Shown here piece by piece: positions 1-64,000 of a DNA stretch of 64,000 bases. Every line of letters starts with the position of its first letter. Position 1 is the stretch's first letter. The notes under the pieces are model-generated. The model made no database searches and was not told the origin of the DNA. It was given only the letters and a program-made list of their open reading frames with translations. The DNA lies in NCBI RefSeq assembly GCF_000425705.1, contig NZ_AUDY01000009.1, positions 124,001-188,000 of the forward strand. Reading direction: 5' to 3'. The position numbers and the translations under genes were made by a program. This DNA is from Halobacillus kuroshimensis DSM 18393 (GTDB lineage: Bacteria; Bacillota; Bacilli; Bacillales; Halobacillaceae).

Positions 1-201
1 TTTTAAGCCGGCCTTGAATACTTCCTCCGGGTCTTCCGTGACGCCGGTCAAAGGATCGATTAGGGCTTCGACCTGCCATTCACAGTCGTCCTTCACGTAA
101 TATTTGAGCATGTCAGGAAGCTGCTCGCTGATTGTTTTACTGAGCTCCTTGGGATAACCAGGCGGTGTGACAATCCCAAGTGATCGCTGATGTTCACTCA
201 T
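1..201 (-). CDS. hypothetical protein, N-terminal 67 residues only
   Basis: This is a partial gene whose 3' end lies beyond the left edge of the window. Reading leftward from an ATG at 201, the visible 67 residues begin MSEHQRSLGIVTPPGYPKEL and are soluble and acidic toward the end. No signal peptide or membrane segment is visible. The start is supported by an AGGAG site about nine bases upstream. An alternative ATG at 211 hits a stop after five codons. I do not recognise the family and assign no function. The next gene rightward is on the same strand but about 310 bp away, so a shared operon is not evident. Confidence 0.6.
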   Translation of the reverse strand, partial: MSEHQRSLGIVTPPGYPKELSKTISEQLPDMLKYYVKDDCEWQVEALIDPLTGVTEDPEEVFKAGLK

Positions 202-511
202 ATATGGTCATCTCCTGTTTGTAGGTTGGGTTTGTACACTATGAAATACCCTTTGGATCCGCTTCTTATGCAGGATTTTCCTATAAATTATATAAAAATA
301 ATAAATGAATCCTGCGTGCAGACAAATATTAAGGGCGAAAATGAAAATCCCGTGAACGAACGTCCACGGGAGACCGGTGTTGAGATAGTGATGATATGTA
401 ATGGCATAGGTATAAAAGGGGGATCTCCATAAAAGGTATACCCCTCCTTTTGGAGCATAAACATCCATTTTTCATATAGGAACATAATGGAGAGATTGAA
501 TGAACATGCAC
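202..511. other. intergenic stretch without a convincing gene
   Basis: This 310-bp AT-rich stretch separates two leftward genes. A minus-strand TATAAT-like hexamer lies at 287-292, but no good -35 partner sits at the right distance. Small inverted repeats are present (GCAGGATT near 270 with AATCCTGC near 308, and CCCGTG/CACGGG at 349-370), none followed by a U-run. Overlapping short frames on both strands lack ribosome sites and look random. Confidence 0.4.
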
Positions 512-1057
512 TTAACTTTTTTCAAACGCACGCCATCCAATCATCGTAAGTTTAACGATTACGCCAATGGCTGTGAATACGAGGAGAGAATAAAAAGATT
601 TCCAATGGATGTAATCATAAATATGAAGGACCCGGAGGATCCCCTCTCCGATATAAGCAGAAACGAAGGAAGCTGCGAGTAAAGCCGTCAAGTATCGTTT
701 CCACGTTGAAAACCGCTGATAGATCCACATATATATGACGGGTAGAACAAGATAGGTGGAAACGAAAAAGGATGGAGACAGGGGAGTTGGACTGATGGGA
801 TAAGAAGTGACGACATATTGAATCAACACCGTATCCAGAACGGTCGTTATCACAACAACAAGAAAACCTGCGGTCAGGACTTCAAAAAGTCTCGACCGGT
901 CTATGTAAAACCGCCACAACACTATACATCCGACGTTAACAGCAATCAGGATCCACCATTGATAAGAGAAGACATTTTCGCTGACCCAGTAGTCCCAATA
1001 CTGGTCACGTAACTGCTCGCGTGTGGATGTTATTTCTTCCCATAAAACGTGATCCAT
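512..1057 (-). CDS. CBO0543-like multipass membrane protein
   Basis: A 181-residue integral membrane protein with about five hydrophobic helices after a short charged N-terminus (MDHVLWEEITSTREQL). The layout, with an aromatic-rich first helix and a YMWIYQRFSTWKRYLTALLA stretch in the middle, resembles the CBO0543 family of small Bacillaceae membrane proteins, whose function is not known. The start is ATG at 1057, with a GAGGGG site nine bases upstream. The gene stands alone, with a decayed family A repeat upstream at 1193-1327. The family assignment is from memory of the fold and length and is moderate; the membrane nature is clear from the sequence. Confidence 0.7.
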   Translation of the reverse strand: MDHVLWEEITSTREQLRDQYWDYWVSENVFSYQWWILIAVNVGCIVLWRFYIDRSRLFEVLTAGFLVVVITTVLDTVLIQYVVTSYPISPTPLSPSFFVSTYLVLPVIYMWIYQRFSTWKRYLTALLAASFVSAYIGEGILRVLHIYDYIHWKSFYSLLVFTAIGVIVKLTMIGWRAFEKS

Positions 1058-1192
1058 AATGAATTCCCCTCTTTCGGCATTCCGGGTGTTTTACCTATAA
1101 GGTTTTCCAGAACGCCTATTTTAATGCTGGGAAAATTATCTATTGGAAAAAGTCCGTGTTACCCGGATAGAATTGACCGTAAGTGGTAATGG

Positions 1193-1327
1193 GGGCGCGT
1201 TCCGCTAGTCTGTGGGTGCTTGCCGCGGGGCCGCCCTCCGCTCACTTGGGCAGAAAGATCACCCGTCTAAGTGGATCTTCGGCCCGTGCTGATCCCGCAG
1301 CTGTCACTACCGAACGCTCCTCATGCC
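1193..1327 (+). repeat. family A repeat, copy A1 (decayed)
   Basis: This is a degenerate copy of the 136-bp element found intact at 11248, 20141, 22945, 43446 and 52418. Conserved blocks include TGCTTGCCGCGGG, AAGTGGATCTTCGG and CCGAACGCTCCTC in the same order and spacing. The terminal GGTCACG/CGTGACC arms have decayed. It lies in the 525-bp gap between the CBO0543-like gene and the HxlR gene. The rest of that gap holds no supportable gene. Confidence 0.8.
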
Positions 1328-1583
1328 GACGTTGGAATATATAGGAGCGGAAAATAGGTGGTTCCTATGATAAATGAGAACGTTGAGCACAGCTTCGTAG
1401 ACCTAATCGGACAGTATAGTCGCTCATTCAACGAGTTTTTTTCATTGATAAGAAAAGAATCAAATATGGTACCAGGAGGGGAGTGCATTAGAAGCTCCTC
1501 ACACATGAAATTATGGTATAGTGACAGTATCTAAAAAAGGGTTACAAACGAAATGTTTCCTATAGAACAGGGGAGGGATCTCT

Positions 1584-1982
1584 ATGAGTGCAGAAAATAA
1601 AGATCAGACGGTTGTGAAACCTTTCTTGAACCAATATTCCTGTCCCGTAGAAGGAACGGTTGACGTTATCGGCGGGAAATGGAAAAGTGTCATCATTTTT
1701 CATCTGCTGGATGGAACGAAGCGGTTCAATGAACTGAAAAGGCTGAACAGCGGCATTACTCAGCGGATGCTGACGCTGCAGTTGAGAGAACTGGAGGCAG
1801 ACGGGATTGTGCACAGAGAAGTGTACCCGGTTGTTCCTCCGAAAGTAGAATATTCCTTGACGGATTTTGGATTCTCCTTGAAGTCGATCGTCGTCATGAT
1901 GCGGGAGTGGGGGACGGAGAATATGGAGAAGGTCCTTTCCCACAGGGAATCGTATCAGGAAATGGAAAAGAGGAATGGATGA
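1584..1982 (+). CDS. HxlR-family transcriptional regulator
   Basis: A 132-residue winged-helix regulator. The HxlR signature spans nearly the whole protein: a Cys-Pro near residue 18, then [44 protein letters not shown] and [12 protein letters not shown]. Family members often sense electrophiles or oxidants through the N-terminal cysteine, but no ligand can be read here. The ATG at 1584 follows a strong GGGGAGGG site. It is monocistronic and converges on the glycerate kinase gene. A palindromic terminator overlaps its stop codon. Its target is unclear because no divergent partner gene is adjacent. Family membership is near certain. Confidence 0.93.
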
Positions 1983-2000
1983 ACATCCATTCCTCTTTTT
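1969..2000 (+). terminator. intrinsic terminator of the HxlR gene
   Basis: The stem AGAGGAATGGAT / ATCCATTCCTCT has a four-base loop and is followed by a T-run. The HxlR stop codon lies inside the hairpin. Confidence 0.8.
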
Positions 2001-2012
2001 GTATCCGTCACC

Positions 2013-3164
2013 TCAAGCCCATAAACCTGTTTTCACGGTCAAGAGCCGGCCGATCTGTTCAGATGTCTCCGCTAGATTGTCCCTGGCCGTATCCGGGGTT
2101 AAAGCGTCCTGTAAGGAGGACGGTCCTCTCATAATCGAAAAGCAGGCATCGATTCCTGCACCATGAAGTGTTTTTTCAACCGCTGTAATGTCCCCGGCAA
2201 GGGCGATGACGGCTCTGCCCTGCTGTTTAGCACGTTCCGCTATGCCGGATGGAGCTTTCCCCATGGAACTCTGAGCATCGAGTTTACCTTCTCCGGTAAT
2301 GATGAGATCGGCTTCGGCTATGCGCTCATCCACCTTTACCTCGTCCAAAATGAACTGGACACCAGACTGCAGGGAAGATTGGAGAAATCCTGAAAAGGCG
2401 GCACCAAGCCCACCCGCCGCACCACTTCCTGCGATGTCCTGGAGATCCAAGCCCAGCTGTTTTTGTACGACCGCAGCGAAATGCTGCAGTCCTTCATCAA
2501 GGAGAGAGACCTCCTCTGGGGATGCCCCTTTCTGCGGAGCAAAAATGTGAGCGGACCCGTTCGGTCCATAGAGCGGATTTGAGACATCGCACATCGTCTG
2601 GATCACCGCATCATTCAACCGTGGATGGACATGGGTTGTATCGATGTGAGCCAGTCGTGATAATTGACCACCCCCGTCACCGATACTCCGGCCATCCGCG
2701 TCCAGAAACTGAAAACCGAGGGCGCGGAGCATCCCTGTGCCCCCATCGGTTACGGCACTTCCCCCCAGTCCGATGATCATGTCCCGGCATCCCTTTTCAA
2801 GAGCATCAACTATCAGCTCTCCGACGCCATAGGAGGTGGCGGATAAGGCATTTCTGTCTTCTTCATTGACCAGCGGAAGTCCACATGCTTCTGCCACTTC
2901 AATGACAGCAGTGGTGTCCTGATGGATGATACCATAAGCTGCTTTGACCGGGCGTCTGAGAGGGCCACAGACGGTTTTATAAACCACTCTTCCCCCCAAG
3001 GCAGACACAAGGGCATCAATAGTCCCTTCTCCTCCATCTGCGACAGGGATGGTAGCGACACGGAATGAGTCTGATGCGTTCAATAGTCCCTTTTTGACCG
3101 CTGCATTCGCTTGCCTCGAGGACAGGCTCCCTTTAAATGAATCCAAGGCTACTAAAATATTCAT
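2013..3164 (-). CDS. glxK: glycerate kinase (GlxK/GarK family)
   Basis: A 383-residue ATP-dependent glycerate kinase of the bacterial GlxK/GarK family, which phosphorylates D-glycerate, usually to 2-phosphoglycerate. The N-terminus MNILVALDSFKGSLSSRQAN, the GGEGTIDALV segment, GLGGSAVTDGGTGMLRALG and ITGEGKLDAQSSMGKAP are hallmarks. The start is ATG at 3164, because GGAGGG lies five bases upstream; an upstream extension in frame lacks a site. It is divergent from the RpiR regulator gene 82 bp away. It belongs functionally with the mannosylglycerate PTS and hydrolase, since hydrolysis of mannosylglycerate-6-P releases glycerate. The product position (2-P or 3-P) is inferred only from the family. 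Confidence 0.93.
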   Translation of the reverse strand: MNILVALDSFKGSLSSRQANAAVKKGLLNASDSFRVATIPVADGGEGTIDALVSALGGRVVYKTVCGPLRRPVKAAYGIIHQDTTAVIEVAEACGLPLVNEEDRNALSATSYGVGELIVDALEKGCRDMIIGLGGSAVTDGGTGMLRALGFQFLDADGRSIGDGGGQLSRLAHIDTTHVHPRLNDAVIQTMCDVSNPLYGPNGSAHIFAPQKGASPEEVSLLDEGLQHFAAVVQKQLGLDLQDIAGSGAAGGLGAAFSGFLQSSLQSGVQFILDEVKVDERIAEADLIITGEGKLDAQSSMGKAPSGIAERAKQQGRAVIALAGDITAVEKTLHGAGIDACFSIMRGPSSLQDALTPDTARDNLAETSEQIGRLLTVKTGLWA

Positions 3165-3246
3165 ACATTTCCCTCCAACTAGATATAGTGAAAAACCGCC
3201 GTTTATGTCTGCTATAATAGATGCATCAAAAACGAGGTGAGCTGAC

Positions 3247-3975
3247 ATGAGATTTGAAGAACGTGTCCATAAATATGAATATAAGCTGAATGATACCGAT
3301 GATCAGATCATCGACTACATCCTTCAATATAAAGAAGATATGACCGGCCAATCCATCCAGGTGCTCGCGTCACAGGCCTATACCGTGCCGAACACTATTA
3401 CAAGACTTTCGAAAAAACTCGGCTACGACGGATTCTCCCACATGAAGAACAGTCTGAAAGTAGAGCTTGAGGAACCCTATGAAGTGCCGGATGATGATTC
3501 CTACTCCTTAATCCAGAAAACCTTTGAGATCCTTGATAAGGATCGGATGATGGAAGCGGCCCGCCAGCTGGCGGAGTCGAAACAGGTGCTCCTCTTCGGG
3601 CTGGGGGACTCTTCGGATCTTTGCGAAATGATGGCCAGGAACCTCCGGGTGGTCGGCAAGCCGACGAGCCATCACATTCACCGGCATGAAATCCTCCACA
3701 GTCTGGATCAGTCCAATCAGCAGAGCATCCTTTTCTTAATCAGTCTTTCCGGCGAAACCCCGCTTGTGCTGGAAGCGGCAGAAAAAGCTGTGGAAAAGAA
3801 CATTCCTATTATCTCCTTGACTCATTTTACGAAGAACCCGCTGCAGGCGATGGCGTCCATCAACCTCTATTGTTATGCACCGAAAAAAACGAAAAACGGC
3901 TACAACATAACAGGGCGGACGCCGGTCATGGTTGTTTTAGAAACATTATCCCAGTATTTTTGGAAATATTACTGA
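3247..3975 (+). CDS. RpiR/MurR-family regulator of the mannosylglycerate genes
   Basis: A 242-residue regulator with an N-terminal RpiR-type helix-turn-helix (about residues 1-77, including VPNTITRLSKKLGYDGFSHM). A C-terminal SIS sugar-phosphate-binding domain follows (about 95-235, including LFGLGDSSDL and ISLSGETPLVLEAAEKA). The start ATG at 3247 follows GAGGTGAGC. A TATAAT sits at 3213-3218 with no good -35. The gene lies between glycerate kinase (divergent) and the PTS and hydrolase genes (downstream, after a terminator). It is therefore the probable local regulator, with a sugar phosphate such as mannose-6-P or mannosylglycerate-6-P as inducer. The E. coli mng locus uses a GntR-type regulator instead, so this is a different regulatory solution. 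Confidence 0.9.
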   Translation: MRFEERVHKYEYKLNDTDDQIIDYILQYKEDMTGQSIQVLASQAYTVPNTITRLSKKLGYDGFSHMKNSLKVELEEPYEVPDDDSYSLIQKTFEILDKDRMMEAARQLAESKQVLLFGLGDSSDLCEMMARNLRVVGKPTSHHIHRHEILHSLDQSNQQSILFLISLSGETPLVLEAAEKAVEKNIPIISLTHFTKNPLQAMASINLYCYAPKKTKNGYNITGRTPVMVVLETLSQYFWKYY

Positions 3976-4025
3976 AGTTGTTTCCGCATACACAAGAAAA
4001 CGCTTTATCTATGAAATGGTGTGTA

Positions 4026-4060
4026 AAAATAAGAAGAATCCGTCTTCTTATTTTTTTTTT
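4026..4060 (+). terminator. terminator between rpiR and the PTS gene
   Basis: AATAAGAAGA / TCTTCTTATT is followed by ten T residues. The PTS gene therefore probably has its own promoter in the roughly 50 bp that follow, or depends on read-through. Confidence 0.85.
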
Positions 4061-4112
4061 GCTAAGATAAAGCCAAGTGATGAAAACACTTACAAAGCGG
4101 AGGTGGAACAGA

Positions 4113-6047
4113 ATGGAATTAAGGAAATTGACCTCACCCCATTTGATAAGTACGAAAATACATCTTGCTTCAAAGCAGGAAGCCATTGAGTATTTAGTCA
4201 AACAGCTGGACGAAGAGGGAAAGCTTCATTCCAAAGACGAGTTTTTGAAAGCGGTTCAGGACAGAGAGGAATTGTCACCGACCGGATTTGAAGGAGGCCT
4301 TGCGATTCCACACGGGAAGTCGACGGCTGTTAAGGAAGCGGCTTTCGCCGTTGCGACAATTGAAAAACCGCTGACGGACTGGGAAAGCATCGACCCTTCC
4401 AATCAGGTGGAGCTTGTTATCCTGTTAGCCATTCCTGACCAGGAAGCAGGATCCACGCACTTATCCTTATTATCTGAATTTGTTACCCGTTTATCAGACG
4501 ATGCGTATAAACAGGGCCTTTTGCACGCTTCTTCAAGCGAAGAGCTTTTCGAACGCCTCGATGCCTTCGGGGAAGAGGAAGAGGAAAGGGCAGAACACCC
4601 TGCGGAAAGCCGCTTGATTCTTGCCGTTACAGCCTGTCCGGCCGGGATTGCCCATACGTATATGGCAGCGGAAGCCTTGATGAAGGCAGGGAAAGAGCTG
4701 GGATTTAAAGTCCTTGTAGAAAAGCAGGGAGCCAACGGAATTGAAGACCGCCACACGAAGGAGAACTTAAGAAAAGCAGATGCGGTCATTTTTGCCAACG
4801 ATGTAGCTGTCAAAGACGAAGAGCGCTTCACGCATCTTCCGAAAGTGAAAACGTCGGTAGCCGCACCGCTTAGGGATGCCCGTGGAATTTTGGAAAAGGC
4901 GGAAGCAAAAGCCGCCGGTTATGTGAAGGATGAACAGCAGTCCGAAGCTGCGGCGGCTGACGATACGGATGAGGAACAGGACGGAAAAGGATTTAAAGCG
5001 GAAATCAAGGATTCCATCCTTACCGGGATTTCCTACATTATTCCGATTATCGTTGCCGGCGGTATGACACTTGCGGCGGCTGTTTTAATCTCTCAGGCTT
5101 TTGATCTGCAGACGCTCTATGATACGGAAGGTTCATGGCTCTGGATGCTCCGTCAGCTCGGTGGTGGCCTGCTTGGACAACTGATGGTGCCGATTCTGGC
5201 CGCCTATATGGCCTACTCGATTGCGGATAAACCGGCGCTTGGACCTGGTTTTGCTGCTGGTGTAGCTGCGAACTTGATCGGCTCCGGGTTTCTCGGCGGG
5301 ATGCTCGGTGGTTTCCTGGCCGGTTTCTTCCTGAAATTCTTGAAAAGCAAAATCAAGCCGAAAGGTACGTTTGCCGGGTTCATCAGCTTCTGGGTCTATC
5401 CCGTACTTGGAACGCTTGTCGTCGGATCCATTATGCTGTTTGTCATCGGTGAACCACTGGCCTGGCTCAATAACGGGCTGATCAACTGGCTTGGAAGCTT
5501 GTCGGGAGCCAACGCGCTGATTCTTGGAGCGATCCTTGGAGCCATGGTTTCCTTTGATCTCGGCGGACCAGTCAACAAAGCCGCCTACACGTTCTGTATC
5601 GGAGCGATGGCGAGCGGTAACTTTATTCCGTATGCGGCCTTTGCTTCGGTCAAGATGGTATCCGCTTTTGCTGTCACTGGAGCTACGATTTTAGGGAAGA
5701 AATATTTCTCCCTGCAGGAACAGGAAATCGGAAAACAGACGTGGCTCCTCGGCCTTGCCGGCATTACGGAGGGAGCGATTCCATTTATGATCAACGACCC
5801 GCTCCGTGTCATTCCATCCCTTGTGGCCGGATCTGCGGTTACAGGAGCCATCGTCGCCTACTTCGACCTTGGATTGAATGTACCGGGCGCCGGCATCTTC
5901 TCCCTCGCTCTACTTCAGGGACAGCCGATTCTATTGGCCGCTTCTCTCTGGTTTGGCGCGGCTCTGCTCGGAGCGCTGATCTCTATGGTGCTGTTGATTT
6001 TGACAAGAAAAAGAAAGATTACGAAAGAAGCGGCTGCTGCCGCCTAA
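4113..6047 (+). CDS. mngA: fructose-family PTS EIIABC, probable mannosylglycerate transporter
   Basis: A 644-residue three-domain phosphotransferase permease. The EIIA domain spans about residues 1-150, with phospho-His67 in AIPHGKS. The EIIB domain spans about 167-265, with phospho-Cys175 in TACPAGIAHTYMA. The multi-helix EIIC domain of the fructose type runs from about 310 to the end. ATG 4113 is chosen because GGAGGTGG lies six bases upstream; an ATG at 4077 has no such site. It imports and phosphorylates a sugar, passing phosphate from HPr. Fructose-family sequence alone would suggest FruA. A directly following GH38 hydrolase and a nearby glycerate kinase argue for 2-O-alpha-mannosyl-D-glycerate, as in E. 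coli MngA. Substrate is inferred from context; the PTS identity is clear. Confidence 0.9.
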   Translation: MELRKLTSPHLISTKIHLASKQEAIEYLVKQLDEEGKLHSKDEFLKAVQDREELSPTGFEGGLAIPHGKSTAVKEAAFAVATIEKPLTDWESIDPSNQVELVILLAIPDQEAGSTHLSLLSEFVTRLSDDAYKQGLLHASSSEELFERLDAFGEEEEERAEHPAESRLILAVTACPAGIAHTYMAAEALMKAGKELGFKVLVEKQGANGIEDRHTKENLRKADAVIFANDVAVKDEERFTHLPKVKTSVAAPLRDARGILEKAEAKAAGYVKDEQQSEAAAADDTDEEQDGKGFKAEIKDSILTGISYIIPIIVAGGMTLAAAVLISQAFDLQTLYDTEGSWLWMLRQLGGGLLGQLMVPILAAYMAYSIADKPALGPGFAAGVAANLIGSGFLGGMLGGFLAGFFLKFLKSKIKPKGTFAGFISFWVYPVLGTLVVGSIMLFVIGEPLAWLNNGLINWLGSLSGANALILGAILGAMVSFDLGGPVNKAAYTFCIGAMASGNFIPYAAFASVKMVSAFAVTGATILGKKYFSLQEQEIGKQTWLLGLAGITEGAIPFMINDPLRVIPSLVAGSAVTGAIVAYFDLGLNVPGAGIFSLALLQGQPILLAASLWFGAALLGALISMVLLILTRKRKITKEAAAAA

Positions 6048-6081
6048 TAAAGAAGTGCGAATGATTAAGGAGGATGTCGAA

Positions 6082-8694
6082 ATGAAGCAGACCCACATTG
6101 TACCGCATATGCACTGGGACAGAGAATGGTATTTTACAACAGAGGAGTCCCGTATCCTCTTGGTGAACAATATGGAAGAAATTATGGAGAAGCTTGAGAA
6201 CGATTCCGACTATCCGTATTATGTGCTCGATGGACAGACGTCCATTTTGGAAGATTACTTTGCTGTGAAGCCGGAAAATAAGGAGCGGGTCCGCAAGCTC
6301 GTCCAGGAAGGGAAGCTGATCATCGGGCCGTGGTATACGCAGACCGATGAAATGGTGGTCGGAGCTGAATCCATTGTCCGCAACCTGTTGTATGGCCATA
6401 AGGATTCAGAAGCATTCGGTGCCCCGATGAAAATCGGTTACCTGCCGGATTCGTTCGGTCAGTCGGCCCAGATGCCGCAGATTTTCAACGGTTTTGACAT
6501 TCAATATTCGATTTTCTGGCGCGGCACATCCGAGCGTCACGGAACTGATAAAACAGAATTCCACTGGGAAAGTGAAGACGGATCAAGCGTCCTCGTCCAG
6601 CTTTTTCCGCTCGGATATGCCATCGGGAAATACCTGCCGGAGGAGGAAGAAGCACTCCAGAAGCGGATCGATAAGTATTTCAGTGTTCTGGACCGCGGGG
6701 CGACGACCGATCACATACTCCTTCCGAACGGACATGACCAGATGCCGATCCAGGAAAACATTCATACCATCATCGAAAAACTGCAGCGACTTTATCCTGA
6801 CCGTGAATTTTTCTTAAGCCGTTTTGAGCACGTGTTTGAGGAGTTGGAGAAGAATGACGACCTGCCGTTGTTATCCGGAGAGTTTCTTGATGGAAAGTAT
6901 ATGCGTGTACACCGCAGCATCTACTCCACAAGAAATGATATTAAAGCAGCGAATACACGGGTGGAAAATAAGCTGACCAACGTGCTGGAGCCGCTGGCGT
7001 CCATAGCGTATTCGCTCGGGTTTGAATATCATCACGGGCTGATTGAACTGATTTGGAAGGAAATGATGAAAAACCATGCCCATGACAGTATCGGCTGCTG
7101 CTGCTCCGATAAGGTGCACAGGGAAATCGTTAACCGTCTGTTCCTTGCAGAGGAGAAAACGGATCAGCTGATTGAATTCTATAAGCGTAAAATTACGGAT
7201 GCTGTCCAAGCGGAGCATGATGTCGTATCCGCCTTCAACTTCCTTCCTTATGAGCGCGAGGAAGTCATTACAGATAAAGTCGTGACAAAACTGGAATCCT
7301 TCGTCATGGAAGGTCACGACGGCCGGGAAGTTCCTTTTGAAGTCCTGGAGAAAAACGTTCTTGACCCAGGTCTCATTGACCGTCAGATTGTTCACTACGG
7401 CAACTATGATCCGTTTTATGAATACACTATCCAATGGAAGGACACGCTCCCACCCATGGGGTATAAAACGTATGAAGTGAAACCGGAAGAAGGGACGCTT
7501 GCTGCCGATGGTCTGAAGAAATCCGGAAAAACGGAGGTCGATACCGATTATTACCGGATTCAAGTGAACAGCAATGGTACACTCACGATTTATGACAAAA
7601 TGAACAACGTCGAAATCCAAGATGTCCTGCTTTTGGAAAACGGCGGTGATGATGGAGATGAATATGACTACTCCCCGCTTGAGGATGAGACGTTGATCCA
7701 TAGTCGTTCTATGGAAGCGGACATTCAAGTATATGAAAATGATTACAGCGCCAAGCTGGAAATCGCCTTAGAATTACCTGTACCCGCCAACTTGGAAAGC
7801 AGGAAAGCCGGAAAGATCGACAGCTTCGTATCTGTTCAATGGAACATTAACATTGCGAAGCATAAGCCTGTCATTGAGGTGAAGGCAGATATCAATAACC
7901 AGGCCGGTGATCACCGTCTCCGCGCCCTCATTCCAACACAGATTGCCTCAGCCTTCTCGTGGTCGGATAATCAGTTCGGCATGATCAAGCGCGATGTCGT
8001 CGACGGCGCGATGGATTATTGGGAAGAGGAAGACTGGGATGAACGCCCGGATTCCATTTATCCGATGCTCTCCTACGTCGGTTTGACCGATGATCAACGT
8101 GGAGTCACCTTACTTACGAACAGTGTTCGTGAATATGAAATCATCGGCGAGTCATTTGATACCATCGCAGTCACGCTGTTCAGAAGTGTGGGTGTTTTAG
8201 GAAAAGAGGAACTGGTGAGGCGTCCGGGACGTCCATCAGGAATTAAACTTCCAACACCGGATTCCCAGATGATCGGCCGCCTGCAGCTCGATTTTGCGCT
8301 TGTGCTTCATGAAGGATCACTTTCAGATGCTGGAGCAGGGAGAATCGCGAAAGAGTATACAACTCCTGTGGAGATTTATAATAGAATTCCTTACAATGCC
8401 ATGAAGCTGAATGAATCCGGCCTCGAAACCCCGGGCTCCTATTCAGTGCTGAAGGAAGGGAATGAAGGAGCCGTTTTAAGTACGCTCAAAAAAGCAGAAG
8501 AGGAAGAACGTCTGCTGCTGCGCTTTTTCAATCCGAAAGAAGAGGAACAGGAAGCGGAATTTTATCTTTCCTCCAAACCGGAGAACATCCAGGAGGCGAA
8601 ATTGAACGAAGTGCCTCAGGAAACGGTGCTGCACCATCAGGGAAGAGTCTCTCTACCCTTGAAGTCGAATCAGGTGAAATCTATCTTGTTTTAA
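6082..8694 (+). CDS. mngB: GH38 alpha-mannosidase, probable mannosylglycerate hydrolase
   Basis: An 870-residue cytoplasmic GH38 glycosidase. The N-terminal HMHWDREWYFTTEESR carries the first zinc ligands (His and Asp). LPDSFGQSAQMPQIF contains the nucleophilic Asp, and MKNHAHDSIGCCCSD supplies a later metal ligand. The length matches bacterial MngB. The start at ATG 6082 follows AAGGAGG by eight bases. It lies 34 bp after the PTS gene and is surely co-transcribed with it. The expected reaction is 2-O-(6-phospho-alpha-mannosyl)-D-glycerate plus water to mannose-6-P plus glycerate. Related GH38 enzymes act on other alpha-mannosides, but the glycerate kinase next door makes mannosylglycerate the best reading. 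No mannose-6-P isomerase gene is in the window. Confidence 0.9.
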   Translation: MKQTHIVPHMHWDREWYFTTEESRILLVNNMEEIMEKLENDSDYPYYVLDGQTSILEDYFAVKPENKERVRKLVQEGKLIIGPWYTQTDEMVVGAESIVRNLLYGHKDSEAFGAPMKIGYLPDSFGQSAQMPQIFNGFDIQYSIFWRGTSERHGTDKTEFHWESEDGSSVLVQLFPLGYAIGKYLPEEEEALQKRIDKYFSVLDRGATTDHILLPNGHDQMPIQENIHTIIEKLQRLYPDREFFLSRFEHVFEELEKNDDLPLLSGEFLDGKYMRVHRSIYSTRNDIKAANTRVENKLTNVLEPLASIAYSLGFEYHHGLIELIWKEMMKNHAHDSIGCCCSDKVHREIVNRLFLAEEKTDQLIEFYKRKITDAVQAEHDVVSAFNFLPYEREEVITDKVVTKLESFVMEGHDGREVPFEVLEKNVLDPGLIDRQIVHYGNYDPFYEYTIQWKDTLPPMGYKTYEVKPEEGTLAADGLKKSGKTEVDTDYYRIQVNSNGTLTIYDKMNNVEIQDVLLLENGGDDGDEYDYSPLEDETLIHSRSMEADIQVYENDYSAKLEIALELPVPANLESRKAGKIDSFVSVQWNINIAKHKPVIEVKADINNQAGDHRLRALIPTQIASAFSWSDNQFGMIKRDVVDGAMDYWEEEDWDERPDSIYPMLSYVGLTDDQRGVTLLTNSVREYEIIGESFDTIAVTLFRSVGVLGKEELVRRPGRPSGIKLPTPDSQMIGRLQLDFALVLHEGSLSDAGAGRIAKEYTTPVEIYNRIPYNAMKLNESGLETPGSYSVLKEGNEGAVLSTLKKAEEEERLLLRFFNPKEEEQEAEFYLSSKPENIQEAKLNEVPQETVLHHQGRVSLPLKSNQVKSILF

Positions 8695-8700
8695 CACATC

Positions 8701-8733
8701 AAAAGCCCCGTCTTCGTGAAGACGGGGCTTTCT
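8701..8733. terminator. bidirectional terminator between mngB and the LCP gene
   Basis: A 14-bp perfect stem, AAAGCCCCGTCTTC / GAAGACGGGGCTTT, with a two-base loop. A-rich and T-rich flanks allow it to stop transcription from both convergent genes. Confidence 0.85.
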
Positions 8734-8742
8734 TATAGTTGA

Positions 8743-9678
8743 TCAGGAACCGAAGTTCACAATCATATCATGGGTTTTCTGGATTTCTGCATCAGACATG
8801 AAAATCAGGTACATGCCGTTCACCATCTGCCCGTCTCCGGACATTTGGTAAGTGGACGTGTTTTTACGGGCGCTGCTGTAGTTCGTCGCCAGACGCCTCA
8901 TATCAGAGAACTGCATGTTGGTACTCACATTATCTCCAAGCACATCCATCACATTACCGACCTTGTTCACCGCATCAAGGCTTGCTCCTTTATCAATAAT
9001 TCCGGTGATAACCTCGCGCTGCCGCTCGTTACGGCCGAGGTCTCCATTTGGATCGTTTTTCCGCATCCGGACATAAGAAAGAGCTTCCTGTCCATCAAGC
9101 TCAAGCTCGCCTTCTTCAAAGGTGTAATTGCCGGACGTAAAGGTCATATCGTTCTGCACCGTTACTCCGTTGACCGCATCCACAACCTGGGATAGGCCTT
9201 CCATGTTCACACGAATATAATAGTCCAGGTCGATATCAAGGAAATTTTCCACCGTATTGACTGCCATGTCACTTCCGCCATAGGCGTAGGCGTGGTTGAT
9301 CCTCGTCACGCGGCCGTCATTGGCAATTTCCGCCCGTGTATCACGGGGGATGCTGACCATCTGCATCTGGTCATTGTTCGGATCAAGCGTCATCACAATC
9401 ATCGTATCGGAACGGCCGACATCATTTTCGCGTTCGTCGACGCCGAGCAGAAGGATGTTGATCGGGTCCTTATTATCTACTTTTGCTTTTGTTTCTTCAT
9501 TATCAATGGAAGCCACACTCTCGTGTAAATCTTCATTCACTGTTGTGCGGACATCCTGCAGGATCATATATGCATAAACTCCTCCTGCGACAAGGATCAA
9601 TGCCAGTGCAGCCAGGAGGATTCTCCAGCGTTTTTTCTTTCTGCGCTTTTTCTTCTTGGAACGTCTGCGCTCTTCCAT
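8743..9678 (-). CDS. LytR-CpsA-Psr (LCP) family wall-polymer ligase
   Basis: A 311-residue membrane-anchored LCP protein. A very basic N-terminus (RSKKKKRRKKKRWR) is followed by one transmembrane helix near residues 19-41. The extracellular catalytic domain shows INILLLGVDERE, GRSDTMIVMTLDP, SIPRDTR, INHAYAYGG, LDGQEALSYVRMR and GRNERQREV. LCP enzymes move wall teichoic acid or related polymers from lipid carrier to peptidoglycan outside the membrane. The start at 9678 is preferred because AGAGGTGGGGG lies just upstream; the longer frame to 9750 has no site and crosses the promoter. The gene is monocistronic. The tagO/tagA-type genes after 56883 could supply its substrate, which is an inference. 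Confidence 0.93.
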   Translation of the reverse strand: MEERRRSKKKKRRKKKRWRILLAALALILVAGGVYAYMILQDVRTTVNEDLHESVASIDNEETKAKVDNKDPINILLLGVDERENDVGRSDTMIVMTLDPNNDQMQMVSIPRDTRAEIANDGRVTRINHAYAYGGSDMAVNTVENFLDIDLDYYIRVNMEGLSQVVDAVNGVTVQNDMTFTSGNYTFEEGELELDGQEALSYVRMRKNDPNGDLGRNERQREVITGIIDKGASLDAVNKVGNVMDVLGDNVSTNMQFSDMRRLATNYSSARKNTSTYQMSGDGQMVNGMYLIFMSDAEIQKTHDMIVNFGS

Positions 9679-9708
9679 ACCCCCACCTCTTTCATTCAAA
9701 CTACTTCT

Positions 9709-9737
9709 ATTATACGATTTTTGTAGAACCTTGTAAA
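9709..9737 (-). promoter_or_regulatory. sigma-A promoter of the LCP gene
   Basis: Read on the minus strand, TTTACA and TATAAT are separated by exactly 17 bp, and the -10 ends about 30 bp before the start codon. Confidence 0.75.
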
Positions 9738-9877
9738 AATAATCCTGCATATTGTCTTGGGAAAAAAGTCATTCTGATCAGTCGTAGAAATTGGAAATTC
9801 ATTTGTATAGAAGGAAAATGCTGTCGCATAACGAAATGGTACCGTGGGTCTTTATCTACCAACCAAAGGAGGATTTG

Positions 9878-11299
9878 ATGTTAAAACGAGCCATTCATGT
9901 ATCCAATACACTCATGCAGCGGTACCTTCCCGACCCCTTTCTTTTCGTCATTCTATTAACGATGGTGGTCTTCGGGTTTGGATTGATCTTTACACCAAGC
10001 ACTCCTGTCCAGATGGTGCAGTACTGGGGAGAAGGATTTTGGAACCTTTTATCGTTCTCCATGCAGATGGTGCTCGTACTTGTCACCGGCTTTGTTCTGG
10101 CGAGCAGTCCGGTGTTTAAAAAGGCGCTCGGGCGACTGGCATCCACAGCCCGAACACCGGGACAGGCTGTTGTCATTGTGACGGTTGTTTCACTGGCAGC
10201 CAGCTGGATAAACTGGGGCTTCGGACTTGTCATAGGAGCCTTATTTGCAAGAGAGCTTGCCAAAAGGGTGGAACGGGTGGATTACCGGCTTTTAATTGCA
10301 AGCGCTTACTCTGGATTTCTTGTCTGGCACGGAGGACTGGCCGGTTCTATACCACTGACGATCGCCACACCTGATCATTTCACAGCAGATTCCATCGGCA
10401 TCATTCCCGCTTCGGAAACGATATTTGCCGGATTCAACCTTGCGATTACTGCAGCTTTATTCATTGCTGTACCACTTTTGAACAGGAGAATGACACCAGC
10501 AGAGGAAGAAAGGTTTGTCATCGACCGCTCCCTGCTTGAGCAGCCTCGTCATCAGGAGGCAGCCGGTCTGGAGGCTGAAGTCATGACACCGGCCGTCCGC
10601 ATGGAAAACAGCCGGGTTCTATCCATGATCATCGGAGGACTGGGCGTTGGATTTCTTGTGTACTATTTTGTTACGACCGGTTTTCAATTGAATCTGAACA
10701 TCGTCAATTTTGCTTTCCTATTTATGGGGATTCTTTTCCACGGCACGCCAAGACACTTTTTAGACGCTGTGAGCGATGCGGTGAAAGGGGCGGGAGGCAT
10801 TATCATCCAATTTCCCTTTTATGCAGGAATTATGGGGATGATGGTCGCCTCCGGTCTGGCTGCGCTTATGTCGGAAGCGTTTGTGTCCATCTCCACCCCC
10901 TTTACGTTTCCCTTCTTCGCCTTTTTAAGCGCAGGGATCGTCAACTTTTTCGTCCCGTCCGGTGGAGGGCAGTGGGCTGTACAGGCACCGATTATGCTGG
11001 ATGCGGCCCAACACCTCGGAGTATCAATACCAAAAACAGCGATGGCAGTCGCCTGGGGAGACGCATGGACCAATATGATTCAACCCTTCTGGGCCCTGCC
11101 GGCACTGGCGATTGCCGGCACTGGCGATTGCCGGCTTGAAGGCGAAGGACATTATGGGCTTCTGTCTTATCATTCTTTTTGTAAGCGGTATCATAATTTC
11201 GCTCGGGTTACTGTTCCTTTAGTGAAGCTTTCACGTATGTTGTGGACGGTCACGTTCCGTTTATCGGTGAATGCTTGCCGCGGGCACGGCCTCAGCTAA
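9878..11299 (+). CDS. atoE: AtoE-like short-chain fatty acid transporter, C-terminus frameshifted
   Basis: A multipass carrier of the AtoE family. The start is ATG 9878, after AAAGGAGG. It runs normally through SWINWGFGLVIGALFAREL, FVPSGGGQWAVQAP and WTNMIQPFWALPALAIAG. There a 16-bp unit is present twice in tandem (11098-11129), shifting the frame. The actual frame continues for about 55 unrelated residues and stops at 11299, inside repeat A2. Removing one 16-bp copy restores a 442-residue protein ending GIIISLGLLFL at the TAG 11220-11222, the usual family length. The last transmembrane helix is lost. The gene may be inactive, or switchable by slippage. It probably carried acetoacetate or short-chain fatty acids. 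No acyl-CoA genes adjoin it. Confidence 0.85.
   Translation: MLKRAIHVSNTLMQRYLPDPFLFVILLTMVVFGFGLIFTPSTPVQMVQYWGEGFWNLLSFSMQMVLVLVTGFVLASSPVFKKALGRLASTARTPGQAVVIVTVVSLAASWINWGFGLVIGALFARELAKRVERVDYRLLIASAYSGFLVWHGGLAGSIPLTIATPDHFTADSIGIIPASETIFAGFNLAITAALFIAVPLLNRRMTPAEEERFVIDRSLLEQPRHQEAAGLEAEVMTPAVRMENSRVLSMIIGGLGVGFLVYYFVTTGFQLNLNIVNFAFLFMGILFHGTPRHFLDAVSDAVKGAGGIIIQFPFYAGIMGMMVASGLAALMSEAFVSISTPFTFPFFAFLSAGIVNFFVPSGGGQWAVQAPIMLDAAQHLGVSIPKTAMAVAWGDAWTNMIQPFWALPALAIAGTGDCRLEGEGHYGLLSYHSFCKRYHNFARVTVPLVKLSRMLWTVTFRLSVNACRGHGLS
11098..11129 (+). repeat. 16-bp tandem duplication inside atoE
   Basis: GCCGGCACTGGCGATT occurs twice back to back, followed by a further GCCGGC. Because 16 is not a multiple of three, the duplication shifts the atoE frame by +1. 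Deleting either copy restores a family-like C-terminus. Confidence 0.95.
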
Positions 11300-11383
11300 C
11301 TTGGTCAGGAAGAACACCTGCCCAAGTGGATCTTCGGCTCGCGCTGTTCCCGCAGGCGTCATCACCGAACACTTCACGTGACC
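11248..11383 (+). repeat. family A repeat, copy A2
   Basis: A 136-bp element bounded by GGTCACG and CGTGACC. The arms share inner boxes CGGTG, GCCGCGGG/CCCGCAGGC and CTTGG.CAGG/CCTG.CCAAG, so the whole element can fold into one long imperfect hairpin. The frameshifted atoE frame ends inside it. A terminator-like hairpin follows 20 bp downstream. Confidence 0.92.
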
Positions 11384-11403
11384 CCGCCTAAGGATAATTG
11401 GAG

Positions 11404-11438
11404 AGAGGGATCTTCTGTTAAATGGAAGATCCCTCTTT
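11404..11438 (+). terminator. terminator-like hairpin next to repeat A2
   Basis: AGAGGGATCTTC pairs with GAAGATCCCTCT and is followed by TTT. Similar GGATC-centred hairpins lie at the same side of repeats A3 and A5. It probably ends atoE transcription. Confidence 0.7.
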
Positions 11439-11593
11439 ATGCTTTAAAAATTCTAAAAAACGTCTGTAGATTGATACTGGCGACATCTGCTTTTTAGAAT
11501 AGCTCTGTTAAAGTCTGTTGTTGATATTTTAAACGATTACTAAATCGTCTCCGTCTGGAATTAGGGGTCCGGTTCGTTGTTTACTCAGAGCAT

Positions 11594-11715
11594 GGGATGG
11601 CAGGGAAAACCGTCCGCTTTCCGCGGGGAACGATGAGCCTCCTCGAACTTCGTTCTCCGGGGTCTCACCTTGTTCCTTTTTCCCGCAGGAGTCTACCTGT
11701 TTTCCCTGCCATCCC
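11594..11715 (-). repeat. family B hairpin repeat, copy B1
   Basis: A 122-bp element with a perfect 17-bp terminal inverted repeat (GGGATGGCAGGGAAAAC). On the minus strand the core reads ACTCCTGCGGGA, GTGAGACCCCGG, CGAGGAGGCTCA and CCCGCGGAAAGCGG, the conserved boxes of the family. Confidence 0.9.
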
Positions 11716-11771
11716 TTTCGTAGTAGTGGAACGGACTTCGGTTATATCATTTCTAACTACCCTTCTTTGAA

Positions 11772-11893
11772 GAGGCGGCCTTGGGAATGGCGAGACTCCT
11801 GTGGGATGAAGGTACATCGTGAGACCCCGGAAGGCGCAGCCTGAGGAGGCTCACGGTACCCCACGGAAAGGGAGTCATTCCCAAGGCCGCCTC
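11772..11893 (+). repeat. family B hairpin repeat, copy B2
   Basis: A 122-bp element with a perfect 18-bp terminal inverted repeat (GAGGCGGCCTTGGGAATG), unrelated in sequence to the arms of B1. The core boxes GACTCCTGTGGG, GTGAGACCCCGGAAGGCGC, TGAGGAGGCTCACG and CCCACGGAAAGGGAGTC are conserved. Confidence 0.9.
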
Positions 11894-12025
11894 ATACAAA
11901 TCCCATGACAGAAAGGGGTGATCTGAGCTCACATGTTAAATAACAACACCAAGCAATAACAGAGCCTTCAGAATAAGAATAACCCAACCTTGATACGAAA
12001 CGGTTGGACGAGAGCCCATTTTGGT

Positions 12026-12147
12026 CCAGGAAGGAGCGCAGACCTTTCCACTCCTGCGGAAAAACGGACGGCCGAGACCCCGCAGGGTGGTTTCCCCGAG
12101 GAGGCTTGGACGTTCGTCCGCGGAAAGGGAATGATCGGAGCTTCTGG
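12026..12147 (+). repeat. family B hairpin repeat, copy B3 (mismatched arms)
   Basis: The core boxes ACTCCTGCGGAAAAACGG, CCGAGACCCCGCAGGG, CCCCGAGGAGGCTTGGACG and GTCCGCGGAAAGGG are intact. The left arm (GGAGCGCAGACC) matches the left arm of B6, while the right arm (GATCGGAGCTTCTGG) matches the right arm of B4. The outer stem therefore pairs poorly. Confidence 0.85.
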
Positions 12148-12174
12148 AGGCACTACAAAAACACAGGGGTTCTC

Positions 12175-12215
12175 AACAAACGGCTCTCTGCCGGAAAGGC
12201 AGAGAGCCGTTTGTT
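12175..12215. terminator. long hairpin downstream of the diguanylate cyclase gene
   Basis: A perfect 18-bp stem, AACAAACGGCTCTCTGCC, with a GGAAA loop. It ends four bases before the stop of the leftward cyclase gene. The T-run is weak on both strands, so terminator function is likely but not certain. Confidence 0.65.
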
Positions 12216-12218
12216 GAT

Positions 12219-13346
12219 CTAAATCGAGTAAGTCCGGTGATCGGCCTGGACGAATCCGCCGGCAGTGAAGGAGACGACACGATTCCGCCCCAGCTGTTTC
12301 GCCTGATATAACGACTGATCGGTCAAATCGATGATCTCCTGCCGGTCTTCCGTTGTAGATGGATACGTGCTCGCCCCGATGGAAACCGTTATCGGAATAT
12401 GTGATGTGGCGTTGATCCAGAAGGTATGGGACATCACTTCGCTCCGGATCCGTTCCGCAATGGCACAGGCACAGGAATTGGAGCAGTCCGGCAGAATGAC
12501 GGAAAACTCTTCCCCACCGTTCCGGGAGACGATATCCGTACCTCTTGTATGTTCCTGAAGAAGCCTCCCGAGCTGTTTGAGTACCTGATCTCCAGCCGGA
12601 TGACCATACGTATCATTCACATGCTTGAAGTGATCCACATCAATGATGAGAAGAGACAACTCCTTCTTTTTCTTCTCGCTTTCTTCAAGCTGCTGGTTCC
12701 AGTGGAAATCGAACTGCCTCACATTGTTCAACCCTGTCAGATGGTCGATGGAAGCTTTTTGCTCGTAGCTCTTAAAAAGAGAGTGGGACCGGTCGAGGTA
12801 TTGAATGAGATAAATGATCCCCACACCGCCGAGACAGCTGATCACCCAATAGACAGGGAGCAGGGTTTCGAGAAGACTCCAATCCCTTACGATCACAGAT
12901 AGCACAACAGAAAAGACGAGATTGGAATAAAAAATCATGTAAAACCCTGAAATATAGCGGGGCTGATGACTTTTTCTCATTCGATTAATCACGATGATAC
13001 CGGCAAGGGTCACGATCATAAAAATAATGGCCGCCACGGATGAAAGATTGAATCCGTATAGGAAACGACCGGCAATAATGAGGATAGTACCGATAACGGC
13101 CGGCCGGACACCGCTGATTAACAGAATCATAAGGACGGGGACATGCCGCAGATCCACAATCGTCAAATCAGTCACCTGGATGGAATAATACATCATCAAG
13201 TTTCCCATAATGCCCGCCGCGACTCCGTCAATCAAGCAGATGGCCTTTAGCGGCAGGTGTTTTTCAAGGGAGTGCCATCTTAATTGGAGGTAGGAGAAAA
13301 ATAAGGCGGTCAGGATGCAGATATTGACAAAAAAATCGGATACCAT
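12219..13346 (-). CDS. membrane diguanylate cyclase (5TM-GGDEF)
   Basis: A 375-residue protein that should make cyclic di-GMP from two GTP. The first roughly 185 residues form a hydrophobic sensor of five or six helices, like the 5TMR-LYT type. The GGDEF domain runs from about 195 to 360. It has the start motif DHLTGLNNVR, IIDVDHFKHVNDTYGH and an active signature GGEEF at about 277-281. An RxxD inhibitory site (R268-D271) lies five residues before it, so product feedback is expected. The start is ATG 13346, with GGGAG ten bases upstream. It stands alone, with repeats behind it. The input signal is unknown. Confidence 0.93.
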   Translation of the reverse strand: MVSDFFVNICILTALFFSYLQLRWHSLEKHLPLKAICLIDGVAAGIMGNLMMYYSIQVTDLTIVDLRHVPVLMILLISGVRPAVIGTILIIAGRFLYGFNLSSVAAIIFMIVTLAGIIVINRMRKSHQPRYISGFYMIFYSNLVFSVVLSVIVRDWSLLETLLPVYWVISCLGGVGIIYLIQYLDRSHSLFKSYEQKASIDHLTGLNNVRQFDFHWNQQLEESEKKKKELSLLIIDVDHFKHVNDTYGHPAGDQVLKQLGRLLQEHTRGTDIVSRNGGEEFSVILPDCSNSCACAIAERIRSEVMSHTFWINATSHIPITVSIGASTYPSTTEDRQEIIDLTDQSLYQAKQLGRNRVVSFTAGGFVQADHRTYSI

Positions 13347-13559
13347 GGAACATCAACTCCCAGCTGTACAAAAATATATGAATGTTCGTTTAGTCGCATT
13401 ACGTCGAATAATAAATGGTAATCTTACCTCTCATATTACCATGATATTCCTTTGTGGAGAGGGGTATCCACGTTAAATAGGTCTATACACCTATATGAAA
13501 TCCGTGTAGAATTATGGTAAATAATATACAAGGGATCATTCGATGGAGGAGGCAGACTT

Positions 13560-13745
13560 ATGAGAGAGAACTTAGATCACAAATGGCTGGATCTCGTTGG
13601 AAAAGCGATGGATGGACCGCGTTCCAAAGAGGAATTCCGCCGTTACCTGAATGAACAGAAAATCCTGAAGGCCGGACGTGCCCACGAAGAGAAGAATGCC
13701 AGACAAAGAAACGAGCATTTGACTTTAGTTACACGTGAGCAGTAG
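13560..13745 (+). CDS. small SinI-like protein (tentative)
   Basis: A 61-residue basic-acidic helical protein preceded by a strong GGAGGAGG site. Residues 6-32 (LDHKWLDLVGKAMDGPRSKE then EFRRYLNE) resemble the SinI/SlrA anti-repressor core, in which an acidic-aromatic helix leads into an SKEEV-type second helix. The rest is a charged tail. SinI-type peptides bind SinR-type repressors and release biofilm or motility genes. The helix match is weaker than in the genes at 53717 and 55617, so it may be an unrelated short protein. It lies between a c-di-GMP synthase gene and a TetR gene, fitting a lifestyle-switch role, but that is inference. Confidence 0.6.
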   Translation: MRENLDHKWLDLVGKAMDGPRSKEEFRRYLNEQKILKAGRAHEEKNARQRNEHLTLVTREQ

Positions 13746-13825
13746 TTACCGAACGTTTAGTTACCATCCTTTATCTTGTAAAAACATGTGGATGACAGCT
13801 GTTCATCCTCCGAAAGGGAAACTAG

Positions 13826-14437
13826 ATGAATACGAAACAAACCATTCTTGAAAATGCCCTGCAGTTTTTTGCTTCCTATGGGTATGATGGGGCATCGATG
13901 TCATTGATTGCCCGGGAGACACAGATTACAAAAGCGGGGATTTACAGTTATTTCAAAAACAAGGAAGACCTGTACATAGCTGTACTTGATCATTTGATTG
14001 CGTTTCACAAAGAGTACTGGATAAAGAAAAAACAACGTCTGAAATCGGCGTCGAACGAAAAAAGGTTGAAGGACAGCTTTATCTTTTCGATCCAGACAGC
14101 CGTCAAAGAACCCGCGCTGATCGCTTTCTGGCAGATGGCACAGATTTCTCCGCCACGGTCACTGGAGCAGGTAGTGACCGAAAAAATCTCAGCATCCAGA
14201 AACTTTTTACTCGCTTATTTCGAAGAGATGTTCGAGGCTGGAAAAGCTGCTGGTGAAATCGAGACGCCTCATTCGTCCCTGACACTGGCTCATTCGTTCT
14301 ACTGCCTGATTGAAGGGGCTTCCTTAAAGCATGTGAATGCAAATTTCCCTGATTACGAAGGAACGCTTCTTACAATATTTGAATTGTTCTGGGACGGATT
14401 GGAAGCACGGGAAGCCGACGAATGGAAGATTGTCTGA
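13826..14437 (+). CDS. TetR/AcrR-family transcriptional regulator
   Basis: A 203-residue TetR-type repressor. The DNA-binding domain occupies about residues 4-50 (TILENALQFFASYGYDGASM, then SLIARETQITKAGIYSYFKN and KEDLY). The C-terminal ligand domain is all-helical and not diagnostic. The start ATG 13826 follows GAAAGGGA. The gene is monocistronic and ends at a bidirectional terminator shared with the leftward PTS operon. No divergent target gene is present, so its regulon is unknown. Family membership is certain. Confidence 0.93.
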   Translation: MNTKQTILENALQFFASYGYDGASMSLIARETQITKAGIYSYFKNKEDLYIAVLDHLIAFHKEYWIKKKQRLKSASNEKRLKDSFIFSIQTAVKEPALIAFWQMAQISPPRSLEQVVTEKISASRNFLLAYFEEMFEAGKAAGEIETPHSSLTLAHSFYCLIEGASLKHVNANFPDYEGTLLTIFELFWDGLEAREADEWKIV

Positions 14438-14461
14438 ACCGTACAAAATCCGACTGAAAAA

Positions 14462-14497
14462 AAGTGCCCAAACCTTCTGGAAGGTTTGGGCATTTCG
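14462..14497. terminator. bidirectional terminator between tetR and ulaA
   Basis: TGCCCAAACCTTC pairs perfectly with GAAGGTTTGGGCA. A-rich sequence on the left and T-rich on the right serve the two convergent genes. Confidence 0.85.
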
Positions 14498-14498
14498 T

Positions 14499-15866
14499 TT
14501 ATGCGGCGCTTGTGTCTTTCTGTTTTTCACCGCCTCGTTTTTTTATGGCCAGTGCAAACGGAAGGGCCAGCAGGGCAAGAATGATACCAACCACGACCAC
14601 GTTGGACTCTACGAGGTTGATCAAGTTGCCGAGGACGATCCCGACGACACCGAAGTCCCCGTCACCAAATGTTGTTCCCTGGAAGCCTAAGGTTCCGAGA
14701 ACTGGGAGGAGCAGTGCAGGGAGGAAGCTGATCATGACACCGTTGGCCATCGATCCGAAGATAGCACCTTTTCGTCCGCCTGTCGCATTCCCGAACACGC
14801 CGGCGGCTGCTCCTGTAAAGAAGTGGGGAACGAGGCCGGGGACAATAACTTTCAACCCAAGAAGGGGAAGGAACAGCATACTGATCAATCCGGCGGCAAA
14901 GCTGAAGAGAAAACCGATGATGACAGCATTTCCCGCGAACGGGAAAATAGCGGGACAATCCAGCGCTGGTTTAGCATTCGGCACAATCTTGTCTGCGATA
15001 CCTTTGAACGCCGGGACGATTTCTCCAAGCAGCATACGCACACCAGCAAGAATGATATAGACGCCGGCCGCGAATGTCAGTCCCTGCATGAAGGAGAATA
15101 CAAGGAAGTTCTGACCACCGCTCAGCTCGGATTCAACAAAGCCGGGACCCGCCGCTCCAGCGACGACGAAAAAGAGGATAACCATCGTCAGAGAGACAGA
15201 GACAGAAGTATCTCTTAGGAAGCTGAGCGATTTGGGTACTTTGATTTCTTCTGTAGACCTTGATCCCTTACCGACCACTTTCCCAATCGAACCAGCGACA
15301 AGGTAGCCGATCGAACCGAAATGTCCGACAGCAAAATCATCAGATCCCGTGACCTTCCGCGTATAGGGCTGAAGCATTGCTGGGAATAACACCATGATCG
15401 CCCCGAGGATGATGGAACCGAGAAGGATCATGCCTGCACCGGAAAAGCCCCCGGTCGTCAAAATGACAGAGATGAGACAGGCCATGAACATAGTATGGTG
15501 CCCGGTTAAGAAGATATATTTAAAAGGACTGATGCGGGCCAGGATAATGTTGACGACCATCCCGAACAGCATAATCATAGCCGTTTCCGTACCGAAGCTT
15601 TCCTGGGCCAGCGCAACGATCGCTTCGTTGTTTGGGATGACCCCTTCGACAGCAAAGGCTTCATCAAACATGCTGCTGAAGTTCCCGAGAGACTGGACGA
15701 GTACGTTCGCCCCTGCTCCCAGGATGACAAATCCCATCACGGTCTTCAGCGTACCGGAGACAACATCCCCGGAATTTTTCTTTTGTACAAGGAGCCCGAT
15801 AAGAGCGAATAATCCAACGAGGATGGCGGGGGTTCCCAAAATATCTTTCATGATCAAATCAACCAT
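14499..15866 (-). CDS. ulaA: PTS ascorbate-type EIIC permease (UlaA/SgaT family)
   Basis: A 455-residue integral membrane EIIC of the UlaA family with about eleven helices. Typical features are an N-terminal ILGTPAILVGLFALIGLLVQ, the FKYIFLTGHHTMFMA stretch and GGRKGAIFGSMANGVMISFL. It moves the substrate across the membrane while EIIB phosphorylates it. The start ATG 15866 follows AAAGGAGCG. It is the last gene of a leftward operon: PRD regulator, ulaB, ulaA. The family name suggests L-ascorbate, but none of the ascorbate-6-P enzymes (UlaD, E, F, G) is nearby. The true sugar or polyol remains open. Confidence 0.92.
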   Translation of the reverse strand: MVDLIMKDILGTPAILVGLFALIGLLVQKKNSGDVVSGTLKTVMGFVILGAGANVLVQSLGNFSSMFDEAFAVEGVIPNNEAIVALAQESFGTETAMIMLFGMVVNIILARISPFKYIFLTGHHTMFMACLISVILTTGGFSGAGMILLGSIILGAIMVLFPAMLQPYTRKVTGSDDFAVGHFGSIGYLVAGSIGKVVGKGSRSTEEIKVPKSLSFLRDTSVSVSLTMVILFFVVAGAAGPGFVESELSGGQNFLVFSFMQGLTFAAGVYIILAGVRMLLGEIVPAFKGIADKIVPNAKPALDCPAIFPFAGNAVIIGFLFSFAAGLISMLFLPLLGLKVIVPGLVPHFFTGAAAGVFGNATGGRKGAIFGSMANGVMISFLPALLLPVLGTLGFQGTTFGDGDFGVVGIVLGNLINLVESNVVVVGIILALLALPFALAIKKRGGEKQKDTSAA

Positions 15867-15901
15867 ATAAGTCGCTCCTTTGTTTGATGGATTGGGTTAG
15901 G

Positions 15902-16168
15902 TTACAGGTTTTGTTCCAACGCGCTTCTCAACTCGTTCTTGTCCATCAGGTTCCGCAGTTTTACGACGTTCTTCTGCCCATCTTCCAGACTTTCTACAAT
16001 ATCCTCAGATCCGAGGAAGAGGTCGGCCTGCTCAGTTTTGGCCGTCGTCAAATCGGTGTGGGAGACTTCTGCTTCCTTCCCCATATCCTGAAGGGCTGAT
16101 TTCACATTCATTTCAACTATCATACTGCTTCCAAGTCCATTTCCACATACAACTAATACTTTTTTCAT
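15902..16168 (-). CDS. ulaB: PTS EIIB component, lactose/ascorbate type
   Basis: An 88-residue cytoplasmic EIIB with the phosphorylated Cys8 in KKVLVVCGNGLGSSM, the canonical P-loop-like motif of the UlaB/SgaB group. It takes phosphate from an EIIA and passes it to the substrate bound by the downstream EIIC. The start ATG 16168 has AGGAGG five to nine bases upstream. It sits 20 bp after the PRD regulator gene and 35 bp before ulaA, so the three genes form one unit. There is no separate ulaC. The EIIA function probably comes from the C-terminal domain of the regulator. Confidence 0.93.
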   Translation of the reverse strand: MKKVLVVCGNGLGSSMIVEMNVKSALQDMGKEAEVSHTDLTTAKTEQADLFLGSEDIVESLEDGQKNVVKLRNLMDKNELRSALEQNL

Positions 16169-16188
16169 TTGAATTCCTCCTCATAATT

Positions 16189-18285
16189 TTACACTTCTAT
16201 AGTTTGGTTGATCAGATGAAGAATCTCTTCATTAGATGACGCTTCAATCATTCGATCAACGGCCTTTTCGTCCGAAAGCAGTTCCGTCAGCTGGGCCAGC
16301 GCTTTTAAATGGGTCTGATTATCAATGGCTGCGAGAATAATGATCAATTGCGCTTTATGCTTTTCCTTATCAGAAAAACTGACCGGTTCATTAAGCTTTA
16401 AAAGACTCATCCCGAGCTGCTCCACGCCACTTTCCGGACGGGCGTGAGGGATGGCGATCCTCGGGGCAATCACGATGTAAGGGCCCAGCTCTTTTACATT
16501 TGTAATCATAGCTTCAACGTAATCAGGGTGGATGGAAGCTTTGTCGATTAACGGCTGGGCAGCGGTGCGAATCGCTTCTTCCCAATCCGGAGCCTGTTCT
16601 TGAAGCTGAATCGTATCCTTCGTCAATAATTCGTTAAGCATCGGCTTTCTCAGCTCCTTTCTATCGGTATGAAGACTGTCCAACAGGATAGTAATCTCTT
16701 TTTGAAGCCGTTCCTGCTGATGGATGGTCGCATACTTTTGAATCGTTTCCATCAATGCGGCAGGCAGGCTTCTGTCTGCGGGTTCTGTTTCAAATTGTTG
16801 ATTCATGATTTGGATGACTCGTTCTTTTTCAAAATTGTTCAAGATGGCCGGGACGTGGATCACCGGCACCTCGTCCGACTTCACATAATTGGTGGAGAAT
16901 ACCACATCGGTGTCATGCTTGTTTTTCTGGTACTCCCGTTTGGAAAGAATGGCAGTGATCCGCAGTCCGGCAATCAACTCTTCCAGCTGGGAACGAAGCA
17001 TGTTGGACGTACCGATGCCGTTTTCACAGACGATAATGCCTCTGTACTTCGTTTCGACGGCTTTTTTTTCTTTGTTCAACCATCCCCCGAAATGAAGAGT
17101 GATATAAGCCGTTTCCTCCTCAGGCACGGGCCTGCCGATGAACAACTCCAGGTGCTTCATGACGCGTTTGGTCAGATGATAAAGGTCGGCATAGGTTTCC
17201 TGAATGTTTTGAGACAGCTCGTTGGTGACTTTGACACCATATTTAATCCGGTAATAGGCGGGTTTGATATGGGACAGCAGATTCTCTGCCAGTCCTTTTC
17301 TGTCATCAAAAACGACGAATGAGTATATTTGAAAATCCTCGATCATCTGATGGATCACTTGTCGCAGCCCTTCACTTTCCCTTTCTGAATACCGGCTGAT
17401 GTCGTCGTGCTGCACTTTGGAACTAAGCAGGTTCATCGTCATAAAGCAGATTTCATCTTCCGGAAAAACCAAGGGCCAGACTTTTTCCAGTTCCTGCGAA
17501 AGAACGGAAGCGGAAATGTAGGCATCTGTCTGTTTTAAAACTTCCTTCTCTTCCGGCTGTACGTGGACGAATTGGTTCATGTCGATCCGTTTGACCATCA
17601 TCAGCATCTGAAGGGCCAGCAGATCAGCCATTTCGTCTGTAAATGTAGCCCCGAGCTGTTCCTCGACAGCAAACAGGAGACGTTTGATGACCCGGCTGTT
17701 TTCACCGGGCGGGAGGAAAGAGGGCAGGGCCATGTGTTGAAGGTTGTTTTGAACCGTCACCCACTCGGGATGGGAATAGGCATCAACGACCAGGTTCAAG
17801 AGCATCAGCCTCTGTAAATCCTCCGGTCCATCAACCTGATAGCCTGCTCCTTTTTGGTAATGGAGCGTCAACCCAGTCTGGTCAAATTCCTGTTTGAGTG
17901 CTGCAATGGCTTTGGCAACCGTCCCTCTGCTCATATGGGTGAGGTCCATAAAGGTATTCATCGATGCATGTGGCTGTAAAAGAATGTTTGCTTTGATCAA
18001 CAGGGTGCGTTCTTTTCTTGAAAGCTGGTAGTGCCAGCCGTCAAAATGAAGAGAAGCCCCTTCCAGGTGATGTCTGGATGATTCAGGCAAGCAGAGTCCT
18101 TCACCGTGTCGCGTCTCCAACAGATCCAGCTGCTGGCCGGCCAGCCAGTCGTTGATCTGCTCGACATCATAGTAAACGGTGCGTGGAGAGACATTCATTT
18201 GGAAAGCCAGATCTTGAACAGCGACAGGAGTTGTCGACTGATTCAGAATAGATATCAGGTGTGCACGCCTTTTATCTAAAACCAT
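16189..18285 (-). CDS. PRD-containing transcriptional activator with EIIB and EIIA-like domains
   Basis: A 698-residue BglG/MtlR-type multi-domain regulator. Domains in order: winged helix (about 5-60, PVAVQDLAFQMNVSPRTVYY), second Mga-like helix-turn-helix (about 90-165), PRD1 (about 190-285), PRD2 (about 300-400), EIIB-like with CENGIGTSN (about 405-495), and an EIIA domain (about 550-698) with phospho-His in RIAIPHARPE. HPr and the PTS phosphorylate the PRD and EII domains to set activity by substrate flux. It is the first gene of its operon with ulaB and ulaA. Because no free EIIA gene exists, the C-terminal domain may also feed UlaB directly. That catalytic role is inferred. Confidence 0.9.
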   Translation of the reverse strand: MVLDKRRAHLISILNQSTTPVAVQDLAFQMNVSPRTVYYDVEQINDWLAGQQLDLLETRHGEGLCLPESSRHHLEGASLHFDGWHYQLSRKERTLLIKANILLQPHASMNTFMDLTHMSRGTVAKAIAALKQEFDQTGLTLHYQKGAGYQVDGPEDLQRLMLLNLVVDAYSHPEWVTVQNNLQHMALPSFLPPGENSRVIKRLLFAVEEQLGATFTDEMADLLALQMLMMVKRIDMNQFVHVQPEEKEVLKQTDAYISASVLSQELEKVWPLVFPEDEICFMTMNLLSSKVQHDDISRYSERESEGLRQVIHQMIEDFQIYSFVVFDDRKGLAENLLSHIKPAYYRIKYGVKVTNELSQNIQETYADLYHLTKRVMKHLELFIGRPVPEEETAYITLHFGGWLNKEKKAVETKYRGIIVCENGIGTSNMLRSQLEELIAGLRITAILSKREYQKNKHDTDVVFSTNYVKSDEVPVIHVPAILNNFEKERVIQIMNQQFETEPADRSLPAALMETIQKYATIHQQERLQKEITILLDSLHTDRKELRKPMLNELLTKDTIQLQEQAPDWEEAIRTAAQPLIDKASIHPDYVEAMITNVKELGPYIVIAPRIAIPHARPESGVEQLGMSLLKLNEPVSFSDKEKHKAQLIIILAAIDNQTHLKALAQLTELLSDEKAVDRMIEASSNEEILHLINQTIEV

Positions 18286-18559
18286 GGAGGGTCCCTCCTT
18301 TGTATTTCCAGGAATATTCCTGCAAGATTGTACGTTTTGATTGGGATGATCATCTTATGTTATGAGTATAGCCGTTTAATGACGGTTATGTAAGGGGTTT
18401 CAATGTTCATAGTTTGTCATACATAAATTTGCAAAAATATACGCGTGTGAAGTTGATGAGCGGTTCCTGTGAAAATTTGAATGTCGGCCATAGAAACGGG
18501 AGATATTTTCCATGGTGCTGCATATAGTGGTATAAGCTTTATAATGGAGGAATGGAAAC

Positions 18560-18928
18560 GTGAGAAAGTGGCTGGGAACCCTCTTTGTTTTCCTAATCGT
18601 AGCTGGATGCGGCGCAGGATCTTCGCAGCGGGCCATCCAGGAACTGACATCCACGATGGAACATGAACTTCATATCGTTTACTTTTATGAACAGGAACGC
18701 CCCACAGAAAAGCTGGAGGCTCAGCTGACAGGGATGAAAGTGTTTCTGGCAAGAAAAAATATACCTGCTTCCATCAGCTACAGGAAGATCAAGGCTGATA
18801 AGGATTATGAAGAACTACTGGGAGTCAAAGACGGGCAGATCCTTGTTTTCGATTATAAAGGCATCCGCTTTAACGCCCGCAATATACATGTACTGGAAGG
18901 TATGATCTTACAGCTTTCCAACCCATAA
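18560..18928 (+). CDS. small putative lipoprotein
   Basis: A 122-residue exported protein. The N-terminus MRKWLGTLFVFLIVAGCGAG is a lipoprotein signal with a lipobox ending at Cys17, so the mature protein should be lipidated and held on the outer face of the membrane. The remainder is mixed alpha/beta and has no motif I recognise. A GTG start at 18560 is used, nine bases after GGAGG; the nearer ATG hits a stop after three codons. It is divergent from the PRD regulator gene, 274 bp away, and followed by a terminator, so it is monocistronic. No function is assigned. Confidence 0.75.
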   Translation: MRKWLGTLFVFLIVAGCGAGSSQRAIQELTSTMEHELHIVYFYEQERPTEKLEAQLTGMKVFLARKNIPASISYRKIKADKDYEELLGVKDGQILVFDYKGIRFNARNIHVLEGMILQLSNP

Positions 18929-18934
18929 GCAGAC

Positions 18935-18960
18935 AGAGACTTAGAAAAGTCTCTTTTATT
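18935..18960 (+). terminator. terminator of the lipoprotein gene
   Basis: AGAGACTT / AAGTCTCT with an AGAA loop, followed by TTTATTTTT. Confidence 0.8.
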
Positions 18961-19036
18961 TTTCTGTTTTTTCCAAATTTAGAAAAACCTCTTCCGTGTT
19001 ATCCATGGATATGCTACCTTATACATAATAGATAAT

Positions 19037-19050
19037 TGGAAGCGTTACCA
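19037..19050 (+). promoter_or_regulatory. cre-like CcpA site upstream of galM
   Basis: TGGAAGCGTTACCA fits the cre consensus TGWAANCGNTNWCA at 12 of 14 positions. It lies 64 bp before galM, suggesting carbon catabolite repression by CcpA. Confidence 0.55.
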
Positions 19051-19113
19051 TTGAAGGTGGACCAGAAATGAACTTCTGGAAAATCAGGAGACAGTGATGG
19101 AGGAGGATGAATC

Positions 19114-20067
19114 ATGATCGATGTATCGACCTGTCAAAAGACGACATTTAAAGGGCTGAAAGCGGTTGTACTGGAGAATGAGTATGTACGCTCTGTCATC
19201 CTTCCTGACTACGGAGGAAAGATGGTCAGTTTTTATGACAAGACCATTCAATATGAGTGGCTGTATCAGGCCAAGGAAGAGTCCCTCCGGATACCGCCGT
19301 ACGGCGCGGATTTTTCGGCGTATGATTCCAGTGGGTTTGATGAAATGTTCCCCGGTATCGATCAGGGGCCGCATCCTGTAACGATGGACGAAATTCCCGA
19401 CCACGGGGAAGTATGGGCCATGCCTTGGACGTGGAAGGCCACCTGTGATGGAATGGAATTGACGGTGGAAAGTGATCGTTTTCCGTATCGATTGATGAAA
19501 CGTGTCAAGCTTGGAAAGAACGATGTGGAAATCACCTACAAGGCAGTCAATAAGGGATCGGTTCCATTTCCTTTTATATGGACACCGCATGCGCTTTTGA
19601 ACTATAACGACCAGACGGAAATCCAAGTACCGGAAGCGATGAAGGAAGTGATGAGTGTAGAAGCTTCCTCCACCCATTTAGGTGGCTGGGGCACAACGCA
19701 CACCTATCCGGAAACCTCATCCGTTTCTACCGGGGAGCGGCTCGACCTGGCTAAGCTTGAGCCATTGGAGGAAGGCACGGCTGAAAAGTTTTATTTTACA
19801 AAGCCTCTCAGTGAAGGTTGGTGCGCCCTTGTACAGCCGGACCTTGGAAGAAAATTGACTTACCATTTCCCTGAAGAAAAAGTCCCTTACCTTGGCGTAT
19901 GGAAAACCCGCGGGGGCTATAGAGGCGAGCATAACATCGCCCTTGAACCGTGCACCGGTGTATATGATGATGTGTATGTAGCGGACAAAATCGGCCGGGC
20001 ATCCTACATTCCCGCAAACGGCTCCTACACATGGAAGTTTAAGATGGAAACAGGCAGCAGTTTTTAA
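19114..20067 (+). CDS. galM: aldose 1-epimerase family protein (mutarotase)
   Basis: A 317-residue galactose mutarotase-like beta-sandwich protein. It should interconvert alpha- and beta-galactose so that GalK receives its preferred anomer. Visible features are ILPDYGGKMVSFYD, DEMFPGIDQGPHP, FIWTPHALLNY with the general acid-base histidine, and LEPCTGVYDDVYVA near the end with the likely catalytic Glu. It is a divergent, GalM-like variety. The ATG 19114 has GGAGGAGG upstream. It heads the galactoside region but is separated from the symporter by 750 bp containing a terminator and repeats. A cre-like site lies upstream. Another hexose epimerase role cannot be excluded. Confidence 0.85.
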   Translation: MIDVSTCQKTTFKGLKAVVLENEYVRSVILPDYGGKMVSFYDKTIQYEWLYQAKEESLRIPPYGADFSAYDSSGFDEMFPGIDQGPHPVTMDEIPDHGEVWAMPWTWKATCDGMELTVESDRFPYRLMKRVKLGKNDVEITYKAVNKGSVPFPFIWTPHALLNYNDQTEIQVPEAMKEVMSVEASSTHLGGWGTTHTYPETSSVSTGERLDLAKLEPLEEGTAEKFYFTKPLSEGWCALVQPDLGRKLTYHFPEEKVPYLGVWKTRGGYRGEHNIALEPCTGVYDDVYVADKIGRASYIPANGSYTWKFKMETGSSF

Positions 20068-20140
20068 CAAAGATGAGAAACCTACGAATCATTACAATCC
20101 TGGAATGTCAGGAATGAATGGGAGCCAGCATGTGGTCTCT

Positions 20141-20276
20141 GGTCACGTTCCGCTTATCGGTGGATGCTTGCCGCGGGCACGGCCTCAGCTAACTTGGGCA
20201 GGAAAACCACCTGTCCAAGTGGATCTTCGGCTCGTGCTGTTCCCGCAGGCGTCACCACCGAACGCTCCTCGTGACC
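20141..20276 (+). repeat. family A repeat, copy A3
   Basis: An intact 136-bp copy bounded by GGTCACG and CGTGACC. The inner stem is CTTGGGCAGG / CCTGTCCAAG, where one G-U wobble replaces a G-C pair. It is followed by a GGAAGAT-type terminator hairpin, as for A2. Confidence 0.92.
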
Positions 20277-20297
20277 TTCCCTGATGATGCTCTATAA

Positions 20298-20336
20298 AAG
20301 GAAGATTTTCTGTTTAACAGAAGATCTTCCTTTTTT
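20298..20336 (+). terminator. terminator-like hairpin next to repeat A3
   Basis: GGAAGATTTTCTG pairs with CAGAAGATCTTCC (one wobble) and is followed by TTTTTT. Position and sequence parallel the hairpin after A2. Confidence 0.8.
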
Positions 20337-20478
20337 ATGTCCAAATCATAGAAAAAAGCATGTGCCTTCTCTTTATCAATCTGTATGACGAAACCAAAAG
20401 ACGTACAACTCATATTCGATTGTCTGCTCGGGTGCTGTCCATGTCCTGAATCCTTCTCCCCTTATCCAACAGATAAAA

Positions 20479-20562
20479 GAATGGTCGGAACTTCTGGAGG
20501 GGGCTGGAAAGCAGGAGGTTTTATAATTTGTTGAGACTCCGACCATTCATCGGACTTTTTTT
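20479..20562 (+). repeat. family B remnant (B7) with terminator-like end
   Basis: GAATGGTCGGAACTTCTGGA matches the right end of family B copies B3 and B4, but the core is missing. An 11-bp inverted match, TCCGACCATTC, lies at 20538-20548 and is followed by a T-run. Apart from A3, its hairpin, this remnant and a cre-like site, the gap 20068-20814 shows nothing supportable. Confidence 0.6.
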
Positions 20563-20722
20563 TGTGTAAAAGATAAAACAGCAAAAAAGTGCAGAATTAT
20601 GAGGTTTTTTGGAAATTCATGGTGGCGGGATAGTAAGGTCAAGGCTTCTCCCAGCTCGAAACTGTTATAAAGCTTCTCCTATTGTAAGCAAAAAAAGACA
20701 GAAAACGGCAGAATTTTTACCA

Positions 20723-20736
20723 TTGAAACGCTTTCA
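20723..20736 (-). promoter_or_regulatory. cre-like CcpA site upstream of the SSS symporter
   Basis: Read on the minus strand, TGAAAGCGTTTCAA matches 12 of 14 cre positions, with the core TGAAAGCGTT intact. It lies 79 bp before the symporter start. Confidence 0.55.
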
Positions 20737-20814
20737 GGAAGACCGCTAATATAGGAATTACATAAAAAAGCGCATACATACATTTGGTTCCGCTTACACA
20801 AAGGAGAGGCATCT

Positions 20815-22404
20815 ATGAATGCATTTACAGTCGTATCATTCTTATTTTTTACAGGTTTCGTTGCTCTCGTAGCCTGGTGGTTTACTAGAAAGGAAAAACT
20901 CGATACACAGGACGGCTATTTCCTTGGCGGGCGTAATTTGAGCGCCTGGGTCATTGCTGGTTCCCTGATGCTCACGAACCTATCAACCGAGCAGCTGGTC
21001 GGCCTGAACGCGCAGGGCTATTCTGATACCATTGCCGTCATGGGCTGGGAAGTCGGATCGGCCATTTCACTGGTCATTGTAGCTTTCTTCCTGCTGCCTC
21101 GCTATATGAAAGGCGGCATCACGACGATTCCCGATTTTCTGGAGGATCGTTATGATTTTAATACAAAACAGATTGTGACGATTCTTTTCTTGTTCGGATA
21201 TGTATTCAACCTTCTGCCTCCCATTCTTTATTCCGGAGCTGTAGCGATCAATGGTTTGTTTGATATTCCAGGGGCTCTCGGTGTAAGCCGTACGGTCGGA
21301 ATATGGATCACCGTCTTTGCTATTGGAATTGTCGGTTCGATCTACGCGGTTTTCGGAGGGTTGAAAGCGGTCGCCGTATCCGACACGATCAATGGTGTCG
21401 GTCTGTTGATCGGTGGTTTGATGATTCCTATTTTAGGTCTTTTCGCTCTTGGGGATGGGTCAATGACAAATGGTATCCAGACGATTGTTCAAGATTCTCC
21501 GGAAAAATTGAATTCAGTCGGCGGACCGGACAGCCCGGTACCATTTGGGACGATGTTTACAGGGATGCTGCTTGTGAACCTGTTCTATTGGGGTACGGCC
21601 CAGCACATCATGCAGCGGGCGATTGCTGCCAAAAACTTAAAAGAGGGCCAGAAGGGTGTTTTAATCGCTGCATTTCTGAAACTGCTCGGGCCGGTTTTCC
21701 TGATCGTACCCGGAATTATCGCCTTCAATATGTTCGGTCCGGGTCTTGAACCGACCGATGCCTACCCCCGCCTCGTCGCGGAAGTGCTTCCGGCACCACT
21801 TGTGGGCTTCTTTGCGGCAGTTTTGTTCGGAGCGATTCTATCCTCCTTCAACTCCGCCCTGAACTCTTCGGTCACCTTGATTGCCTTGAACATTTACAAG
21901 CCGTATTTCAACCCGGATGCCCCGGATAAGGTAGTCGTAAGAAAAGGGAAATTTGTCGGTATCATTCTTGCTGTATTTGCGATGTGTATCGCCCCGCTTA
22001 TCGATAAAGTGCCACAGGGATTTTTCCAATACCTGCAGATCGTCAACGGGTTTTATAACGTACCGATCTTTACCATTCTCATTGTCGGGTATTTAACGAA
22101 ACGGGTGCCGTCCATTGCAGCGAAGATTTCATTGTTCGTCTTTATTTCCATCTACGCAACGACCCAGCTGGTCTGGGATACAGGACTTCACTTCCTGCAC
22201 ATTCTCGGAATCTTGTTTGTTCTTTGTACTGGATTGATGCTTCTGATCGGGAAGCTTCGTCCGAGGGATACCGACTTTGTACTGGAAGAAAAAGCGAAAG
22301 TGGATATGACGCCGTGGAAGCTCGTCTATCCTGTCGGTCTGGCCGCAACAGCCGCAATGGTCGTCATCTACCTGCTGCTCTCCCCAATCGGCATCCTATC
22401 CTGA
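20815..22404 (+). CDS. sodium:solute symporter (SSS family), probable galactose/galactoside uptake
   Basis: A 529-residue sodium/solute symporter of the SglT-like subgroup with about fourteen helices. Family features include the GGRNLSAWVIAGSLMLTNLS region after the first helix, FGGLKAVAVSDTINGVGLL and FGAILSSFNSALNSSVTL with the sodium-site serines. The start ATG 20815 follows AAAGGAG. It uses the sodium gradient, which suits a halophile, to import its substrate. Its place between galM and the AraC/alpha-galactosidase genes points to galactose or a galactoside. The exact sugar is inferred from context only. A cre-like site precedes it. Confidence 0.9.
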   Translation: MNAFTVVSFLFFTGFVALVAWWFTRKEKLDTQDGYFLGGRNLSAWVIAGSLMLTNLSTEQLVGLNAQGYSDTIAVMGWEVGSAISLVIVAFFLLPRYMKGGITTIPDFLEDRYDFNTKQIVTILFLFGYVFNLLPPILYSGAVAINGLFDIPGALGVSRTVGIWITVFAIGIVGSIYAVFGGLKAVAVSDTINGVGLLIGGLMIPILGLFALGDGSMTNGIQTIVQDSPEKLNSVGGPDSPVPFGTMFTGMLLVNLFYWGTAQHIMQRAIAAKNLKEGQKGVLIAAFLKLLGPVFLIVPGIIAFNMFGPGLEPTDAYPRLVAEVLPAPLVGFFAAVLFGAILSSFNSALNSSVTLIALNIYKPYFNPDAPDKVVVRKGKFVGIILAVFAMCIAPLIDKVPQGFFQYLQIVNGFYNVPIFTILIVGYLTKRVPSIAAKISLFVFISIYATTQLVWDTGLHFLHILGILFVLCTGLMLLIGKLRPRDTDFVLEEKAKVDMTPWKLVYPVGLAATAAMVVIYLLLSPIGILS

Positions 22405-22472
22405 CTGATGTTCCCGCCTTCTTTTTGATATAATGAGAGTATTGTCAAAAGGAGTGAAAGGCGGGAAAAAGA

Positions 22473-22727
22473 ATGGGAAAAGCCAGTCAGCCGATTGAGT
22501 CTTTTTATCATAAAGTGTACGAAAACCTGGATGCGTTCCATGAAGAAGCGCAGGAGCTTCAACGAGAAGAGTCCGGTGGAGATCCAGTGGATGACGAAAA
22601 GCTGGAGCGGACAGAATTTGCGCTGCAGCTGGCCAAGGATGTCCTCGAAAACTTCGTCGACGATGGCAAGAGCATGACCATCAACTACGATAAACGTTCG
22701 GTCACCATTGAAGTACCAAAACGCTGA
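22473..22727 (+). CDS. conserved-looking small hypothetical protein
   Basis: An 84-residue acidic soluble protein starting MGKASQPIESFYHKVYENL, rich in Glu and predicted largely helical, with a short C-terminal beta-like tail (MTINYDKRSVTIEVPKR). No motif is recognised. The ATG 22473 follows AAAGGAG at some distance, with a GGCGGG closer in. It begins 68 bp after the symporter gene and is closed by a strong terminator. It could be co-transcribed with the symporter or have its own promoter (TGATATAATG just upstream). Length, start site and terminator make it likely to be a real gene. Confidence 0.65.
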   Translation: MGKASQPIESFYHKVYENLDAFHEEAQELQREESGGDPVDDEKLERTEFALQLAKDVLENFVDDGKSMTINYDKRSVTIEVPKR

Positions 22728-22773
22728 AAAAGAGCTTGTCGAGAAACTCCGTGTTCCTCGACAAGCTCTTTTT
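22727..22773 (+). terminator. terminator after the small hypothetical gene
   Basis: A 17-base arm, AAAAAGAGCTTGTCGAG, pairs with CTCGACAAGCTCTTTTT across a 13-base loop. It begins at the stop codon. Confidence 0.88.
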
Positions 22774-22944
22774 ATGTGTTCAGGGTTCCCTGCCATTTCC
22801 TTCACCCACAAATGTCTATTTTTCTTTGGAACTTGCAAAAAAAGAAGTGACAGGTTGTTACTTTTCAGGGCCGGAATGCTTCTGCTTTAGTGGCTCTTCC
22901 TTAACTCAGCTACCTTTAAGTCTTTTAAAATCACCTTTTGGTGA

Positions 22945-23080
22945 GGTCACGAGGAGCGTTCGGTGGTGACGCCTGCGGGAACAGCGCGAGCCGAAGATCC
23001 ACTTGGACAGGTGGTTTTCCTGTCCAAGTTAGCTGAGGCCGTGCCCGCGGCAAGCATCCACCGATAAGCGGAGCGTGACC
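22945..23080 (-). repeat. family A repeat, copy A4
   Basis: An intact 136-bp copy in reverse orientation, with the perfect inner stem CTTGGACAGG / CCTGTCCAAG. It directly abuts repeat B4, forming an A-B tandem in the 560-bp gap 22728-23289. No terminator-like partner hairpin of the A2/A3 type is recognisable at its end. Confidence 0.92.
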
Positions 23081-23081
23081 T

Positions 23082-23203
23082 CAAGAAAGATGTTCCGACC
23101 ATTCCACTCCTGCGGAAAAACGGGCGGCCGAGACCCCGCAGGGCGTTCTCCCCGAGGAGGCTTGGACGTTCGTCCGCGGAAAGGGGATGGTCGGAGCTTC
23201 TGG
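23082..23203 (+). repeat. family B hairpin repeat, copy B4
   Basis: It begins within a base or two of the end of A4. The core boxes CACTCCTGCGGAAAAACGGG, CCGAGACCCCGCAGGGCG, CCCCGAGGAGGCTTGGACG and GTCCGCGGAAAGGGG are present. The arms CCGACCATTCC / GGGATGGTCGG pair. Confidence 0.88.
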
Positions 23204-23234
23204 AGGCGCTGGTTAAACATAGAGCTGCTATAAA

Positions 23235-23276
23235 CATAAGAAAGGACTGCCCTGACCGGGACAGTCCTTTCTTATG
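23235..23276. terminator. terminator of the AraC-family gene
   Basis: CATAAGAAAGGACTG pairs with CAGTCCTTTCTTATG across a partly paired GC-rich loop. It ends 13 bp before the stop codon of the leftward regulator. Confidence 0.8.
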
Positions 23277-23289
23277 TCTGATTCTACTG

Positions 23290-24153
23290 TTACAAATGTT
23301 TATGAGATTCGCGGAATCTGCCGGGAGTGATGCCGGCCTGCTTTTTAAAAACCTTCGTAAAATAGTTGGCATTTTTATAGCCGGCAAGGACGGCGATTTC
23401 CTCAGCCGAGTATTTCGTATTCGCCAGCAGTTCCTTCGATTTGTTGATCCGGATGGACGTTAAGTACTGAATCGGCGTCTGACCGGTGGCGGCTTTGAAC
23501 TGCCTCGTGAAATGATAGCGCGACATGCCGGAGGCTTCCGCCATATCATCCGGGCTGATTTCCTCGGTGTAGTGGTTTTTGGCATACATGCTTGCGGCGA
23601 TGATGGCATCCGGCCACTGGACGAGTCCTTTTTCCAAGGTGGAACAGTAATGAAACAGCTCCATCGTGAATTGATAGGCGTAGCCGGAGGCCTGGTGGGC
23701 GTTGGCGATTTCTTTATTGGCCGCTGATTCGAGCAGCTGGTGGACGTAGGAAACGGGCGGCGCATCAGGCGGCATGTGGAGGATCGCCCCGACATTCTCC
23801 TGAATCTGGTTCCAGTAGGACTCCACCACATTTCCATACAGCGTCAAAAACATGAATTCCCATTTATCACTGTGATCGGGGAGATAATACCGGTAGTCCC
23901 CGGGGATGTTTACGATGAACGCCTGTCCCGGCGTCAGCTCATAGGTTGTTCCTTCAATATCGATGGCTCCTTTTCCTGCGGTCGTGTACTGGAAGATATA
24001 CTTCCCGCGGTCGCGCCGGTTCGTTCCATCCCAGTCATACAGCGTTGTTGTCTGTTCGTCCCAGCCGAGCGACCAGATTTGGGCAAGCTGCTGCAATTCC
24101 GGGTCGGAAAACCGGTAGCCGTAGGAGCCGTGTGTCAAAGAAGAAGGTGTCAA
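23290..24153 (-). CDS. AraC-family activator of the galactoside genes
   Basis: A 287-residue regulator with an N-terminal cupin-like sugar-binding domain (about 1-150, including GTTYELTPGQAFIVNIPGD). Two AraC helix-turn-helices follow at the C-terminus (about 185-285, with YTEEISPDDMAEASGMSRYH and YSAEEIAVLAGYKNANYF). I choose a TTG start at 24153 because AAGGAG lies seven bases upstream; the longer frame to 24300 has none. It is divergent from the alpha-galactosidase gene, 229 bp apart, and the layout resembles RafR/MsmR activators. It probably activates the alpha-galactosidase-galKET-lacZ operon when a galactoside is bound. Binding sites were not identified. Confidence 0.9.
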   Translation of the reverse strand: MTPSSLTHGSYGYRFSDPELQQLAQIWSLGWDEQTTTLYDWDGTNRRDRGKYIFQYTTAGKGAIDIEGTTYELTPGQAFIVNIPGDYRYYLPDHSDKWEFMFLTLYGNVVESYWNQIQENVGAILHMPPDAPPVSYVHQLLESAANKEIANAHQASGYAYQFTMELFHYCSTLEKGLVQWPDAIIAASMYAKNHYTEEISPDDMAEASGMSRYHFTRQFKAATGQTPIQYLTSIRINKSKELLANTKYSAEEIAVLAGYKNANYFTKVFKKQAGITPGRFRESHKHL

Positions 24154-24382
24154 AGCAATTCTCCTTTCCTGGAAAAGCAAATATAAGCAGGATTTCATAA
24201 TGGTTGATTTTCTAATTTCCCTCCATATCATAACAGCTAACCTGATCTGGTGGAATATTGATAAGCAAAAATGTGCAGAATGCGTCTTTTTATTTACCAT
24301 TGATTGAAAAAGGGTTCATTTTTACAATAAAGCTAACAACTACTTGGAAGCGTTTGCGGAAAAGATTGGAGGAGGGAACATC

Positions 24383-26644
24383 TTGGCGATTCACATCACG
24401 GAAGACAGCCGGCAGTTTCACTTACAGGGAAAAAATATCAGCTACATCATACATGTTCTTAAAAACGGCCAGATCGGCCATCTTTATTATGGAAAGAAAG
24501 TAAGGGACAGGGACGATTTCAGTCATTTGTCCAAGGAGGAATTCCGCGTCACCTCTTCCTATGTCTATGAAGACGATCCAGCATTTTCTCTGGATATGAT
24601 TCCCCAGGACTACCCTGGGTATGGGACATCGGATTACCGGGAGCCGGCTTTTCATATCCGGCAGCCGGACGGATCGAGGATATCGAACTTCGCTTACTCC
24701 TCCCATCGTGTCACTCCGGGAAAGCCTTCGCTTGACGGGCTTCCGGCGACCTATGTGGAGGAAGAATCAGAGGCGGTAACGCTGACCATCACTCTTATGG
24801 ACGACCATACCGGCATGAAGCTTGATTTATTATATACCGTCTATCATGACAAAGATGTTATCGTTCGCTCGGCGCGATTTACAAATGAAGGATCGGTATC
24901 GTACCAGCTGGACAGAGCGTTGAGTGCTTCCATGGACTTTCCGGACAGCAATTTTGAGTGGGTCCAGCTATCCGGCGGATGGTCAAGGGAACGTCACGTG
25001 CATACACAGCCGCTTCATCCGGGCATCCAGAAGATCCAGAGCACCCGGGGCACAAGCAGTGCTCAGCACAATCCGTTCATCGCTGTCCAGCGGCCGGGAA
25101 CGACAGAGCATTATGGGGACGTTTACGGATTCAGTCTCGTGTACAGCGGCAACTTTTCAGGGCAGATTGAAGTCGATCAATATGAGCGGGCACGGGTCAG
25201 TATGGGAATCAATCCATTCGACTTCAGCTGGAAGCTGGAGCCGGGCGGATCGTTCCAGACGCCGGAACTCGTATCTGCTTTTTCATCGCATGGACGCAAC
25301 GGTTTAAGCCATTTGTATCATGATTTGTATCAGAAGCGGCTTGCCCGCGGGCGTTGGCGGGATCAGGAACGTCCGGTGCTCATCAACAACTGGGAGGCCA
25401 CCTATTTCGATTTTGATGAACGGAAGCTTCAATCGATTGCCGAACAGTCCAGCCGTCTGGGTGTCGAGCTTTTTGTCCTCGATGACGGCTGGTTCGGCCG
25501 ACGGAATGACGATACGACGTCGCTGGGCGATTGGTTTGTAGATGAAGCGAAACTGCCGAACGGGTTGAAGCCGCTCGTTGAAAAAGTGAATGAGACAGGG
25601 ATGGCGTTCGGCCTTTGGTTTGAACCGGAGATGGTATCCAAGCAAAGTGAGCTTTATGAAGCGCATCCCGACTGGATTATCCAGGTGGCGGGGAGACATC
25701 CGTCTACAGGCAGGCATCAGCTGGTGCTCGATTTTTCCAACCCGGAAGTCGTGGACTACATCTACGACCGGATGAAAACCATTTTGTCAGAGGCCAACAT
25801 CGAATATGTGAAATGGGATATGAACCGGTATATGACAGAAATCGGATCGGCACGTCTGGCTTCTGATCAGCAGATGGAAGTGCCACACCGGTATATGCTC
25901 GGGGTTTATCATTTGTATGAGCGTCTAACCACAGAGTTTCCACACATTCTTTTTGAGTCGTGTGCAAGCGGAGGGGCCAGATTCGATCCGGGTATGCTGT
26001 ATTACGCACCTCAAGGATGGACGAGTGATGATACCGATGCCGTCGAGCGGCTGGCGATTCAATACGGCACCTCTATGGTCTATCCATTGAGCAGCATGGG
26101 CGCCCATATTTCCGCCGTTCCCAATCATCAGGTGAAACGGGTGACGAGCTTGAAAACGCGCGGCGATGTCGCCTTCTTCGGAGCGTTCGGTTATGAACTG
26201 GATGTAACGAAAATGAACGAGGAAGAAAAAGAACGGATGAGTGAACAGATCACGTTTTATAAACAGCACCGTACTTTGTTCCAGTTTGGTACCTTTTACC
26301 GGCTGACGAGTCCGTTTGAAAAGGGTGGGAATGAAACGGCATGGATGGTCGTATCCGAGGACGGGCAGCGGGCGGTCGCTGCCAGTTATCAAGTGCTGGC
26401 CCGCCCCAATCCGGGCTTCCGCCGGATCCAGCTGACCGGGCTGAATCCGGAGACGGAGTATAAGATCGAAGGCTTGGAACGCACGTATTATGGAGATGAA
26501 CTGATGCATGCCGGCCTGCCGCTGGAGAGCGGATACGATGGTTCGCAGACAGGGGGGCTGGAGGAGTCCGGCGACTTTACTTCCCAGTTGTTCGTCCTGA
26601 CAGCCGTCACGAATTCTACAACAATGGATGAGGTGGAAAAATGA
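24383..26644 (+). CDS. aga: GH36 alpha-galactosidase
   Basis: A 753-residue intracellular alpha-galactosidase of family GH36 (AgaA/RafA type), hydrolysing terminal alpha-1,6-galactose from melibiose, raffinose and related sugars. The nucleophile Asp479 lies in KWDMNRYMTE and the acid-base Asp549 in GWTSDDTDAVERL. ESCASGGARFDPGM and FVLDDGWFGRRNDD are other signatures. The start is TTG 24383, six bases after GGAGGAGGG. It gives the family N-terminus MAIHITEDSRQFHLQGK, whereas an upstream TTG at 24344 has no site. It is the first gene of an operon with galK, galE, galT and the GH42 gene, overlapping galK by four bases. The sequence TGGAAGCGTTTG at 24345 is a weak cre-like match. Confidence 0.95.
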   Translation: MAIHITEDSRQFHLQGKNISYIIHVLKNGQIGHLYYGKKVRDRDDFSHLSKEEFRVTSSYVYEDDPAFSLDMIPQDYPGYGTSDYREPAFHIRQPDGSRISNFAYSSHRVTPGKPSLDGLPATYVEEESEAVTLTITLMDDHTGMKLDLLYTVYHDKDVIVRSARFTNEGSVSYQLDRALSASMDFPDSNFEWVQLSGGWSRERHVHTQPLHPGIQKIQSTRGTSSAQHNPFIAVQRPGTTEHYGDVYGFSLVYSGNFSGQIEVDQYERARVSMGINPFDFSWKLEPGGSFQTPELVSAFSSHGRNGLSHLYHDLYQKRLARGRWRDQERPVLINNWEATYFDFDERKLQSIAEQSSRLGVELFVLDDGWFGRRNDDTTSLGDWFVDEAKLPNGLKPLVEKVNETGMAFGLWFEPEMVSKQSELYEAHPDWIIQVAGRHPSTGRHQLVLDFSNPEVVDYIYDRMKTILSEANIEYVKWDMNRYMTEIGSARLASDQQMEVPHRYMLGVYHLYERLTTEFPHILFESCASGGARFDPGMLYYAPQGWTSDDTDAVERLAIQYGTSMVYPLSSMGAHISAVPNHQVKRVTSLKTRGDVAFFGAFGYELDVTKMNEEEKERMSEQITFYKQHRTLFQFGTFYRLTSPFEKGGNETAWMVVSEDGQRAVAASYQVLARPNPGFRRIQLTGLNPETEYKIEGLERTYYGDELMHAGLPLESGYDGSQTGGLEESGDFTSQLFVLTAVTNSTTMDEVEK

Positions 26645-27810
26645 AGCAGATGATCGAGGCATTTTATGAACAATTTGGAAGCGGGGGAGACATTCAATCG
26701 TTTTTTGCGCCGGGGAGGGTAAACCTGATCGGCGAGCACACCGATTATAACGGGGGGCACGTGTTTCCTTGTGCGCTGAGCGTCGGCACGTATGCGGCCG
26801 CCAGAAAGCGCAGCGATGCGAAATTGAGACTGTATTCGATGAATTTTCCTGAACTTGGTATGATAGAAGCGGACCTGTCTGCGCTCGTTTATGAACAAGA
26901 GCAGGAGTGGGCCAATTATCCCAAAGGTGTCGCAGCTAAAATCAGGGAGGCAGGCTATCCTCTTTCTGAAGGAGCGGATATCGCCTATTACGGAAATATT
27001 CCAAACGGCGCTGGTTTGTCTTCTTCAGCCTCCATTGAACTCGTCACCGGCGTCGTGCTGGATGCCTTTGCCGGACTGGACATCGACCGGGTGGAGCTTG
27101 TGAAGCTTGCTCAAGCGGCGGAGAATGAGTTTGTCGGAGTCAACTGCGGAATCATGGATCAGTTTGCGATAGGCAAGGGAGAGAAGGATCATGCTCTGCT
27201 GTTGAACTGCCAGACGCTGGAGTATCAGAAAACACCGATCCACCTGGAAGAGGAAACGCTCGTCATCGCCAATACAAACAAGCGCAGAGGACTGGCGGAT
27301 TCTAAATACAACGAACGCCGCCGGGAATGTGAAGAAGCCTTGGAGCAGTTAAAGACCGAACTGGAAGCCGTCTATCTTGGCGACATTTCTGTAGAAGATT
27401 TCGAGGCGTATAAACACGTGATTGACGATCCGGTCACACGAAAACGCGCCAAACACGTCATTTACGAAAATGCACGTACAATTGAAGCGGTGCAAAAACT
27501 GAATGCCGGGGATATCAGCGGTTTCGGCCGGCTGATGAATGAATCACACCGTTCACTGCGGGATGATTATGAAGTAACGGGACATGAATTGGATGCTTTA
27601 GTGGAAGCGGCCTGGGAAGAAGGAGCGGTGGGCTCACGGATGACCGGTGCCGGCTTCGGAGGCTGTACCATCAGCATTGTACCTAAAGCGGATATTGAAA
27701 CCTTTAAGGAAAACGTAGGAGAACAGTATTATAAGCAAACCGGTCTTGAAGCGGACTTCTACGTGGTGGAAATCGGCGACGGGGCGAAACGGTTGGAGGA
27801 GGAAGAGTGA
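26641..27810 (+). CDS. galK: galactokinase
   Basis: A 389-residue GHMP kinase that phosphorylates alpha-D-galactose to galactose-1-phosphate, the first step of the Leloir pathway. The galactokinase signature APGRVNLIGEHTDYNGG is near residue 25. The ATP-binding motif IPNGAGLSSSASIE is near residue 120, and GSRMTGAGFGGCTISI is near the C-terminus. The ATG at 26641 overlaps the stop of the alpha-galactosidase gene (ATGA), indicating translational coupling. The length is typical. No anomalies were seen. Confidence 0.97.
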   Translation: MKQMIEAFYEQFGSGGDIQSFFAPGRVNLIGEHTDYNGGHVFPCALSVGTYAAARKRSDAKLRLYSMNFPELGMIEADLSALVYEQEQEWANYPKGVAAKIREAGYPLSEGADIAYYGNIPNGAGLSSSASIELVTGVVLDAFAGLDIDRVELVKLAQAAENEFVGVNCGIMDQFAIGKGEKDHALLLNCQTLEYQKTPIHLEEETLVIANTNKRRGLADSKYNERRRECEEALEQLKTELEAVYLGDISVEDFEAYKHVIDDPVTRKRAKHVIYENARTIEAVQKLNAGDISGFGRLMNESHRSLRDDYEVTGHELDALVEAAWEEGAVGSRMTGAGFGGCTISIVPKADIETFKENVGEQYYKQTGLEADFYVVEIGDGAKRLEEEE

Positions 27811-28799
27811 TGACTGTATTAGTATGTGGAGGCGCCGGATATATCGGCAGCCACGCCGTGGCCCAGCTGCTGGACCGCGGAGAAAAGGTAATCATTGCAG
27901 ACAACCTGCAGAAAGGCCATGAACAGGCCGTTTTGGAGGGGGCTGTTTTATATAACGGGGACTTGCGGGATGAAGACTTCATGAACCGGGTGTTCGAGGA
28001 GAATGATATTGATTCGGTCATTCATTTTGCAGCGGATTCCCTTGTAGGGGAAAGCGTCGAGGACCCGCTGAAATATTACGACAATAACGTATACGGAGCG
28101 GTCTGCCTGTTGAAGGCGATGGCTGCGCATCACGTGAAACGGATCGTCTTTTCTTCCACGGCTGCTGTGTACGGGGAACCGGACCAGGTGCCCATCCAGG
28201 AGGATGACCGCACGTTCCCGACCAACCCATATGGAGAAACGAAGCTTGCGATTGAGAAGATGCTTAAATGGGCTGAACAGGCGCATGGCATCAAGCACGT
28301 GGTGCTCCGCTACTTTAACGTAGCCGGCGCTGATCCGGACGGCCGCATCGGAGAAGATCACCGTCCAGAGACGCATCTCATCCCAATCGTGCTGCAGGTA
28401 GCGCAGGAGAAACGGGAAAAGATCATGATCTTCGGCGATGACTATCCGACCGCAGATGGCACCTGCATCCGTGACTACATCCATGTGACGGATCTTGTGG
28501 ATGCCCACCTGCTGGCGATCGACAAGCTGAAACGTACAGAAGAAAGCGGCATTTATAACCTTGGGAACGGCCAGGGCTTCAGTGTCAAAGAAGTCATCGA
28601 TACCGCCCGCCGTGTAACCGGCCGGGATATTCCTGCCGAAGTGGCTCCACGGCGCGCCGGTGACCCGGCTCAACTTGTCGCATCCTCCGGAAAAGCGATG
28701 GAGGAGCTTGGCTGGACGCCGCAGTATGCTGAACTGGAAACGATGATTCAAACGGCATGGGACTGGTTCCAAAACCATCCCGACGGTTACAACCAATAA
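27810..28799 (+). CDS. galE: UDP-glucose 4-epimerase
   Basis: A 329-residue short-chain dehydrogenase/reductase that interconverts UDP-galactose and UDP-glucose using bound NAD. The Rossmann motif GGAGYIGSH starts at residue 7. The catalytic SSTAAVYG and YGETK (Tyr and Lys) are near residues 125-150. PEVAPRRAGDPAQLVAS-like C-terminal features are present. The start is ATG 27810, overlapping the galK stop by one base and preceded by GGAGGAGG. A GTG one codon earlier is also possible. Besides galactose use, the enzyme can supply UDP-galactose for surface polymers. Confidence 0.97.
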   Translation: MTVLVCGGAGYIGSHAVAQLLDRGEKVIIADNLQKGHEQAVLEGAVLYNGDLRDEDFMNRVFEENDIDSVIHFAADSLVGESVEDPLKYYDNNVYGAVCLLKAMAAHHVKRIVFSSTAAVYGEPDQVPIQEDDRTFPTNPYGETKLAIEKMLKWAEQAHGIKHVVLRYFNVAGADPDGRIGEDHRPETHLIPIVLQVAQEKREKIMIFGDDYPTADGTCIRDYIHVTDLVDAHLLAIDKLKRTEESGIYNLGNGQGFSVKEVIDTARRVTGRDIPAEVAPRRAGDPAQLVASSGKAMEELGWTPQYAELETMIQTAWDWFQNHPDGYNQ

Positions 28800-28820
28800 A
28801 TTGAAGGGCTGGTGAGAGAC

Positions 28821-30320
28821 GTGTCCATTTATCGCAACATTGAACAACTTCTTCAGTACGGATTATCCAAAAAGATGATAGCTGTGTGGGATGTCGATTA
28901 TACCCGCAACCGCCTGTTCCATCTGTTTCAATTGGAAGGGCAACATCCAGAGGAAGCGCCAAAAGAGCCGGTGCCGGGCACTCCTGCAAGCATTTTGGAA
29001 CCGATGCTCGACTATGCAGCAGAGCAGGGGCTGATGGAGGATAACACAACGACAGAACGGGACTTGTTTGATCCGAAGATTATGGACTGTCTCGTTCCAC
29101 GCCCGTCGGAAGTGATCCGCGATTTTTATCACACCTTTGAAAAGCAGGGGCCGGAAGCAGCGACCCGAAACTTCTACCAGCTTTCCAAGGAGGCGCATTA
29201 CATCCGTACCGACCGGATCGCCAAAAACAAACACTGGTACAGCAAAACGGAATACGGCGACCTTGAAATAACGATCAACCTGTCCAAGCCGGAAAAAGAT
29301 CCGAAGGCGATTGCCGCGGCGAAAAACAAAAAAGCCGACAGCTATCCGGACTGTCTGCTCTGTAAGGAGAATGTCGGCTATGCCGGACGTCTCGACCATC
29401 CGGCAAGGGACAACCACCGGGTAATTCCTGTCGATTTGGAAGGCGAGCATTGGTTCCTGCAGTATTCCCCATATGTGTACTACAACGAACATGCCATCGT
29501 TTTATCAAGGGAACACCGACCAATGAGCATCTCTAGAGAAGGGTTCGACCGGCTGCTTGACTTCGTCGATCAGCTGCCCCACTATTTTGTCGGCTCCAAT
29601 GCGGATCTGCCGATTGTCGGCGGCTCGATTTTGAGTCACGATCATTTTCAGGGCGGCCATCATGAATTCCCGATGGCGAAAGCGCTTGTCGAAGAAACCA
29701 TCCATATTCCGGGGTATCAGGACGTGGAAGCCGGAATCGTACGCTGGCCGATGTCTGTGCTGCGTCTGAAGAGCACCGACCGCACACGTCTGGCTGAGCT
29801 TTCCGACCGGATTTTGACGAAGTGGCGCACGTATAGTGATGCGTCGGCGGATATTTATGCCGAAACAAACGGAGAGCCGCATAACACGATTACTCCCATT
29901 GCCCGTTATCGGAACGGGGCTTTTGAAATGGATCTCGTTTTCCGTAACAACCGTACAAGTGACGAGCATCCGATGGGAATTTTTCATCCACATGAGGAAG
30001 TGCATCACATAAAGAAAGAAAACATCGGCCTCATCGAAGTGATGGGACTGGCTGTCCTGCCGGGACGTCTCATTGACGAAATGGAGTCGCTGACCGGCTA
30101 CATCCAACAAGAGGAGCTTCAAGGGAAGGCCCTTGAGGATGAACAAACAGCCAAGCATGTCCCGTGGGCGGAATCCATCCGCTGGGAAAAGGACGATGTA
30201 TGGCCGCAGCTGCAGGAAGAAATCGGGCGCCGTTTTTCAGTCGTGCTGGAGCACGCCGGTGTGTTCAAGCGCACGGAAGAAGGGCAGCAGGCATTCCGCC
30301 GTTTTCTTCAGACGATATAG
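28821..30320 (+). CDS. galT: UDP-glucose--hexose-1-phosphate uridylyltransferase, class II
   Basis: A 499-residue Firmicutes-type (class II) GalT that exchanges galactose-1-P with UDP-glucose to give UDP-galactose and glucose-1-P. Recognisable segments include HPARDNHRVIPVDLEGE, VYYNEHAIVLSREHRPM and GGSILSHDHFQGGHHEFPM, which carries the catalytic His-x-His type site. I prefer GTG 28821, about six bases after a GGTGA, giving MSIYRNIEQLL like other class II enzymes. GTG 28812 is the alternative. It sits 21 bp after galE in the same operon. Class II enzymes are unrelated in length to the E. coli GalT. Confidence 0.95.
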   Translation: MSIYRNIEQLLQYGLSKKMIAVWDVDYTRNRLFHLFQLEGQHPEEAPKEPVPGTPASILEPMLDYAAEQGLMEDNTTTERDLFDPKIMDCLVPRPSEVIRDFYHTFEKQGPEAATRNFYQLSKEAHYIRTDRIAKNKHWYSKTEYGDLEITINLSKPEKDPKAIAAAKNKKADSYPDCLLCKENVGYAGRLDHPARDNHRVIPVDLEGEHWFLQYSPYVYYNEHAIVLSREHRPMSISREGFDRLLDFVDQLPHYFVGSNADLPIVGGSILSHDHFQGGHHEFPMAKALVEETIHIPGYQDVEAGIVRWPMSVLRLKSTDRTRLAELSDRILTKWRTYSDASADIYAETNGEPHNTITPIARYRNGAFEMDLVFRNNRTSDEHPMGIFHPHEEVHHIKKENIGLIEVMGLAVLPGRLIDEMESLTGYIQQEELQGKALEDEQTAKHVPWAESIRWEKDDVWPQLQEEIGRRFSVVLEHAGVFKRTEEGQQAFRRFLQTI

Positions 30321-30341
30321 AATAAAACCAGGAGGACAGCT

Positions 30342-32294
30342 ATGACGTACTTAGGTGTAGATTATTACCCGGAGCACTGGCCGGAGGAAAAGATCGACGA
30401 AGATATTGAAGGCATCAAACAGCTGGGGGCTAACATCGTACGAATCGGTGAATTCGCCTGGCATCTGATGGAGCCCGAGGAAGGAAGGTTTGATTTTTCC
30501 TACTTCGATCAAGTCATTGAAAAGCTGAAGCAGGAGGATTTCCATATCATGTTCGGCACGCCGACGGCAACGTTCCCGGCGTGGCTGGCGGATCAACATC
30601 CTGAGATTTTGTCCGCCGATGAATACGGCCATCCGCGCGTTTTCGGAGGACGCCGGCAGTACTGCTTCAACTCCGACATCTATCGTTCGTATGCCGCAGC
30701 GATTACAAGGAAGGTCGTCGAGCATTATAAGGACGAGCCGGCCATTATCGCTTGGCAGATTGATAACGAGTTCGGACATGAAGGCAGCGATATGTGCTGG
30801 TGTGGGTCGTGTGAAAAGAAATTCCAGACCTATCTGACTGAGAAGTATGACAGCATCGACCAGCTGAACGAGGAGTGGGGAACGATTTTCTGGGGCCAGA
30901 CGTACAACGACTTCTCAGAAATTCCGGTACCGAAGCCGACGATTACGACGCATAACCCGAGTTTGAAGCTCGAGTGGGCGCGCTTCCGTTCTGATTCCTT
31001 GAACGGGTTTGCTCATGAAATGACGGAGATTGTAAAGGAAACAAAAGGTGCGCACCAGCAGGTCACGACGAACGTTTCCGGCGGGTTTTTCTCGAAATGG
31101 TTCGATCACGCAGAAAACCTCCGCCCGATGGACTTTGTCTCCTATGACAACTATCCGGTCTGGGGCGGGCTGGAAGAACCGATTGCACCGGAAGCGATTG
31201 CGATGATGCATGACTTCAACCGAGGGCTCTTGGATAAGAACTATTGGATCGTGGAGGAGCTGATGGGGGCGCAGGGCCATGATGTCATCGGGTACCTGCC
31301 GCGTCCGAACCAGGCGAAAATGTGGTCCTACCAGGCCTTCGCTCACGGCTGTTCCAACCTGCTCTATTTCCGTTGGCACGGGATGACGAAAGGGGCGGAG
31401 CAGTTCTGCTACGGCGTCGTCGATCACGACAATGTGTACGGCCGCAAGTATAAGGAAGTCCAATCGTTGTTCAGCGAAATCAAAGATTATGGCGAGCTGC
31501 TTGATGCACCAATCCAGGCGGATATAGCCGTTCTCTATGATTATGACAACATATGGGCGTGGCGTTCCCAGATTCAGAGCCGCGACTTTGATTTTACCGA
31601 CGAGCTTGTCCGCCTCTATCGTCCTTTTTACAACCAGAATGCAGCAATCGATGTGATCCCGGCGGACCGAGAGTTGTCCAGCTATAAGGTGGTTGTCGTA
31701 CCGGTGATGCACGTGATGGATGAGACGCTTGCCGAGCGGATGAGAACGTTTGTGCAGAACGGAGGGACCGTTCTCTTCTCCTACCGTACAGGGTTGAAAG
31801 GCAAAGACAATAACCTGCGTCTTGGTGAAGTTCAGCCGGGGCTCGTCCGCGATCTCGTCGGCGCCCGGATTGAGGAAATCGAATCGCTCACCAAAGATCA
31901 CCGTCTGAAGCTGCAGGGGGAAGGACGCTTCTCAGAAGTTCCCGGCACCGTCAGCATCTGGCGTGACCTGCTCGTACCGGAAACAGCGGAAGCTCTGTAC
32001 CAGTATACCGATGCTTTTTATGACAGCTATGCGGCTGTTACGAAAAACAGCTTCGGGCAGGGGCATGTGTACTACATCGGCGGCGGACTCAATGAAGAAG
32101 CCCTCGATCGGATTGGTGGGGAAATTACAGAACACCATCAGATTGAAACGATTTCTTCCGACCGCGGAGTCGAAGTGTACCGCCGCAGAAGCGGGGAGGA
32201 CTCCTACTTGTTTGTGATGAACCATACCAGTGAAGAGCAGTGGTTCCATGGAGAGTCGCTGGCACCATTTGAAAGCCGTTTAATCCAGGAATAA
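30342..32294 (+). CDS. GH42 beta-galactosidase
   Basis: A 650-residue family GH42 beta-galactosidase without a signal peptide, so intracellular. The acid-base Glu143 lies in IAWQIDNEFG. The nucleophile is Glu305 or Glu306 in WIVEELMGAQ. A DMCWCGSC cysteine cluster near residue 150 matches the structural zinc site of many GH42 enzymes. The C-terminal part forms the trimerisation and small beta domains of the family. It follows galT by 21 bp with AGGAGG before ATG 30342 and ends the operon. Together with GH36 it lets the cell release galactose from both alpha- and beta-galactosides. GH42 enzymes often prefer plant galacto-oligosaccharides over lactose. Confidence 0.95.
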   Translation: MTYLGVDYYPEHWPEEKIDEDIEGIKQLGANIVRIGEFAWHLMEPEEGRFDFSYFDQVIEKLKQEDFHIMFGTPTATFPAWLADQHPEILSADEYGHPRVFGGRRQYCFNSDIYRSYAAAITRKVVEHYKDEPAIIAWQIDNEFGHEGSDMCWCGSCEKKFQTYLTEKYDSIDQLNEEWGTIFWGQTYNDFSEIPVPKPTITTHNPSLKLEWARFRSDSLNGFAHEMTEIVKETKGAHQQVTTNVSGGFFSKWFDHAENLRPMDFVSYDNYPVWGGLEEPIAPEAIAMMHDFNRGLLDKNYWIVEELMGAQGHDVIGYLPRPNQAKMWSYQAFAHGCSNLLYFRWHGMTKGAEQFCYGVVDHDNVYGRKYKEVQSLFSEIKDYGELLDAPIQADIAVLYDYDNIWAWRSQIQSRDFDFTDELVRLYRPFYNQNAAIDVIPADRELSSYKVVVVPVMHVMDETLAERMRTFVQNGGTVLFSYRTGLKGKDNNLRLGEVQPGLVRDLVGARIEEIESLTKDHRLKLQGEGRFSEVPGTVSIWRDLLVPETAEALYQYTDAFYDSYAAVTKNSFGQGHVYYIGGGLNEEALDRIGGEITEHHQIETISSDRGVEVYRRRSGEDSYLFVMNHTSEEQWFHGESLAPFESRLIQE

Positions 32295-32301
32295 CACGTG
32301 T

Positions 32302-32372
32302 TTAAGGCCCTTCCTTATTAGGAAGGGCCTTAAGCTTGTAGAGAAACCCCTGTTTCTTTACAAGCTTTTTTC
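32302..32372 (+). terminator. double terminator after the gal operon
   Basis: Two consecutive hairpins are present. TTAAGGCCCTTCC / GGAAGGGCCTTAA spans 32302-32333. AAGCTTGTA.AGAAA / TTTCT.TACAAGCTT spans 32332-32367 and is followed by TTTTTT. Confidence 0.88.
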
Positions 32373-32382
32373 TTTCTTACCG

Positions 32383-32503
32383 CCAGGAGCGAAAGCCCCT
32401 TCCCGTTCCGCGGACGAGCGCCCGAGCTTCCTCGCAAAACCAACGCTCGGCGATCTGGGCTCACTCGTTCTTCCGCAGGAGTGGAAGGGGCACCGCTCCT
32501 TGG
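32383..32503 (-). repeat. family B hairpin repeat, copy B5
   Basis: A diverged 121-bp copy in reverse orientation. The arms GCCCCTTCC / GGAAGGGGC and AGGAGCG / CGCTCCT pair. The end boxes CACTCCTGCGGAA and GTCCGCGGAA are kept, while the middle boxes have drifted. Confidence 0.75.
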
Positions 32504-32519
32504 GTGTTCTTTAAAATCG

Positions 32520-32573
32520 AAAAAGACTCTCCTTCACCCAGCTCACCTTTGCTGGATGGAGGAGAGTCTTTTT
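32520..32573. repeat. hairpin flank attached to repeat B5
   Basis: AAAAAGACTCTCC pairs with GGAGAGTCTTTTT, with a nested CAGC/GCTG. Read on the minus strand it contains GTGAAGGAGAGTC just before B5, the same motif that precedes B6 at 52723. The remaining 240 bp up to the Lnt-like gene show nothing recognisable. Confidence 0.6.
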
Positions 32574-32816
32574 CATATTTCGGCAGCCAGCCGTCATCAG
32601 CGTCTGTTATGCCGGCCTCCTCTGCATCGCTTAAAGGTCTTCTCCTCCAACGAACCATCTGCTTTCTCTCCGCTGTTTTTTCCTTTTGAAGAGAACGGCA
32701 GTGATAAGGAAAGATGTCCTTTTCACCATCCATTTCGTCCTTTCCACGGAAAATCGGGGGCGGTTTATTCTCCGGCGGTTTACGATAGAGGCAGCAAAAG
32801 AAAGGGAGTGCGAGAA

Positions 32817-34271
32817 ATGAAATGGATGCGGGTGATCCTCATGATGGCCGCTGGGATGACTTTTATGGCTTGGAGCAACGGAAAATATTTAATCAGTGTG
32901 GCGGCTTGGATTTTTCCGGTTCTTTTTATGATGGCTGTGAAGGAAATGTCCTTCAGAAAAGCATGGGTGCTACTTCCTCTGGCCACAGGGACGGCTAATC
33001 AGATCAGTTTTCATCATCTGCTGCCGAGTCTTGACCTTCCTTTTTTTGAGTACCTTCCTGGATTAGCTGGAGCTCTTTATGCCATCCCCTATCTTCTACA
33101 GAAGCATGCGTACCAAAGGAGTGATTCCTTTATCGTTACGCTGCTTTTTCCATCGGCTTATACGCTGCTGGATACGCTTCATATGTCCCTCAATCCATAC
33201 GGCAGCTTCGGTCATCTCGGTTATTCGCAGCATCAGCTTCTTCCGGTCATGCAGATGGCATCCATCCTCGGCATTACAGGTCTCACGTTTCTCCTTACTT
33301 GGACGGCCGCTGTCGTCTTCTGGCTGATGCATGGAGAGGCGACGTTGAAGAAACGCCGGACGGCTCTTGTGATGGCCGGAGTGCTCGCAGCCGCTCTGAC
33401 CCTTGGCGGACTGCGGACGATCTCAGGAGGAGAAAAAGAAACCGTCCACGTTGCCGGTCTGCACATCTTTGACCGGACCAACGAGGAGACGACGGAAATT
33501 TTTCAGCTTCAGGAAAGCGATCCTTCCTTATTTTTGGAAAAAGCCGGAGAGCGGATGGATGAATTGATCAAAGCTACTGAAAAAGAAGCAGAGCACGGAG
33601 CAGAAATCATCCATCACGCCGAAGGCTCGGTCATTATTGATGAATCCCAGAAGACGGAGTATCTTGACAGACTGCGGGAGGTCGCCGTAAAGGCCGGCGT
33701 CTACATCATCACCGTCCCGTACATCTATACTCCCTCAGAGGAACCCAACGAAAATGTTCTGTACATCATTGACCAGAACGGAGAGATTGCCGCGGAGCAT
33801 TATAAGTACGGCGGGAGCTTTGTCGAACAGACGGTGGAGGGAGACGGGGATATCCCTTATGTGGACACTCCTTACGGTCGGATTGCCGGAGTCATCTGCT
33901 GGGATAAGGATTTCCCAGCTGTCATGAATCAAGTCGGGGAAAAGGACATCGATCTTCTCTTTGTTCCATCCGCTGACTGGAAGGAGATTTCACCGTACCA
34001 TACCATTGCCGGTACGTTCCGCGGGTTGGAAAACGGAGCGGCTGTCATCACCCAGACGGTGAACGGGATGTCGATGATCACGGATGCCGATGGACGTACG
34101 CTTGCGGAAATGGATCATTTTACGACAGACGACTGGACGATGCACGGTCATGTACCGGTGGAGGGGAAGGGGACCTTTTATACGGCGGCGGGGCAATATT
34201 TTCCTGTATGTATTATAATAGCTGTGATTCTACTTCTGTACGTCGTGTTTATTAGAAAACAAAGAAAGTGA
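32817..34271 (+). CDS. Lnt-like membrane protein with nitrilase domain
   Basis: A 484-residue protein with about seven membrane helices in the first 205 residues. An extracytoplasmic carbon-nitrogen hydrolase domain follows (about 210-455), then a C-terminal helix and basic tail. The layout is that of apolipoprotein N-acyltransferase. A Glu in IIHHAEGSVI, a Lys in AEHYKYGGSF and a Cys in AGVICWDKDF are placed like the Glu-Lys-Cys triad. Lnt adds a third acyl chain to lipoproteins in Gram-negatives; Firmicutes rarely have it, so this may act on another amide. The start ATG 32817 follows AAAGGGAG; a longer frame to 32481 crosses intergenic hairpins. It precedes LytTR and DUF3021 genes by 9 bp. 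Confidence 0.8.
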   Translation: MKWMRVILMMAAGMTFMAWSNGKYLISVAAWIFPVLFMMAVKEMSFRKAWVLLPLATGTANQISFHHLLPSLDLPFFEYLPGLAGALYAIPYLLQKHAYQRSDSFIVTLLFPSAYTLLDTLHMSLNPYGSFGHLGYSQHQLLPVMQMASILGITGLTFLLTWTAAVVFWLMHGEATLKKRRTALVMAGVLAAALTLGGLRTISGGEKETVHVAGLHIFDRTNEETTEIFQLQESDPSLFLEKAGERMDELIKATEKEAEHGAEIIHHAEGSVIIDESQKTEYLDRLREVAVKAGVYIITVPYIYTPSEEPNENVLYIIDQNGEIAAEHYKYGGSFVEQTVEGDGDIPYVDTPYGRIAGVICWDKDFPAVMNQVGEKDIDLLFVPSADWKEISPYHTIAGTFRGLENGAAVITQTVNGMSMITDADGRTLAEMDHFTTDDWTMHGHVPVEGKGTFYTAAGQYFPVCIIIAVILLLYVVFIRKQRK

Positions 34272-34280
34272 GGGGCTGCT

Positions 34281-34820
34281 GTGAAACTCGGATTGATCTG
34301 TGGGAATGACCACAGAGAGCGGATTTTGGGAAAATTCGAAGCTCTCGGTATCGAAATCTACCGACAGGCCGATGTCTATGTTGTCCAGGAAGGCCTGCAG
34401 GACGGATTTCTGCCGTGCATCGTTTTCCATCCGGATCATCTGGAGGACTTGACGCTGCTTCTGCAGACCGTCTCCTCCAAAGCATCCTCCACGAAAATCG
34501 TTGGTATGAAACAGGAGGAATTCCACGTCCTGCCGCATGCCGACATCTTATATTTCGAAGCTCAGGACGCCGTTGTTTTCTGTCATACGAAAAACGACGT
34601 CTACCGGATGAAGGAGAAGCTGTTCCGGCTTGAGGAACGACTGCCGGGAGAACAATTCATCAAAGTGAGCCGCTCGTTTATCGTGCATATCAACACAGTG
34701 GAAAAAATTATTCCGTGGTTCAACCGTCGTCTGCTCTTGACGTTTGAAGGATCGAAAAAGGAAGTGGAAGTGTCCAAAAACTACGTGAAATCTTTCAAAG
34801 CGTTTCTAGGAATGAGGTGA
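34281..34820 (+). CDS. LytTR-domain transcriptional regulator
   Basis: A 179-residue protein. The C-terminal half (about 80-179) is a LytTR DNA-binding domain with HADILYFEAQDAVVFCHTKN, EQFIKVSRSFIVHINTVEKI and FEGSKKEVEVSKNYVKSFK. The N-terminal 75 residues have an alpha/beta pattern but no phospho-receiver aspartate set that I can identify, so this is not a classical response regulator. A GTG start at 34281 is used, 9 bp after the Lnt-like gene and 6 bp before the DUF3021 gene. LytTR genes paired with a small membrane protein commonly form a regulator/inhibitor system. That is the likely arrangement here. Confidence 0.9.
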   Translation: MKLGLICGNDHRERILGKFEALGIEIYRQADVYVVQEGLQDGFLPCIVFHPDHLEDLTLLLQTVSSKASSTKIVGMKQEEFHVLPHADILYFEAQDAVVFCHTKNDVYRMKEKLFRLEERLPGEQFIKVSRSFIVHINTVEKIIPWFNRRLLLTFEGSKKEVEVSKNYVKSFKAFLGMR

Positions 34821-34826
34821 TCAGCG

Positions 34827-35234
34827 ATGAAAAAATATTATACGGAAGCGATTCTGCTGTCGGTCCTCATCGGCGTGTTGATCCGGGGAGTGGTTCTCCT
34901 GTGGTCCGGTCGTCCACTGCTCTCCGGCCCGGTCGATTATGTTTTCAGCGTGTTGATCGCGGTGCTGTCCTGTTCGGCCGCCTTCATCATCCACATGCAC
35001 ATCCTTGCCGGCAGGAAGTCTTCCTTTTTGAAAAAAGCCGGCTGGTCCTGCCTGCTGATCGCTCTTCTTTACGGGTCGGGCAACCTTTTGTTCAGCGGGT
35101 ATTCGATTCTCTTCGAAGCGGCTTTCTATGGATATGGGGCCGGCATTCTTGCCCTATCGCTCCTCTTGATCTATCAATTGAACAAACGAATCCAAACCTA
35201 TGAGTACTACTTGATGAAAAAGAAAAATCGTTAG
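34827..35234 (+). CDS. DUF3021-family membrane protein
   Basis: A 135-residue protein with four transmembrane helices and a basic cytoplasmic tail (NKRIQTYEYYLMKKKNR). Length, helix pattern and its place directly behind a LytTR gene fit the DUF3021 family. Such proteins are thought to hold the partner LytTR regulator at the membrane, as in streptococcal HdrRM-type pairs. The ATG 34827 follows GAGGTGAT and lies 6 bp after the LytTR stop. A terminator ends the three-gene unit. The inhibitory role is inferred from related systems. Confidence 0.82.
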   Translation: MKKYYTEAILLSVLIGVLIRGVVLLWSGRPLLSGPVDYVFSVLIAVLSCSAAFIIHMHILAGRKSSFLKKAGWSCLLIALLYGSGNLLFSGYSILFEAAFYGYGAGILALSLLLIYQLNKRIQTYEYYLMKKKNR

Positions 35235-35235
35235 G

Positions 35236-35264
35236 AAAACCCCTGTCACCACGGGGGTTTTTGT
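35236..35264 (+). terminator. terminator after the DUF3021 gene
   Basis: AAAACCCC / GGGGTTTTT across a ten-base loop. Confidence 0.82.
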
Positions 35265-35306
35265 CGAACAAAGCGATTCCTATGCCTTTTCTCCCAGAAA
35301 ATAACT

Positions 35307-35334
35307 TTGATTTTAATATTCAGAACATTATAAT
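35307..35334 (+). promoter_or_regulatory. sigma-A promoter of the DUF3100 gene pair
   Basis: TTGATT and TATAAT are separated by 16 bp, and the -10 ends 35 bp before the start codon. Confidence 0.65.
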
Positions 35335-35369
35335 GATTGGTATATTTATGTTCATTAAGGGGGAGAGGT

Positions 35370-36182
35370 ATGAAACAAGAGCTGACAAATTTATGGAAAG
35401 ACTGGCGATTACATACGATTGTGCTGGCCATCGTACTCCTGACAGAAACGATTGGTACGCATTCCTTTACGGTCGGTCCCGGCGTAGTTCTGCTGCTGCC
35501 GATGCTTTACGCCATCATTATTGGTCTTGGATTATTTTTTACACCGCTCATCAAGGAAAAACAGTCGAAAAACGCCGAGCCGCTCATCGTTCTTGGTGTC
35601 ACGCTGCTGATTGCCAAAATCGGCGTGATCATCGGTCCATCGCTTCCTCAGATTATTGAAGCCGGTCCGGCACTGCTGCTGCAGGAATTCGGGAACCTTG
35701 GGACAATCTTCATCGCCCTGCCTGTCGCGATCATGCTCGGACTGAAGCGGGAGAGTATCGGCATGACCCACTCGGTCGCCCGTGAGCCGAACGTCGGTCT
35801 CATTATGGACAAGTACGGGTTCAATTCACCGGAAGGACGCGGCGTCATGGCCATCTACATATTCGGTACGGTATTCGGTGCGGTATTCATGGGCTTGATT
35901 TCCGGCTTTTTGGCCACGTTGACGCCGCTCAATCCACTGTCCTTTGCCATGGCTTCGGGCATCGGTAGTGGAAGCATGATGGCCGCCGCCAGCGGCTCGC
36001 TCGTCGCCGCTTTTCCACAGATGGAAAATGACATCCTCGCTTTCGCCGGGGCAAGCAACCTGCTCTCCTTATCGACAGGCCTTTATATGAGTATCTTCAT
36101 CGGTCTGCCGCTCACAGAGAAGCTGTATGATATCATGACACGCAGAAAGAGCACCAGCTCTCGCGTAGAAAAGGGGGCATAA
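35370..36182 (+). CDS. DUF3100-family membrane protein
   Basis: A 270-residue integral membrane protein with about eight helices. It has conserved-looking polar stretches such as GPGVVLLLPMLYAIIIGLGL, MTHSVAREPNVGLIMDKYG and SGIGSGSMMAAASGSL. These features match the DUF3100 family, which is suspected to be a transporter subunit. The start ATG 35370 follows GGGGGAGAGG; a longer frame to 35337 has no site. It is followed three bases later by a second membrane gene, and the two are surely co-translated. The polar GSGSMMAAASG region could form a substrate path. The transported compound is unknown. Confidence 0.8.
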   Translation: MKQELTNLWKDWRLHTIVLAIVLLTETIGTHSFTVGPGVVLLLPMLYAIIIGLGLFFTPLIKEKQSKNAEPLIVLGVTLLIAKIGVIIGPSLPQIIEAGPALLLQEFGNLGTIFIALPVAIMLGLKRESIGMTHSVAREPNVGLIMDKYGFNSPEGRGVMAIYIFGTVFGAVFMGLISGFLATLTPLNPLSFAMASGIGSGSMMAAASGSLVAAFPQMENDILAFAGASNLLSLSTGLYMSIFIGLPLTEKLYDIMTRRKSTSSRVEKGA

Positions 36183-36185
36183 GTG

Positions 36186-36638
36186 ATGCTGAAAAATATA
36201 CAGGAATGGCTGCTCATGCTTGCGATTTTCGGAGTGACCGCCCTTTTGGGGAACTGGATCGGCTATGATGTGATCGTCTGGGAGGCGGTTCCGGGCATGC
36301 TCGTGCTCATCGGCATCTGTCTCGTCGGTTTGATCTTAGGAAAAGTGCTCCCGGGCAGTATCCCAAGTGTCGCGTATGTCGCACTTGTCGGCGTGCTCGT
36401 ATCGATGCCGTGGATTCCAGGCTCTTCCTTTATCGTAGAGACGACGAGTGAAGTGAATCTGCTTGCGTTGACGACACCGATTCTTGCCTATGCCGGTATC
36501 GCCATCGGCCGCTCATGGGCGGATTTCGTCAAGCTCGGCTGGCGAAGCATCGTCGTTGCGATGTGTGTCATGCTCGGAACGTATATCGGTTCGGCGTTGA
36601 TTGCCGAAGTGATTCTACGCTTCCAGGGGATCATCTAA
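36186..36638 (+). CDS. small membrane partner of the DUF3100 protein
   Basis: A 150-residue protein with about five helices, lying three bases after the DUF3100 gene. The last portion (LALTTPILAYAGIAIGRSWA, then a basic turn and a terminal helix) resembles the second half of two-part membrane transporters. The ATG 36186 is chosen over a GTG three bases earlier. I do not recognise a named family with certainty. The tight coupling suggests the two proteins form one complex, possibly a carboxylate or amino-acid transporter, which is inference. Confidence 0.7.
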   Translation: MLKNIQEWLLMLAIFGVTALLGNWIGYDVIVWEAVPGMLVLIGICLVGLILGKVLPGSIPSVAYVALVGVLVSMPWIPGSSFIVETTSEVNLLALTTPILAYAGIAIGRSWADFVKLGWRSIVVAMCVMLGTYIGSALIAEVILRFQGII

Positions 36639-36680
36639 TATAAAAGCCGCACCTGGCTGTCTTATAGAGGCGTTTACGGG

Positions 36681-36800
36681 CTGTTTATCGGTCAAAGCGG
36701 AATGTATATCAGTCTTTCCGCTTGGATATCGGTCGAAATGCTGATATATCGGTCAAAATAACGTTTTATCAGTCAAAAAGCGGATATATCGGTCTTCTGC
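36681..36800 (+). repeat. left array of 20-bp tandem repeats (6 units)
   Basis: Six consecutive 20-bp units follow the pattern .C.GATATATCGGTCAAAA. , with the TATC(A/G)GTC core at the same offset in each. The array sits just downstream of the DUF3100 pair and beside the terminator of the FrnE-type gene. The central GATATATC is itself palindromic. Confidence 0.88.
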
Positions 36801-36830
36801 TTGTTTCACACGATTAAAGCCGTACGACAT

Positions 36831-36870
36831 AAAAAAAGCTGCAGGATCATGTCCTGCAGCTTTCCTTTTT
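36831..36870 (-). terminator. terminator of the FrnE-type gene
   Basis: AAAGCTGCAGGA pairs with TCCTGCAGCTTT. On the minus strand it is followed by a run of T. Confidence 0.85.
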
Positions 36871-36872
36871 CG

Positions 36873-37589
36873 TTATTCTTTTCCGGAAGGAACTTCACAA
36901 CCGTCTTCGGTGCATGCGGCTCCATCGTCTGTAGAAAGATTTTCAAACGCTGGTTTGTTTTCTTCATCAAAGGCTTTCTGAAGACCGTTGACGAATACTT
37001 CCGTCGGCTGCGCGCCGGATACAGCATACTTACGGTTGATGACGAAGAAAGGAACGCCCTGCACACCGATTTCATGCGCTTCCCGTTCTTCCATGCGTAC
37101 CGCTTCTGTGTAAGCGTCACTGTTCAGGACATCTTCCACTTCGCTTCGCTCAAGACCAGCGTCAACAGCGAGGCGCGTGATCGTTTCATGATCACCGATA
37201 TCCTCAGAATCCGTCAGCACGGCTTTGAAGAAGCGTTCTGCTGTTTCCTTGCCGAGTCCTTTTTCGTTAGCCAGCTGAGCCACACGGTGGGCGGCGAACG
37301 TATTCGTTGGAATCATCGTATCAAAATGGAAATCAAGACCGACGCTCTTCGCCTGCTCTGTCATATTGGCTGTCATGCCGCGGGCCTCTTCCAAAGAGCG
37401 GCCGTATTTATGAGCCAGGTGCTCATGCATGACTGGTTCTGTGTTGCGTCCAGCATTCGGATCAAGCTCAAAGCTCTTATATTCGACTTCTACCGTTTCG
37501 TTGGGGAACTGCTTCAACGCTTCCTCCAGACGTGCCTTTCCGATGTAGCAGAAAGGACAGACGAAATCGGACCATACTTCTATTTTCAC
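36873..37589 (-). CDS. DsbA-family oxidoreductase (FrnE-like)
   Basis: A 238-residue cytoplasmic thioredoxin-fold protein. The redox motif CPFC lies in WSDFVCPFCYIGKARLEEAL at the N-terminus, followed by the helical insertion of the DsbA/FrnE class. The cis-proline segment GVQGVPFFVINRKYAVSGAQ is near residue 190. The tail carries two extra cysteines (DDGAACTEDGCEVPSG). FrnE-type proteins act as disulfide isomerases or in polyketide and stress pathways. The start is GTG 37589, because GAGGTGAT precedes it and VKIEVWSDF is the family N-terminus; the longer frame lacks a site and would run through the repeat array. It is monocistronic, with 20-bp arrays on both sides. Confidence 0.92.
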   Translation of the reverse strand: MKIEVWSDFVCPFCYIGKARLEEALKQFPNETVEVEYKSFELDPNAGRNTEPVMHEHLAHKYGRSLEEARGMTANMTEQAKSVGLDFHFDTMIPTNTFAAHRVAQLANEKGLGKETAERFFKAVLTDSEDIGDHETITRLAVDAGLERSEVEDVLNSDAYTEAVRMEEREAHEIGVQGVPFFVINRKYAVSGAQPTEVFVNGLQKAFDEENKPAFENLSTDDGAACTEDGCEVPSGKE

Positions 37590-37670
37590 AAGGATCACCT
37601 CTACTAGTAATTTCTCTTTCCATTGTACGAGTGTTGGAGAACGAATGCCATTATTCTGTTTGTCAGGCGT

Positions 37671-37790
37671 TTGGTTGATATATTCGGAATTTCGTTGATA
37701 TATCTGAGAAATAACCGATATATCGAGAAAATAATCGATATATCCGCAAAAAAATCGATATACGTGGAAAATAATTGATATCGCCCCTCC
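37671..37790 (+). repeat. right array of 20-bp tandem repeats (6 units)
   Basis: Six consecutive 20-bp units follow the pattern ATAATCGATATATC.G.AAA, with GATATA at positions 7-12 of every unit. Unit length, unit number, orientation and core match the left array. It occupies the promoter side of the FrnE-type gene within the gap 37590-37946. The rest of the gap shows no gene. Confidence 0.88.
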
Positions 37791-37946
37791 ACCCCCAAGC
37801 CAGCAGCCCGGCACATCCATCTGTGAACAAAAAGTGAAAGCCGCCGCGGGTGATTGCATCTCTTTTCCAGAACCATTAAGATAGAACTAGTGAAAGCGCC
37901 ATCCCAGGGCGGCGCCGCTGATTTTTTGTGAAAAAGGAGACAGCGC

Positions 37947-38264
37947 ATGCTTAAAACACCCATTGGTAAATTGCGAGTGATGGGATTCCTTGAGGGGATG
38001 TCCTTCTTGATTCTGTTATTCATTTCAATGCCGCTGAAGTATATGTTTGATTACCCAGAGGCCGTTTCTGTCAACGGCGCCATCCACGGCGGGTTGTTCG
38101 TCATCTATATGGCTGCCGTCGCCTATGTGACCTTCACCGTCCGCTGGCCGATTAAATGGGCCGCAGGGGCGTTTGTGGTCGCTTTTATTCCATTCGGGAA
38201 CTTCATTCTGGACCACCAGCTGAAGAAGAATTACACAAGTCAGCCGGACAGTTTGACCGCATAA
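37947..38264 (+). CDS. DUF3817-family membrane protein
   Basis: A 105-residue integral membrane protein with three helices. The N-terminal GKLRVMGFLEGMSFLILLFI, a central VNGAIHGGLFVIYM and a final FIPFGNFILDHQL are characteristic of DUF3817 proteins, which are of unknown function. The ATG 37947 follows AAAAAGGAGA. It is followed by a hairpin that doubles as terminator and as a structure around the next gene's ribosome site. It is likely monocistronic or partly read through into the peptidase gene. Confidence 0.85.
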   Translation: MLKTPIGKLRVMGFLEGMSFLILLFISMPLKYMFDYPEAVSVNGAIHGGLFVIYMAAVAYVTFTVRWPIKWAAGAFVVAFIPFGNFILDHQLKKNYTSQPDSLTA

Positions 38265-38284
38265 TAAGCCGATAGACACCGAAT

Positions 38285-38324
38285 CCCTTTCTGCTTCGAT
38301 TATAAAAGCAGGGAGGGATTTTTT
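38285..38324 (+). promoter_or_regulatory. hairpin combining terminator and ribosome-site occlusion
   Basis: CCCTTTCTGCTT (38285-38296) pairs along its whole length, with two G-U wobbles, with AAGCAGGGAGGG (38306-38317). It is followed by ATTTTTT and the ATG of the peptidase gene at 38325. The right arm is the Shine-Dalgarno site GGGAGGG. It can act as a terminator for the upstream gene and hide the site for the downstream one. Confidence 0.65.
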
Positions 38325-39158
38325 ATGATTGCATTGGAAACGTTGAAATCGCGGAGCAGGAATAATATGGGGAACGTCCATCCAGAAGTGGAGAAGAAAG
38401 TGGACAAGCTGTTAACCGAAGCCTACGAGCGAGGGCTGTTCGTCCAGATTTCCTCCGGCTTCCGGACGTATGAGGAGCAGGCGTCTTTATATGGAAAGGG
38501 GCGTCCCGGCTACACGTATAAAGGGAAAACGTATGGCAGAAGCGGGACGATTGTGACGTATGCCGAACCAGGGGAGAGCAATCATCACAGCGGACGCGCC
38601 GTCGATTTCTTTTTGGTAACCCCGGATGGGCGGACGGCGCTTTGGACCGTTGATCATAACTGGCGCTGGGTGGCGGAACGGGCGAAGGAAATGGGCTTTT
38701 CCTGGGGAGGCGATTGGTCGAGCTTCAAGGATTATGCCCACCTTGAGCTGCCGATCGTCCATTACGTCCGGCGCGGCAGCCAGGGGAGCCTTGTGAATGG
38801 CGTCCAGGAGAAGCTCCGGAAGCTCGGCTATTACTCAGGGGATATAGACGGAAGCTTCGGCCCGCTGACAGAGGAGGCGGTCTTCACCTTTCAGAAAAAA
38901 GAAGGTATCCAGGTCGACGGGAGCGCCGGACCGGAAACGCTGCAGCGGCTGGATATCCGGACGTACCCAGGTACACCGCTGAGAAAAGGGTCACGCGGGG
39001 AGAAAGTGAAGGCTGTTCAGAAAAAGACAGGCACAGAAACGGATGGGATTTTCGGAAGCCGGACAGAGGCTGCTGTCTGCGCTTACCAGGACTCCCGCCG
39101 CCTTGAGGTCGATGGAATTGTAGGTCCGAAGACATGGCGGTCACTGTTTGGCAGGTGA
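38325..39158 (+). CDS. M15-type cell-wall peptidase with two peptidoglycan-binding domains
   Basis: A 277-residue protein. An N-terminal VanY/M15-type L-alanyl-D-glutamate or D-Ala peptidase domain spans about 15-150 (SGFRTYEEQASLYGKGR, SNHHSGRAVDFF and YAHLELP carry the zinc ligands). Two PG_binding_1 repeats follow (about 158-208 and 222-275). It resembles CwlK and phage endolysins. No signal peptide or membrane anchor is visible, so export needs a holin, lysis or a non-classical path. The ATG 38325 has GGGAGGG seven bases upstream, inside a hairpin. No other phage gene is adjacent, so it may be a domesticated lysin. The substrate bond is inferred from the family. Confidence 0.9.
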   Translation: MIALETLKSRSRNNMGNVHPEVEKKVDKLLTEAYERGLFVQISSGFRTYEEQASLYGKGRPGYTYKGKTYGRSGTIVTYAEPGESNHHSGRAVDFFLVTPDGRTALWTVDHNWRWVAERAKEMGFSWGGDWSSFKDYAHLELPIVHYVRRGSQGSLVNGVQEKLRKLGYYSGDIDGSFGPLTEEAVFTFQKKEGIQVDGSAGPETLQRLDIRTYPGTPLRKGSRGEKVKAVQKKTGTETDGIFGSRTEAAVCAYQDSRRLEVDGIVGPKTWRSLFGR

Positions 39159-39184
39159 AGCACCCATTGCGGGTGCTTTTTTGT
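39157..39184 (+). terminator. terminator of the peptidase gene
   Basis: AGCACCC / GGGTGCT with a five-base loop, followed by TTTTT. Confidence 0.8.
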
Positions 39185-39203
39185 TATAGTTCTTTTTGAC
39201 CGG

Positions 39204-39232
39204 TTGACATTATTTGATATTTTTAGAATAAT
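39204..39232 (+). promoter_or_regulatory. sigma-A promoter of the acetate symporter operon
   Basis: TTGACA and AATAAT are separated by 17 bp, about 85 bp before the first small gene. A cre-like site lies downstream of it. Confidence 0.7.
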
Positions 39233-39284
39233 ACAGGGTGTAATATTCAGTTTTTTCTAACTATTAAAAATTTTTACATTAATG

Positions 39285-39298
39285 TGGTAACGCTTACA
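39285..39298 (-). promoter_or_regulatory. cre site upstream of the acetate symporter operon
   Basis: On the minus strand, TGTAAGCGTTACCA matches 13 of 14 cre positions. It lies between the promoter and the first ribosome site, a place where bound CcpA would block elongation. Confidence 0.7.
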
Positions 39299-39316
39299 AA
39301 AGGAGGTAACATCCAC

Positions 39317-39502
39317 ATGTTCATTCCGCTGCTTCTTGCTCTCATAACCATCGTTTCTGTTGTGGCTGCAGTGAAAAAGAAGAAGCCGGTGTTGTTTGCC
39401 GTCCCACTGGCCGCTTTATGTGCCGCCGCACTGATCAAGGTGATCATGGTGCCGATGCCGTTCTGGGAGACGGTCGTCTTTATTTTCAACTTAAAAGGAT
39501 AG
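39317..39502 (+). CDS. small two-helix membrane protein of the acetate symporter operon
   Basis: A 61-residue protein made of two hydrophobic helices separated by AAVKKKKPVLF. ATG 39317 is chosen because AGGAGG lies nine bases upstream; an in-frame start at 39284 overlaps the cre site. It precedes the DUF485 gene by 12 bp and shares its promoter. I do not recognise a named family. Its constant-looking place next to DUF485 and the symporter suggests an accessory subunit, which is inference. Confidence 0.72.
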   Translation: MFIPLLLALITIVSVVAAVKKKKPVLFAVPLAALCAAALIKVIMVPMPFWETVVFIFNLKG

Positions 39503-39514
39503 GGAGGAGAAAAC

Positions 39515-39814
39515 ATGAAAAAGATGGATCCAAAGCAGGCCAAAGCCTATTTCCGGTTAAGAACGACACTGATTATGATCTACCTCGGCATTGGCGTGCT
39601 GGTGTCCTTTGGTATCGTTTTGTTTGCCGAAAGTCTTTCGTCCTTTACCGTGATGGGGATTCCACTTCCCTATTACATGGGATCTCAGGGGGCTATTCTA
39701 ACGTTTATCGTTCTTCTTTTTTTTAATGCGGTCATCAGTGATTATGTGGATGAAAAGTTCGGCCTCGTTCCAAAGGACAGCACAAAGGAAACCGACCAGG
39801 CCGCCAATCAATAA
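39515..39814 (+). CDS. DUF485-family membrane protein
   Basis: A 99-residue protein with two transmembrane helices and charged ends. It matches the DUF485 (YjcH-like) family that is almost always encoded just before ActP-type acetate symporters. Typical is the N-terminal AKAYFRLRTTLIMIYLGIGV with a second helix near residues 57-75. The function is unknown, with a role in symporter assembly suspected. The ATG 39515 follows AGGGAGG and the gene ends 15 bp before the symporter. The middle gene of the operon is thus well supported. Confidence 0.9.
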   Translation: MKKMDPKQAKAYFRLRTTLIMIYLGIGVLVSFGIVLFAESLSSFTVMGIPLPYYMGSQGAILTFIVLLFFNAVISDYVDEKFGLVPKDSTKETDQAANQ

Positions 39815-39829
39815 GTCAGGGGGAAAAGT

Positions 39830-41488
39830 ATGGATGCTCAGTTTCTCGTATCGTTAGGATTAATTGTTGTGACGTTTGCGCTCTATATCGGCATCGCGAT
39901 CTACAATAAGGCGAAAGAGACGTCGGACTTCTACGTCGCCGGCCGAGGGGTGCCTCCGGTGTTCAACGGCATGGCAATCGGTGCTGACTGGATGAGTGCC
40001 GCTTCCTTTATCGGTCTTGCCGGAACCGTCATGATTTTAGGCTATGATGGGCTTGCGTACATTATGGGATGGACGGGTGGTTATCTGCTGCTTACATTCC
40101 TGCTTGCTCCGCAGCTCCGGAAATACGGGCGTTACACGGTCCCTGAATTTATCGGTGACCGCTATCGCAGCAACACCGCCCGGCTGATTGCCGCCGTGGC
40201 GACGATCATCATCAGCTTTACATACTCTGTCGGACAGCTGTCAGGTTCCGGAGTTGTCATCGGCCGTCTGCTTGAAGTGGATACGATGATTGGGACACTG
40301 ATCGGAGTCGTCCTGATCGCTTTTTATTCGGCGATGGGAGGAATGAAGGGCATTACGTGGACACAGGTGGCGCAGTACCTCGTCTTAATTGTTGCTTATT
40401 TAATACCTGTGATCTTCATGTCCATGCAGCTCACACAGAACCCTGTTCCATGGCTCTCCTACGGGGAAGTCATTTCGGAAATGCGTTCCATCGATCAGGA
40501 GCTCGGGATATCGGAATACATCGTTCCGTTCACAGAAGCCTCCAAATGGCAGTTCATGGCACTTATGTTTACGCTCATGGCCGGAACCGCCGGTCTGCCG
40601 CATGTGATTGTCCGCTTTTATACCGTGAAAACGATGAAAGCCGCCCGTTGGAGCGGGGCATGGGCTCTATTGTTCATCGGCCTGCTGTATTTATCTGCTC
40701 CCGCCTATGCTGCTTTCTCCCGGTTCATTTTAATGACGGAAGTGGCCGGTTCCTCGCTTGGGAACCTGCCGGCGTGGACGCAGCCGTGGGTCGATACAGG
40801 CAAGCTGTCCCTTGCAGATGGCAACAGTGACGGCGTGCTCCAGTGGACAGAGCTTGCCATCAGCAATGATATCGTCGTCATGGCCACACCGGAAATCGCC
40901 AACCTCGGGATTTTCGTCATCGGTTTGATGGCCGCTGGTGCGATGGCCGCCGCCTTATCGACAGCCGGCGGTCTGATGATTGCCATTTCCGCTGCTCTCT
41001 CTCATGATATTTACTACCGGTCTATCAACCCGAACGCCAGTGAGAAGAAACGGCTGTCTGTCGGCCGCTGGTCCATCGTCCTCGCCACAGTGGTGGCCGG
41101 TCTGATCGCCTTGAATCCCCCTGGTGCGATCACTCAGATTGTCGCCTGGGCCTTTGCGCTCGCTTCTGGTTCCTTCTTTCCGGCTCTGCTCCTTGGGGTC
41201 TGGTGGCGCCGAGCCAACGGTCCAGGTGTCATTGCCGGGATGATCACAGGACTCTCGGTTACGCTCGGTTATATTTTCGCAGCCAAATACGGAGGGTTTA
41301 CAATCCTTGGAATCATCGACACAGGGGCAGGCGTCTTCGGAGCCGCTGCCGCGATTATCGCCAATATCACCGTTTCACTTCTGACGGCTCCGCCGAGTAA
41401 ACAGACACAGGATGAAGTCACCGACCTGCGCTATCCGGAGCAGATTCAATATAAGAACGGCGAATATTATAAGAAGGATGCCCAGTAA
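39830..41488 (+). CDS. actP: ActP-type sodium:acetate/solute symporter
   Basis: A 552-residue SSS-family symporter of the ActP/YwcA subgroup with about thirteen helices. Features include SDFYVAGRGVPPVFNGMAIG, ADWMSAASFIGLAGTVMILG, AGTAGLPHVIVRFYTV and GAMAAALSTAGGLMIAIS. It is predicted to import acetate or other short monocarboxylates with sodium. The ATG 39830 follows AGGGGGA. It is the last gene of the operon with the 61-residue protein and DUF485, under a good promoter and a cre site. That fits acetate uptake being shut off while sugars are present. Pyruvate or propionate are alternative substrates. Confidence 0.92.
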   Translation: MDAQFLVSLGLIVVTFALYIGIAIYNKAKETSDFYVAGRGVPPVFNGMAIGADWMSAASFIGLAGTVMILGYDGLAYIMGWTGGYLLLTFLLAPQLRKYGRYTVPEFIGDRYRSNTARLIAAVATIIISFTYSVGQLSGSGVVIGRLLEVDTMIGTLIGVVLIAFYSAMGGMKGITWTQVAQYLVLIVAYLIPVIFMSMQLTQNPVPWLSYGEVISEMRSIDQELGISEYIVPFTEASKWQFMALMFTLMAGTAGLPHVIVRFYTVKTMKAARWSGAWALLFIGLLYLSAPAYAAFSRFILMTEVAGSSLGNLPAWTQPWVDTGKLSLADGNSDGVLQWTELAISNDIVVMATPEIANLGIFVIGLMAAGAMAAALSTAGGLMIAISAALSHDIYYRSINPNASEKKRLSVGRWSIVLATVVAGLIALNPPGAITQIVAWAFALASGSFFPALLLGVWWRRANGPGVIAGMITGLSVTLGYIFAAKYGGFTILGIIDTGAGVFGAAAAIIANITVSLLTAPPSKQTQDEVTDLRYPEQIQYKNGEYYKKDAQ

Positions 41489-41519
41489 AGAAACCTGGTG
41501 GAAAAACGGAGCACAGACA

Positions 41520-41567
41520 TAAAAAAGCCTGCGGTATGGAGAGGATCCACTGCCGCAGGCTTTTCTT
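41520..41567. terminator. terminator after actP
   Basis: AAAAAAGCCTGCGG pairs with CCGCAGGCTTTTCTTTT. It serves actP and possibly the convergent gene. Confidence 0.82.
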
Positions 41568-41595
41568 TTCCCCATAGGAGAGGGGCATGTTTCGG

Positions 41596-42228
41596 TTATG
41601 AAAATTCCCGGGTCCATCCGCCTTTGATTTTCGTGTCCCCTTCAAAGTACTGGACGGTGATCCGGCCGTCTGAAAATGAAAATTCGTCTTGAAGAAAATC
41701 GGCAAAGGCTTCGAAAATCTCTTCATCTCCATCCTCCGGCTCCCGGTTCAGATCGAGATATATCGATGGAGCGGCCTCCACCTCACGGACACTTGGCGCA
41801 TCCTCCGGCGTGTAGCGGTGCTGACTGCTCGTTGATTTTTCAAACTGGATATCGAGGTTTTCGACGCCTGCCATCTCTTCGTCCAGATACGTCATGGACG
41901 TCTGTTTGACTTCTTCCTCCCATTTGGAGGACACGTACGTATCCACCAGCTGGTTATCCTCATTCCGATAGACGAGAAATTCAATCCCGTCCTCCTCATG
42001 CCTGACCTGGGCGGCGGCCCTGAACGGCTGATTGCCCATCGAATCATACATCACACCGTACACCTCGGTCTGCCCACGAAAGCGGTCCTCTGTATAGACT
42101 TCGGCGTCTTCTTTTACCGCATCCTCATTATTGCCGCTGATGGCGATGAAAACAACCAGTACAGCGAGCAGGCCGACGGCAGCAAAAATCCCGGCACCGA
42201 TGAGAAAGCGTCGCAGCGTTTTATTCAT
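41596..42228 (-). CDS. membrane-anchored acidic hypothetical protein
   Basis: A 210-residue protein with one N-terminal transmembrane helix (about residues 8-31) and a large, strongly acidic extracytoplasmic domain with no cysteines. The end (FSDGRITVQYFEGDTKIKG) looks beta-rich. I recognise no family. The acidic character fits an extracellular domain in a halophile. ATG 42228 is supported by CAGGAGC about ten bases upstream. It converges on the acetate symporter gene and is divergent from the AEC carrier gene. No function is assigned. Confidence 0.75.
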   Translation of the reverse strand: MNKTLRRFLIGAGIFAAVGLLAVLVVFIAISGNNEDAVKEDAEVYTEDRFRGQTEVYGVMYDSMGNQPFRAAAQVRHEEDGIEFLVYRNEDNQLVDTYVSSKWEEEVKQTSMTYLDEEMAGVENLDIQFEKSTSSQHRYTPEDAPSVREVEAAPSIYLDLNREPEDGDEEIFEAFADFLQDEFSFSDGRITVQYFEGDTKIKGGWTREFS

Positions 42229-42397
42229 ACGTCTAGCTCCTGTCCTTCATATTCTTTTGCTATTATTTCAAAAAAGCCCGTCGAGGGCAATGATGAGCTC
42301 CCGCTGACAGCCGTTTTAGAGCAGAAGCAGGACAACGCTCCCACATTTCTGATAGACTATTGAAGTTAACAGATATGCTCGATAAAGGAGGGGGAGT

Positions 42398-43294
42398 ATG
42401 GCGATATTCTTCCAAGTCGTTCTTCCGGTCATCCTCGTCTTCGTGGCCGGATATGTTCTGCAGAAAAGTCTGCATCTGGAAATTAAATCACTGTCTACGG
42501 TTACGTTGTATTTGATGCTGCCCTGCCTTGTGTTCAAAACCTTCTATGAAGCGGATTTCAACCGGGATTACTATATGATGATCCTCTTTTCCCTGACGCT
42601 TTTAATAAGTATTCTGATTTTGAATAAAATCGGTGCCCGCCTGTTCCGCTACGGGACACCGACGGAAAGCGGCCTGATCTTGTCCACCGCTTTTATGAAT
42701 GCCGGCAATTACGGAACTCCGATCGTGCTGTTTGCCTTCGGGGAGCAGGGGTTCGTCTACGCGGTGACATTCATGGTGCTTCAGCAGATCGTCATGAACT
42801 TTTTCGGTGTCTATTATGCCGCCAAAGGCACAGCCGGGTTCAGCATGGCTGTCCGCACGATTTTGAAAATGCCGCCGACCCACGCCGTCTGGATTGCCCT
42901 GTTGTTTAAAGCGGCCGAAGTGAACATCCCGGATAATCTGTATGCCAGTCTTGAACTCGTCGGCAATGCGACTGTTCCAAGCATCATGATTCTGCTCGGT
43001 ATGCAGCTGGCGAACATTACCATTAAAAACCTCGACTGGAGCAAGATTTCCTTCGCGGCATCCATCCGTCTGGTCGCTTCTCCTCTGATCGCCTGGGGGC
43101 TGACCACCGTTCTTCCGATGAACGACCTGATGGCTTCGGTCCTTATTGTAGCCGCGGCGATGCCGTCCGCTGCAACGACGACGATGTATGCTGTCCAATT
43201 CGATGCCAAGCCTGATCTCGTTTCGAGCATCACGCTGGTGACAACCATTCTGAGTGTTGTTACGCTTCCGGTTCTCTTGAATCTATTGACGTAG
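42398..43294 (+). CDS. AEC-family auxin-efflux-type carrier
   Basis: A 298-residue integral membrane protein with about ten helices of the AEC (auxin efflux carrier/MleP) family. Typical segments are LPVILVFVAGYVLQK at the start, TVTLYLMLPCLVFKTFY, AFMNAGNYGTPIVLFAFGEQ in the central crossover, and AAAMPSAATTTMYAVQFDA. Bacterial members export or import malate, malonate or other anions. The ATG 42398 follows AAAGGAGGGGG. It is monocistronic, with terminator hairpins behind. The substrate is unknown. Confidence 0.92.
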   Translation: MAIFFQVVLPVILVFVAGYVLQKSLHLEIKSLSTVTLYLMLPCLVFKTFYEADFNRDYYMMILFSLTLLISILILNKIGARLFRYGTPTESGLILSTAFMNAGNYGTPIVLFAFGEQGFVYAVTFMVLQQIVMNFFGVYYAAKGTAGFSMAVRTILKMPPTHAVWIALLFKAAEVNIPDNLYASLELVGNATVPSIMILLGMQLANITIKNLDWSKISFAASIRLVASPLIAWGLTTVLPMNDLMASVLIVAAAMPSAATTTMYAVQFDAKPDLVSSITLVTTILSVVTLPVLLNLLT

Positions 43295-43297
43295 AAT

Positions 43298-43327
43298 AAG
43301 TCCGCCGTTCTCCGGCGGACTTTCGTT
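43298..43327 (+). terminator. terminator of the AEC carrier gene
   Basis: AGTCCGCCG / CGGCGGACT with a short loop, followed by TT. It lies just after the stop codon. Confidence 0.82.
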
Positions 43328-43383
43328 TGTATAGATATCCATTTCATCATTTCTTCTTAAACGGCTCTGGGATTGTCTCATGG

Positions 43384-43428
43384 AAAAAAGGAGGATCTCC
43401 TATTTATATTGGGATCCTCCTCTTTTTC
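43384..43428. terminator. terminator-like hairpin next to repeat A5
   Basis: AAAAGGAGGATC pairs with GATCCTCCTCTTTT across a 15-base loop. It sits beside the same end of A5 as the GGATC hairpins beside A2 and A3, taking the opposite orientation of A5 into account. Confidence 0.72.
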
Positions 43429-43445
43429 TATTCATCCTCCGCTGA

Positions 43446-43582
43446 GGTCACGAGGAGCGTTCGGTGGTGACGCCTGCGGGAACAGCACGGGCTGAAGATC
43501 CACTTGGGCAGGTGGTTTATCCTGTCCAAGTTAGCTGAAGCCGTGCCCGCGGCAAGCATCCACCGATAAGCGGAACGTGACC
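43446..43582 (-). repeat. family A repeat, copy A5
   Basis: A 137-bp copy in reverse orientation, with one extra base in the loop. GGTCACG/CGTGACC ends and all inner boxes are intact. It ends 19 bp before the stop of a small membrane protein gene. Confidence 0.92.
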
Positions 43583-43600
43583 ATCTGCATGATGATTTCT

Positions 43601-43768
43601 TTATTCATTTTTCGAAGCATTGCGTTTTTCACGCCAGAACAAATATAGATTCCCAAAGAAAAAAGCGACACTCAAAACGCCGCCGACTGCTGACATTTCC
43701 ACCGTGTCGGTGAACCATCCGAGCAGCACATAAATGAGAAAAAATCCGGCAAATGCAAGATAAAGCAT
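43601..43768 (-). CDS. 55-residue small membrane protein
   Basis: A short gene with two hydrophobic helices: MLYLAFAGFFLIYVLLGW, then, after an acidic turn (TDTVEM), SAVGGVLSVAFFFGNLYLF. It ends in a basic tail (WREKRNASKNE). ATG 43768 is preceded by AAGGAAGAG. The codon pattern, membrane architecture and ribosome site support a real gene despite its length. It lies between repeat A5 and a leftward hypothetical gene and may share transcription with that gene. The function is unknown. Confidence 0.7.
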   Translation of the reverse strand: MLYLAFAGFFLIYVLLGWFTDTVEMSAVGGVLSVAFFFGNLYLFWREKRNASKNE

Positions 43769-43823
43769 AATCTCTTCCTTTCCAAGTCAAACGTCCATCG
43801 TTAGTATAACATTCCTGGAAAGG

Positions 43824-44108
43824 TTATGCGGGGGGATACATATGGAAGCGGTAGACGGTGAATTCCTCCCCCATCTCGATGCTGTAGGATTCGATCGGGA
43901 TTTCTTCGTAAAACGTACCGTCAATCTGCTCAATCGATATAGAAAGAACGTATTCCTTATTTTCCATAATTGGAATAGGGAAGGGGTTCACGATTTCAAT
44001 CATCCATTCATAGGCGAGCCGTTCCACAAAGGCGTGGGTGAAGGTCGTTGGTGCCTCGTCGAGCCAGATGCTGGCAAGGGGGGTCAGGGAGCGGGATGTC
44101 TCTTCCAA
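43824..44108 (-). CDS. hypothetical acidic protein
   Basis: A 94-residue soluble acidic protein with a mixed beta pattern (MIEIVNPFPIPIMENKEYVL and SIEMGEEFTVYRFHMYPP). I prefer the TTG at 44108, seven bases after GGAGG. The ATG at 44114 is only one base from that site. No domain is recognised. It lies 46 bp downstream of the leftward sigma-like gene at 44155 and is probably co-transcribed with it. It could be a partner such as an anti-sigma or co-sigma protein, but the sequence gives no direct proof. Confidence 0.62.
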   Translation of the reverse strand: MEETSRSLTPLASIWLDEAPTTFTHAFVERLAYEWMIEIVNPFPIPIMENKEYVLSISIEQIDGTFYEEIPIESYSIEMGEEFTVYRFHMYPPA

Positions 44109-44154
44109 GGCCATTCCTCCGTTTAGTTGATATGACAGATGTTTTCCCTGTATT

Positions 44155-44604
44155 TTACATGTATAAACGCGCGAGCTTCATTCTCAAGATCCTGCGCCTC
44201 CGGTAAAAGGTCGAGGAGCTGATGTTCATCCGGTCCGCAATCTCCACATTTTTATAACCGTTAAGGAGGTCGGAGAGGAAGCGCTTTTCAAAAGGAGATA
44301 GAGTGGAGAGAAGAGCAGGATCTGTCGATGGGAGAGGATTTGTAAAGGAAGAGAGCGTATACAGGCGCCGGTGGGCAGCTGTCCTTTTCAGATCGTTGGA
44401 GACAAGGGTTTGATAGTGATATCGGAGTTTGGTGTGGAAGTACGTGGAGAACCGGCTTTTCCCGGGATCATAGCGTGCTTTGGCAGCGTGATAGACGAGG
44501 TAGCTTTCCTGGAAATAATCGTCGTGCGGGGGCGGGAGGTGCAGGTTGTGCATCACTTTGTAAATGAGTTCTTCCAATTCATGAAATTCCTGAATCTTTG
44601 ACAT
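44155..44604 (-). CDS. short sigma-70-like factor, leftward member of a pair
   Basis: A 149-residue sigma-like protein. A region-2-type helix bundle spans residues about 15-75 (DDYFQESYLVYHAAKARYDP then GKSRFSTYFHTKLRYHYQ). A region-4-type helix-turn-helix occupies the end (LSPFEKRFLSDLLNGYKNVE then IADRMNISSSTFYRRRR). Regions 1 and 3 are absent, as in ECF or ComX/SigH-like factors. ATG 44604 follows AAAGGAGTGAG. It is divergent from a second short sigma-like gene, 165 bp away. Its target promoters are unknown. A plain helix-turn-helix regulator is a less likely reading. Confidence 0.8.
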   Translation of the reverse strand: MSKIQEFHELEELIYKVMHNLHLPPPHDDYFQESYLVYHAAKARYDPGKSRFSTYFHTKLRYHYQTLVSNDLKRTAAHRRLYTLSSFTNPLPSTDPALLSTLSPFEKRFLSDLLNGYKNVEIADRMNISSSTFYRRRRILRMKLARLYM

Positions 44605-44769
44605 GACTCACTCCTTTCTACTTTTCTATTGTCCTACATTTGCCGGCAGCTTCCCAGCGGAAATTCCATTTTTCCTGGTGCAAAATATATTTTTTGAAAA
44701 AAGATGACACGAAAACTTCCATTTTCTTCGATTATAGAGTGAAGGCAGAAAATGAGAAGGAGTGAAGTC

Positions 44770-45264
44770 ATGGAAACGGAACAGGATTTTGAACAGCTGC
44801 TGGCCGAGTGGGAACGGAGCATCCATTACCACATCCGTAAGCTGCACATCATCGATGCGAACGGTGATTTTTATGCCGAAGGATTGTTTGCTTTATGGCA
44901 GGCCCACCGCACGTACAATCCCGAGGCTGGAGAATTTTCCACCTATGCCCACTGGAAAATCCGCAACGCGCTCATTGACCAAATCCGCCGCGAAAACAAC
45001 CGTCAGGAAAGGGAAAACCGGTTTGTAGAGGAACTCATCCACAGCGAGGATTACATATGGGAGGACGAGCCGGTTGATACATACTTCTGGGACCAGGTCA
45101 AAAACCTGCTGACACCCAACCAGTGGAAATGGGTATCCCACCGTGTGAAGCAGGGCCGTTCTGTTGCGGAAACGGCCCGGATCGAAGGCGTGACCCAGGA
45201 TGCTGTGAAAAACTGGGGACGCCATGCCAGAAATAAACTGAAGTCCTGCAGACATCTTCTTTAA
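44770..45264 (+). CDS. short sigma-70-like factor, rightward member of a pair
   Basis: A 164-residue protein with a region-2-like segment at about 15-75 (DANGDFYAEGLFALWQAHRT then YNPEAGEFSTYAHWKIRNAL). A region-4-like helix-turn-helix lies at about 115-160 (LTPNQWKWVSHRVKQGRSVA then ETARIEGVTQDAVKNWGR). ATG 44770 is chosen for the GAAGGAGTG site. It is head-to-head with the sigma-like gene at 44155. Two similar elements, AAATTCCATTTTTC and AAACTTCCATTTTC, lie between them and could be promoter or operator parts. Sequence identity to the neighbour is low but the layout is the same, so divergence after an old duplication is possible. Confidence 0.8.
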   Translation: METEQDFEQLLAEWERSIHYHIRKLHIIDANGDFYAEGLFALWQAHRTYNPEAGEFSTYAHWKIRNALIDQIRRENNRQERENRFVEELIHSEDYIWEDEPVDTYFWDQVKNLLTPNQWKWVSHRVKQGRSVAETARIEGVTQDAVKNWGRHARNKLKSCRHLL

Positions 45265-45286
45265 CCCTCACTTCTACATCCTCATA

Positions 45287-45322
45287 AAAAAGTCCGGCGC
45301 CTTCCAGAAAAGCGCCGGATGT
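45287..45322. terminator. terminator between sigma-like and HTH-like genes
   Basis: GTCCGGCGC pairs with GCGCCGGAT around an eleven-base loop. It is shared by convergent genes, with an A-run on the left. Confidence 0.72.
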
Positions 45323-45325
45323 TCC

Positions 45326-45706
45326 TCATCGATCGATGGTTATGTTAATTTTCGTCAGTCCCATAGCCCGGGCAGCCTTGATCATCTTCGCTGCTTCCTG
45401 TTCGGCATTCTGGATATGGATTTCGTTCCTGGATATACTCAACGTTGTCCCGCCAGACAACACGGTTGGTTCTTCCGGAGTCTCCTGGGCCAAGGCCAGC
45501 AGGGACTGGGGCTGCTGCTGTTCCGCCTGGATTTCTTCCTGACGCATACGATTGACGCGTCCGCGGATTTTACGACCATGATAAACGACACTAGCATAAG
45601 GGCATCCCGTTTCGGCCGCGATTTCGCGATAATTTTTATCAGTCTCACCGATCAGGCGCTTCACTTCGCCAAGATCGTAATCGTACTGCTTACTTTTCTT
45701 TGCCAC
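45326..45706 (-). CDS. small HTH-like hypothetical protein
   Basis: A 126-residue basic-then-acidic protein. Residues about 15-50 (VKRLIGETDKNYREIAAETG then CPYASVVYHGRKIR) look like a helix-turn-helix with a basic recognition helix. A Gln/Glu-rich linker and a C-terminal segment, AAKMIKAARAMGLTKINITI, follow. I use GTG 45706, eight bases after AAAGGGGG; the longer frame from 45739 covers this site. I do not recognise the family. It converges with the sigma-like gene and is divergent from the VanZ-like gene. A DNA-binding role is plausible but unproven. Confidence 0.68.
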   Translation of the reverse strand: MAKKSKQYDYDLGEVKRLIGETDKNYREIAAETGCPYASVVYHGRKIRGRVNRMRQEEIQAEQQQPQSLLALAQETPEEPTVLSGGTTLSISRNEIHIQNAEQEAAKMIKAARAMGLTKINITIDR

Positions 45707-45857
45707 TCTCGAATCCCCCTTTTTTCTTTCCATAAGCAATTGTATACAAGATTACAATATTTTAATAGTAGGTCCTATGAATTTATGAAATTTTTTTTAA
45801 TTCCTGATATTTATAGTAGACTATTCATATGTCTTTCAGCTATTTTACATAGAAAGT

Positions 45858-46349
45858 GTGAATGATTTGTATAAAAGGTTAATCTTTACTATCCTCCCAA
45901 TTGCAGTTATGGGCCTGATTTTTTACTTTTCCTCCCAGCCTTATGGCGAACAGGATATGCGTCCATCGTTATCGATGTATCTTCCGCTCGACCTGCTCCG
46001 TCCGCTTCTGGCGCCGGTTTCCTTTACCTACCACGGGGAAGAGGTCAGTCTGGCCAGCCACGGCATCGAAGGACTGGTGGAATTTTTCATTCGGAAGGGC
46101 GCTCATATCAGCATCTTTTTCTTATTAATGATCACCGCGTATGGAGCTTTCCTTGTGAACACCCGCTGGAAAAAAAGGACGGCAGCCATCAGCGCTCTGG
46201 CCGTAACGGTGCTATACGCATGTATGGATGAATACCATCAATCCCTGACGCCGGACCGCACGCCGTACATCGGGGATGTCGGACTCGACAGTGTGGGGGC
46301 CCTGATCGGCCTGGCCCTTATTTTTGCAGGAAACAGAAGAAGAAAATAA
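45858..46349 (+). CDS. VanZ-family membrane protein
   Basis: A 163-residue integral membrane protein of the VanZ-like family with about four helices. Typical segments are FYFSSQPYGEQDMRPSLSMY, FFIRKGAHISIFFLLMITAY with the conserved RKGAH, and a final YACMDEYHQSLTPDRTPYIG followed by DVGLDSVGALIGL. VanZ homologues raise teicoplanin tolerance in some hosts, but most have unknown roles in the envelope. GTG 45858 is used; its ribosome site is weak (AGAAAG), so the start is less sure than the gene. A terminator lies behind it. Confidence 0.88.
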   Translation: MNDLYKRLIFTILPIAVMGLIFYFSSQPYGEQDMRPSLSMYLPLDLLRPLLAPVSFTYHGEEVSLASHGIEGLVEFFIRKGAHISIFFLLMITAYGAFLVNTRWKKRTAAISALAVTVLYACMDEYHQSLTPDRTPYIGDVGLDSVGALIGLALIFAGNRRRK

Positions 46350-46383
46350 AAGAACCAGCGGGAATGGGCCCGCTGGTTCTTCG
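46350..46383. terminator. bidirectional terminator between vanZ-like gene and thrB
   Basis: AAGAACCAGCGGG pairs with CCCGCTGGTTCTT, serving both convergent genes. Confidence 0.83.
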
Positions 46384-46387
46384 TTAT

Positions 46388-47311
46388 TCAGGATTCGGCA
46401 GCTGGAACTTCGTTTTTCTGGATCGTTGTGACTCCATCCAGTTCGACAGCAAGCGCTTCGACCGTGTAGGAGGAAAGCTTATTTTGAAGCCGGCGTTCCT
46501 TTTCCTTCGTCCATTCGTCAAAAACGGCTACCATCGTCGGTCCGGCACCGCTGATGTAATAGCCGAGCGACTGCTCACCTTCAAGGACCTCCGTGACAGC
46601 ATCGAATCCTGGGATCAGCATTTTCCGGTACGGCTGATGCCACTGGTCGTTCTTCATCATTTTTCCGGCGAGCGCCCAGTCTTTAGATGCAAGAGCAGCA
46701 ACGAGGACATTCGCTCTCGAACTGCTGCGGACACCCTCCTTATAATCGATCTCCAATGGAAGAATGCTCCGGGCCTTTTCGGTTTCCAAATGATAATCAG
46801 GAACGACCGAAAGCCACGTCAATGTATCCAGATCCTCTGTGAAATGGACATAGTCAAGGTGCTCGCCGTCATAGTTGGAGACCATGATTCCTCCATAGAC
46901 GGCAGGTCCGACATTGTCGGGGTGTCCTTCGATATCACAGGCGATCTTGAACTTCTCGTAGCGTGTCAGCTCTAGATCCAGCAGCTGATCGGCAAGTTCA
47001 ATGCCACCGACGACCGCCGTTGAGGAGCTCCCCAGCCCGCGGGCGACCGGAACATCATTCGTCAACGTCACATGGGTGGGAGGCAGCGAATCAAAGCCGC
47101 GCGTTTGAGCGGCGGCGAGCGCTGTTTTATAAATCAAGTTGCGCTTATCTGAAGGAATATGCTCACGATCTTCTGCCGGAACAGAAAAATGCCACTCCTC
47201 TGCCGGTTCACAATCCAGCGTCACGTATTTAGAAAGCGCAATGCCCACTGAATCAAAACCCGGTCCTAAATTGGCGGATGTTGCAGGCACCCGGATTTGG
47301 AACCGGCTCAT
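46388..47311 (-). CDS. thrB: homoserine kinase
   Basis: A 307-residue GHMP kinase that phosphorylates homoserine for threonine synthesis. [20 protein letters not shown] at the N-terminus and the ATP loop [16 protein letters not shown] near residue 90 are diagnostic. [17 protein letters not shown] lies near the C-terminus. ATG 47311 overlaps the thrC stop by four bases (ATGA). It is the last gene of the hom-thrC-thrB operon and ends at a bidirectional terminator. Confidence 0.97.
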
Positions 47312-48363
47312 GATTGTACTCCGGTGACGGCGGAAGCGAACATTTCATAGTCGTTTTCAATCCGTGCCGGTTTGACAGGGCTCGTTTCAATTGCTGTCGT
47401 CGGATCTTTCAAGCCGTTACCAGTCAGAACGTGGACGACTTTGGAGCCTTGAGGAATCGTTCCTTCCTTCACTTTTTTAATCATGCCGGCAAGCGATGCG
47501 CAGGAAGCAGGCTCGGCGAAGATGCCTTCCTTTTGAGCCAGCAGCTGATAAGCTTCGACGATTTCTTCATCGGTCACTTCATCAATCAACCCTTTGGACT
47601 CGTCGCGGGCTTGGATGGCTTTATCCCAACTCGCGGGGTTTCCAATCCGTATCGCTGTCGCCAGTGTTTCCGGATCCTCGATAACTTGATTGCGAACTAT
47701 CGCCGCAGAACCGCTGGCTTCAAAGCCCATCATTTTCGGGAGCCCGGACTGGAAGCGTTCATGGTATTCCTTGAATCCTTTCCAGTAGGCGGTGATGTTC
47801 CCGGCATTTCCGACAGGGATGCTGAGGATGTCCGGGGCGGAACCGAGCGCGTCCACTACTTCAAATGCGGCCGTTTTCTGGCCTTCAATCCGGTAAGGGT
47901 TCACCGAGTTCACCAAGGTTACCGGTTCGGTTTCTGCCATTTTACGGACCATCTTCAAGGCATCATCGAAGTTCCCTTTGATGGCAAAAATTTCAGCGCC
48001 GTACATGACGGCCTGAGCAAGCTTGCCTTCTGCGATTTTTCCGTCCGGGATGACAACGATACAGCGGATGCCTGCGCGTGCGGCAAAGGCGGCAGCTGCG
48101 GCGGATGTATTCCCTGTGGAAGCACAGATGACCGCTTCGGAACCTTCTTCAATCGCTTTGGCCATAGCCATCACCATGCCGCGGTCCTTAAAGGAACCGG
48201 TCGGATTGGCCCCTTCGAATTTTACATAGCCTTCGATTCCTAGGTCCTGGGAAATCGCCGGAATCGGAAGCAACGGGGTGTTTCCTTCATGAAGCGTCAG
48301 CTTTGGTGTGCGTTCATTGATGGGAAGAAACTCCGCATATTCATGGATTAAACCTCTCCACAT
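47308..48363 (-). CDS. thrC: threonine synthase
   Basis: A 351-residue PLP enzyme that converts O-phosphohomoserine to threonine. The PLP lysine lies in [20 protein letters not shown] near residue 55. The phosphate-binding loop [19 protein letters not shown] and [16 protein letters not shown] are typical. I choose ATG 48363, with GGAGG nine bases upstream inside the end of hom; an ATG two codons earlier is too close to it. It starts two bases after the hom stop and overlaps thrB. It is of the short, Bacillus-type class. Confidence 0.97.
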
Positions 48364-48365
48364 GA

Positions 48366-49658
48366 TCATTCTCCTCCTTCGACACGGAAGACGCTGTCGA
48401 TTTTTCTAACGGAATCCAAGGTTTTCATTTCTTGAACCGCTTTTTCGAAGTCTTCTTCACTGACTTTATGCGTCACCATCATCAATTCACGCTCGCCTTC
48501 CTGATCGGTCGCTTTCTGGGTGAATTGATCGAAGGAAATCGAATAATCAGCAAAAATATTCGTCAATTCCTTCAGCATGCCGGATTTATCATCCACATGA
48601 AGACGGATGTACTTTTTCGTCAGTTTCTCGCTCTGTGCGCGCACCTGTTTCGGAAACTGTGGCTGGACGTAAGCGGTTCCCGTCGTGCCGAGACGTATAT
48701 TCTTCAAGACGGCAATCAAATCAGAAACAACGGCTGTGGCTGTCGGCAGTTTTCCTGCCCCCGGGCCGTAGAACATCGTTTCACCGACTGCATCGCCGTA
48801 CACATACACCGCATTGAATTCATCATTGACGGAAGACAGCGGATGCTCAACCGGCAGCAGCGTCGGTTCGACACTGACGGATACCCCGTTGGCATCGTTC
48901 TCTGCAATCCCGATCAGTTTGATGCGGTACCCGAGTTCTTCCGCATACGTAATGTCGTCAGAGGAAATGCCGCGGATGCCTTTTACATCGACATCCTCCA
49001 GTCTGTACGGCATGGAGAAGCCGAGAATAGATAAAATCGTCATTTTACGAGCCGCATCAAGGCCATCTACGTCAGCAGTCGGATCGGCTTCCGCAAAACC
49101 GAGGTCCTGGGCCTCCTTTAAGACGCTGTCAAAATCGACGCCGTCCTGAGCCATCTTCGTCATGATGTAGTTGGTCGTTCCGTTGACAATTCCCATCATT
49201 TTCGTGATGCGGTCGGAAGAAAGGCCGTCCATGATCGAGCGGATGATCGGGATACCGCCGGCCACACTGGCTTCATAATATAGATCGCAGTTGTGCTTCT
49301 GGCAGGCTTCGAATAGCTGCTCGCCGTGCTGGGCGACAAGGTCCTTGTTCGCCGTTACGATATGTTTGCCGTGCTCAATGGCTTCCAGCATGATCGTCAA
49401 GGTGTGATCGATCCCACCCATCACTTCCACGATGACATCAATGTCCGGATCTCTCGTAATGTCCTCGTAGCGGTCCGTCAGTTCCGTTTCAGCCGGAAGC
49501 TCACGTTCTTTCGCGATGTCACTGACAAGCACCGATTTAATCGTGACATCGCACCCCGTTTTATGTTCAATGCGTTCTTTATGATCGCGCAGAATTTCAA
49601 TGACACCTGATCCGACTGTTCCCAGACCGAGCAGTCCTACCGTAATGGATTTGTTCAT
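48366..49658 (-). CDS. hom: homoserine dehydrogenase with ACT domain
   Basis: A 430-residue NAD(P)-dependent enzyme reducing aspartate semialdehyde to homoserine. The Rossmann motif [18 protein letters not shown] is at the N-terminus. [40 protein letters not shown] and the catalytic Lys/Asp region [16 protein letters not shown] follow. An ACT domain at about 350-425 ([20 protein letters not shown]) should bind threonine for feedback control. ATG 49658 follows AAGGAGTG. It heads the operon hom-thrC-thrB. No T-box or other leader structure is recognised upstream. Confidence 0.97.
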
Positions 49659-49995
49659 TCTTCACACTCCTTCTCTCTGTCTCCTATATATACACAGAAT
49701 TCTTTGTATAAAGGACATTGTAACGGAAAGGAAATTGAAGTACAAGAGTGAATTATCCGACGATTACAGAGGGCGGGCTGCAGGATTTACAGGAAATTAA
49801 CAATAGAGCGAAAAAGCCCTTTTGACCGCCTTGGAAACCCGCTTTTTTCAAAAGGCTTATTAATATAGTAGAAAAGCAGGTTTTTCAGAAAGAAAAGAGA
49901 AAAAACACAAATCTGGAATGCATAATGGGAGAGTTGACGTTTTCCAGAAGGTGGATTATAACTAAGTATGAAAAAAGAACCAGGAGGTGAGAACT
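49659..49995. other. divergent intergenic region between hom and a small gene
   Basis: This 337-bp region holds the start region of hom on the left and a sigma-A promoter for the rightward small gene at 49934-49962. Between them lies an inverted repeat, AAGCCCTTTTGA (49814) / TCAAAAGGCTT (49848), with a long loop; its role is not clear. Confidence 0.5.
49934..49962 (+). promoter_or_regulatory. sigma-A promoter of the small gene at 49996
   Basis: TTGACG and TATAAC are separated by exactly 17 bp, 33 bp before the start codon. Confidence 0.72.
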
Positions 49996-50247
49996 ATGTA
50001 TCGCGGAGGTCTGTTTTTCTCTGGACTTATGATTAAGTATGAAAAGTACTACAAAATTCTGCTGCTCGATCTTGGGTTAAGCGGCAAGGAACATGAATTC
50101 GTTCAAGATGCTCAGGAAGTGGTTCAGGATATTCAGAGGAAACTTGAGACGGCAGCGAGCGATCAGGAGAAGTGCGCGCTGTTTTACTCGGCGCTGAGGA
50201 AACGGCTGGTCGACATCTATGGCGGAAATGGAAGCACCCCCGTTTAA
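49996..50247 (+). CDS. small hypothetical protein
   Basis: An 83-residue soluble helical protein starting MYRGGLFFSGLMIKYEKYYK. A Tyr/Phe-rich N-terminus precedes two amphipathic helices (KEHEFVQDAQEVVQDIQRKL and EKCALFYSALRKRLVDIYGG). ATG 49996 has AGGAGGTGA upstream; an upstream start at 49987 overlaps this site. A good sigma-A promoter precedes it. No family is recognised. It is monocistronic as far as visible. The regular helices and strong signals make it very likely to be expressed. Confidence 0.68.
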   Translation: MYRGGLFFSGLMIKYEKYYKILLLDLGLSGKEHEFVQDAQEVVQDIQRKLETAASDQEKCALFYSALRKRLVDIYGGNGSTPV

Positions 50248-50632
50248 CAACGCATCCATTGAAAGGATTGCCCCCTCATTTTAAAGGCCTCACGCATACA
50301 ATCACCTCAACAATAGAAGGATCAGGCAGGGAAAATGGGAAAGTCACATAGAAAAAAGGCGGGGATTCGGAAGCGGATAATTTCCATTAAAAACCTTGTC
50401 CGCTTCCCGTTCTGTCTGCAGGACTTATGATACAATACAGATAGAATCACTGGGAAATCAAGGAACTGATTTATTTCTTTATCCGGATACATACACAATT
50501 TTTGTCGTCTTGACAGGAACTTTTCCCGTTCATGACGAATGAAACGTTTAAGGCTTGACCAGTGAGCCGGAACTCTACATAACAGCGCGGAGCGGCCCAG
50601 CCGATCTGCTAAAAGACAAAGGAGTGTTGGAC
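50248..50632. other. leader region upstream of the phosphoglucomutase gene
   Basis: This 385-bp stretch has no supportable gene. It contains an inverted repeat, GGAAGCGGA (50369-50377) / TCCGCTTCC (50399-50407), without a T-run. A TACAAT-like -10 (GATACAATAC near 50430) lacks a clear -35. A long leader for the mutase mRNA is likely. Confidence 0.4.
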
Positions 50633-52339
50633 ATGTGGAAAGACGAATACAAACGCTGGAAAGACTTTTCTGATCTTGATGAGAATCTGTCCGTCGAATT
50701 GGAAAAGATCGTAAAAGACGAGGCATCTTTAGAGGATGCTTTCTACAAGAACCTTGAATTCGGTACAGGCGGTATGCGCGGGAAAATCGGTCCCGGTACG
50801 AACCGGATGAATATTTATACCGTTCGTAAAGCCGCTGAAGGTCTGGCTTCCTATGTTAATGACCAGGGGATGTCCAAGCGCGGCGTTGCCATTGCGTACG
50901 ATTCCCGATATATGTCGAAGGAATTCGCTGTTGAAACAGCAAAGGTCCTTGGACGTCACGGCATTCCTTCCTATGTATTTACATCCTTGCGACCGACACC
51001 GGAGCTGTCTTTCGCTGTCCGTCACTTGAAGGCGGCGGCAGGCGTTGTCGTCACCGCCAGTCACAATCCTCCGGAATACAATGGCTTCAAAGCTTACAAT
51101 GAAGACGGCGGGCAGCTGCCTCCGGCTCAGGCGGAAGTGATGATCGACTTCGTCAACAAGGTCGAAAATGAGCTGAACGTAGAAGCGGCGGACCAAAAGC
51201 AGCTGGAACAGGACGGTCTGCTCCGCTGGGTGGACGAGGACGTCGATACTGCTTATATGGAAGCTTTAAAAACCGTAAGTGTCCGCGACGACCTGCCGAA
51301 AGATCTTTCGGTCGTGTTCACACCGCTGCACGGAACAGCACGCCACCTTGTTGAGCAGGGCTTGAAGCAGAACGGCTTCAATTCCGTGCACATCGTAGAA
51401 GAGCAGGCCACGCCGGATCCGGAATTTTCAACGGTGGCTTCACCGAACCCGGAAGAACACCAGGCCTTTGAAATGGCGATCGATCAGGGGAAAGCAGTGG
51501 GAGCGGACATCCTGATGGCTACAGATCCGGATGCAGACCGTCTCGGCGTTGCCGTCCCGGATGAGAACGGGGAGTACAAAGTGCTGACTGGAAACCAGAC
51601 AGGTGCCCTGCTTCTGGATTACATTCTCGGACAGAGCGCCTCCATTCCGGAAAACGGCCTGCTTGTAAAAACGATCGTAACGTCTGAATTCGGCCGGGTA
51701 ATCGCCGATTCCTACGGGATTTCCTCTCTGGATACATTGACAGGCTTCAAATTTATCGGAGAGAAGATTCGCGAGTACGAACAGTCCGGCGAGTACAAGT
51801 TCCTTTTCGGCTACGAGGAAAGCTACGGCTATTTAGTGAAGGATTTCGCCCGTGATAAAGACGCCGTCCAGGCAGCTGTGCTTGCTGTAGAGGCAGCGGC
51901 TTACTGGAAGAGTCAGGGAAAAACACTGGTGGAAGCGCTGGATACGCTGTATCAGAAGCACGGCTATTTCCTTGAAGACTTGAAGTCAGTCACATTGGAA
52001 GGGAAATCCGGAGCGGATACGATCGAAAAAATCATGAACGATTTCCGTGAGGCGGACATTCAGGAAGCCGGCGGAAAGAAAGTCATGGCGGTGGAGGATT
52101 ACTCCACAACGGTCCGCCAGCTGGTACAGGAAGGAACCACAGAGGAAATCGATCTTCCGACGTCCAATGTCGTGAAGTTCATTCTTGAGGATGACTGCTG
52201 GTTCTGCCTGCGTCCATCCGGAACAGAGCCTAAAATCAAATTCTATTACGGAGTGAAGTCCACTACACGCCGTGAAAGTGAAGAACTGCTTGCAGCCGTG
52301 AAAGCCACGGTGGACGAGCGTCTGCACGCGATCATCTAA
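50633..52339 (+). CDS. pgcA: alpha-phosphoglucomutase / phospho-sugar mutase
   Basis: A 568-residue alpha-D-phosphohexomutase interconverting glucose-1-P and glucose-6-P. The substrate-binding start FGTGGMRGKIGPGTNRMN, the phosphoserine loop VVTASHNPPEYNGFKAYNED, the magnesium loop ATDPDADRLGVAVPD, the sugar loop FGYEESYGYLV and the phosphate loop RPSGTEPKIKFYYG are all present. ATG 50633 follows AAAGGAG; the longer frame is not supported. It links the Leloir pathway (glucose-1-P from GalT) to glycolysis. It also supplies glucose-1-P for UDP-glucose and wall polymers. Confidence 0.96.
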   Translation: MWKDEYKRWKDFSDLDENLSVELEKIVKDEASLEDAFYKNLEFGTGGMRGKIGPGTNRMNIYTVRKAAEGLASYVNDQGMSKRGVAIAYDSRYMSKEFAVETAKVLGRHGIPSYVFTSLRPTPELSFAVRHLKAAAGVVVTASHNPPEYNGFKAYNEDGGQLPPAQAEVMIDFVNKVENELNVEAADQKQLEQDGLLRWVDEDVDTAYMEALKTVSVRDDLPKDLSVVFTPLHGTARHLVEQGLKQNGFNSVHIVEEQATPDPEFSTVASPNPEEHQAFEMAIDQGKAVGADILMATDPDADRLGVAVPDENGEYKVLTGNQTGALLLDYILGQSASIPENGLLVKTIVTSEFGRVIADSYGISSLDTLTGFKFIGEKIREYEQSGEYKFLFGYEESYGYLVKDFARDKDAVQAAVLAVEAAAYWKSQGKTLVEALDTLYQKHGYFLEDLKSVTLEGKSGADTIEKIMNDFREADIQEAGGKKVMAVEDYSTTVRQLVQEGTTEEIDLPTSNVVKFILEDDCWFCLRPSGTEPKIKFYYGVKSTTRRESEELLAAVKATVDERLHAII

Positions 52340-52346
52340 TCGAAAA

Positions 52347-52379
52347 AATCCGCCCCTTATTCCGGGGCGGATTTTTTTC
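52347..52379 (+). terminator. terminator of the phosphoglucomutase gene
   Basis: AATCCGCCCC / GGGGCGGATT followed by TTTTT. Confidence 0.87.
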
Positions 52380-52417
52380 TTTGCCCTCTCGTAGAGCTCC
52401 CCCATTTGTTTGGGCAT

Positions 52418-52553
52418 GGTCACGTTCCGCTTATCGGTGGATGCTTGCCGCGGGCACAGCCTCAGCTAACTTGGACAGGAAGACCACCTGTCCAAGTGGA
52501 TCTTCGGCTCGTGCTGTTCCCGCAGGCGTCACCACCGAACGCTCTACGAGACC
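52418..52553 (+). repeat. family A repeat, copy A6
   Basis: A 136-bp copy with a perfect inner stem CTTGGACAGG / CCTGTCCAAG; the right outer arm has changed to TACGAGACC. It lies in the 709-bp gap 52340-53048, which also holds the mutase terminator, B6 and the promoter of the IDEAL-domain gene. Confidence 0.92.
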
Positions 52554-52746
52554 TTACTCAGTAATGATCGAAAAATCGTTCCCTTTATACTGCAAAATCA
52601 TTTGGGGAAGAATTTTATCTTCATCATATCTCTTGGTTCATAGGATACTTTCCGAAATGGTTACATCATTGTTCGTGCAAATCCAGACCTCCTTGCCGGG
52701 AGCCACCCACGAAGGTGGATGAGTGAAGGAGAGTCCTTTTCAATTC

Positions 52747-52867
52747 CGAAAGGAGCGCAGACCATTCAACTCCTGCGGAAAAACGGGCGGCCGAGGCCCC
52801 ACAGGGCGGTCTCCCCGAGGAGACTTGGACGTTCGTCCGCGGAAAGGGAATGGTCTGCGCTCCTGGA
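52747..52867 (+). repeat. family B hairpin repeat, copy B6
   Basis: A perfect 17-bp outer stem, AGGAGCGCAGACCATTC / GAATGGTCTGCGCTCCT, surrounds the core boxes AACTCCTGCGGAAAAACGGG, CCGAGGCCCCACAGGGCG, CCCCGAGGAGACTTGGACG and GTCCGCGGAAAGGG. The motif GTGAAGGAGAGTCC lies 12 bp before it, as for B5. Confidence 0.9.
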
Positions 52868-52981
52868 GGTACTAGAGGATATCGGTTATGCCTGCATACT
52901 GAAAACTTGTTCTCCTTAATCAAGGGACCGGATTTGTTCCGCCTATCTTTGCTGATGCGTTTAGAAAAGGCTTTCAATTGA

Positions 52982-53010
52982 TTGACAAATGAGCGATAAT
53001 AGAATAAAAT
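52982..53010 (+). promoter_or_regulatory. sigma-A promoter of the IDEAL-domain gene
   Basis: A perfect TTGACA is followed after 17 bp by TAAAAT, 38 bp before the start codon. Confidence 0.75.
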
Positions 53011-53048
53011 ACTGAAAATTCAGATATAACATAAAAAGGGGTGGGCCC

Positions 53049-53504
53049 ATGTTGAACATAAAGATGTTGAAGCCATATTATGTTAAAGAAGATAAACGTT
53101 TTATACGCATCGTCTTAGCCTACCAGTACTTTTCTTTGTTTATTGACGACGAACTTTATCAGTTTATTCCAATGGAAGCAAGAGAAATAATCATCGACCG
53201 CAATCGTCAGAAGGTGCACAATGTATTCGATATTTTCGTGTTTCAGCGCGGTAAAAATATGGTGTATGTATCGGTGGCGGATTTGCTGCAGCTGCCGGAA
53301 TTTCTGACACACCTTCATTCGATTGTGTCGCCGTATTATGAAGAGGGGATTGACATCAGCCAGCAATCATCAAAAGAAGTGAGAGCCATTATCCGTGAAT
53401 TGGAAAAAGAAAACCTCCGGCGCCTGATTGATAAGGCCATTGATGAGGACGATCAGGAAGCTTTCCAAGTACTGACCGAGAAATGGAAAGCGATGCATTC
53501 ATAG
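53049..53504 (+). CDS. IDEAL-domain protein
   Basis: A 151-residue cytoplasmic protein. The C-terminal segment (about 120-148, LRRLIDKAIDEDDQEAFQVL then TEKW) is an IDEAL domain, a short helical motif found in several Bacillus proteins of unknown role. The first 110 residues form a beta-rich domain (YYVKEDKRFIRIVLAYQYFS and QKVHNVFDIFVFQRGKNMVY) that I cannot name with confidence. ATG 53049 follows AAAGGGGTGG and a good promoter. A terminator ends the gene, so it is transcribed alone. It lies next to SinI/SinR-type genes, which may be chance. Confidence 0.82.
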   Translation: MLNIKMLKPYYVKEDKRFIRIVLAYQYFSLFIDDELYQFIPMEAREIIIDRNRQKVHNVFDIFVFQRGKNMVYVSVADLLQLPEFLTHLHSIVSPYYEEGIDISQQSSKEVRAIIRELEKENLRRLIDKAIDEDDQEAFQVLTEKWKAMHS

Positions 53505-53506
53505 GT

Positions 53507-53538
53507 GCCGGGCTGATTATTTTGGCCCGGTTCTTTTT
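53507..53538 (+). terminator. terminator of the IDEAL-domain gene
   Basis: CCGGGC / GCCCGG followed by TTCTTTTT. Confidence 0.78.
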
Positions 53539-53716
53539 ATCTGGTATACTATTCTACATAAAACCACAACGAATTTCCTAAAAAAACTGGAATATAAGTG
53601 ATAAATGTTAAAAATATATGAATTTTTTTCAAATGTGGTGGCGCATAATCCATTATAATAGGCTTATACTTACAGGATTAGGAAAAAAAGAACCGGGATA
53701 CGGGGAGGTTAACAAG

Positions 53717-53854
53717 ATGAGAGAGATGCCTAAAGACCGTCTGCTGGATGACGAGTGGATCGACTTGATACAGGAAGCGAAAGCTTTAGGCCTGAGTAAG
53801 GAAGAAGTAGAAAATTTCCTGCGCGGCGGAACGGAACTGTATAAACTAGTATAA
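53717..53854 (+). CDS. sinI: SinI-family anti-repressor (first copy)
   Basis: A 45-residue protein. DDEWIDLIQEAKALGLSKEE followed by VENFLRGG is a textbook SinI dimerisation hook: helix, LGLS turn, helix. SinI proteins bind SinR-type repressors one to one and pull them off DNA, releasing matrix genes or other targets. I choose ATG 53717, which has GGGGAGG nine bases upstream; the longer frame from 53618 has no site. It is monocistronic, with a terminator directly behind. The SinR-like partner could be the product of the gene at 55353. Confidence 0.88.
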   Translation: MREMPKDRLLDDEWIDLIQEAKALGLSKEEVENFLRGGTELYKLV

Positions 53855-53886
53855 CACCCTTTATCTTTAAGGGTGTCTTTTTTTAT
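53852..53886 (+). terminator. terminator of the first sinI
   Basis: ACACCCTT / AAGGGTGT followed by CTTTTTTT, starting at the stop codon. Confidence 0.85.
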
Positions 53887-53934
53887 GCCTCCCTTTATAA
53901 TGAGTATATAGTAGTAGTTGGAAGGAGGGTCGGC

Positions 53935-55128
53935 ATGAAAAACTTTGAAATGATCAATCTGCTCAAAGACTGTGCCATCGCATTCAATATACCAGTCCAT
54001 TTAATCGACCGAAAGAATACAGCCATCTTTCAATATCCTGACACTTTTCTTAAACCACCGGAAGAAATTCTGGAAACCCGCCATCCTTATCTTCAGGAAG
54101 CAAGGAAAATGCCCGGAACCCTGCACCTGCTGAAGGATCCTTTTAACCAGTATGCTTTATTTTATGCGTATGAAAATCCACAGAAGGAAACCGTGGTCGC
54201 ACTGCTCGGCCCATTCCTGCATGAAATATCGGACTATAAAGAGGTCCAGCTGAGTTTAATTATGAATGATCTTTCCTCTTCTCTCGCAGAGGAGTTTGCC
54301 GGATACCTGGATCATCTGCCGGTAAGGACGCCGAAGGAACTGGCATCCATCCAGCGTGTCTTGCAGCATGTGCTGCCAGGGAAAAAGGAAAAGGAGAAGA
54401 AAAACCCAACAGAGCCTGATCTCCTGCATCATTATGAAGAATATGCGGCATCGCTTGAATCCTATCCGGATACGGTGGCATCGAAACAGGAATTCATGGA
54501 ACGTTTCAAACGTGGGGAAAAACAGGCGGTGGAAGCGTACTATTCACTGATGGACAATAACCTCCCGCATATAAAAAATCATGTGCGTTCTTTTAAAAAC
54601 CATCTGATCCGTCTGGTTACGGAATTGAGCCTCCTTTGTATAGAAAAAGGGGCCCAGCCGGATGAAACGGGGTCATTAAGTGATTTCCATATCAGCTTCC
54701 TGGAGACGAAAGAGACCGTCGAAGAACTGGAAGGGCTGGAATCGATCATTCTTCGTTCGTTCCTGGAAAGAATCCAGGGGGTGGGCAGGCAGTCCTTTTC
54801 TCCGTTGGTGGAGCGCGCACAGAAATATATTTTCCAAAACCTGACGAAAGATTTAACGTTAAAGGAAATTGCGGAAACATTGAACGTCAATCCGAATTAT
54901 TTATCCGGTGTGTTTACAAAAGAAACCGGCGTATCGATCACCCAGTTCATTAATCAGCAGCGGATTACCGAAGCGAAAGAGCTCTTATGCATCACAGAGC
55001 ATTCGCTTATGGATATCAGCATGCTGCTCGGCTATAACAGCCAGAGCTATTTTACAAGGGTTTTCAAGAGTGTAGAGGGAATCGGCCCGAAGGAATTCAG
55101 GCAGAAATACCGAATAAAGGAAAAGTAA
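53935..55128 (+). CDS. AraC-family regulator with N-terminal sensor
   Basis: A 397-residue regulator. Residues about 1-130 form a PAS- or PocR-like sensory region (FNIPVHLIDRKNTAIFQYPD and ETVVALLGPFLHEISDYKEV). A helical linker follows, and then two AraC helix-turn-helices at about 295-392 (LTLKEIAETLNVNPNYLSGV and SLMDISMLLGYNSQSYFTRV). ATG 53935 has GGAAGGAGGG upstream. It stands between two SinI-type genes and ends at a terminator. The ligand and targets are unknown. The N-terminal layout resembles YisR/YesN-like metabolite sensors, but I cannot say more. Confidence 0.88.
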   Translation: MKNFEMINLLKDCAIAFNIPVHLIDRKNTAIFQYPDTFLKPPEEILETRHPYLQEARKMPGTLHLLKDPFNQYALFYAYENPQKETVVALLGPFLHEISDYKEVQLSLIMNDLSSSLAEEFAGYLDHLPVRTPKELASIQRVLQHVLPGKKEKEKKNPTEPDLLHHYEEYAASLESYPDTVASKQEFMERFKRGEKQAVEAYYSLMDNNLPHIKNHVRSFKNHLIRLVTELSLLCIEKGAQPDETGSLSDFHISFLETKETVEELEGLESIILRSFLERIQGVGRQSFSPLVERAQKYIFQNLTKDLTLKEIAETLNVNPNYLSGVFTKETGVSITQFINQQRITEAKELLCITEHSLMDISMLLGYNSQSYFTRVFKSVEGIGPKEFRQKYRIKEK

Positions 55129-55160
55129 TCAGCTGATAAAGGCTCAGCTGATTTTTTATG
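55128..55160 (+). terminator. terminator of the AraC-family gene
   Basis: AATCAGCTGA / TCAGCTGATT with a seven-base loop and TTTTT. Confidence 0.84.
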
Positions 55161-55352
55161 AGGGAATGTTCTCAAAAACGGACTATTTGTAAGTAAATAG
55201 AAGATATATGCAGGAATGTATGGGATATATGTTCTTTATAATGAAAAATGGTTGTTTATTTCCAATGGGTGAGCGTTTATAATATTCTTAATAACGAACA
55301 AAAAGATAGGTTAATTATGTCAGGAGTCATCTGACGATGGAAGGTGAGGTAG

Positions 55353-55595
55353 GTGGAAGTGACGCCGATTGGTGAAAAAATCCGTGTCCTGCGCACCGGC
55401 AGAGGATTATCTGTCAACGAGTTTGCCAAACGTTCTGGTGTATCCAAATCGTATATCAGCAACATTGAAAGAGGGGTACAGAAGAACCCTTCCTTAATCG
55501 TGATGGGAAAACTCGCCCGGACGCTGGAGGTACCGCTGGAAGAGCTATTAACGCATAAGTATGCCGAAGAAACGGGGAATGGACAGAGCCGATAG
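55353..55595 (+). CDS. sinR: SinR/Xre-family repressor
   Basis: An 80-residue helix-turn-helix protein. IGEKIRVLRTGRGLSVNEFA then KRSGVSKSYISNIERGVQKN closely follow the SinR DNA-binding domain, with a KLARTLEVPLEELL end. It lacks the long C-terminal SinR tetramerisation hook, so it is a short version. The start is GTG 55353 or the GTG two codons later; GAAGGTGAGG lies upstream. It is followed 21 bp later by a SinI-like gene and then by an unknown gene overlapping that, so the three form an operon. It probably represses its own operon and is antagonised by the neighbouring SinI-like peptide. Confidence 0.88.
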   Translation: MEVTPIGEKIRVLRTGRGLSVNEFAKRSGVSKSYISNIERGVQKNPSLIVMGKLARTLEVPLEELLTHKYAEETGNGQSR

Positions 55596-55616
55596 CGGAC
55601 GAAAGGGGACGATCAT

Positions 55617-55766
55617 ATGGTGAAACAGGAGGAATACAGAGAATGGATGGCTCTGATGAAAGAAGCCAGACAGCTCGGTCTGAGTCCGGAGGAGGTCAGG
55701 GATTTCCTGGACATCCCCCGGGTGCCGGAGCTTCTAAGCGAGGGGACGGGAGGATATGAAGGGTAA
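55617..55766 (+). CDS. SinI-family anti-repressor (second copy)
   Basis: A 49-residue gene. YREWMALMKEARQLGLSPEE followed by VRDFLDIP matches the SinI hook and aligns with the peptide encoded at 53717, including the LGLS turn. ATG 55617 follows AAAGGGG at nine bases. It sits directly after sinR and its end overlaps the next gene by 11 bases, so the three are co-transcribed and probably translated in concert. It would neutralise the adjacent SinR-like repressor. An unrelated short helical protein is unlikely given the motif. Confidence 0.85.
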   Translation: MVKQEEYREWMALMKEARQLGLSPEEVRDFLDIPRVPELLSEGTGGYEG

Positions 55767-56316
55767 AACCGTCTTTACGAGAGAAGCAGGATGGCGCAAT
55801 GTCACAGCGGTTTCCCCTCGGGTCATGGACAAACACAGGGCCTGCGCTCTCTCTTCTATAGTGGATCAGTATTCCCAGCTGCTTATCAAGCCGGGATGGG
55901 ATATCCTCGTTGTCAACGACCGGGTATGGGGGAGGAAGCAGAAGGAAACTTCTGTGTGGGAAGAAGGGTTCATGAAGGCTGTGACCGGCGATGAGTCCCC
56001 GCTTTCCTACCTGCAGGCGTCGCTCTGTTATCATCATCTGCTGGAATATACGAACGAGGCATCCGGAGTCATTTCACAGGCCGTCCTCGACGATGGGTAT
56101 GCCCGTACTCTCGACCTGTTCGGTGCTTGGCCGTTTGGAAAGCAGCTCCGCAGCTTTAATCCACTGTTCTTCTATGATTCTCTTTTTCATCCGGCTGTCG
56201 TTTTTTTTACGTACCATCGTGAAGGTGGTGCGGTCATACGAAAACATGTCCACCGTTTCGCTCATGGAAGCTATGAGCTGAAGACGCTGACGCGTAAGTG
56301 GGCAGCCATTTCTTAA
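55756..56316 (+). CDS. unknown protein co-encoded with sinR-sinI
   Basis: A 186-residue soluble protein without signal peptide or membrane helix. It begins MKGKTVFTREAGWRNVTAVS and has an aromatic-rich middle (LLEYTNEASGVISQAVLDDG, DLFGAWPFGKQLRSFNPLFF). Several histidines lie near the end (HREGGAVIRKHVHRFAHGSY). I recognise no family. ATG 55756 lies within the end of the SinI-like gene, a clear sign of translational coupling. A terminator ends the operon. It may be an effector or cofactor of the SinR/SinI switch. The histidines could bind metal, which is speculation. Confidence 0.72.
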   Translation: MKGKTVFTREAGWRNVTAVSPRVMDKHRACALSSIVDQYSQLLIKPGWDILVVNDRVWGRKQKETSVWEEGFMKAVTGDESPLSYLQASLCYHHLLEYTNEASGVISQAVLDDGYARTLDLFGAWPFGKQLRSFNPLFFYDSLFHPAVVFFTYHREGGAVIRKHVHRFAHGSYELKTLTRKWAAIS

Positions 56317-56347
56317 CCGGCCTATATAAAGGGGGCCGGTTTTTTTG
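56315..56347 (+). terminator. terminator of the sinR operon
   Basis: AACCGGCC / GGCCGGTT around an eleven-base loop, followed by TTTTT. Confidence 0.84.
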
Positions 56348-56610
56348 TGTGTGCTGTCGAAAGATCAACGGCCTTTTCTACCATTTTCTTCTTTTCATTC
56401 TGACAAAAATAGATTATGATGTAACAAAGTATTTTGAATTTTATTGACAGATCATTACGAGAAACGTAGAAAATGCGGGGACTCTCTGTTTTTAGTCCTC
56501 ATCCAACAGACTGGGCCCTTACATAATGACCGTCGGAAAAAGGCGTTTGATACCGAATCGTTAAGTAAATAGAAATATATAGGAACATCATGAATGAAAA
56601 GGTGGGTCGT

Positions 56611-56721
56611 ATGGAGAATCTTAAAGAAGTGCTGGAAAATATCATCCAGCGCACGGAGAATTCAGAACTGTTGTCATCTCAGGAAGTTATCAATCAGCTG
56701 ATTCAGCAGCTGCAGGAATAG
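56611..56721 (+). CDS. 36-residue helical peptide (tentative)
   Basis: A very short gene reading MENLKEVLENIIQRTENSEL, then LSSQEVINQLIQQLQE. Regular hydrophobic spacing suggests two amphipathic helices. ATG 56611 follows AAGGTGGG; an in-frame ATG at 56590 would add seven residues. It lies alone in the 565-bp gap 56317-56882, and no terminator is seen behind it. The helices and ribosome site favour a real micro-protein, but evidence is thin. The rest of the gap contains only the sinR-operon terminator and the region before tagO. Confidence 0.5.
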   Translation: MENLKEVLENIIQRTENSELLSSQEVINQLIQQLQE

Positions 56722-56882
56722 ATCGTGTGGAGCATCGCTGGGGACTATGGCGGTGTTTTTCCATGTTCCGGGTTCTACATAAGCTGAGAAAAAAGGCTCA
56801 CGGGAAAGATAACGGAATCTTCGCGTGCCTGTGATATACTAATACCGACAAGAGTAAACTTACCAAGTAAGCGAGGATTTCT

Positions 56883-57974
56883 ATGAACATTACTGTTGAA
56901 ATTATCGTGGCGCTGCTGCTGTCGATGGCGGTCAGCTATGCGCTTGTATTCCCTGTTATGAAGTTAGCTGTTAAATGGAAAATGATGGATTATCCAGAAT
57001 TACGGAAGATCCATAAAGAAATTACCCCGCGCATGGGCGGGCTGGCAATCTTTGGAGGAGCAGCCGCCGGAATGCTGTTTATCCGCCCGGATATGCCGTA
57101 TATAGGACCGATCATTATCGGAGCGTTCATCATCGTCTTGACCGGATTATTGGACGACCGCTATCAGATCCGCCCGATCTTCAAGCTTGGCGGCCAGGTG
57201 GCTGCTGCGGCTGTTTTAATCTTTTCTGGTCTGAAGGTGGACGTGCTTAGTATTCCGTTCATCGGAATGGTCTCTCTGAGTGATCCGATCAGCATCATCT
57301 TTACGTTTCTATGGATCATCGGTATCACCAACGCCATTAACCTGATTGACGGTCTGGACGGGCTAGCGGCTGGTGTGTCGACTATATCCCTGATCAGCAT
57401 TGCGGTGATGGCTCTTGCCATTGAACCGCAGATTTCGATTGTGTACTTATGTATTGTTCTGATCGGAAGCAACATCGGGTTTTTGTTCCACAACTTCAAT
57501 CCTGCCTCGATCTACATGGGGGATACAGGATCCCTGTTTCTAGGTTACTCCATGGCCGTCATTTCCATGGTCGGCCTGTTCAAGAATGTGACGCTGTTCA
57601 GTTTTGTCATTCCGATTATCGTCCTTGCTGTGCCGGTGTTTGATACGTTGTTCTCGATTTTACGGAGAATGATCAATAAGCAGAAGATTATGATGCCGGA
57701 TAACAAACACATCCATTATCAAATTCTTGCGGCCGGATTCAGCCACAGAGCAACGGTCCTGATCATTTATGCTTTCAGTGCCTTGTTCGGCCTGCTGGCG
57801 CTCTTATTTTCGCTGACATCCTTCGGGATATCCCTGATCATCACGTTCGTCCTGTTGTTCCTGCTTCACCTTTTTGCAGAAATGACAGGCGTCGTCTACC
57901 GTGGCAAGCGGCCGATCATCGGTTTGTTTTCAAAGACGGAACGCGAAAAAAACAAAGACAAAGAGAAAGCATAA
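56883..57974 (+). CDS. tagO: undecaprenyl-phosphate GlcNAc-1-phosphate transferase (TagO/WecA/MraY family)
   Basis: A 363-residue membrane enzyme with about eleven helices that links GlcNAc-1-P to undecaprenyl phosphate, the first step for wall teichoic acid and related polymers. HKEITPRMGGLAIFGG, the DDxx(D) motif GLLDDRYQIRP, NLIDGLDGLAAGVSTISL and MGDTGSLFLGYSMAVISM are diagnostic. A His-rich loop PDNKHIHYQILAAGFSHR follows, and a basic tail ends the protein. ATG 56883 follows GCGAGG. It is monocistronic, converging on a GNAT gene, with the polymer genes wecC and tagA 1.5 kb further on. Confidence 0.94.
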   Translation: MNITVEIIVALLLSMAVSYALVFPVMKLAVKWKMMDYPELRKIHKEITPRMGGLAIFGGAAAGMLFIRPDMPYIGPIIIGAFIIVLTGLLDDRYQIRPIFKLGGQVAAAAVLIFSGLKVDVLSIPFIGMVSLSDPISIIFTFLWIIGITNAINLIDGLDGLAAGVSTISLISIAVMALAIEPQISIVYLCIVLIGSNIGFLFHNFNPASIYMGDTGSLFLGYSMAVISMVGLFKNVTLFSFVIPIIVLAVPVFDTLFSILRRMINKQKIMMPDNKHIHYQILAAGFSHRATVLIIYAFSALFGLLALLFSLTSFGISLIITFVLLFLLHLFAEMTGVVYRGKRPIIGLFSKTEREKNKDKEKA

Positions 57975-58014
57975 GAAAAAGCAAGGGAAGCCGCGGCTTC
58001 CCTTGCTTTCTTTA
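57975..58014. terminator. bidirectional terminator between tagO and the GNAT gene
   Basis: A 14-bp perfect stem, AAGCAAGGGAAGCC / GGCTTCCCTTGCTT, with A- and T-rich flanks. Confidence 0.86.
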
Positions 58015-59028
58015 ATAGGAATCGACATCTCCGGGTGTGATGAACCATTTATCCGGGTCATTCATGTCGGTATTGTCCGATTCGATTTCTTTTCCGACGA
58101 GCGGCATCGGACTGTCTTTATGGACGAATCCATTCTTCTTCATCAGATGAGCCGGCATCATCGACGGCAGGGCCCATGACTGGACGATATCGGCTTCCCT
58201 CAGGACGCTGAGCGCTTCTTCAAGGAGAGCCCGCCAGGCGTCGTCATCGACGGCCAGCCAGTCGACGATCATCCCGTTACGGAAGCGTCCTTCTTTTTCA
58301 TGCGTGATGACATATCCTTGCAGCTGTCCCTGCTTATAGAGGGCAGTCATCTTATAATGGTGGACGGGATGGTCGAAAAAGCGCCAGTTCAAGTACGCGG
58401 CATCACGGACGACGAGGCCGTCCGCCGTATGTTTCGTCTTTTCAGCCAGCTTATCGAACGCTTCATCACACCGGGTGATGCGTTTCACTTCATAGCCGTG
58501 CGGTGTTTTTTTCGACTGCCGGATCTTTCCGTACACACGATCCAGCGGCTTGAGGACTTTCAGTGGGGAAAGCTTGGAAGCGAGCAGGCTGACAGGCTTC
58601 TGCACATACATCCAGCGTGGCATATCTGTCAGATGGCTCGCGCCGGTGTAGCGCAGGAATAATTCCTTCGCTTTCGGGGCAGGAAAACCATAAAGGTATG
58701 TGATGCCGGCTTTGCGCCCTTCTTCGATCAAGGCGTCATTCAAGTGCTTGTAGATCCCCTTGCCGCGGGCATCGGGATCCACCATCGTGTCAACACGGAC
58801 ACCGACCGTTTCGACGCATCCTTTGATATAGGCACTCATCAGCCATAAGCTGATGTGGCCGAGAATCTTTCCGTTTTCCTCGAAAACGAGGATGAAGGGT
58901 TCTTTATGTTTAGGGTTCTGTTTGAATTTCCATTCCCAGGCGTCAAGAGGACGCTCCTGGTGGAAGGTCTTTTGGAAAAGGGTCTGAATTTGTGATTCAT
59001 CGTCTGGTTGATAACGGCGGACTGCCAT
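58012..59028 (-). CDS. GNAT-family N-acetyltransferase, two-domain
   Basis: A 338-residue protein with an N-terminal GNAT domain (about 1-140). It begins MAVRRYQPDDESQIQTLFQK, and the acetyl-CoA loop is VDPDARGKGIYKHLNDALIE near residue 85. A second, degenerate GNAT-like half occupies about 190-320. ATG 59028 is used, with GGAAAGAAG upstream; the longer frame is not supported. It converges on tagO and is divergent from the dehydrogenase gene. By location it might acetylate a polymer sugar, but nothing in the sequence shows the acceptor. Confidence 0.87.
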   Translation of the reverse strand: MAVRRYQPDDESQIQTLFQKTFHQERPLDAWEWKFKQNPKHKEPFILVFEENGKILGHISLWLMSAYIKGCVETVGVRVDTMVDPDARGKGIYKHLNDALIEEGRKAGITYLYGFPAPKAKELFLRYTGASHLTDMPRWMYVQKPVSLLASKLSPLKVLKPLDRVYGKIRQSKKTPHGYEVKRITRCDEAFDKLAEKTKHTADGLVVRDAAYLNWRFFDHPVHHYKMTALYKQGQLQGYVITHEKEGRFRNGMIVDWLAVDDDAWRALLEEALSVLREADIVQSWALPSMMPAHLMKKNGFVHKDSPMPLVGKEIESDNTDMNDPDKWFITPGDVDSY

Positions 59029-59440
59029 AATGCTTCTTTCCTTTCCGTATAAAAAAATACTTCCCAAAGTATAACAAAGAACGCACACGGATGGCAGAAG
59101 GTCTCTGTTACAAGTTCGTGACGTTTCATTAAATCCCGATGGCATTCAAGCGACATTTTTATCTCAAGATAGAACTCTGTCAGAAAATCAGCTATAATGG
59201 AAGGTAATGTCATGGAACGTTTGACCGCGTACGGCTGACGGGTATTAGATGATGTCGAAAGCATTGCATATGCAGGTTCTCACCCCTCCCCATCATCGGC
59301 AGACGTCATAAAGATAGGAAGTTGTCGAATGATATAAGGAGAAGGGCTGCTGAATCATTCAAAAAAATACATGATAAAACAATAGATCTAAGGAACCGCA
59401 TCTAGATAATGGATGGGCCAGAGAAAGGGAGTATTGTTGT
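59029..59440. other. divergent intergenic region with a long leader before wecC
   Basis: No gene is supportable here. A TATAAT at 59193-59198 could start the wecC transcript, giving a leader of about 240 nt. GATGATG and CATCATC form a weak inverted pair near 59247 and 59293. No known riboswitch pattern was recognised. Confidence 0.4.
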
Positions 59441-60718
59441 ATGAAGAAGTCACTATGTGTAGTCGGATTAGGATATATTGGTCTTCCTACGTCCGTCATG
59501 TTCGCCATTCACGGGCACAAAGTGCATGGAGTTGATGTGAATCAAAAAGCTGTCGACATGATTAATGCCAAGCAGCTTCATATAGAAGAGAACGGTCTGC
59601 AGGAACGTCTGGAGGAAGCGGTAGATGCCGGTAACTTCAAAGCAGCGGTGGAGCCGGAAGAGGCCGATGTTTTCATCATCGCCGTCCCTTCCCCGATCCG
59701 CGAAGATAAAACCGCCAACCTCGACTATGTGCGTAAAGCGACAGAGGCGATTGTCCCTTACGTACGCGAAGGCAACCTTGTGATTTTAGAATCCACGGTT
59801 CCTCCTCGTACGGTGGAGGACGTCATGCTTCCGGTTCTTAAGGACACCGGTCTTGAAATCGGAACCGAATTGTTCGTTTCCCACTCTCCGGAGCGCGTCA
59901 TTCCAGGGAAGGTCTTCCAGGAGCTGGTCGAGAACGACAGGATTGTCGGTGGAATCAATGAAAAATCCTCCGAAATGACGAAGGATCTTTACCGCTCTTT
60001 CGTTAAAGCGAATATCCATTTGACGGATGCTACAACAGCGGAAATGGCCAAGGTCATTGAAAATACGTACCGCGACGTGAACATTGCGTTCGCCAATGAG
60101 CTCGCCTTGATCAGCGACCAGATCGGTGTCAACGCATGGGAAGCGATCAAACTTGCCAACTATCACCCGCGTGTGAACATCCATACACCCGGCCCGGGTG
60201 TCGGCGGTCACTGTATAGCTGTGGATCCTTGGTTCCTTGCTGAAATCCAGCCGGATCTTTCCCAAATGATCCAGCTGTCCCGTAATACGAACGATAACAT
60301 GCCGGTGTACACAGCCAACCAGATCGAGAAGCTGATGAAGGACCAGTTTATTCAGGATCCGAAAGTGGCCTTGTTCGGCTTGTCCTTTAAAGCGAACATC
60401 GATGACCAGCGTGAAAGTCCGTCCTTGAAAGTAATTCTTGAGCTCGTTGAAAAAGGAATCAGCTTCAAGACGTTCGATCCGCATATTAAAGAAAACGTCG
60501 CCTCCAACCAGACACAGGATATGGATGAAGCGCTTGATGGTGCCGATATCCTTGTGATTCTGACGGATCATGATGAGTTCAAGCAGCTCGATCCTGAATA
60601 TATCAAGAGTAAGATGAACAACCGCGTCGTTTACGATACGAAGAACGCCCTGAACCTCGATAACTGGACAGAAGCCGGTTTTATCGCCAAGCGTCTGGGT
60701 GACTCCAAAAACGGATAA
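59441..60718 (+). CDS. wecC: UDP-N-acetyl-D-mannosamine dehydrogenase
   Basis: A 425-residue UDP-sugar 6-dehydrogenase that oxidises UDP-ManNAc to UDP-ManNAcA in two NAD-dependent steps. The nucleotide motif CVVGLGYIGLPTSVMFAIHG starts the protein. SHSPERVIPGKVFQEL, KVIENTYRDVNIAFANELAL and the catalytic Cys in GPGVGGHCIAVDPWF follow. LFGLSFKANIDDQRESPS lies in the C-terminal domain. ATG 59441 follows AAAGGGAG. Its neighbour 16 bp downstream is TagA-like, so the product should feed a ManNAcA-containing wall polymer such as teichuronic acid. Other UDP-hexose substrates are possible. Confidence 0.93.
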   Translation: MKKSLCVVGLGYIGLPTSVMFAIHGHKVHGVDVNQKAVDMINAKQLHIEENGLQERLEEAVDAGNFKAAVEPEEADVFIIAVPSPIREDKTANLDYVRKATEAIVPYVREGNLVILESTVPPRTVEDVMLPVLKDTGLEIGTELFVSHSPERVIPGKVFQELVENDRIVGGINEKSSEMTKDLYRSFVKANIHLTDATTAEMAKVIENTYRDVNIAFANELALISDQIGVNAWEAIKLANYHPRVNIHTPGPGVGGHCIAVDPWFLAEIQPDLSQMIQLSRNTNDNMPVYTANQIEKLMKDQFIQDPKVALFGLSFKANIDDQRESPSLKVILELVEKGISFKTFDPHIKENVASNQTQDMDEALDGADILVILTDHDEFKQLDPEYIKSKMNNRVVYDTKNALNLDNWTEAGFIAKRLGDSKNG

Positions 60719-60734
60719 AAGATCAGGTGAAATC

Positions 60735-61445
60735 ATGAAGGAACAGTTTTTAGGTGTAGACGTCAGCAGCCACTCCTACGAGCGGCTGAAGCAGAATGTA
60801 TTGGATGATATCAATGAAAAGCGCCAGTCTTTCATTGTGGCGATCAACCCCGAAAAGATATTGAAAGCCCAGGAAGATCAGGATTTAAAGGCACTTTTGA
60901 ATAAAGCGACGTATCAGATTCCCGACGGTGTCGGCGTTCTTCTGGCTTCCAAGCTGAACAAAGGCGGCATTAAGGAACGTGTGACAGGAATTGATATGCT
61001 GCTCACCCTTTGCGAACAGGCCGCAGACAACGGGAAGTCCGTCTTTCTTTACGGCGCAAAGCCCGGCGTTGCAGAAGAAGCGAAGGATAAGCTCATCGAG
61101 CAGTATCCGAATCTCCACGTTGCTGGTGTACTGGACGGCTATGAAAAAGATGAACAGAAGGTCATCCAGACGATCAATGAGTCCGGGGCGGATATTTTAT
61201 TTGTAGCTCTCGGAAGTCCCCGTCAGGAGTATTGGATCGTCGATCATATGAAAGAGCTCAATGTCAGCATCTTCCAAGGGGTCGGCGGCTCCTTCGATGT
61301 CATTTCCGGCCGCGTCAAGCGCGCCCCGGCGCTTTTCCAGCGTTTCGGTGTGGAATGGCTGTACCGGCTGATTTCTGAGCCGTGGCGGATTAAACGCCAG
61401 ATCCGCCTTCCATTGTTTCTGCTGAAGGTATGGAGAGATAAGTAA
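60735..61445 (+). CDS. tagA: WecG/TagA/CpsF-family glycosyltransferase
   Basis: A 236-residue GT26 enzyme. TagA adds ManNAc from UDP-ManNAc to lipid-linked GlcNAc; WecG adds ManNAcA. Motifs include FIVAINPEKILKAQEDQDLK, IPDGVGVLLASKL, RVTGIDMLLTLCEQA, VALGSPRQEYWI and QGVGGSFDVISGRVKRAPAL. The C-terminal basic helix (LISEPWRIKRQIRLPLFLLK) attaches it to the membrane. I take ATG 60735, with CAGGTGA upstream. It follows the dehydrogenase gene by 16 bp in the same operon, so a ManNAcA-transferring (WecG-like) role is as likely as the TagA role. Confidence 0.92.
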   Translation: MKEQFLGVDVSSHSYERLKQNVLDDINEKRQSFIVAINPEKILKAQEDQDLKALLNKATYQIPDGVGVLLASKLNKGGIKERVTGIDMLLTLCEQAADNGKSVFLYGAKPGVAEEAKDKLIEQYPNLHVAGVLDGYEKDEQKVIQTINESGADILFVALGSPRQEYWIVDHMKELNVSIFQGVGGSFDVISGRVKRAPALFQRFGVEWLYRLISEPWRIKRQIRLPLFLLKVWRDK

Positions 61446-61448
61446 GAG

Positions 61449-61483
61449 AAAAAGCAGCGGTGCTTGTGCACCGCTGCTTTTTT
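61449..61483 (+). terminator. terminator of the wecC-tagA operon
   Basis: AAAAGCAGCGGTGC / GCACCGCTGCTTTTTT with a four-base loop. Confidence 0.88.
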
Positions 61484-61678
61484 ATGTGGACTGATTTTGT
61501 GCAGATGGAAGCAGGGGGACGTTTGTTCTTCCCCCATCCAGCTCCGGCATCTTACAGAGAGGGCTTTTGTCATCGTTGGAAAAAAAGCTGGGGTCTCAAG
61601 TAGTCCGATACTTCTATAAGGTTTCTGTTACTTTTGAACTTAAAAAGTTAAAATTGTGCAAAGATACGCTGAGGTATG

Positions 61679-61707
61679 TTGTTTGCCGTCGAATCCTCTT
61701 ATATAAT
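61679..61707 (+). promoter_or_regulatory. possible promoter and long leader of the amidase gene
   Basis: TTGTTT and TATAAT are separated by 17 bp. The transcript would have a leader of about 375 nt before the amidase start at 62086. The 640-bp gap 61446-62085 has no convincing gene; a 108-codon frame at 61736-62062 lacks a ribosome site. Confidence 0.5.
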
Positions 61708-62085
61708 GAACATATTATCCTCATAGAGGCTTATTTTGGAAAAATATAAAGAAACATGTAGAAAATTTTCGGGATTTCTCCCCAAATATTCAACCCTTTC
61801 GACAAATAAGCCGATATACATACTACCGGCACGTATTCATCCATTGAATAGGATGACCATGAAAGTTTGCTCAATAAGATACACTACTGCCCTATTCACT
61901 ATATACCCGACCAAACAAACCAACAAACATGCCATCGTATACGATTCAAACACACTTTCTATGGAATCAGAGCCAAATCAAAAGGAGGGGGCTGCTCCGC
62001 CAATATCGCTGCATGGAACAACCTATCGCTGTCTGTCCGCTTTAGATTCTAGCTATCTATGATTTTTATTATGCAGGAGGTTCAT

Positions 62086-64000
62086 ATGAAAAAAATACAT
62101 ATCGGCGGCTTCTTTTTGCTGTTCGCACTTTTTGTCATTTTTCCGGCTCAGGCTCAGGCTGAAAAGACGGTTATTCTTGACCCGGGTCATGGAGGAAGAT
62201 TCTCTGGAACGACTGGTTATTCCGGCGTATCCACGGGTTATTATGAGAAACATTTCAACTTGGAAATGTCCAACGAAATTAAGGAAGAGCTGGAGGCTGC
62301 AGGCTACGACGTACATATGACACGCACAAATGACAGCCACTTTGCCTGGAATCTCCACGACGACCTGCAGGCGCGTCTGGATATCGCCCACGATGCGGTG
62401 AGTGGCAACAATGATAACTCGATTTTCTTATCTGTTCACTCGAACGCGCTTCCTTCAAACCCTTATATGAGAGGGTATGAAACTTATTTCTTCGATATTG
62501 ATGAAGGGATTAACAAGACTTACCCGCCATCCAAGGAGCAGATCGAATATTCGCCGGAAAGTAAGCGGCTGGCGTACACCGTCCATGAAAACATCCTTGA
62601 TGGTGCCCCGTTGAAAGAAGGGCGAGGCCTTGTTCCATCCGACTTATATGTCACACGGAACGCCCACATGCCGGCAGCTCTTTTAGAGTTCGGTTACATG
62701 TCCAATCCGGATGAGGAAGCCCTGATTAAAACATCGTCCTTCCAGCAGAAAGCCGCAGATGCCGTCGTTGACGGGGTGAACGCCTATTTCCAGGTCTTTG
62801 AAGTGTATGACATGGAAGGTGAGCGCTTGAAGGTGTTTGATGATCAGCAGGACGCCATTGATTACGCCAAAGACGAAGCCAACGTCTATGTTTTTGATAA
62901 GTATACACAGGAGAAAATCTACGACAATACGAAAAAACGGTATGGCGCATATCACTCCAACCAGTCTTCTGTAACGAAGCTGTTCGTGAAAAAAGAAGAC
63001 GCCATCGATTATGCGGATGACTGGAAGAATATGCGCGTTGTTGATAACGAAGAAGGCGAAGTCGTCTGGAGCAACTACTTAGACAAAAACTATGTCGTCG
63101 AGCATTCCAACAAAGGGGCCTTGTACAAATCCTACAACCTCGACGATGCTGTCGCCTATGCAGTGAAGTGGAAAAACACATCTGTGGTGGATCAAGCGCA
63201 AGAAGAGGTTGTCTGGAGCAATTATCTGGATAAAGACTTCATTGTTACCCACTCCGACAAAGGTGAACTGAAATCCTTCTACCGCGAACAGGAAGCGGTC
63301 GCCTATGCGGAGCAGTGGAAAAACACGAAGGTGATGAACGACGGGGATGTGGTCTGGTCCAATATGGATGACAGTCACAACTATTCATTTGAAACGAACG
63401 TCCTTGCCGGTAAAGACCGGATGAAGACAGCGATTGAAGTGTCCAAGCAGCTATATCCGAATGGACTGGACGGAGAAAAAACGGTTGTCCTTGCGACAGC
63501 GTTTGAGTTCGCCGATGCCCTGTCTGCCGGTCCACTTGCTGCACAGTATGACAACGCTCCGATTCTGTTGAACCGTGACGATGAGCTCAGTGGCGATGTA
63601 AAACAGGAACTGCAGCGGCTGAATACGAAAAACGTCGTTATTCTGGGCGGGACGAATGCTATCTCTGAAGGCATCGAAAAAGAGCTGAAGCAGAGCTATA
63701 ACGTTGACCGCATCTCAGGATCCACGCGTATCGAAACGAATCTTGAAATCAATGAAAATCTGAAAGGCGCAGAAGGAGTGTTTGTTGCATCAAGCACAAG
63801 CTTCCCGGATGCACTGGAAGCCTCCTCTGTCGCAGCAGCCAACGGCTGGTCCATCGTTTTGACAGGAGAAGATGAAATCAGCAGCGACAGCTTGAATTAC
63901 TTGACCGGGAAAGAGGTCGTGATTCTCGGAGGAACCGCTGTAGTTTCTGAAGATGTTGAAAAACAGCTTGTTGAGGCGAACGGAGCGGATCGTGTGGAGC
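62086..64000 (+). CDS. secreted N-acetylmuramoyl-L-alanine amidase with CWB2 repeats, partial
   Basis: 638 residues are visible and the gene runs past the right edge. A signal peptide (MKKIHIGGFFLLFALFVIFP, cleaved after AQA at about residue 25) leads into an Amidase_3 domain (about 27-240). The zinc and catalytic motifs are LDPGHGG, the Glu of HFNLEMSNEI, SVHSNALPSNPY and ALLEFGYMSNPDEE. Next come repeats of about 45 residues (WSNYLDKNYVVEHSNKG, WSNYLDKDFIVTHSDKG and a shorter third). From about residue 435 come cell-wall-binding repeats of type 2 (FEFADALSAGPLAAQY, VVILGGTNAIS, TSFPDALEASSVAA, VVILGGTAVVSEDV). It cuts peptidoglycan amide bonds outside the cell, anchored to wall polymer. ATG 62086 follows AGGAGG. 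Confidence 0.94.
   Translation, partial: MKKIHIGGFFLLFALFVIFPAQAQAEKTVILDPGHGGRFSGTTGYSGVSTGYYEKHFNLEMSNEIKEELEAAGYDVHMTRTNDSHFAWNLHDDLQARLDIAHDAVSGNNDNSIFLSVHSNALPSNPYMRGYETYFFDIDEGINKTYPPSKEQIEYSPESKRLAYTVHENILDGAPLKEGRGLVPSDLYVTRNAHMPAALLEFGYMSNPDEEALIKTSSFQQKAADAVVDGVNAYFQVFEVYDMEGERLKVFDDQQDAIDYAKDEANVYVFDKYTQEKIYDNTKKRYGAYHSNQSSVTKLFVKKEDAIDYADDWKNMRVVDNEEGEVVWSNYLDKNYVVEHSNKGALYKSYNLDDAVAYAVKWKNTSVVDQAQEEVVWSNYLDKDFIVTHSDKGELKSFYREQEAVAYAEQWKNTKVMNDGDVVWSNMDDSHNYSFETNVLAGKDRMKTAIEVSKQLYPNGLDGEKTVVLATAFEFADALSAGPLAAQYDNAPILLNRDDELSGDVKQELQRLNTKNVVILGGTNAISEGIEKELKQSYNVDRISGSTRIETNLEINENLKGAEGVFVASSTSFPDALEASSVAAANGWSIVLTGEDEISSDSLNYLTGKEVVILGGTAVVSEDVEKQLVEANGADRVE

Follow-up and report, generated by a model that had tools for sequence, protein, structure and literature searches.

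The six family B repeats in the window, by which we mean the whole 64,000-nucleotide stretch of Halobacillus kuroshimensis DSM 18393 considered here, are probably copies of a roughly 125-bp accessory hairpin cassette located just inside the ends of transposable elements of the Bacillales. This cassette lies 5' and/or 3' of IS1182-family transposases, and MITEs that have other terminal inverted repeats (TIRs) also contain it, either alone or as two inverted copies. The window is part of a genome of 3.85 Mb in 15 contigs, referred to below as the strain's own genome, and its relevant features are collected in Table 1.

Table 1. Family B cores and the mobile elements that carry them, in window coordinates.
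Feature	Position	Strand	Basis
465-bp MITE, two outward inverted cores (B1 minus, B2 plus)	11502..11966	.	TIRs, empty site, target duplication
Left target-site duplication TTTAGAATA	11493..11501	.	9-bp duplication
Right target-site duplication TTCAGAATA	11967..11975	.	9-bp duplication
B1 core hairpin, 17-bp arms	11594..11715	-	boxes, arms, fold
B2 core hairpin, 18-bp arms	11772..11893	+	boxes, arms, fold
B3, relic IS1182-type 3'-end cassette, imperfect arms	12032..12145	+	alignment; ortholog in G011
B4, relic cassette, subfamily of B3	23087..23201	+	absent at syntenic G011 place
B5 in IS1182-type 3' end (end hairpin, cassette, downstream hairpin), beside terminator-like hairpin	32319..32561	-	L256 identity
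B6, relic cassette	52750..52864	+	boxes; G011 site comparison

The first-pass annotation had described B1 to B6 as a family with a conserved set of boxes and with outer arms that differ from copy to copy and nevertheless pair. This observation holds in part: the boxes are real, whereas the arms are specific to subfamilies rather than to individual copies. All six copies lie where they had been placed, as was verified from the box positions in the window, and one of the boxes, GAGACCCCG, is found four times there against 0.64 expected. The boxes are generally shared by B1–B6, except that B5 lacks GAGACCCCG and has the variant CCGCGGAACGG as its last box. The perfect stems reported for B1 and B2 were recovered, that of B1 (17 bp) in both arms and fold and that of B2 over 18 bp, and in B6 the fold yields a long, continuous arm stem. 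However, the outer arms do not differ completely, as had been stated: those of B3 and B6 are homologous and have their right arm in common with B4, the left arm of which is unlike theirs in its outer part, and those of B5 are more distantly similar to the arms of B3, B6 and B4. Pairing is imperfect in B3, where 14 of the 18 compared positions pair. B3–B6 constitute two related subfamilies, and both arm types recur in the strain's own genome, from which 24 copies were read, 20 of them in addition to B3–B6. B1 and B2, in turn, had been treated as separate repeats; both are inverted cores within one dispersed repeat of 465 bp, the arms of which are nearly identical among its other full-length copies. 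A simple dispersed palindrome with random arms is ruled out, since the subfamilies pass on their arms. A second repeat, ACGCCTGCGGG ... CCCGCGGCAAGC, is present at window positions 11253-11370, 20140-20277, 52416-52554 and further places, with more than 20 additional copies in the strain's own genome; its box plan and spacing are roughly those of family B, and it appears to be a divergent version of the family B fold.

The 465-bp repeat carrying B1 and B2 is a mobile MITE, as is evident from its terminal inverted repeats (11502-11529 and 11938-11965), its target duplications, its dispersed copies and an empty site in the nearest relative, G011, which is 84% identical over the compared stretch. 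The reciprocal case, a copy of the same element found in G011 and absent from the window, was also encountered. Its target sites are plain 9-bp, AT-rich sequences, duplicated exactly in seven of the eight copies tested, the window copy having one mismatch. Elsewhere in the strain's own genome, the element is present in full length at C1:263327, C8:86435 and C8:44985, a shortened copy at C2:99447 has lost one core, and those at C5:224025, C12:68817 and C6:17791 have both cores without their inner halves. The loci L016, L017 and L018 are derivatives of this kind, devoid of the inner core halves and retaining the ends and exact 9-bp duplications. Searching the strain's own genome with the end pattern of the MITE revealed no autonomous partner: eight of the nine matches are MITE copies, and no transposase was recognised by eye at the ninth. 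A TIR-like match at G000:C1:184721 was rejected as a partner, no transposase ORF being recognised there by eye, and so was ISL3, which is missing from the strain's own genome and present in three of the 22 genomes of the genus.

B3–B6 have a different background, as all four are similar in sequence to one end of an element that encodes an IS1182-type transposase. Over 244 bp, B5 shares 88% identity with the 3' end of such an element in G026 (L256), the transposase frame of which is intact, while B3, B4 and B6 match this stretch at 71-78% and L255 at 77-88%. The strain's own genome yielded no intact IS1182-type transposase and only short fragments of one (nine matches, best E 3.2e-9), so B3–B6 are considered relics; at four places in this genome, fragments of the transposase C-terminus adjoin class I cores. 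In an uncontrolled count, an end motif is present in 16 of the 24 relic copies of the strain's own genome, 11 of which have a stem of 5-12 bp just outside it. At the B6 site, G011 keeps a right-arm-like piece and the core is gone, which is read as a probable deletion derivative. The window also contains a short, coreless IS1182-type end hairpin at 22726-22776, recognised by its resemblance to L256 and L255 at their 3' ends. A 2.9-kb stretch bounded by B5 (32329-35248), which is missing at the syntenic place in G011, carries a LytTR-like regulator and a hydrolase-like gene, both putative and read from their translations. Finally, around 313.6-314.1 kb of G011:C11 (in L101), class I cores are arranged head-to-tail with common arms, in three units as counted by eye.

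The association with IS1182 transposases extends beyond these relics. For instance, a transposase annotated as IS1182 family on a Peribacillus plasmid has a core immediately upstream of it, and this transposase, when used as a query at E <= 0.001, has matches, many of which are weak, in 22 of the 44 family genomes and in 165 of the 299 genomes examined from the order. Among 60 transposase loci fetched, 59 of which are distinct (L266 and L284 are the same place), 24 harbor a total of 27 cores at a distance of at most 400 bp from the transposase: 15 at its 3' side on the same strand, 11 at its 5' side on the opposite strand and one at its 5' side on the same strand, with 26 of the 27 facing outward. 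The other 35 distinct loci have no core within 400 bp, some of them being interrupted by contig ends. Element ends were mapped for 24 elements, chosen by the author from L254 and the 60 loci for an apparently near-complete transposase. In 22 of them, the element is bounded by a direct repeat of 19-41 bp, and the repeat itself forms a hairpin, the stem of which measures 6-18 bp; the whole of a terminator-like target is thus duplicated. Within these 22 elements, the core is placed only 5' in seven, only 3' in three and on both sides in one, and 11 have none according to the pattern, which overlooks at least one variant core seen by eye (L305). The core is thus ruled out as an essential IS1182 end, and the cassette looks accessory. 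When L285 is set against its coreless relative L286, it seems that the cassette of one lineage may have arrived as a MITE nested in the element's own end hairpin. IS1272, a member of the IS1182 family, is reported to target hairpins without sequence consensus and to delete part of its target without duplication (PMC4923244). The family, IS1272 included, and the near-complete elements mapped here are alike in their transposase, their hairpin ends and their insertion into terminator-like hairpins, whereas the duplication of the whole hairpin (22 of 24) sets the latter apart from IS1272.

The core itself is widespread. Of the 44 family genomes, 42 contain its spaced pattern, ACTCCTGYGG-N45..75-CCGCGGAAAG, with 25 copies in the strain's own genome and a maximum of 99 in a single genome, and none contains the reversed pattern; within the class, the spaced pattern is present in 19 of 200 sampled genomes. 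Named records with the core, among the matches listed, belong to Peribacillus, Rossellomorea, Cytobacillus, Halobacillus, Sporosarcina and Planococcus. A single 181-base query retrieved the core from 14 plasmid records and gave no core match in the phage collection. With a permissive E-value, the only Rfam 15 family overlapping B2 is tsr24, which scores 14.7 bits (E 0.98) where the threshold is 50. A purine riboswitch was observed close to a core copy of Priestia koreensis (L128, 821-922).

The fold was evaluated on an alignment of 91 core sequences, less than 80% identical including their flanks, in which 27 named pairs were counted. Paired cells amount to 89.4% versus 72.9% in shuffles, percentages that are somewhat favoured by the exclusion by eye of nine of the 100 non-redundant references (L125, L126, L130, L145, L175, L185, L198, L213 and L242). 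Double-changed cells number 412 versus 130 +/- 9 in shuffled alignments, and the covariation score is 0.391 versus 0.129 +/- 0.006 in shuffles and at most 0.084 in slid controls; picking the 27 pairs on the same alignment favours this score, but by less than the gap to the slid controls. The evidence comes from the inner helices only, because the sequences were selected by their outer boxes, which are set by the search pattern and prove nothing in themselves. The covariation check proposed along with the first-pass annotation gave a strong signal in the inner helices, and the suggestion made there that the stem is selected while its sequence is free is supported family-wide, both by these compensatory changes and by the arms, which pair better with each other than with swapped ones. 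The mismatches are also unevenly distributed. The inner helices P3 and P4 contain 55 G.T against 26 A.C, where composition predicts near equality (p=0.0017, the cells not being independent), and a stricter set of P1 and P3 gives 32 G.T against 22, which is not significant (p=0.22). In the arms (P1), G.A outnumbers C.T by 152 to 7 in 86 non-redundant copies and by 70 to 14 in a stricter set of 77, the arms being purine-rich. Both asymmetries, G.A over C.T and G.T over A.C, single out the ACTCC strand as the folding one. It is nevertheless important to stress that DNA, too, tolerates G.T and G.A better than other mismatches, so this asymmetry cannot decide between RNA and single-stranded DNA.

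Since the aligner misplaced the outer arms, these were scored by comparing own with swapped arms instead of by alignment columns. The median duplex energy is -23.4 for own and -11.9 for swapped arms; in 98 of 151 copies the own arms beat all 20 swaps, and among 86 non-redundant copies they rank above the 95th percentile of swaps in 52 and below it in 34. Whether both arms change together in orthologs, a further check that had been proposed, was followed in four relic pairs shared by the strain's own genome and G011, a small set identified by flanks (poorly conserved in the immediate vicinity of L042/L315) with arm stretches picked by eye. Of 15 changed arm positions, one is compensatory on both sides and the other 14 are changed on one side, with nine changes that break the pair in one genome and five that swap Watson-Crick for G.T or the reverse; two further changes stand outside this count, one at the outermost position of L343, on one side only, and one in the loop of L059/L317. 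Such drift of relics would fit selection on active elements followed by decay of dead ones. The earlier interpretation was correct only in part, and it missed the transposable-element origin: because the repeats are parts of such elements, IS1182 ends or a MITE, the arms within a genome come from the parent element instead of arising afresh in each copy.

Regarding the other elements that enclose the core, at least one of the listed end motifs was found in the 330-bp flanks of 46 of 108 cores among the matches listed, versus 80 of 540 control places drawn from these stretches, and 62 of these 108 cores have none. Again counted over these 108 cores among the matches listed and 540 controls, clear enrichment is seen for the ACAGAGCC motif (11 versus 8), the main IS1182 motif (16 versus 18) and the CGAAACTGAGTCTT motif (4 versus 3), weak enrichment for AAAACAGCC (17 versus 38) and little or none for the second IS1182 motif (6 versus 19). 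The control weakens the case for AAAACAGCC, and two other end types are therefore claimed. Ten stretches of G002 illustrate one of them, with the CGAAACTGAGTCTT repeat on both sides in nine and a -+ core pair in seven within the tolerance used. Altogether, 13 close core pairs were found in at least 118 contig stretches, nine of them -+, three ++, one -- and none +-; the sets of 108, 118 and 123 core stretches used in this work, all taken among the matches listed, come partly from common genomes. With respect to replication, all 15 single cores of G123 (L344-L358, comprising all its pattern copies) lie on the GC-skew leading strand and 14 of the 15 on the majority coding strand, and the leading-strand count in G203 is four of five (5 of its 17 copies). 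A universal replication-strand bias is ruled out, the counts being 9 versus 12 in G002 (21 of its 99 copies), 4 versus 14 in stretches with an IS1182 motif and 69 versus 50 in a mixed set.

We propose that in an active element the shape of one strand would be selected, namely the ACTCC strand running 5'-3' toward the element end, with the bases of the arms free as long as pairing holds. The parts recognised would be the internal loops ACTC/AAAG and ACCCC/GAGGAGG together with the G.A-rich junctions, and the arms would pass from a parent element to its copies and then drift in dead elements, as is apparently the case in the window. The balance tips slightly towards RNA as the folded molecule, which would be carried on transcripts leaving the element, either in the 3' UTR of the transposase mRNA or on outward transcripts from the other end. 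As for a specific role, a putative boundary element, a structure that confers stability or a site for protein binding on these outgoing transcripts may be named, although any such assignment is rather unlikely to be the right one. The main competitor, in our view somewhat unlikely, is that the cassette acts as DNA, the ACTCC strand folding as a single strand or cruciform whose shape is read by the transposase or a host protein. It owes this rank to the fact that the IS1182 family reads hairpin targets and that the folded strand ends 3' at each element end: this strand, in one orientation relative to both ends, would hence be the transferred strand, and 22 of 24 IS1182-type elements lie between hairpin direct repeats of 19-41 bp. 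The hairpin targeting reported for IS1272 (PMC4923244) indicates that hairpin recognition is real in this family, and the leading-strand position of all 15 cores in G123 also agrees with a DNA function. What speaks against such a function is that 11 of 22 elements are coreless by pattern, that cores also reside within a MITE with plain 9-bp AT-rich targets, and that the strand bias is not general, as the counts for G002 and the IS1182-motif stretches reveal.

Two further explanations were considered. The first-pass annotation had considered that one arm might be rewritten from the other, and quasipalindrome correction by template switching could indeed produce long, near-perfect arms of free sequence without any selection; the single compensatory double change in an orthologous pair is what it would leave behind. 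However, the internal loops and G.A junctions persist, conserved and uncorrected, the one-sided changes at 14 of 15 positions in the four relic pairs speak against arm copying, and deletion derivatives exist, all of which makes this mechanism very improbable. Still less credence is due to a host regulatory RNA or terminator retained for the adjoining genes. The cores are intergenic, with 112 of 123 among the matches listed clear of ORFs of at least 110 aa, and the gene upstream is codirectional in 62 of the 91 classable cases among the matches listed, as would be expected of such an RNA. On the other hand, close relatives differ by gains and losses of copies, the arms of the copies read are not followed by a U-run, and no Rfam family reaches its gathering threshold at the cores of the window and of 10 further loci.

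When compared with known systems, the transposon cassette resembles MITEs and foldback elements in their terminal inverted repeats, target duplications and high copy number, and departs from them by its covarying, strand-specific fold, which occurs next to IS1182 transposases as well. In attC sites, REPINs and the end hairpins of IS200-type elements, shape outweighs sequence and one strand is read, and the cassette is analogous to them in this respect. Among the repeats described for Bacillus, one paper lists Bhal-1, a conserved intergenic stem-loop family of B. halodurans with 36 copies of 74 bp, and bcr1 of the B. cereus group, a mobile, structured intergenic repeat (PMC2267715). By these descriptions, bcr1 is similar in kind, and the size of Bhal-1 fits that of the core, so that Bhal-1 could be the same core (PMC2267715). 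In the literature searched, no description was recognisable as naming this module. Structured mobile repeats are already known, and the new part is the outward, common and accessory placement in several transposon families.

It is possible, though doubtful, that we are dealing with a strand-specific module common to unrelated transposon families, that is, IS1182 elements together with MITEs of two or more further end types, which faces outward and has its shape read by a common host factor; if true, this would be a portable RNA or single-stranded DNA device of mobile elements across the Bacillales. A very abundant repeat of Bacillus-like genomes, which 42 of the 44 family genomes contain in up to 99 copies, is here explained as transposon cargo, and a well-defined fold is now at hand for experiments. 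A function, if found, would show different transposons using one folded module, and how a hairpin-inserting family may read the shape of DNA or RNA.
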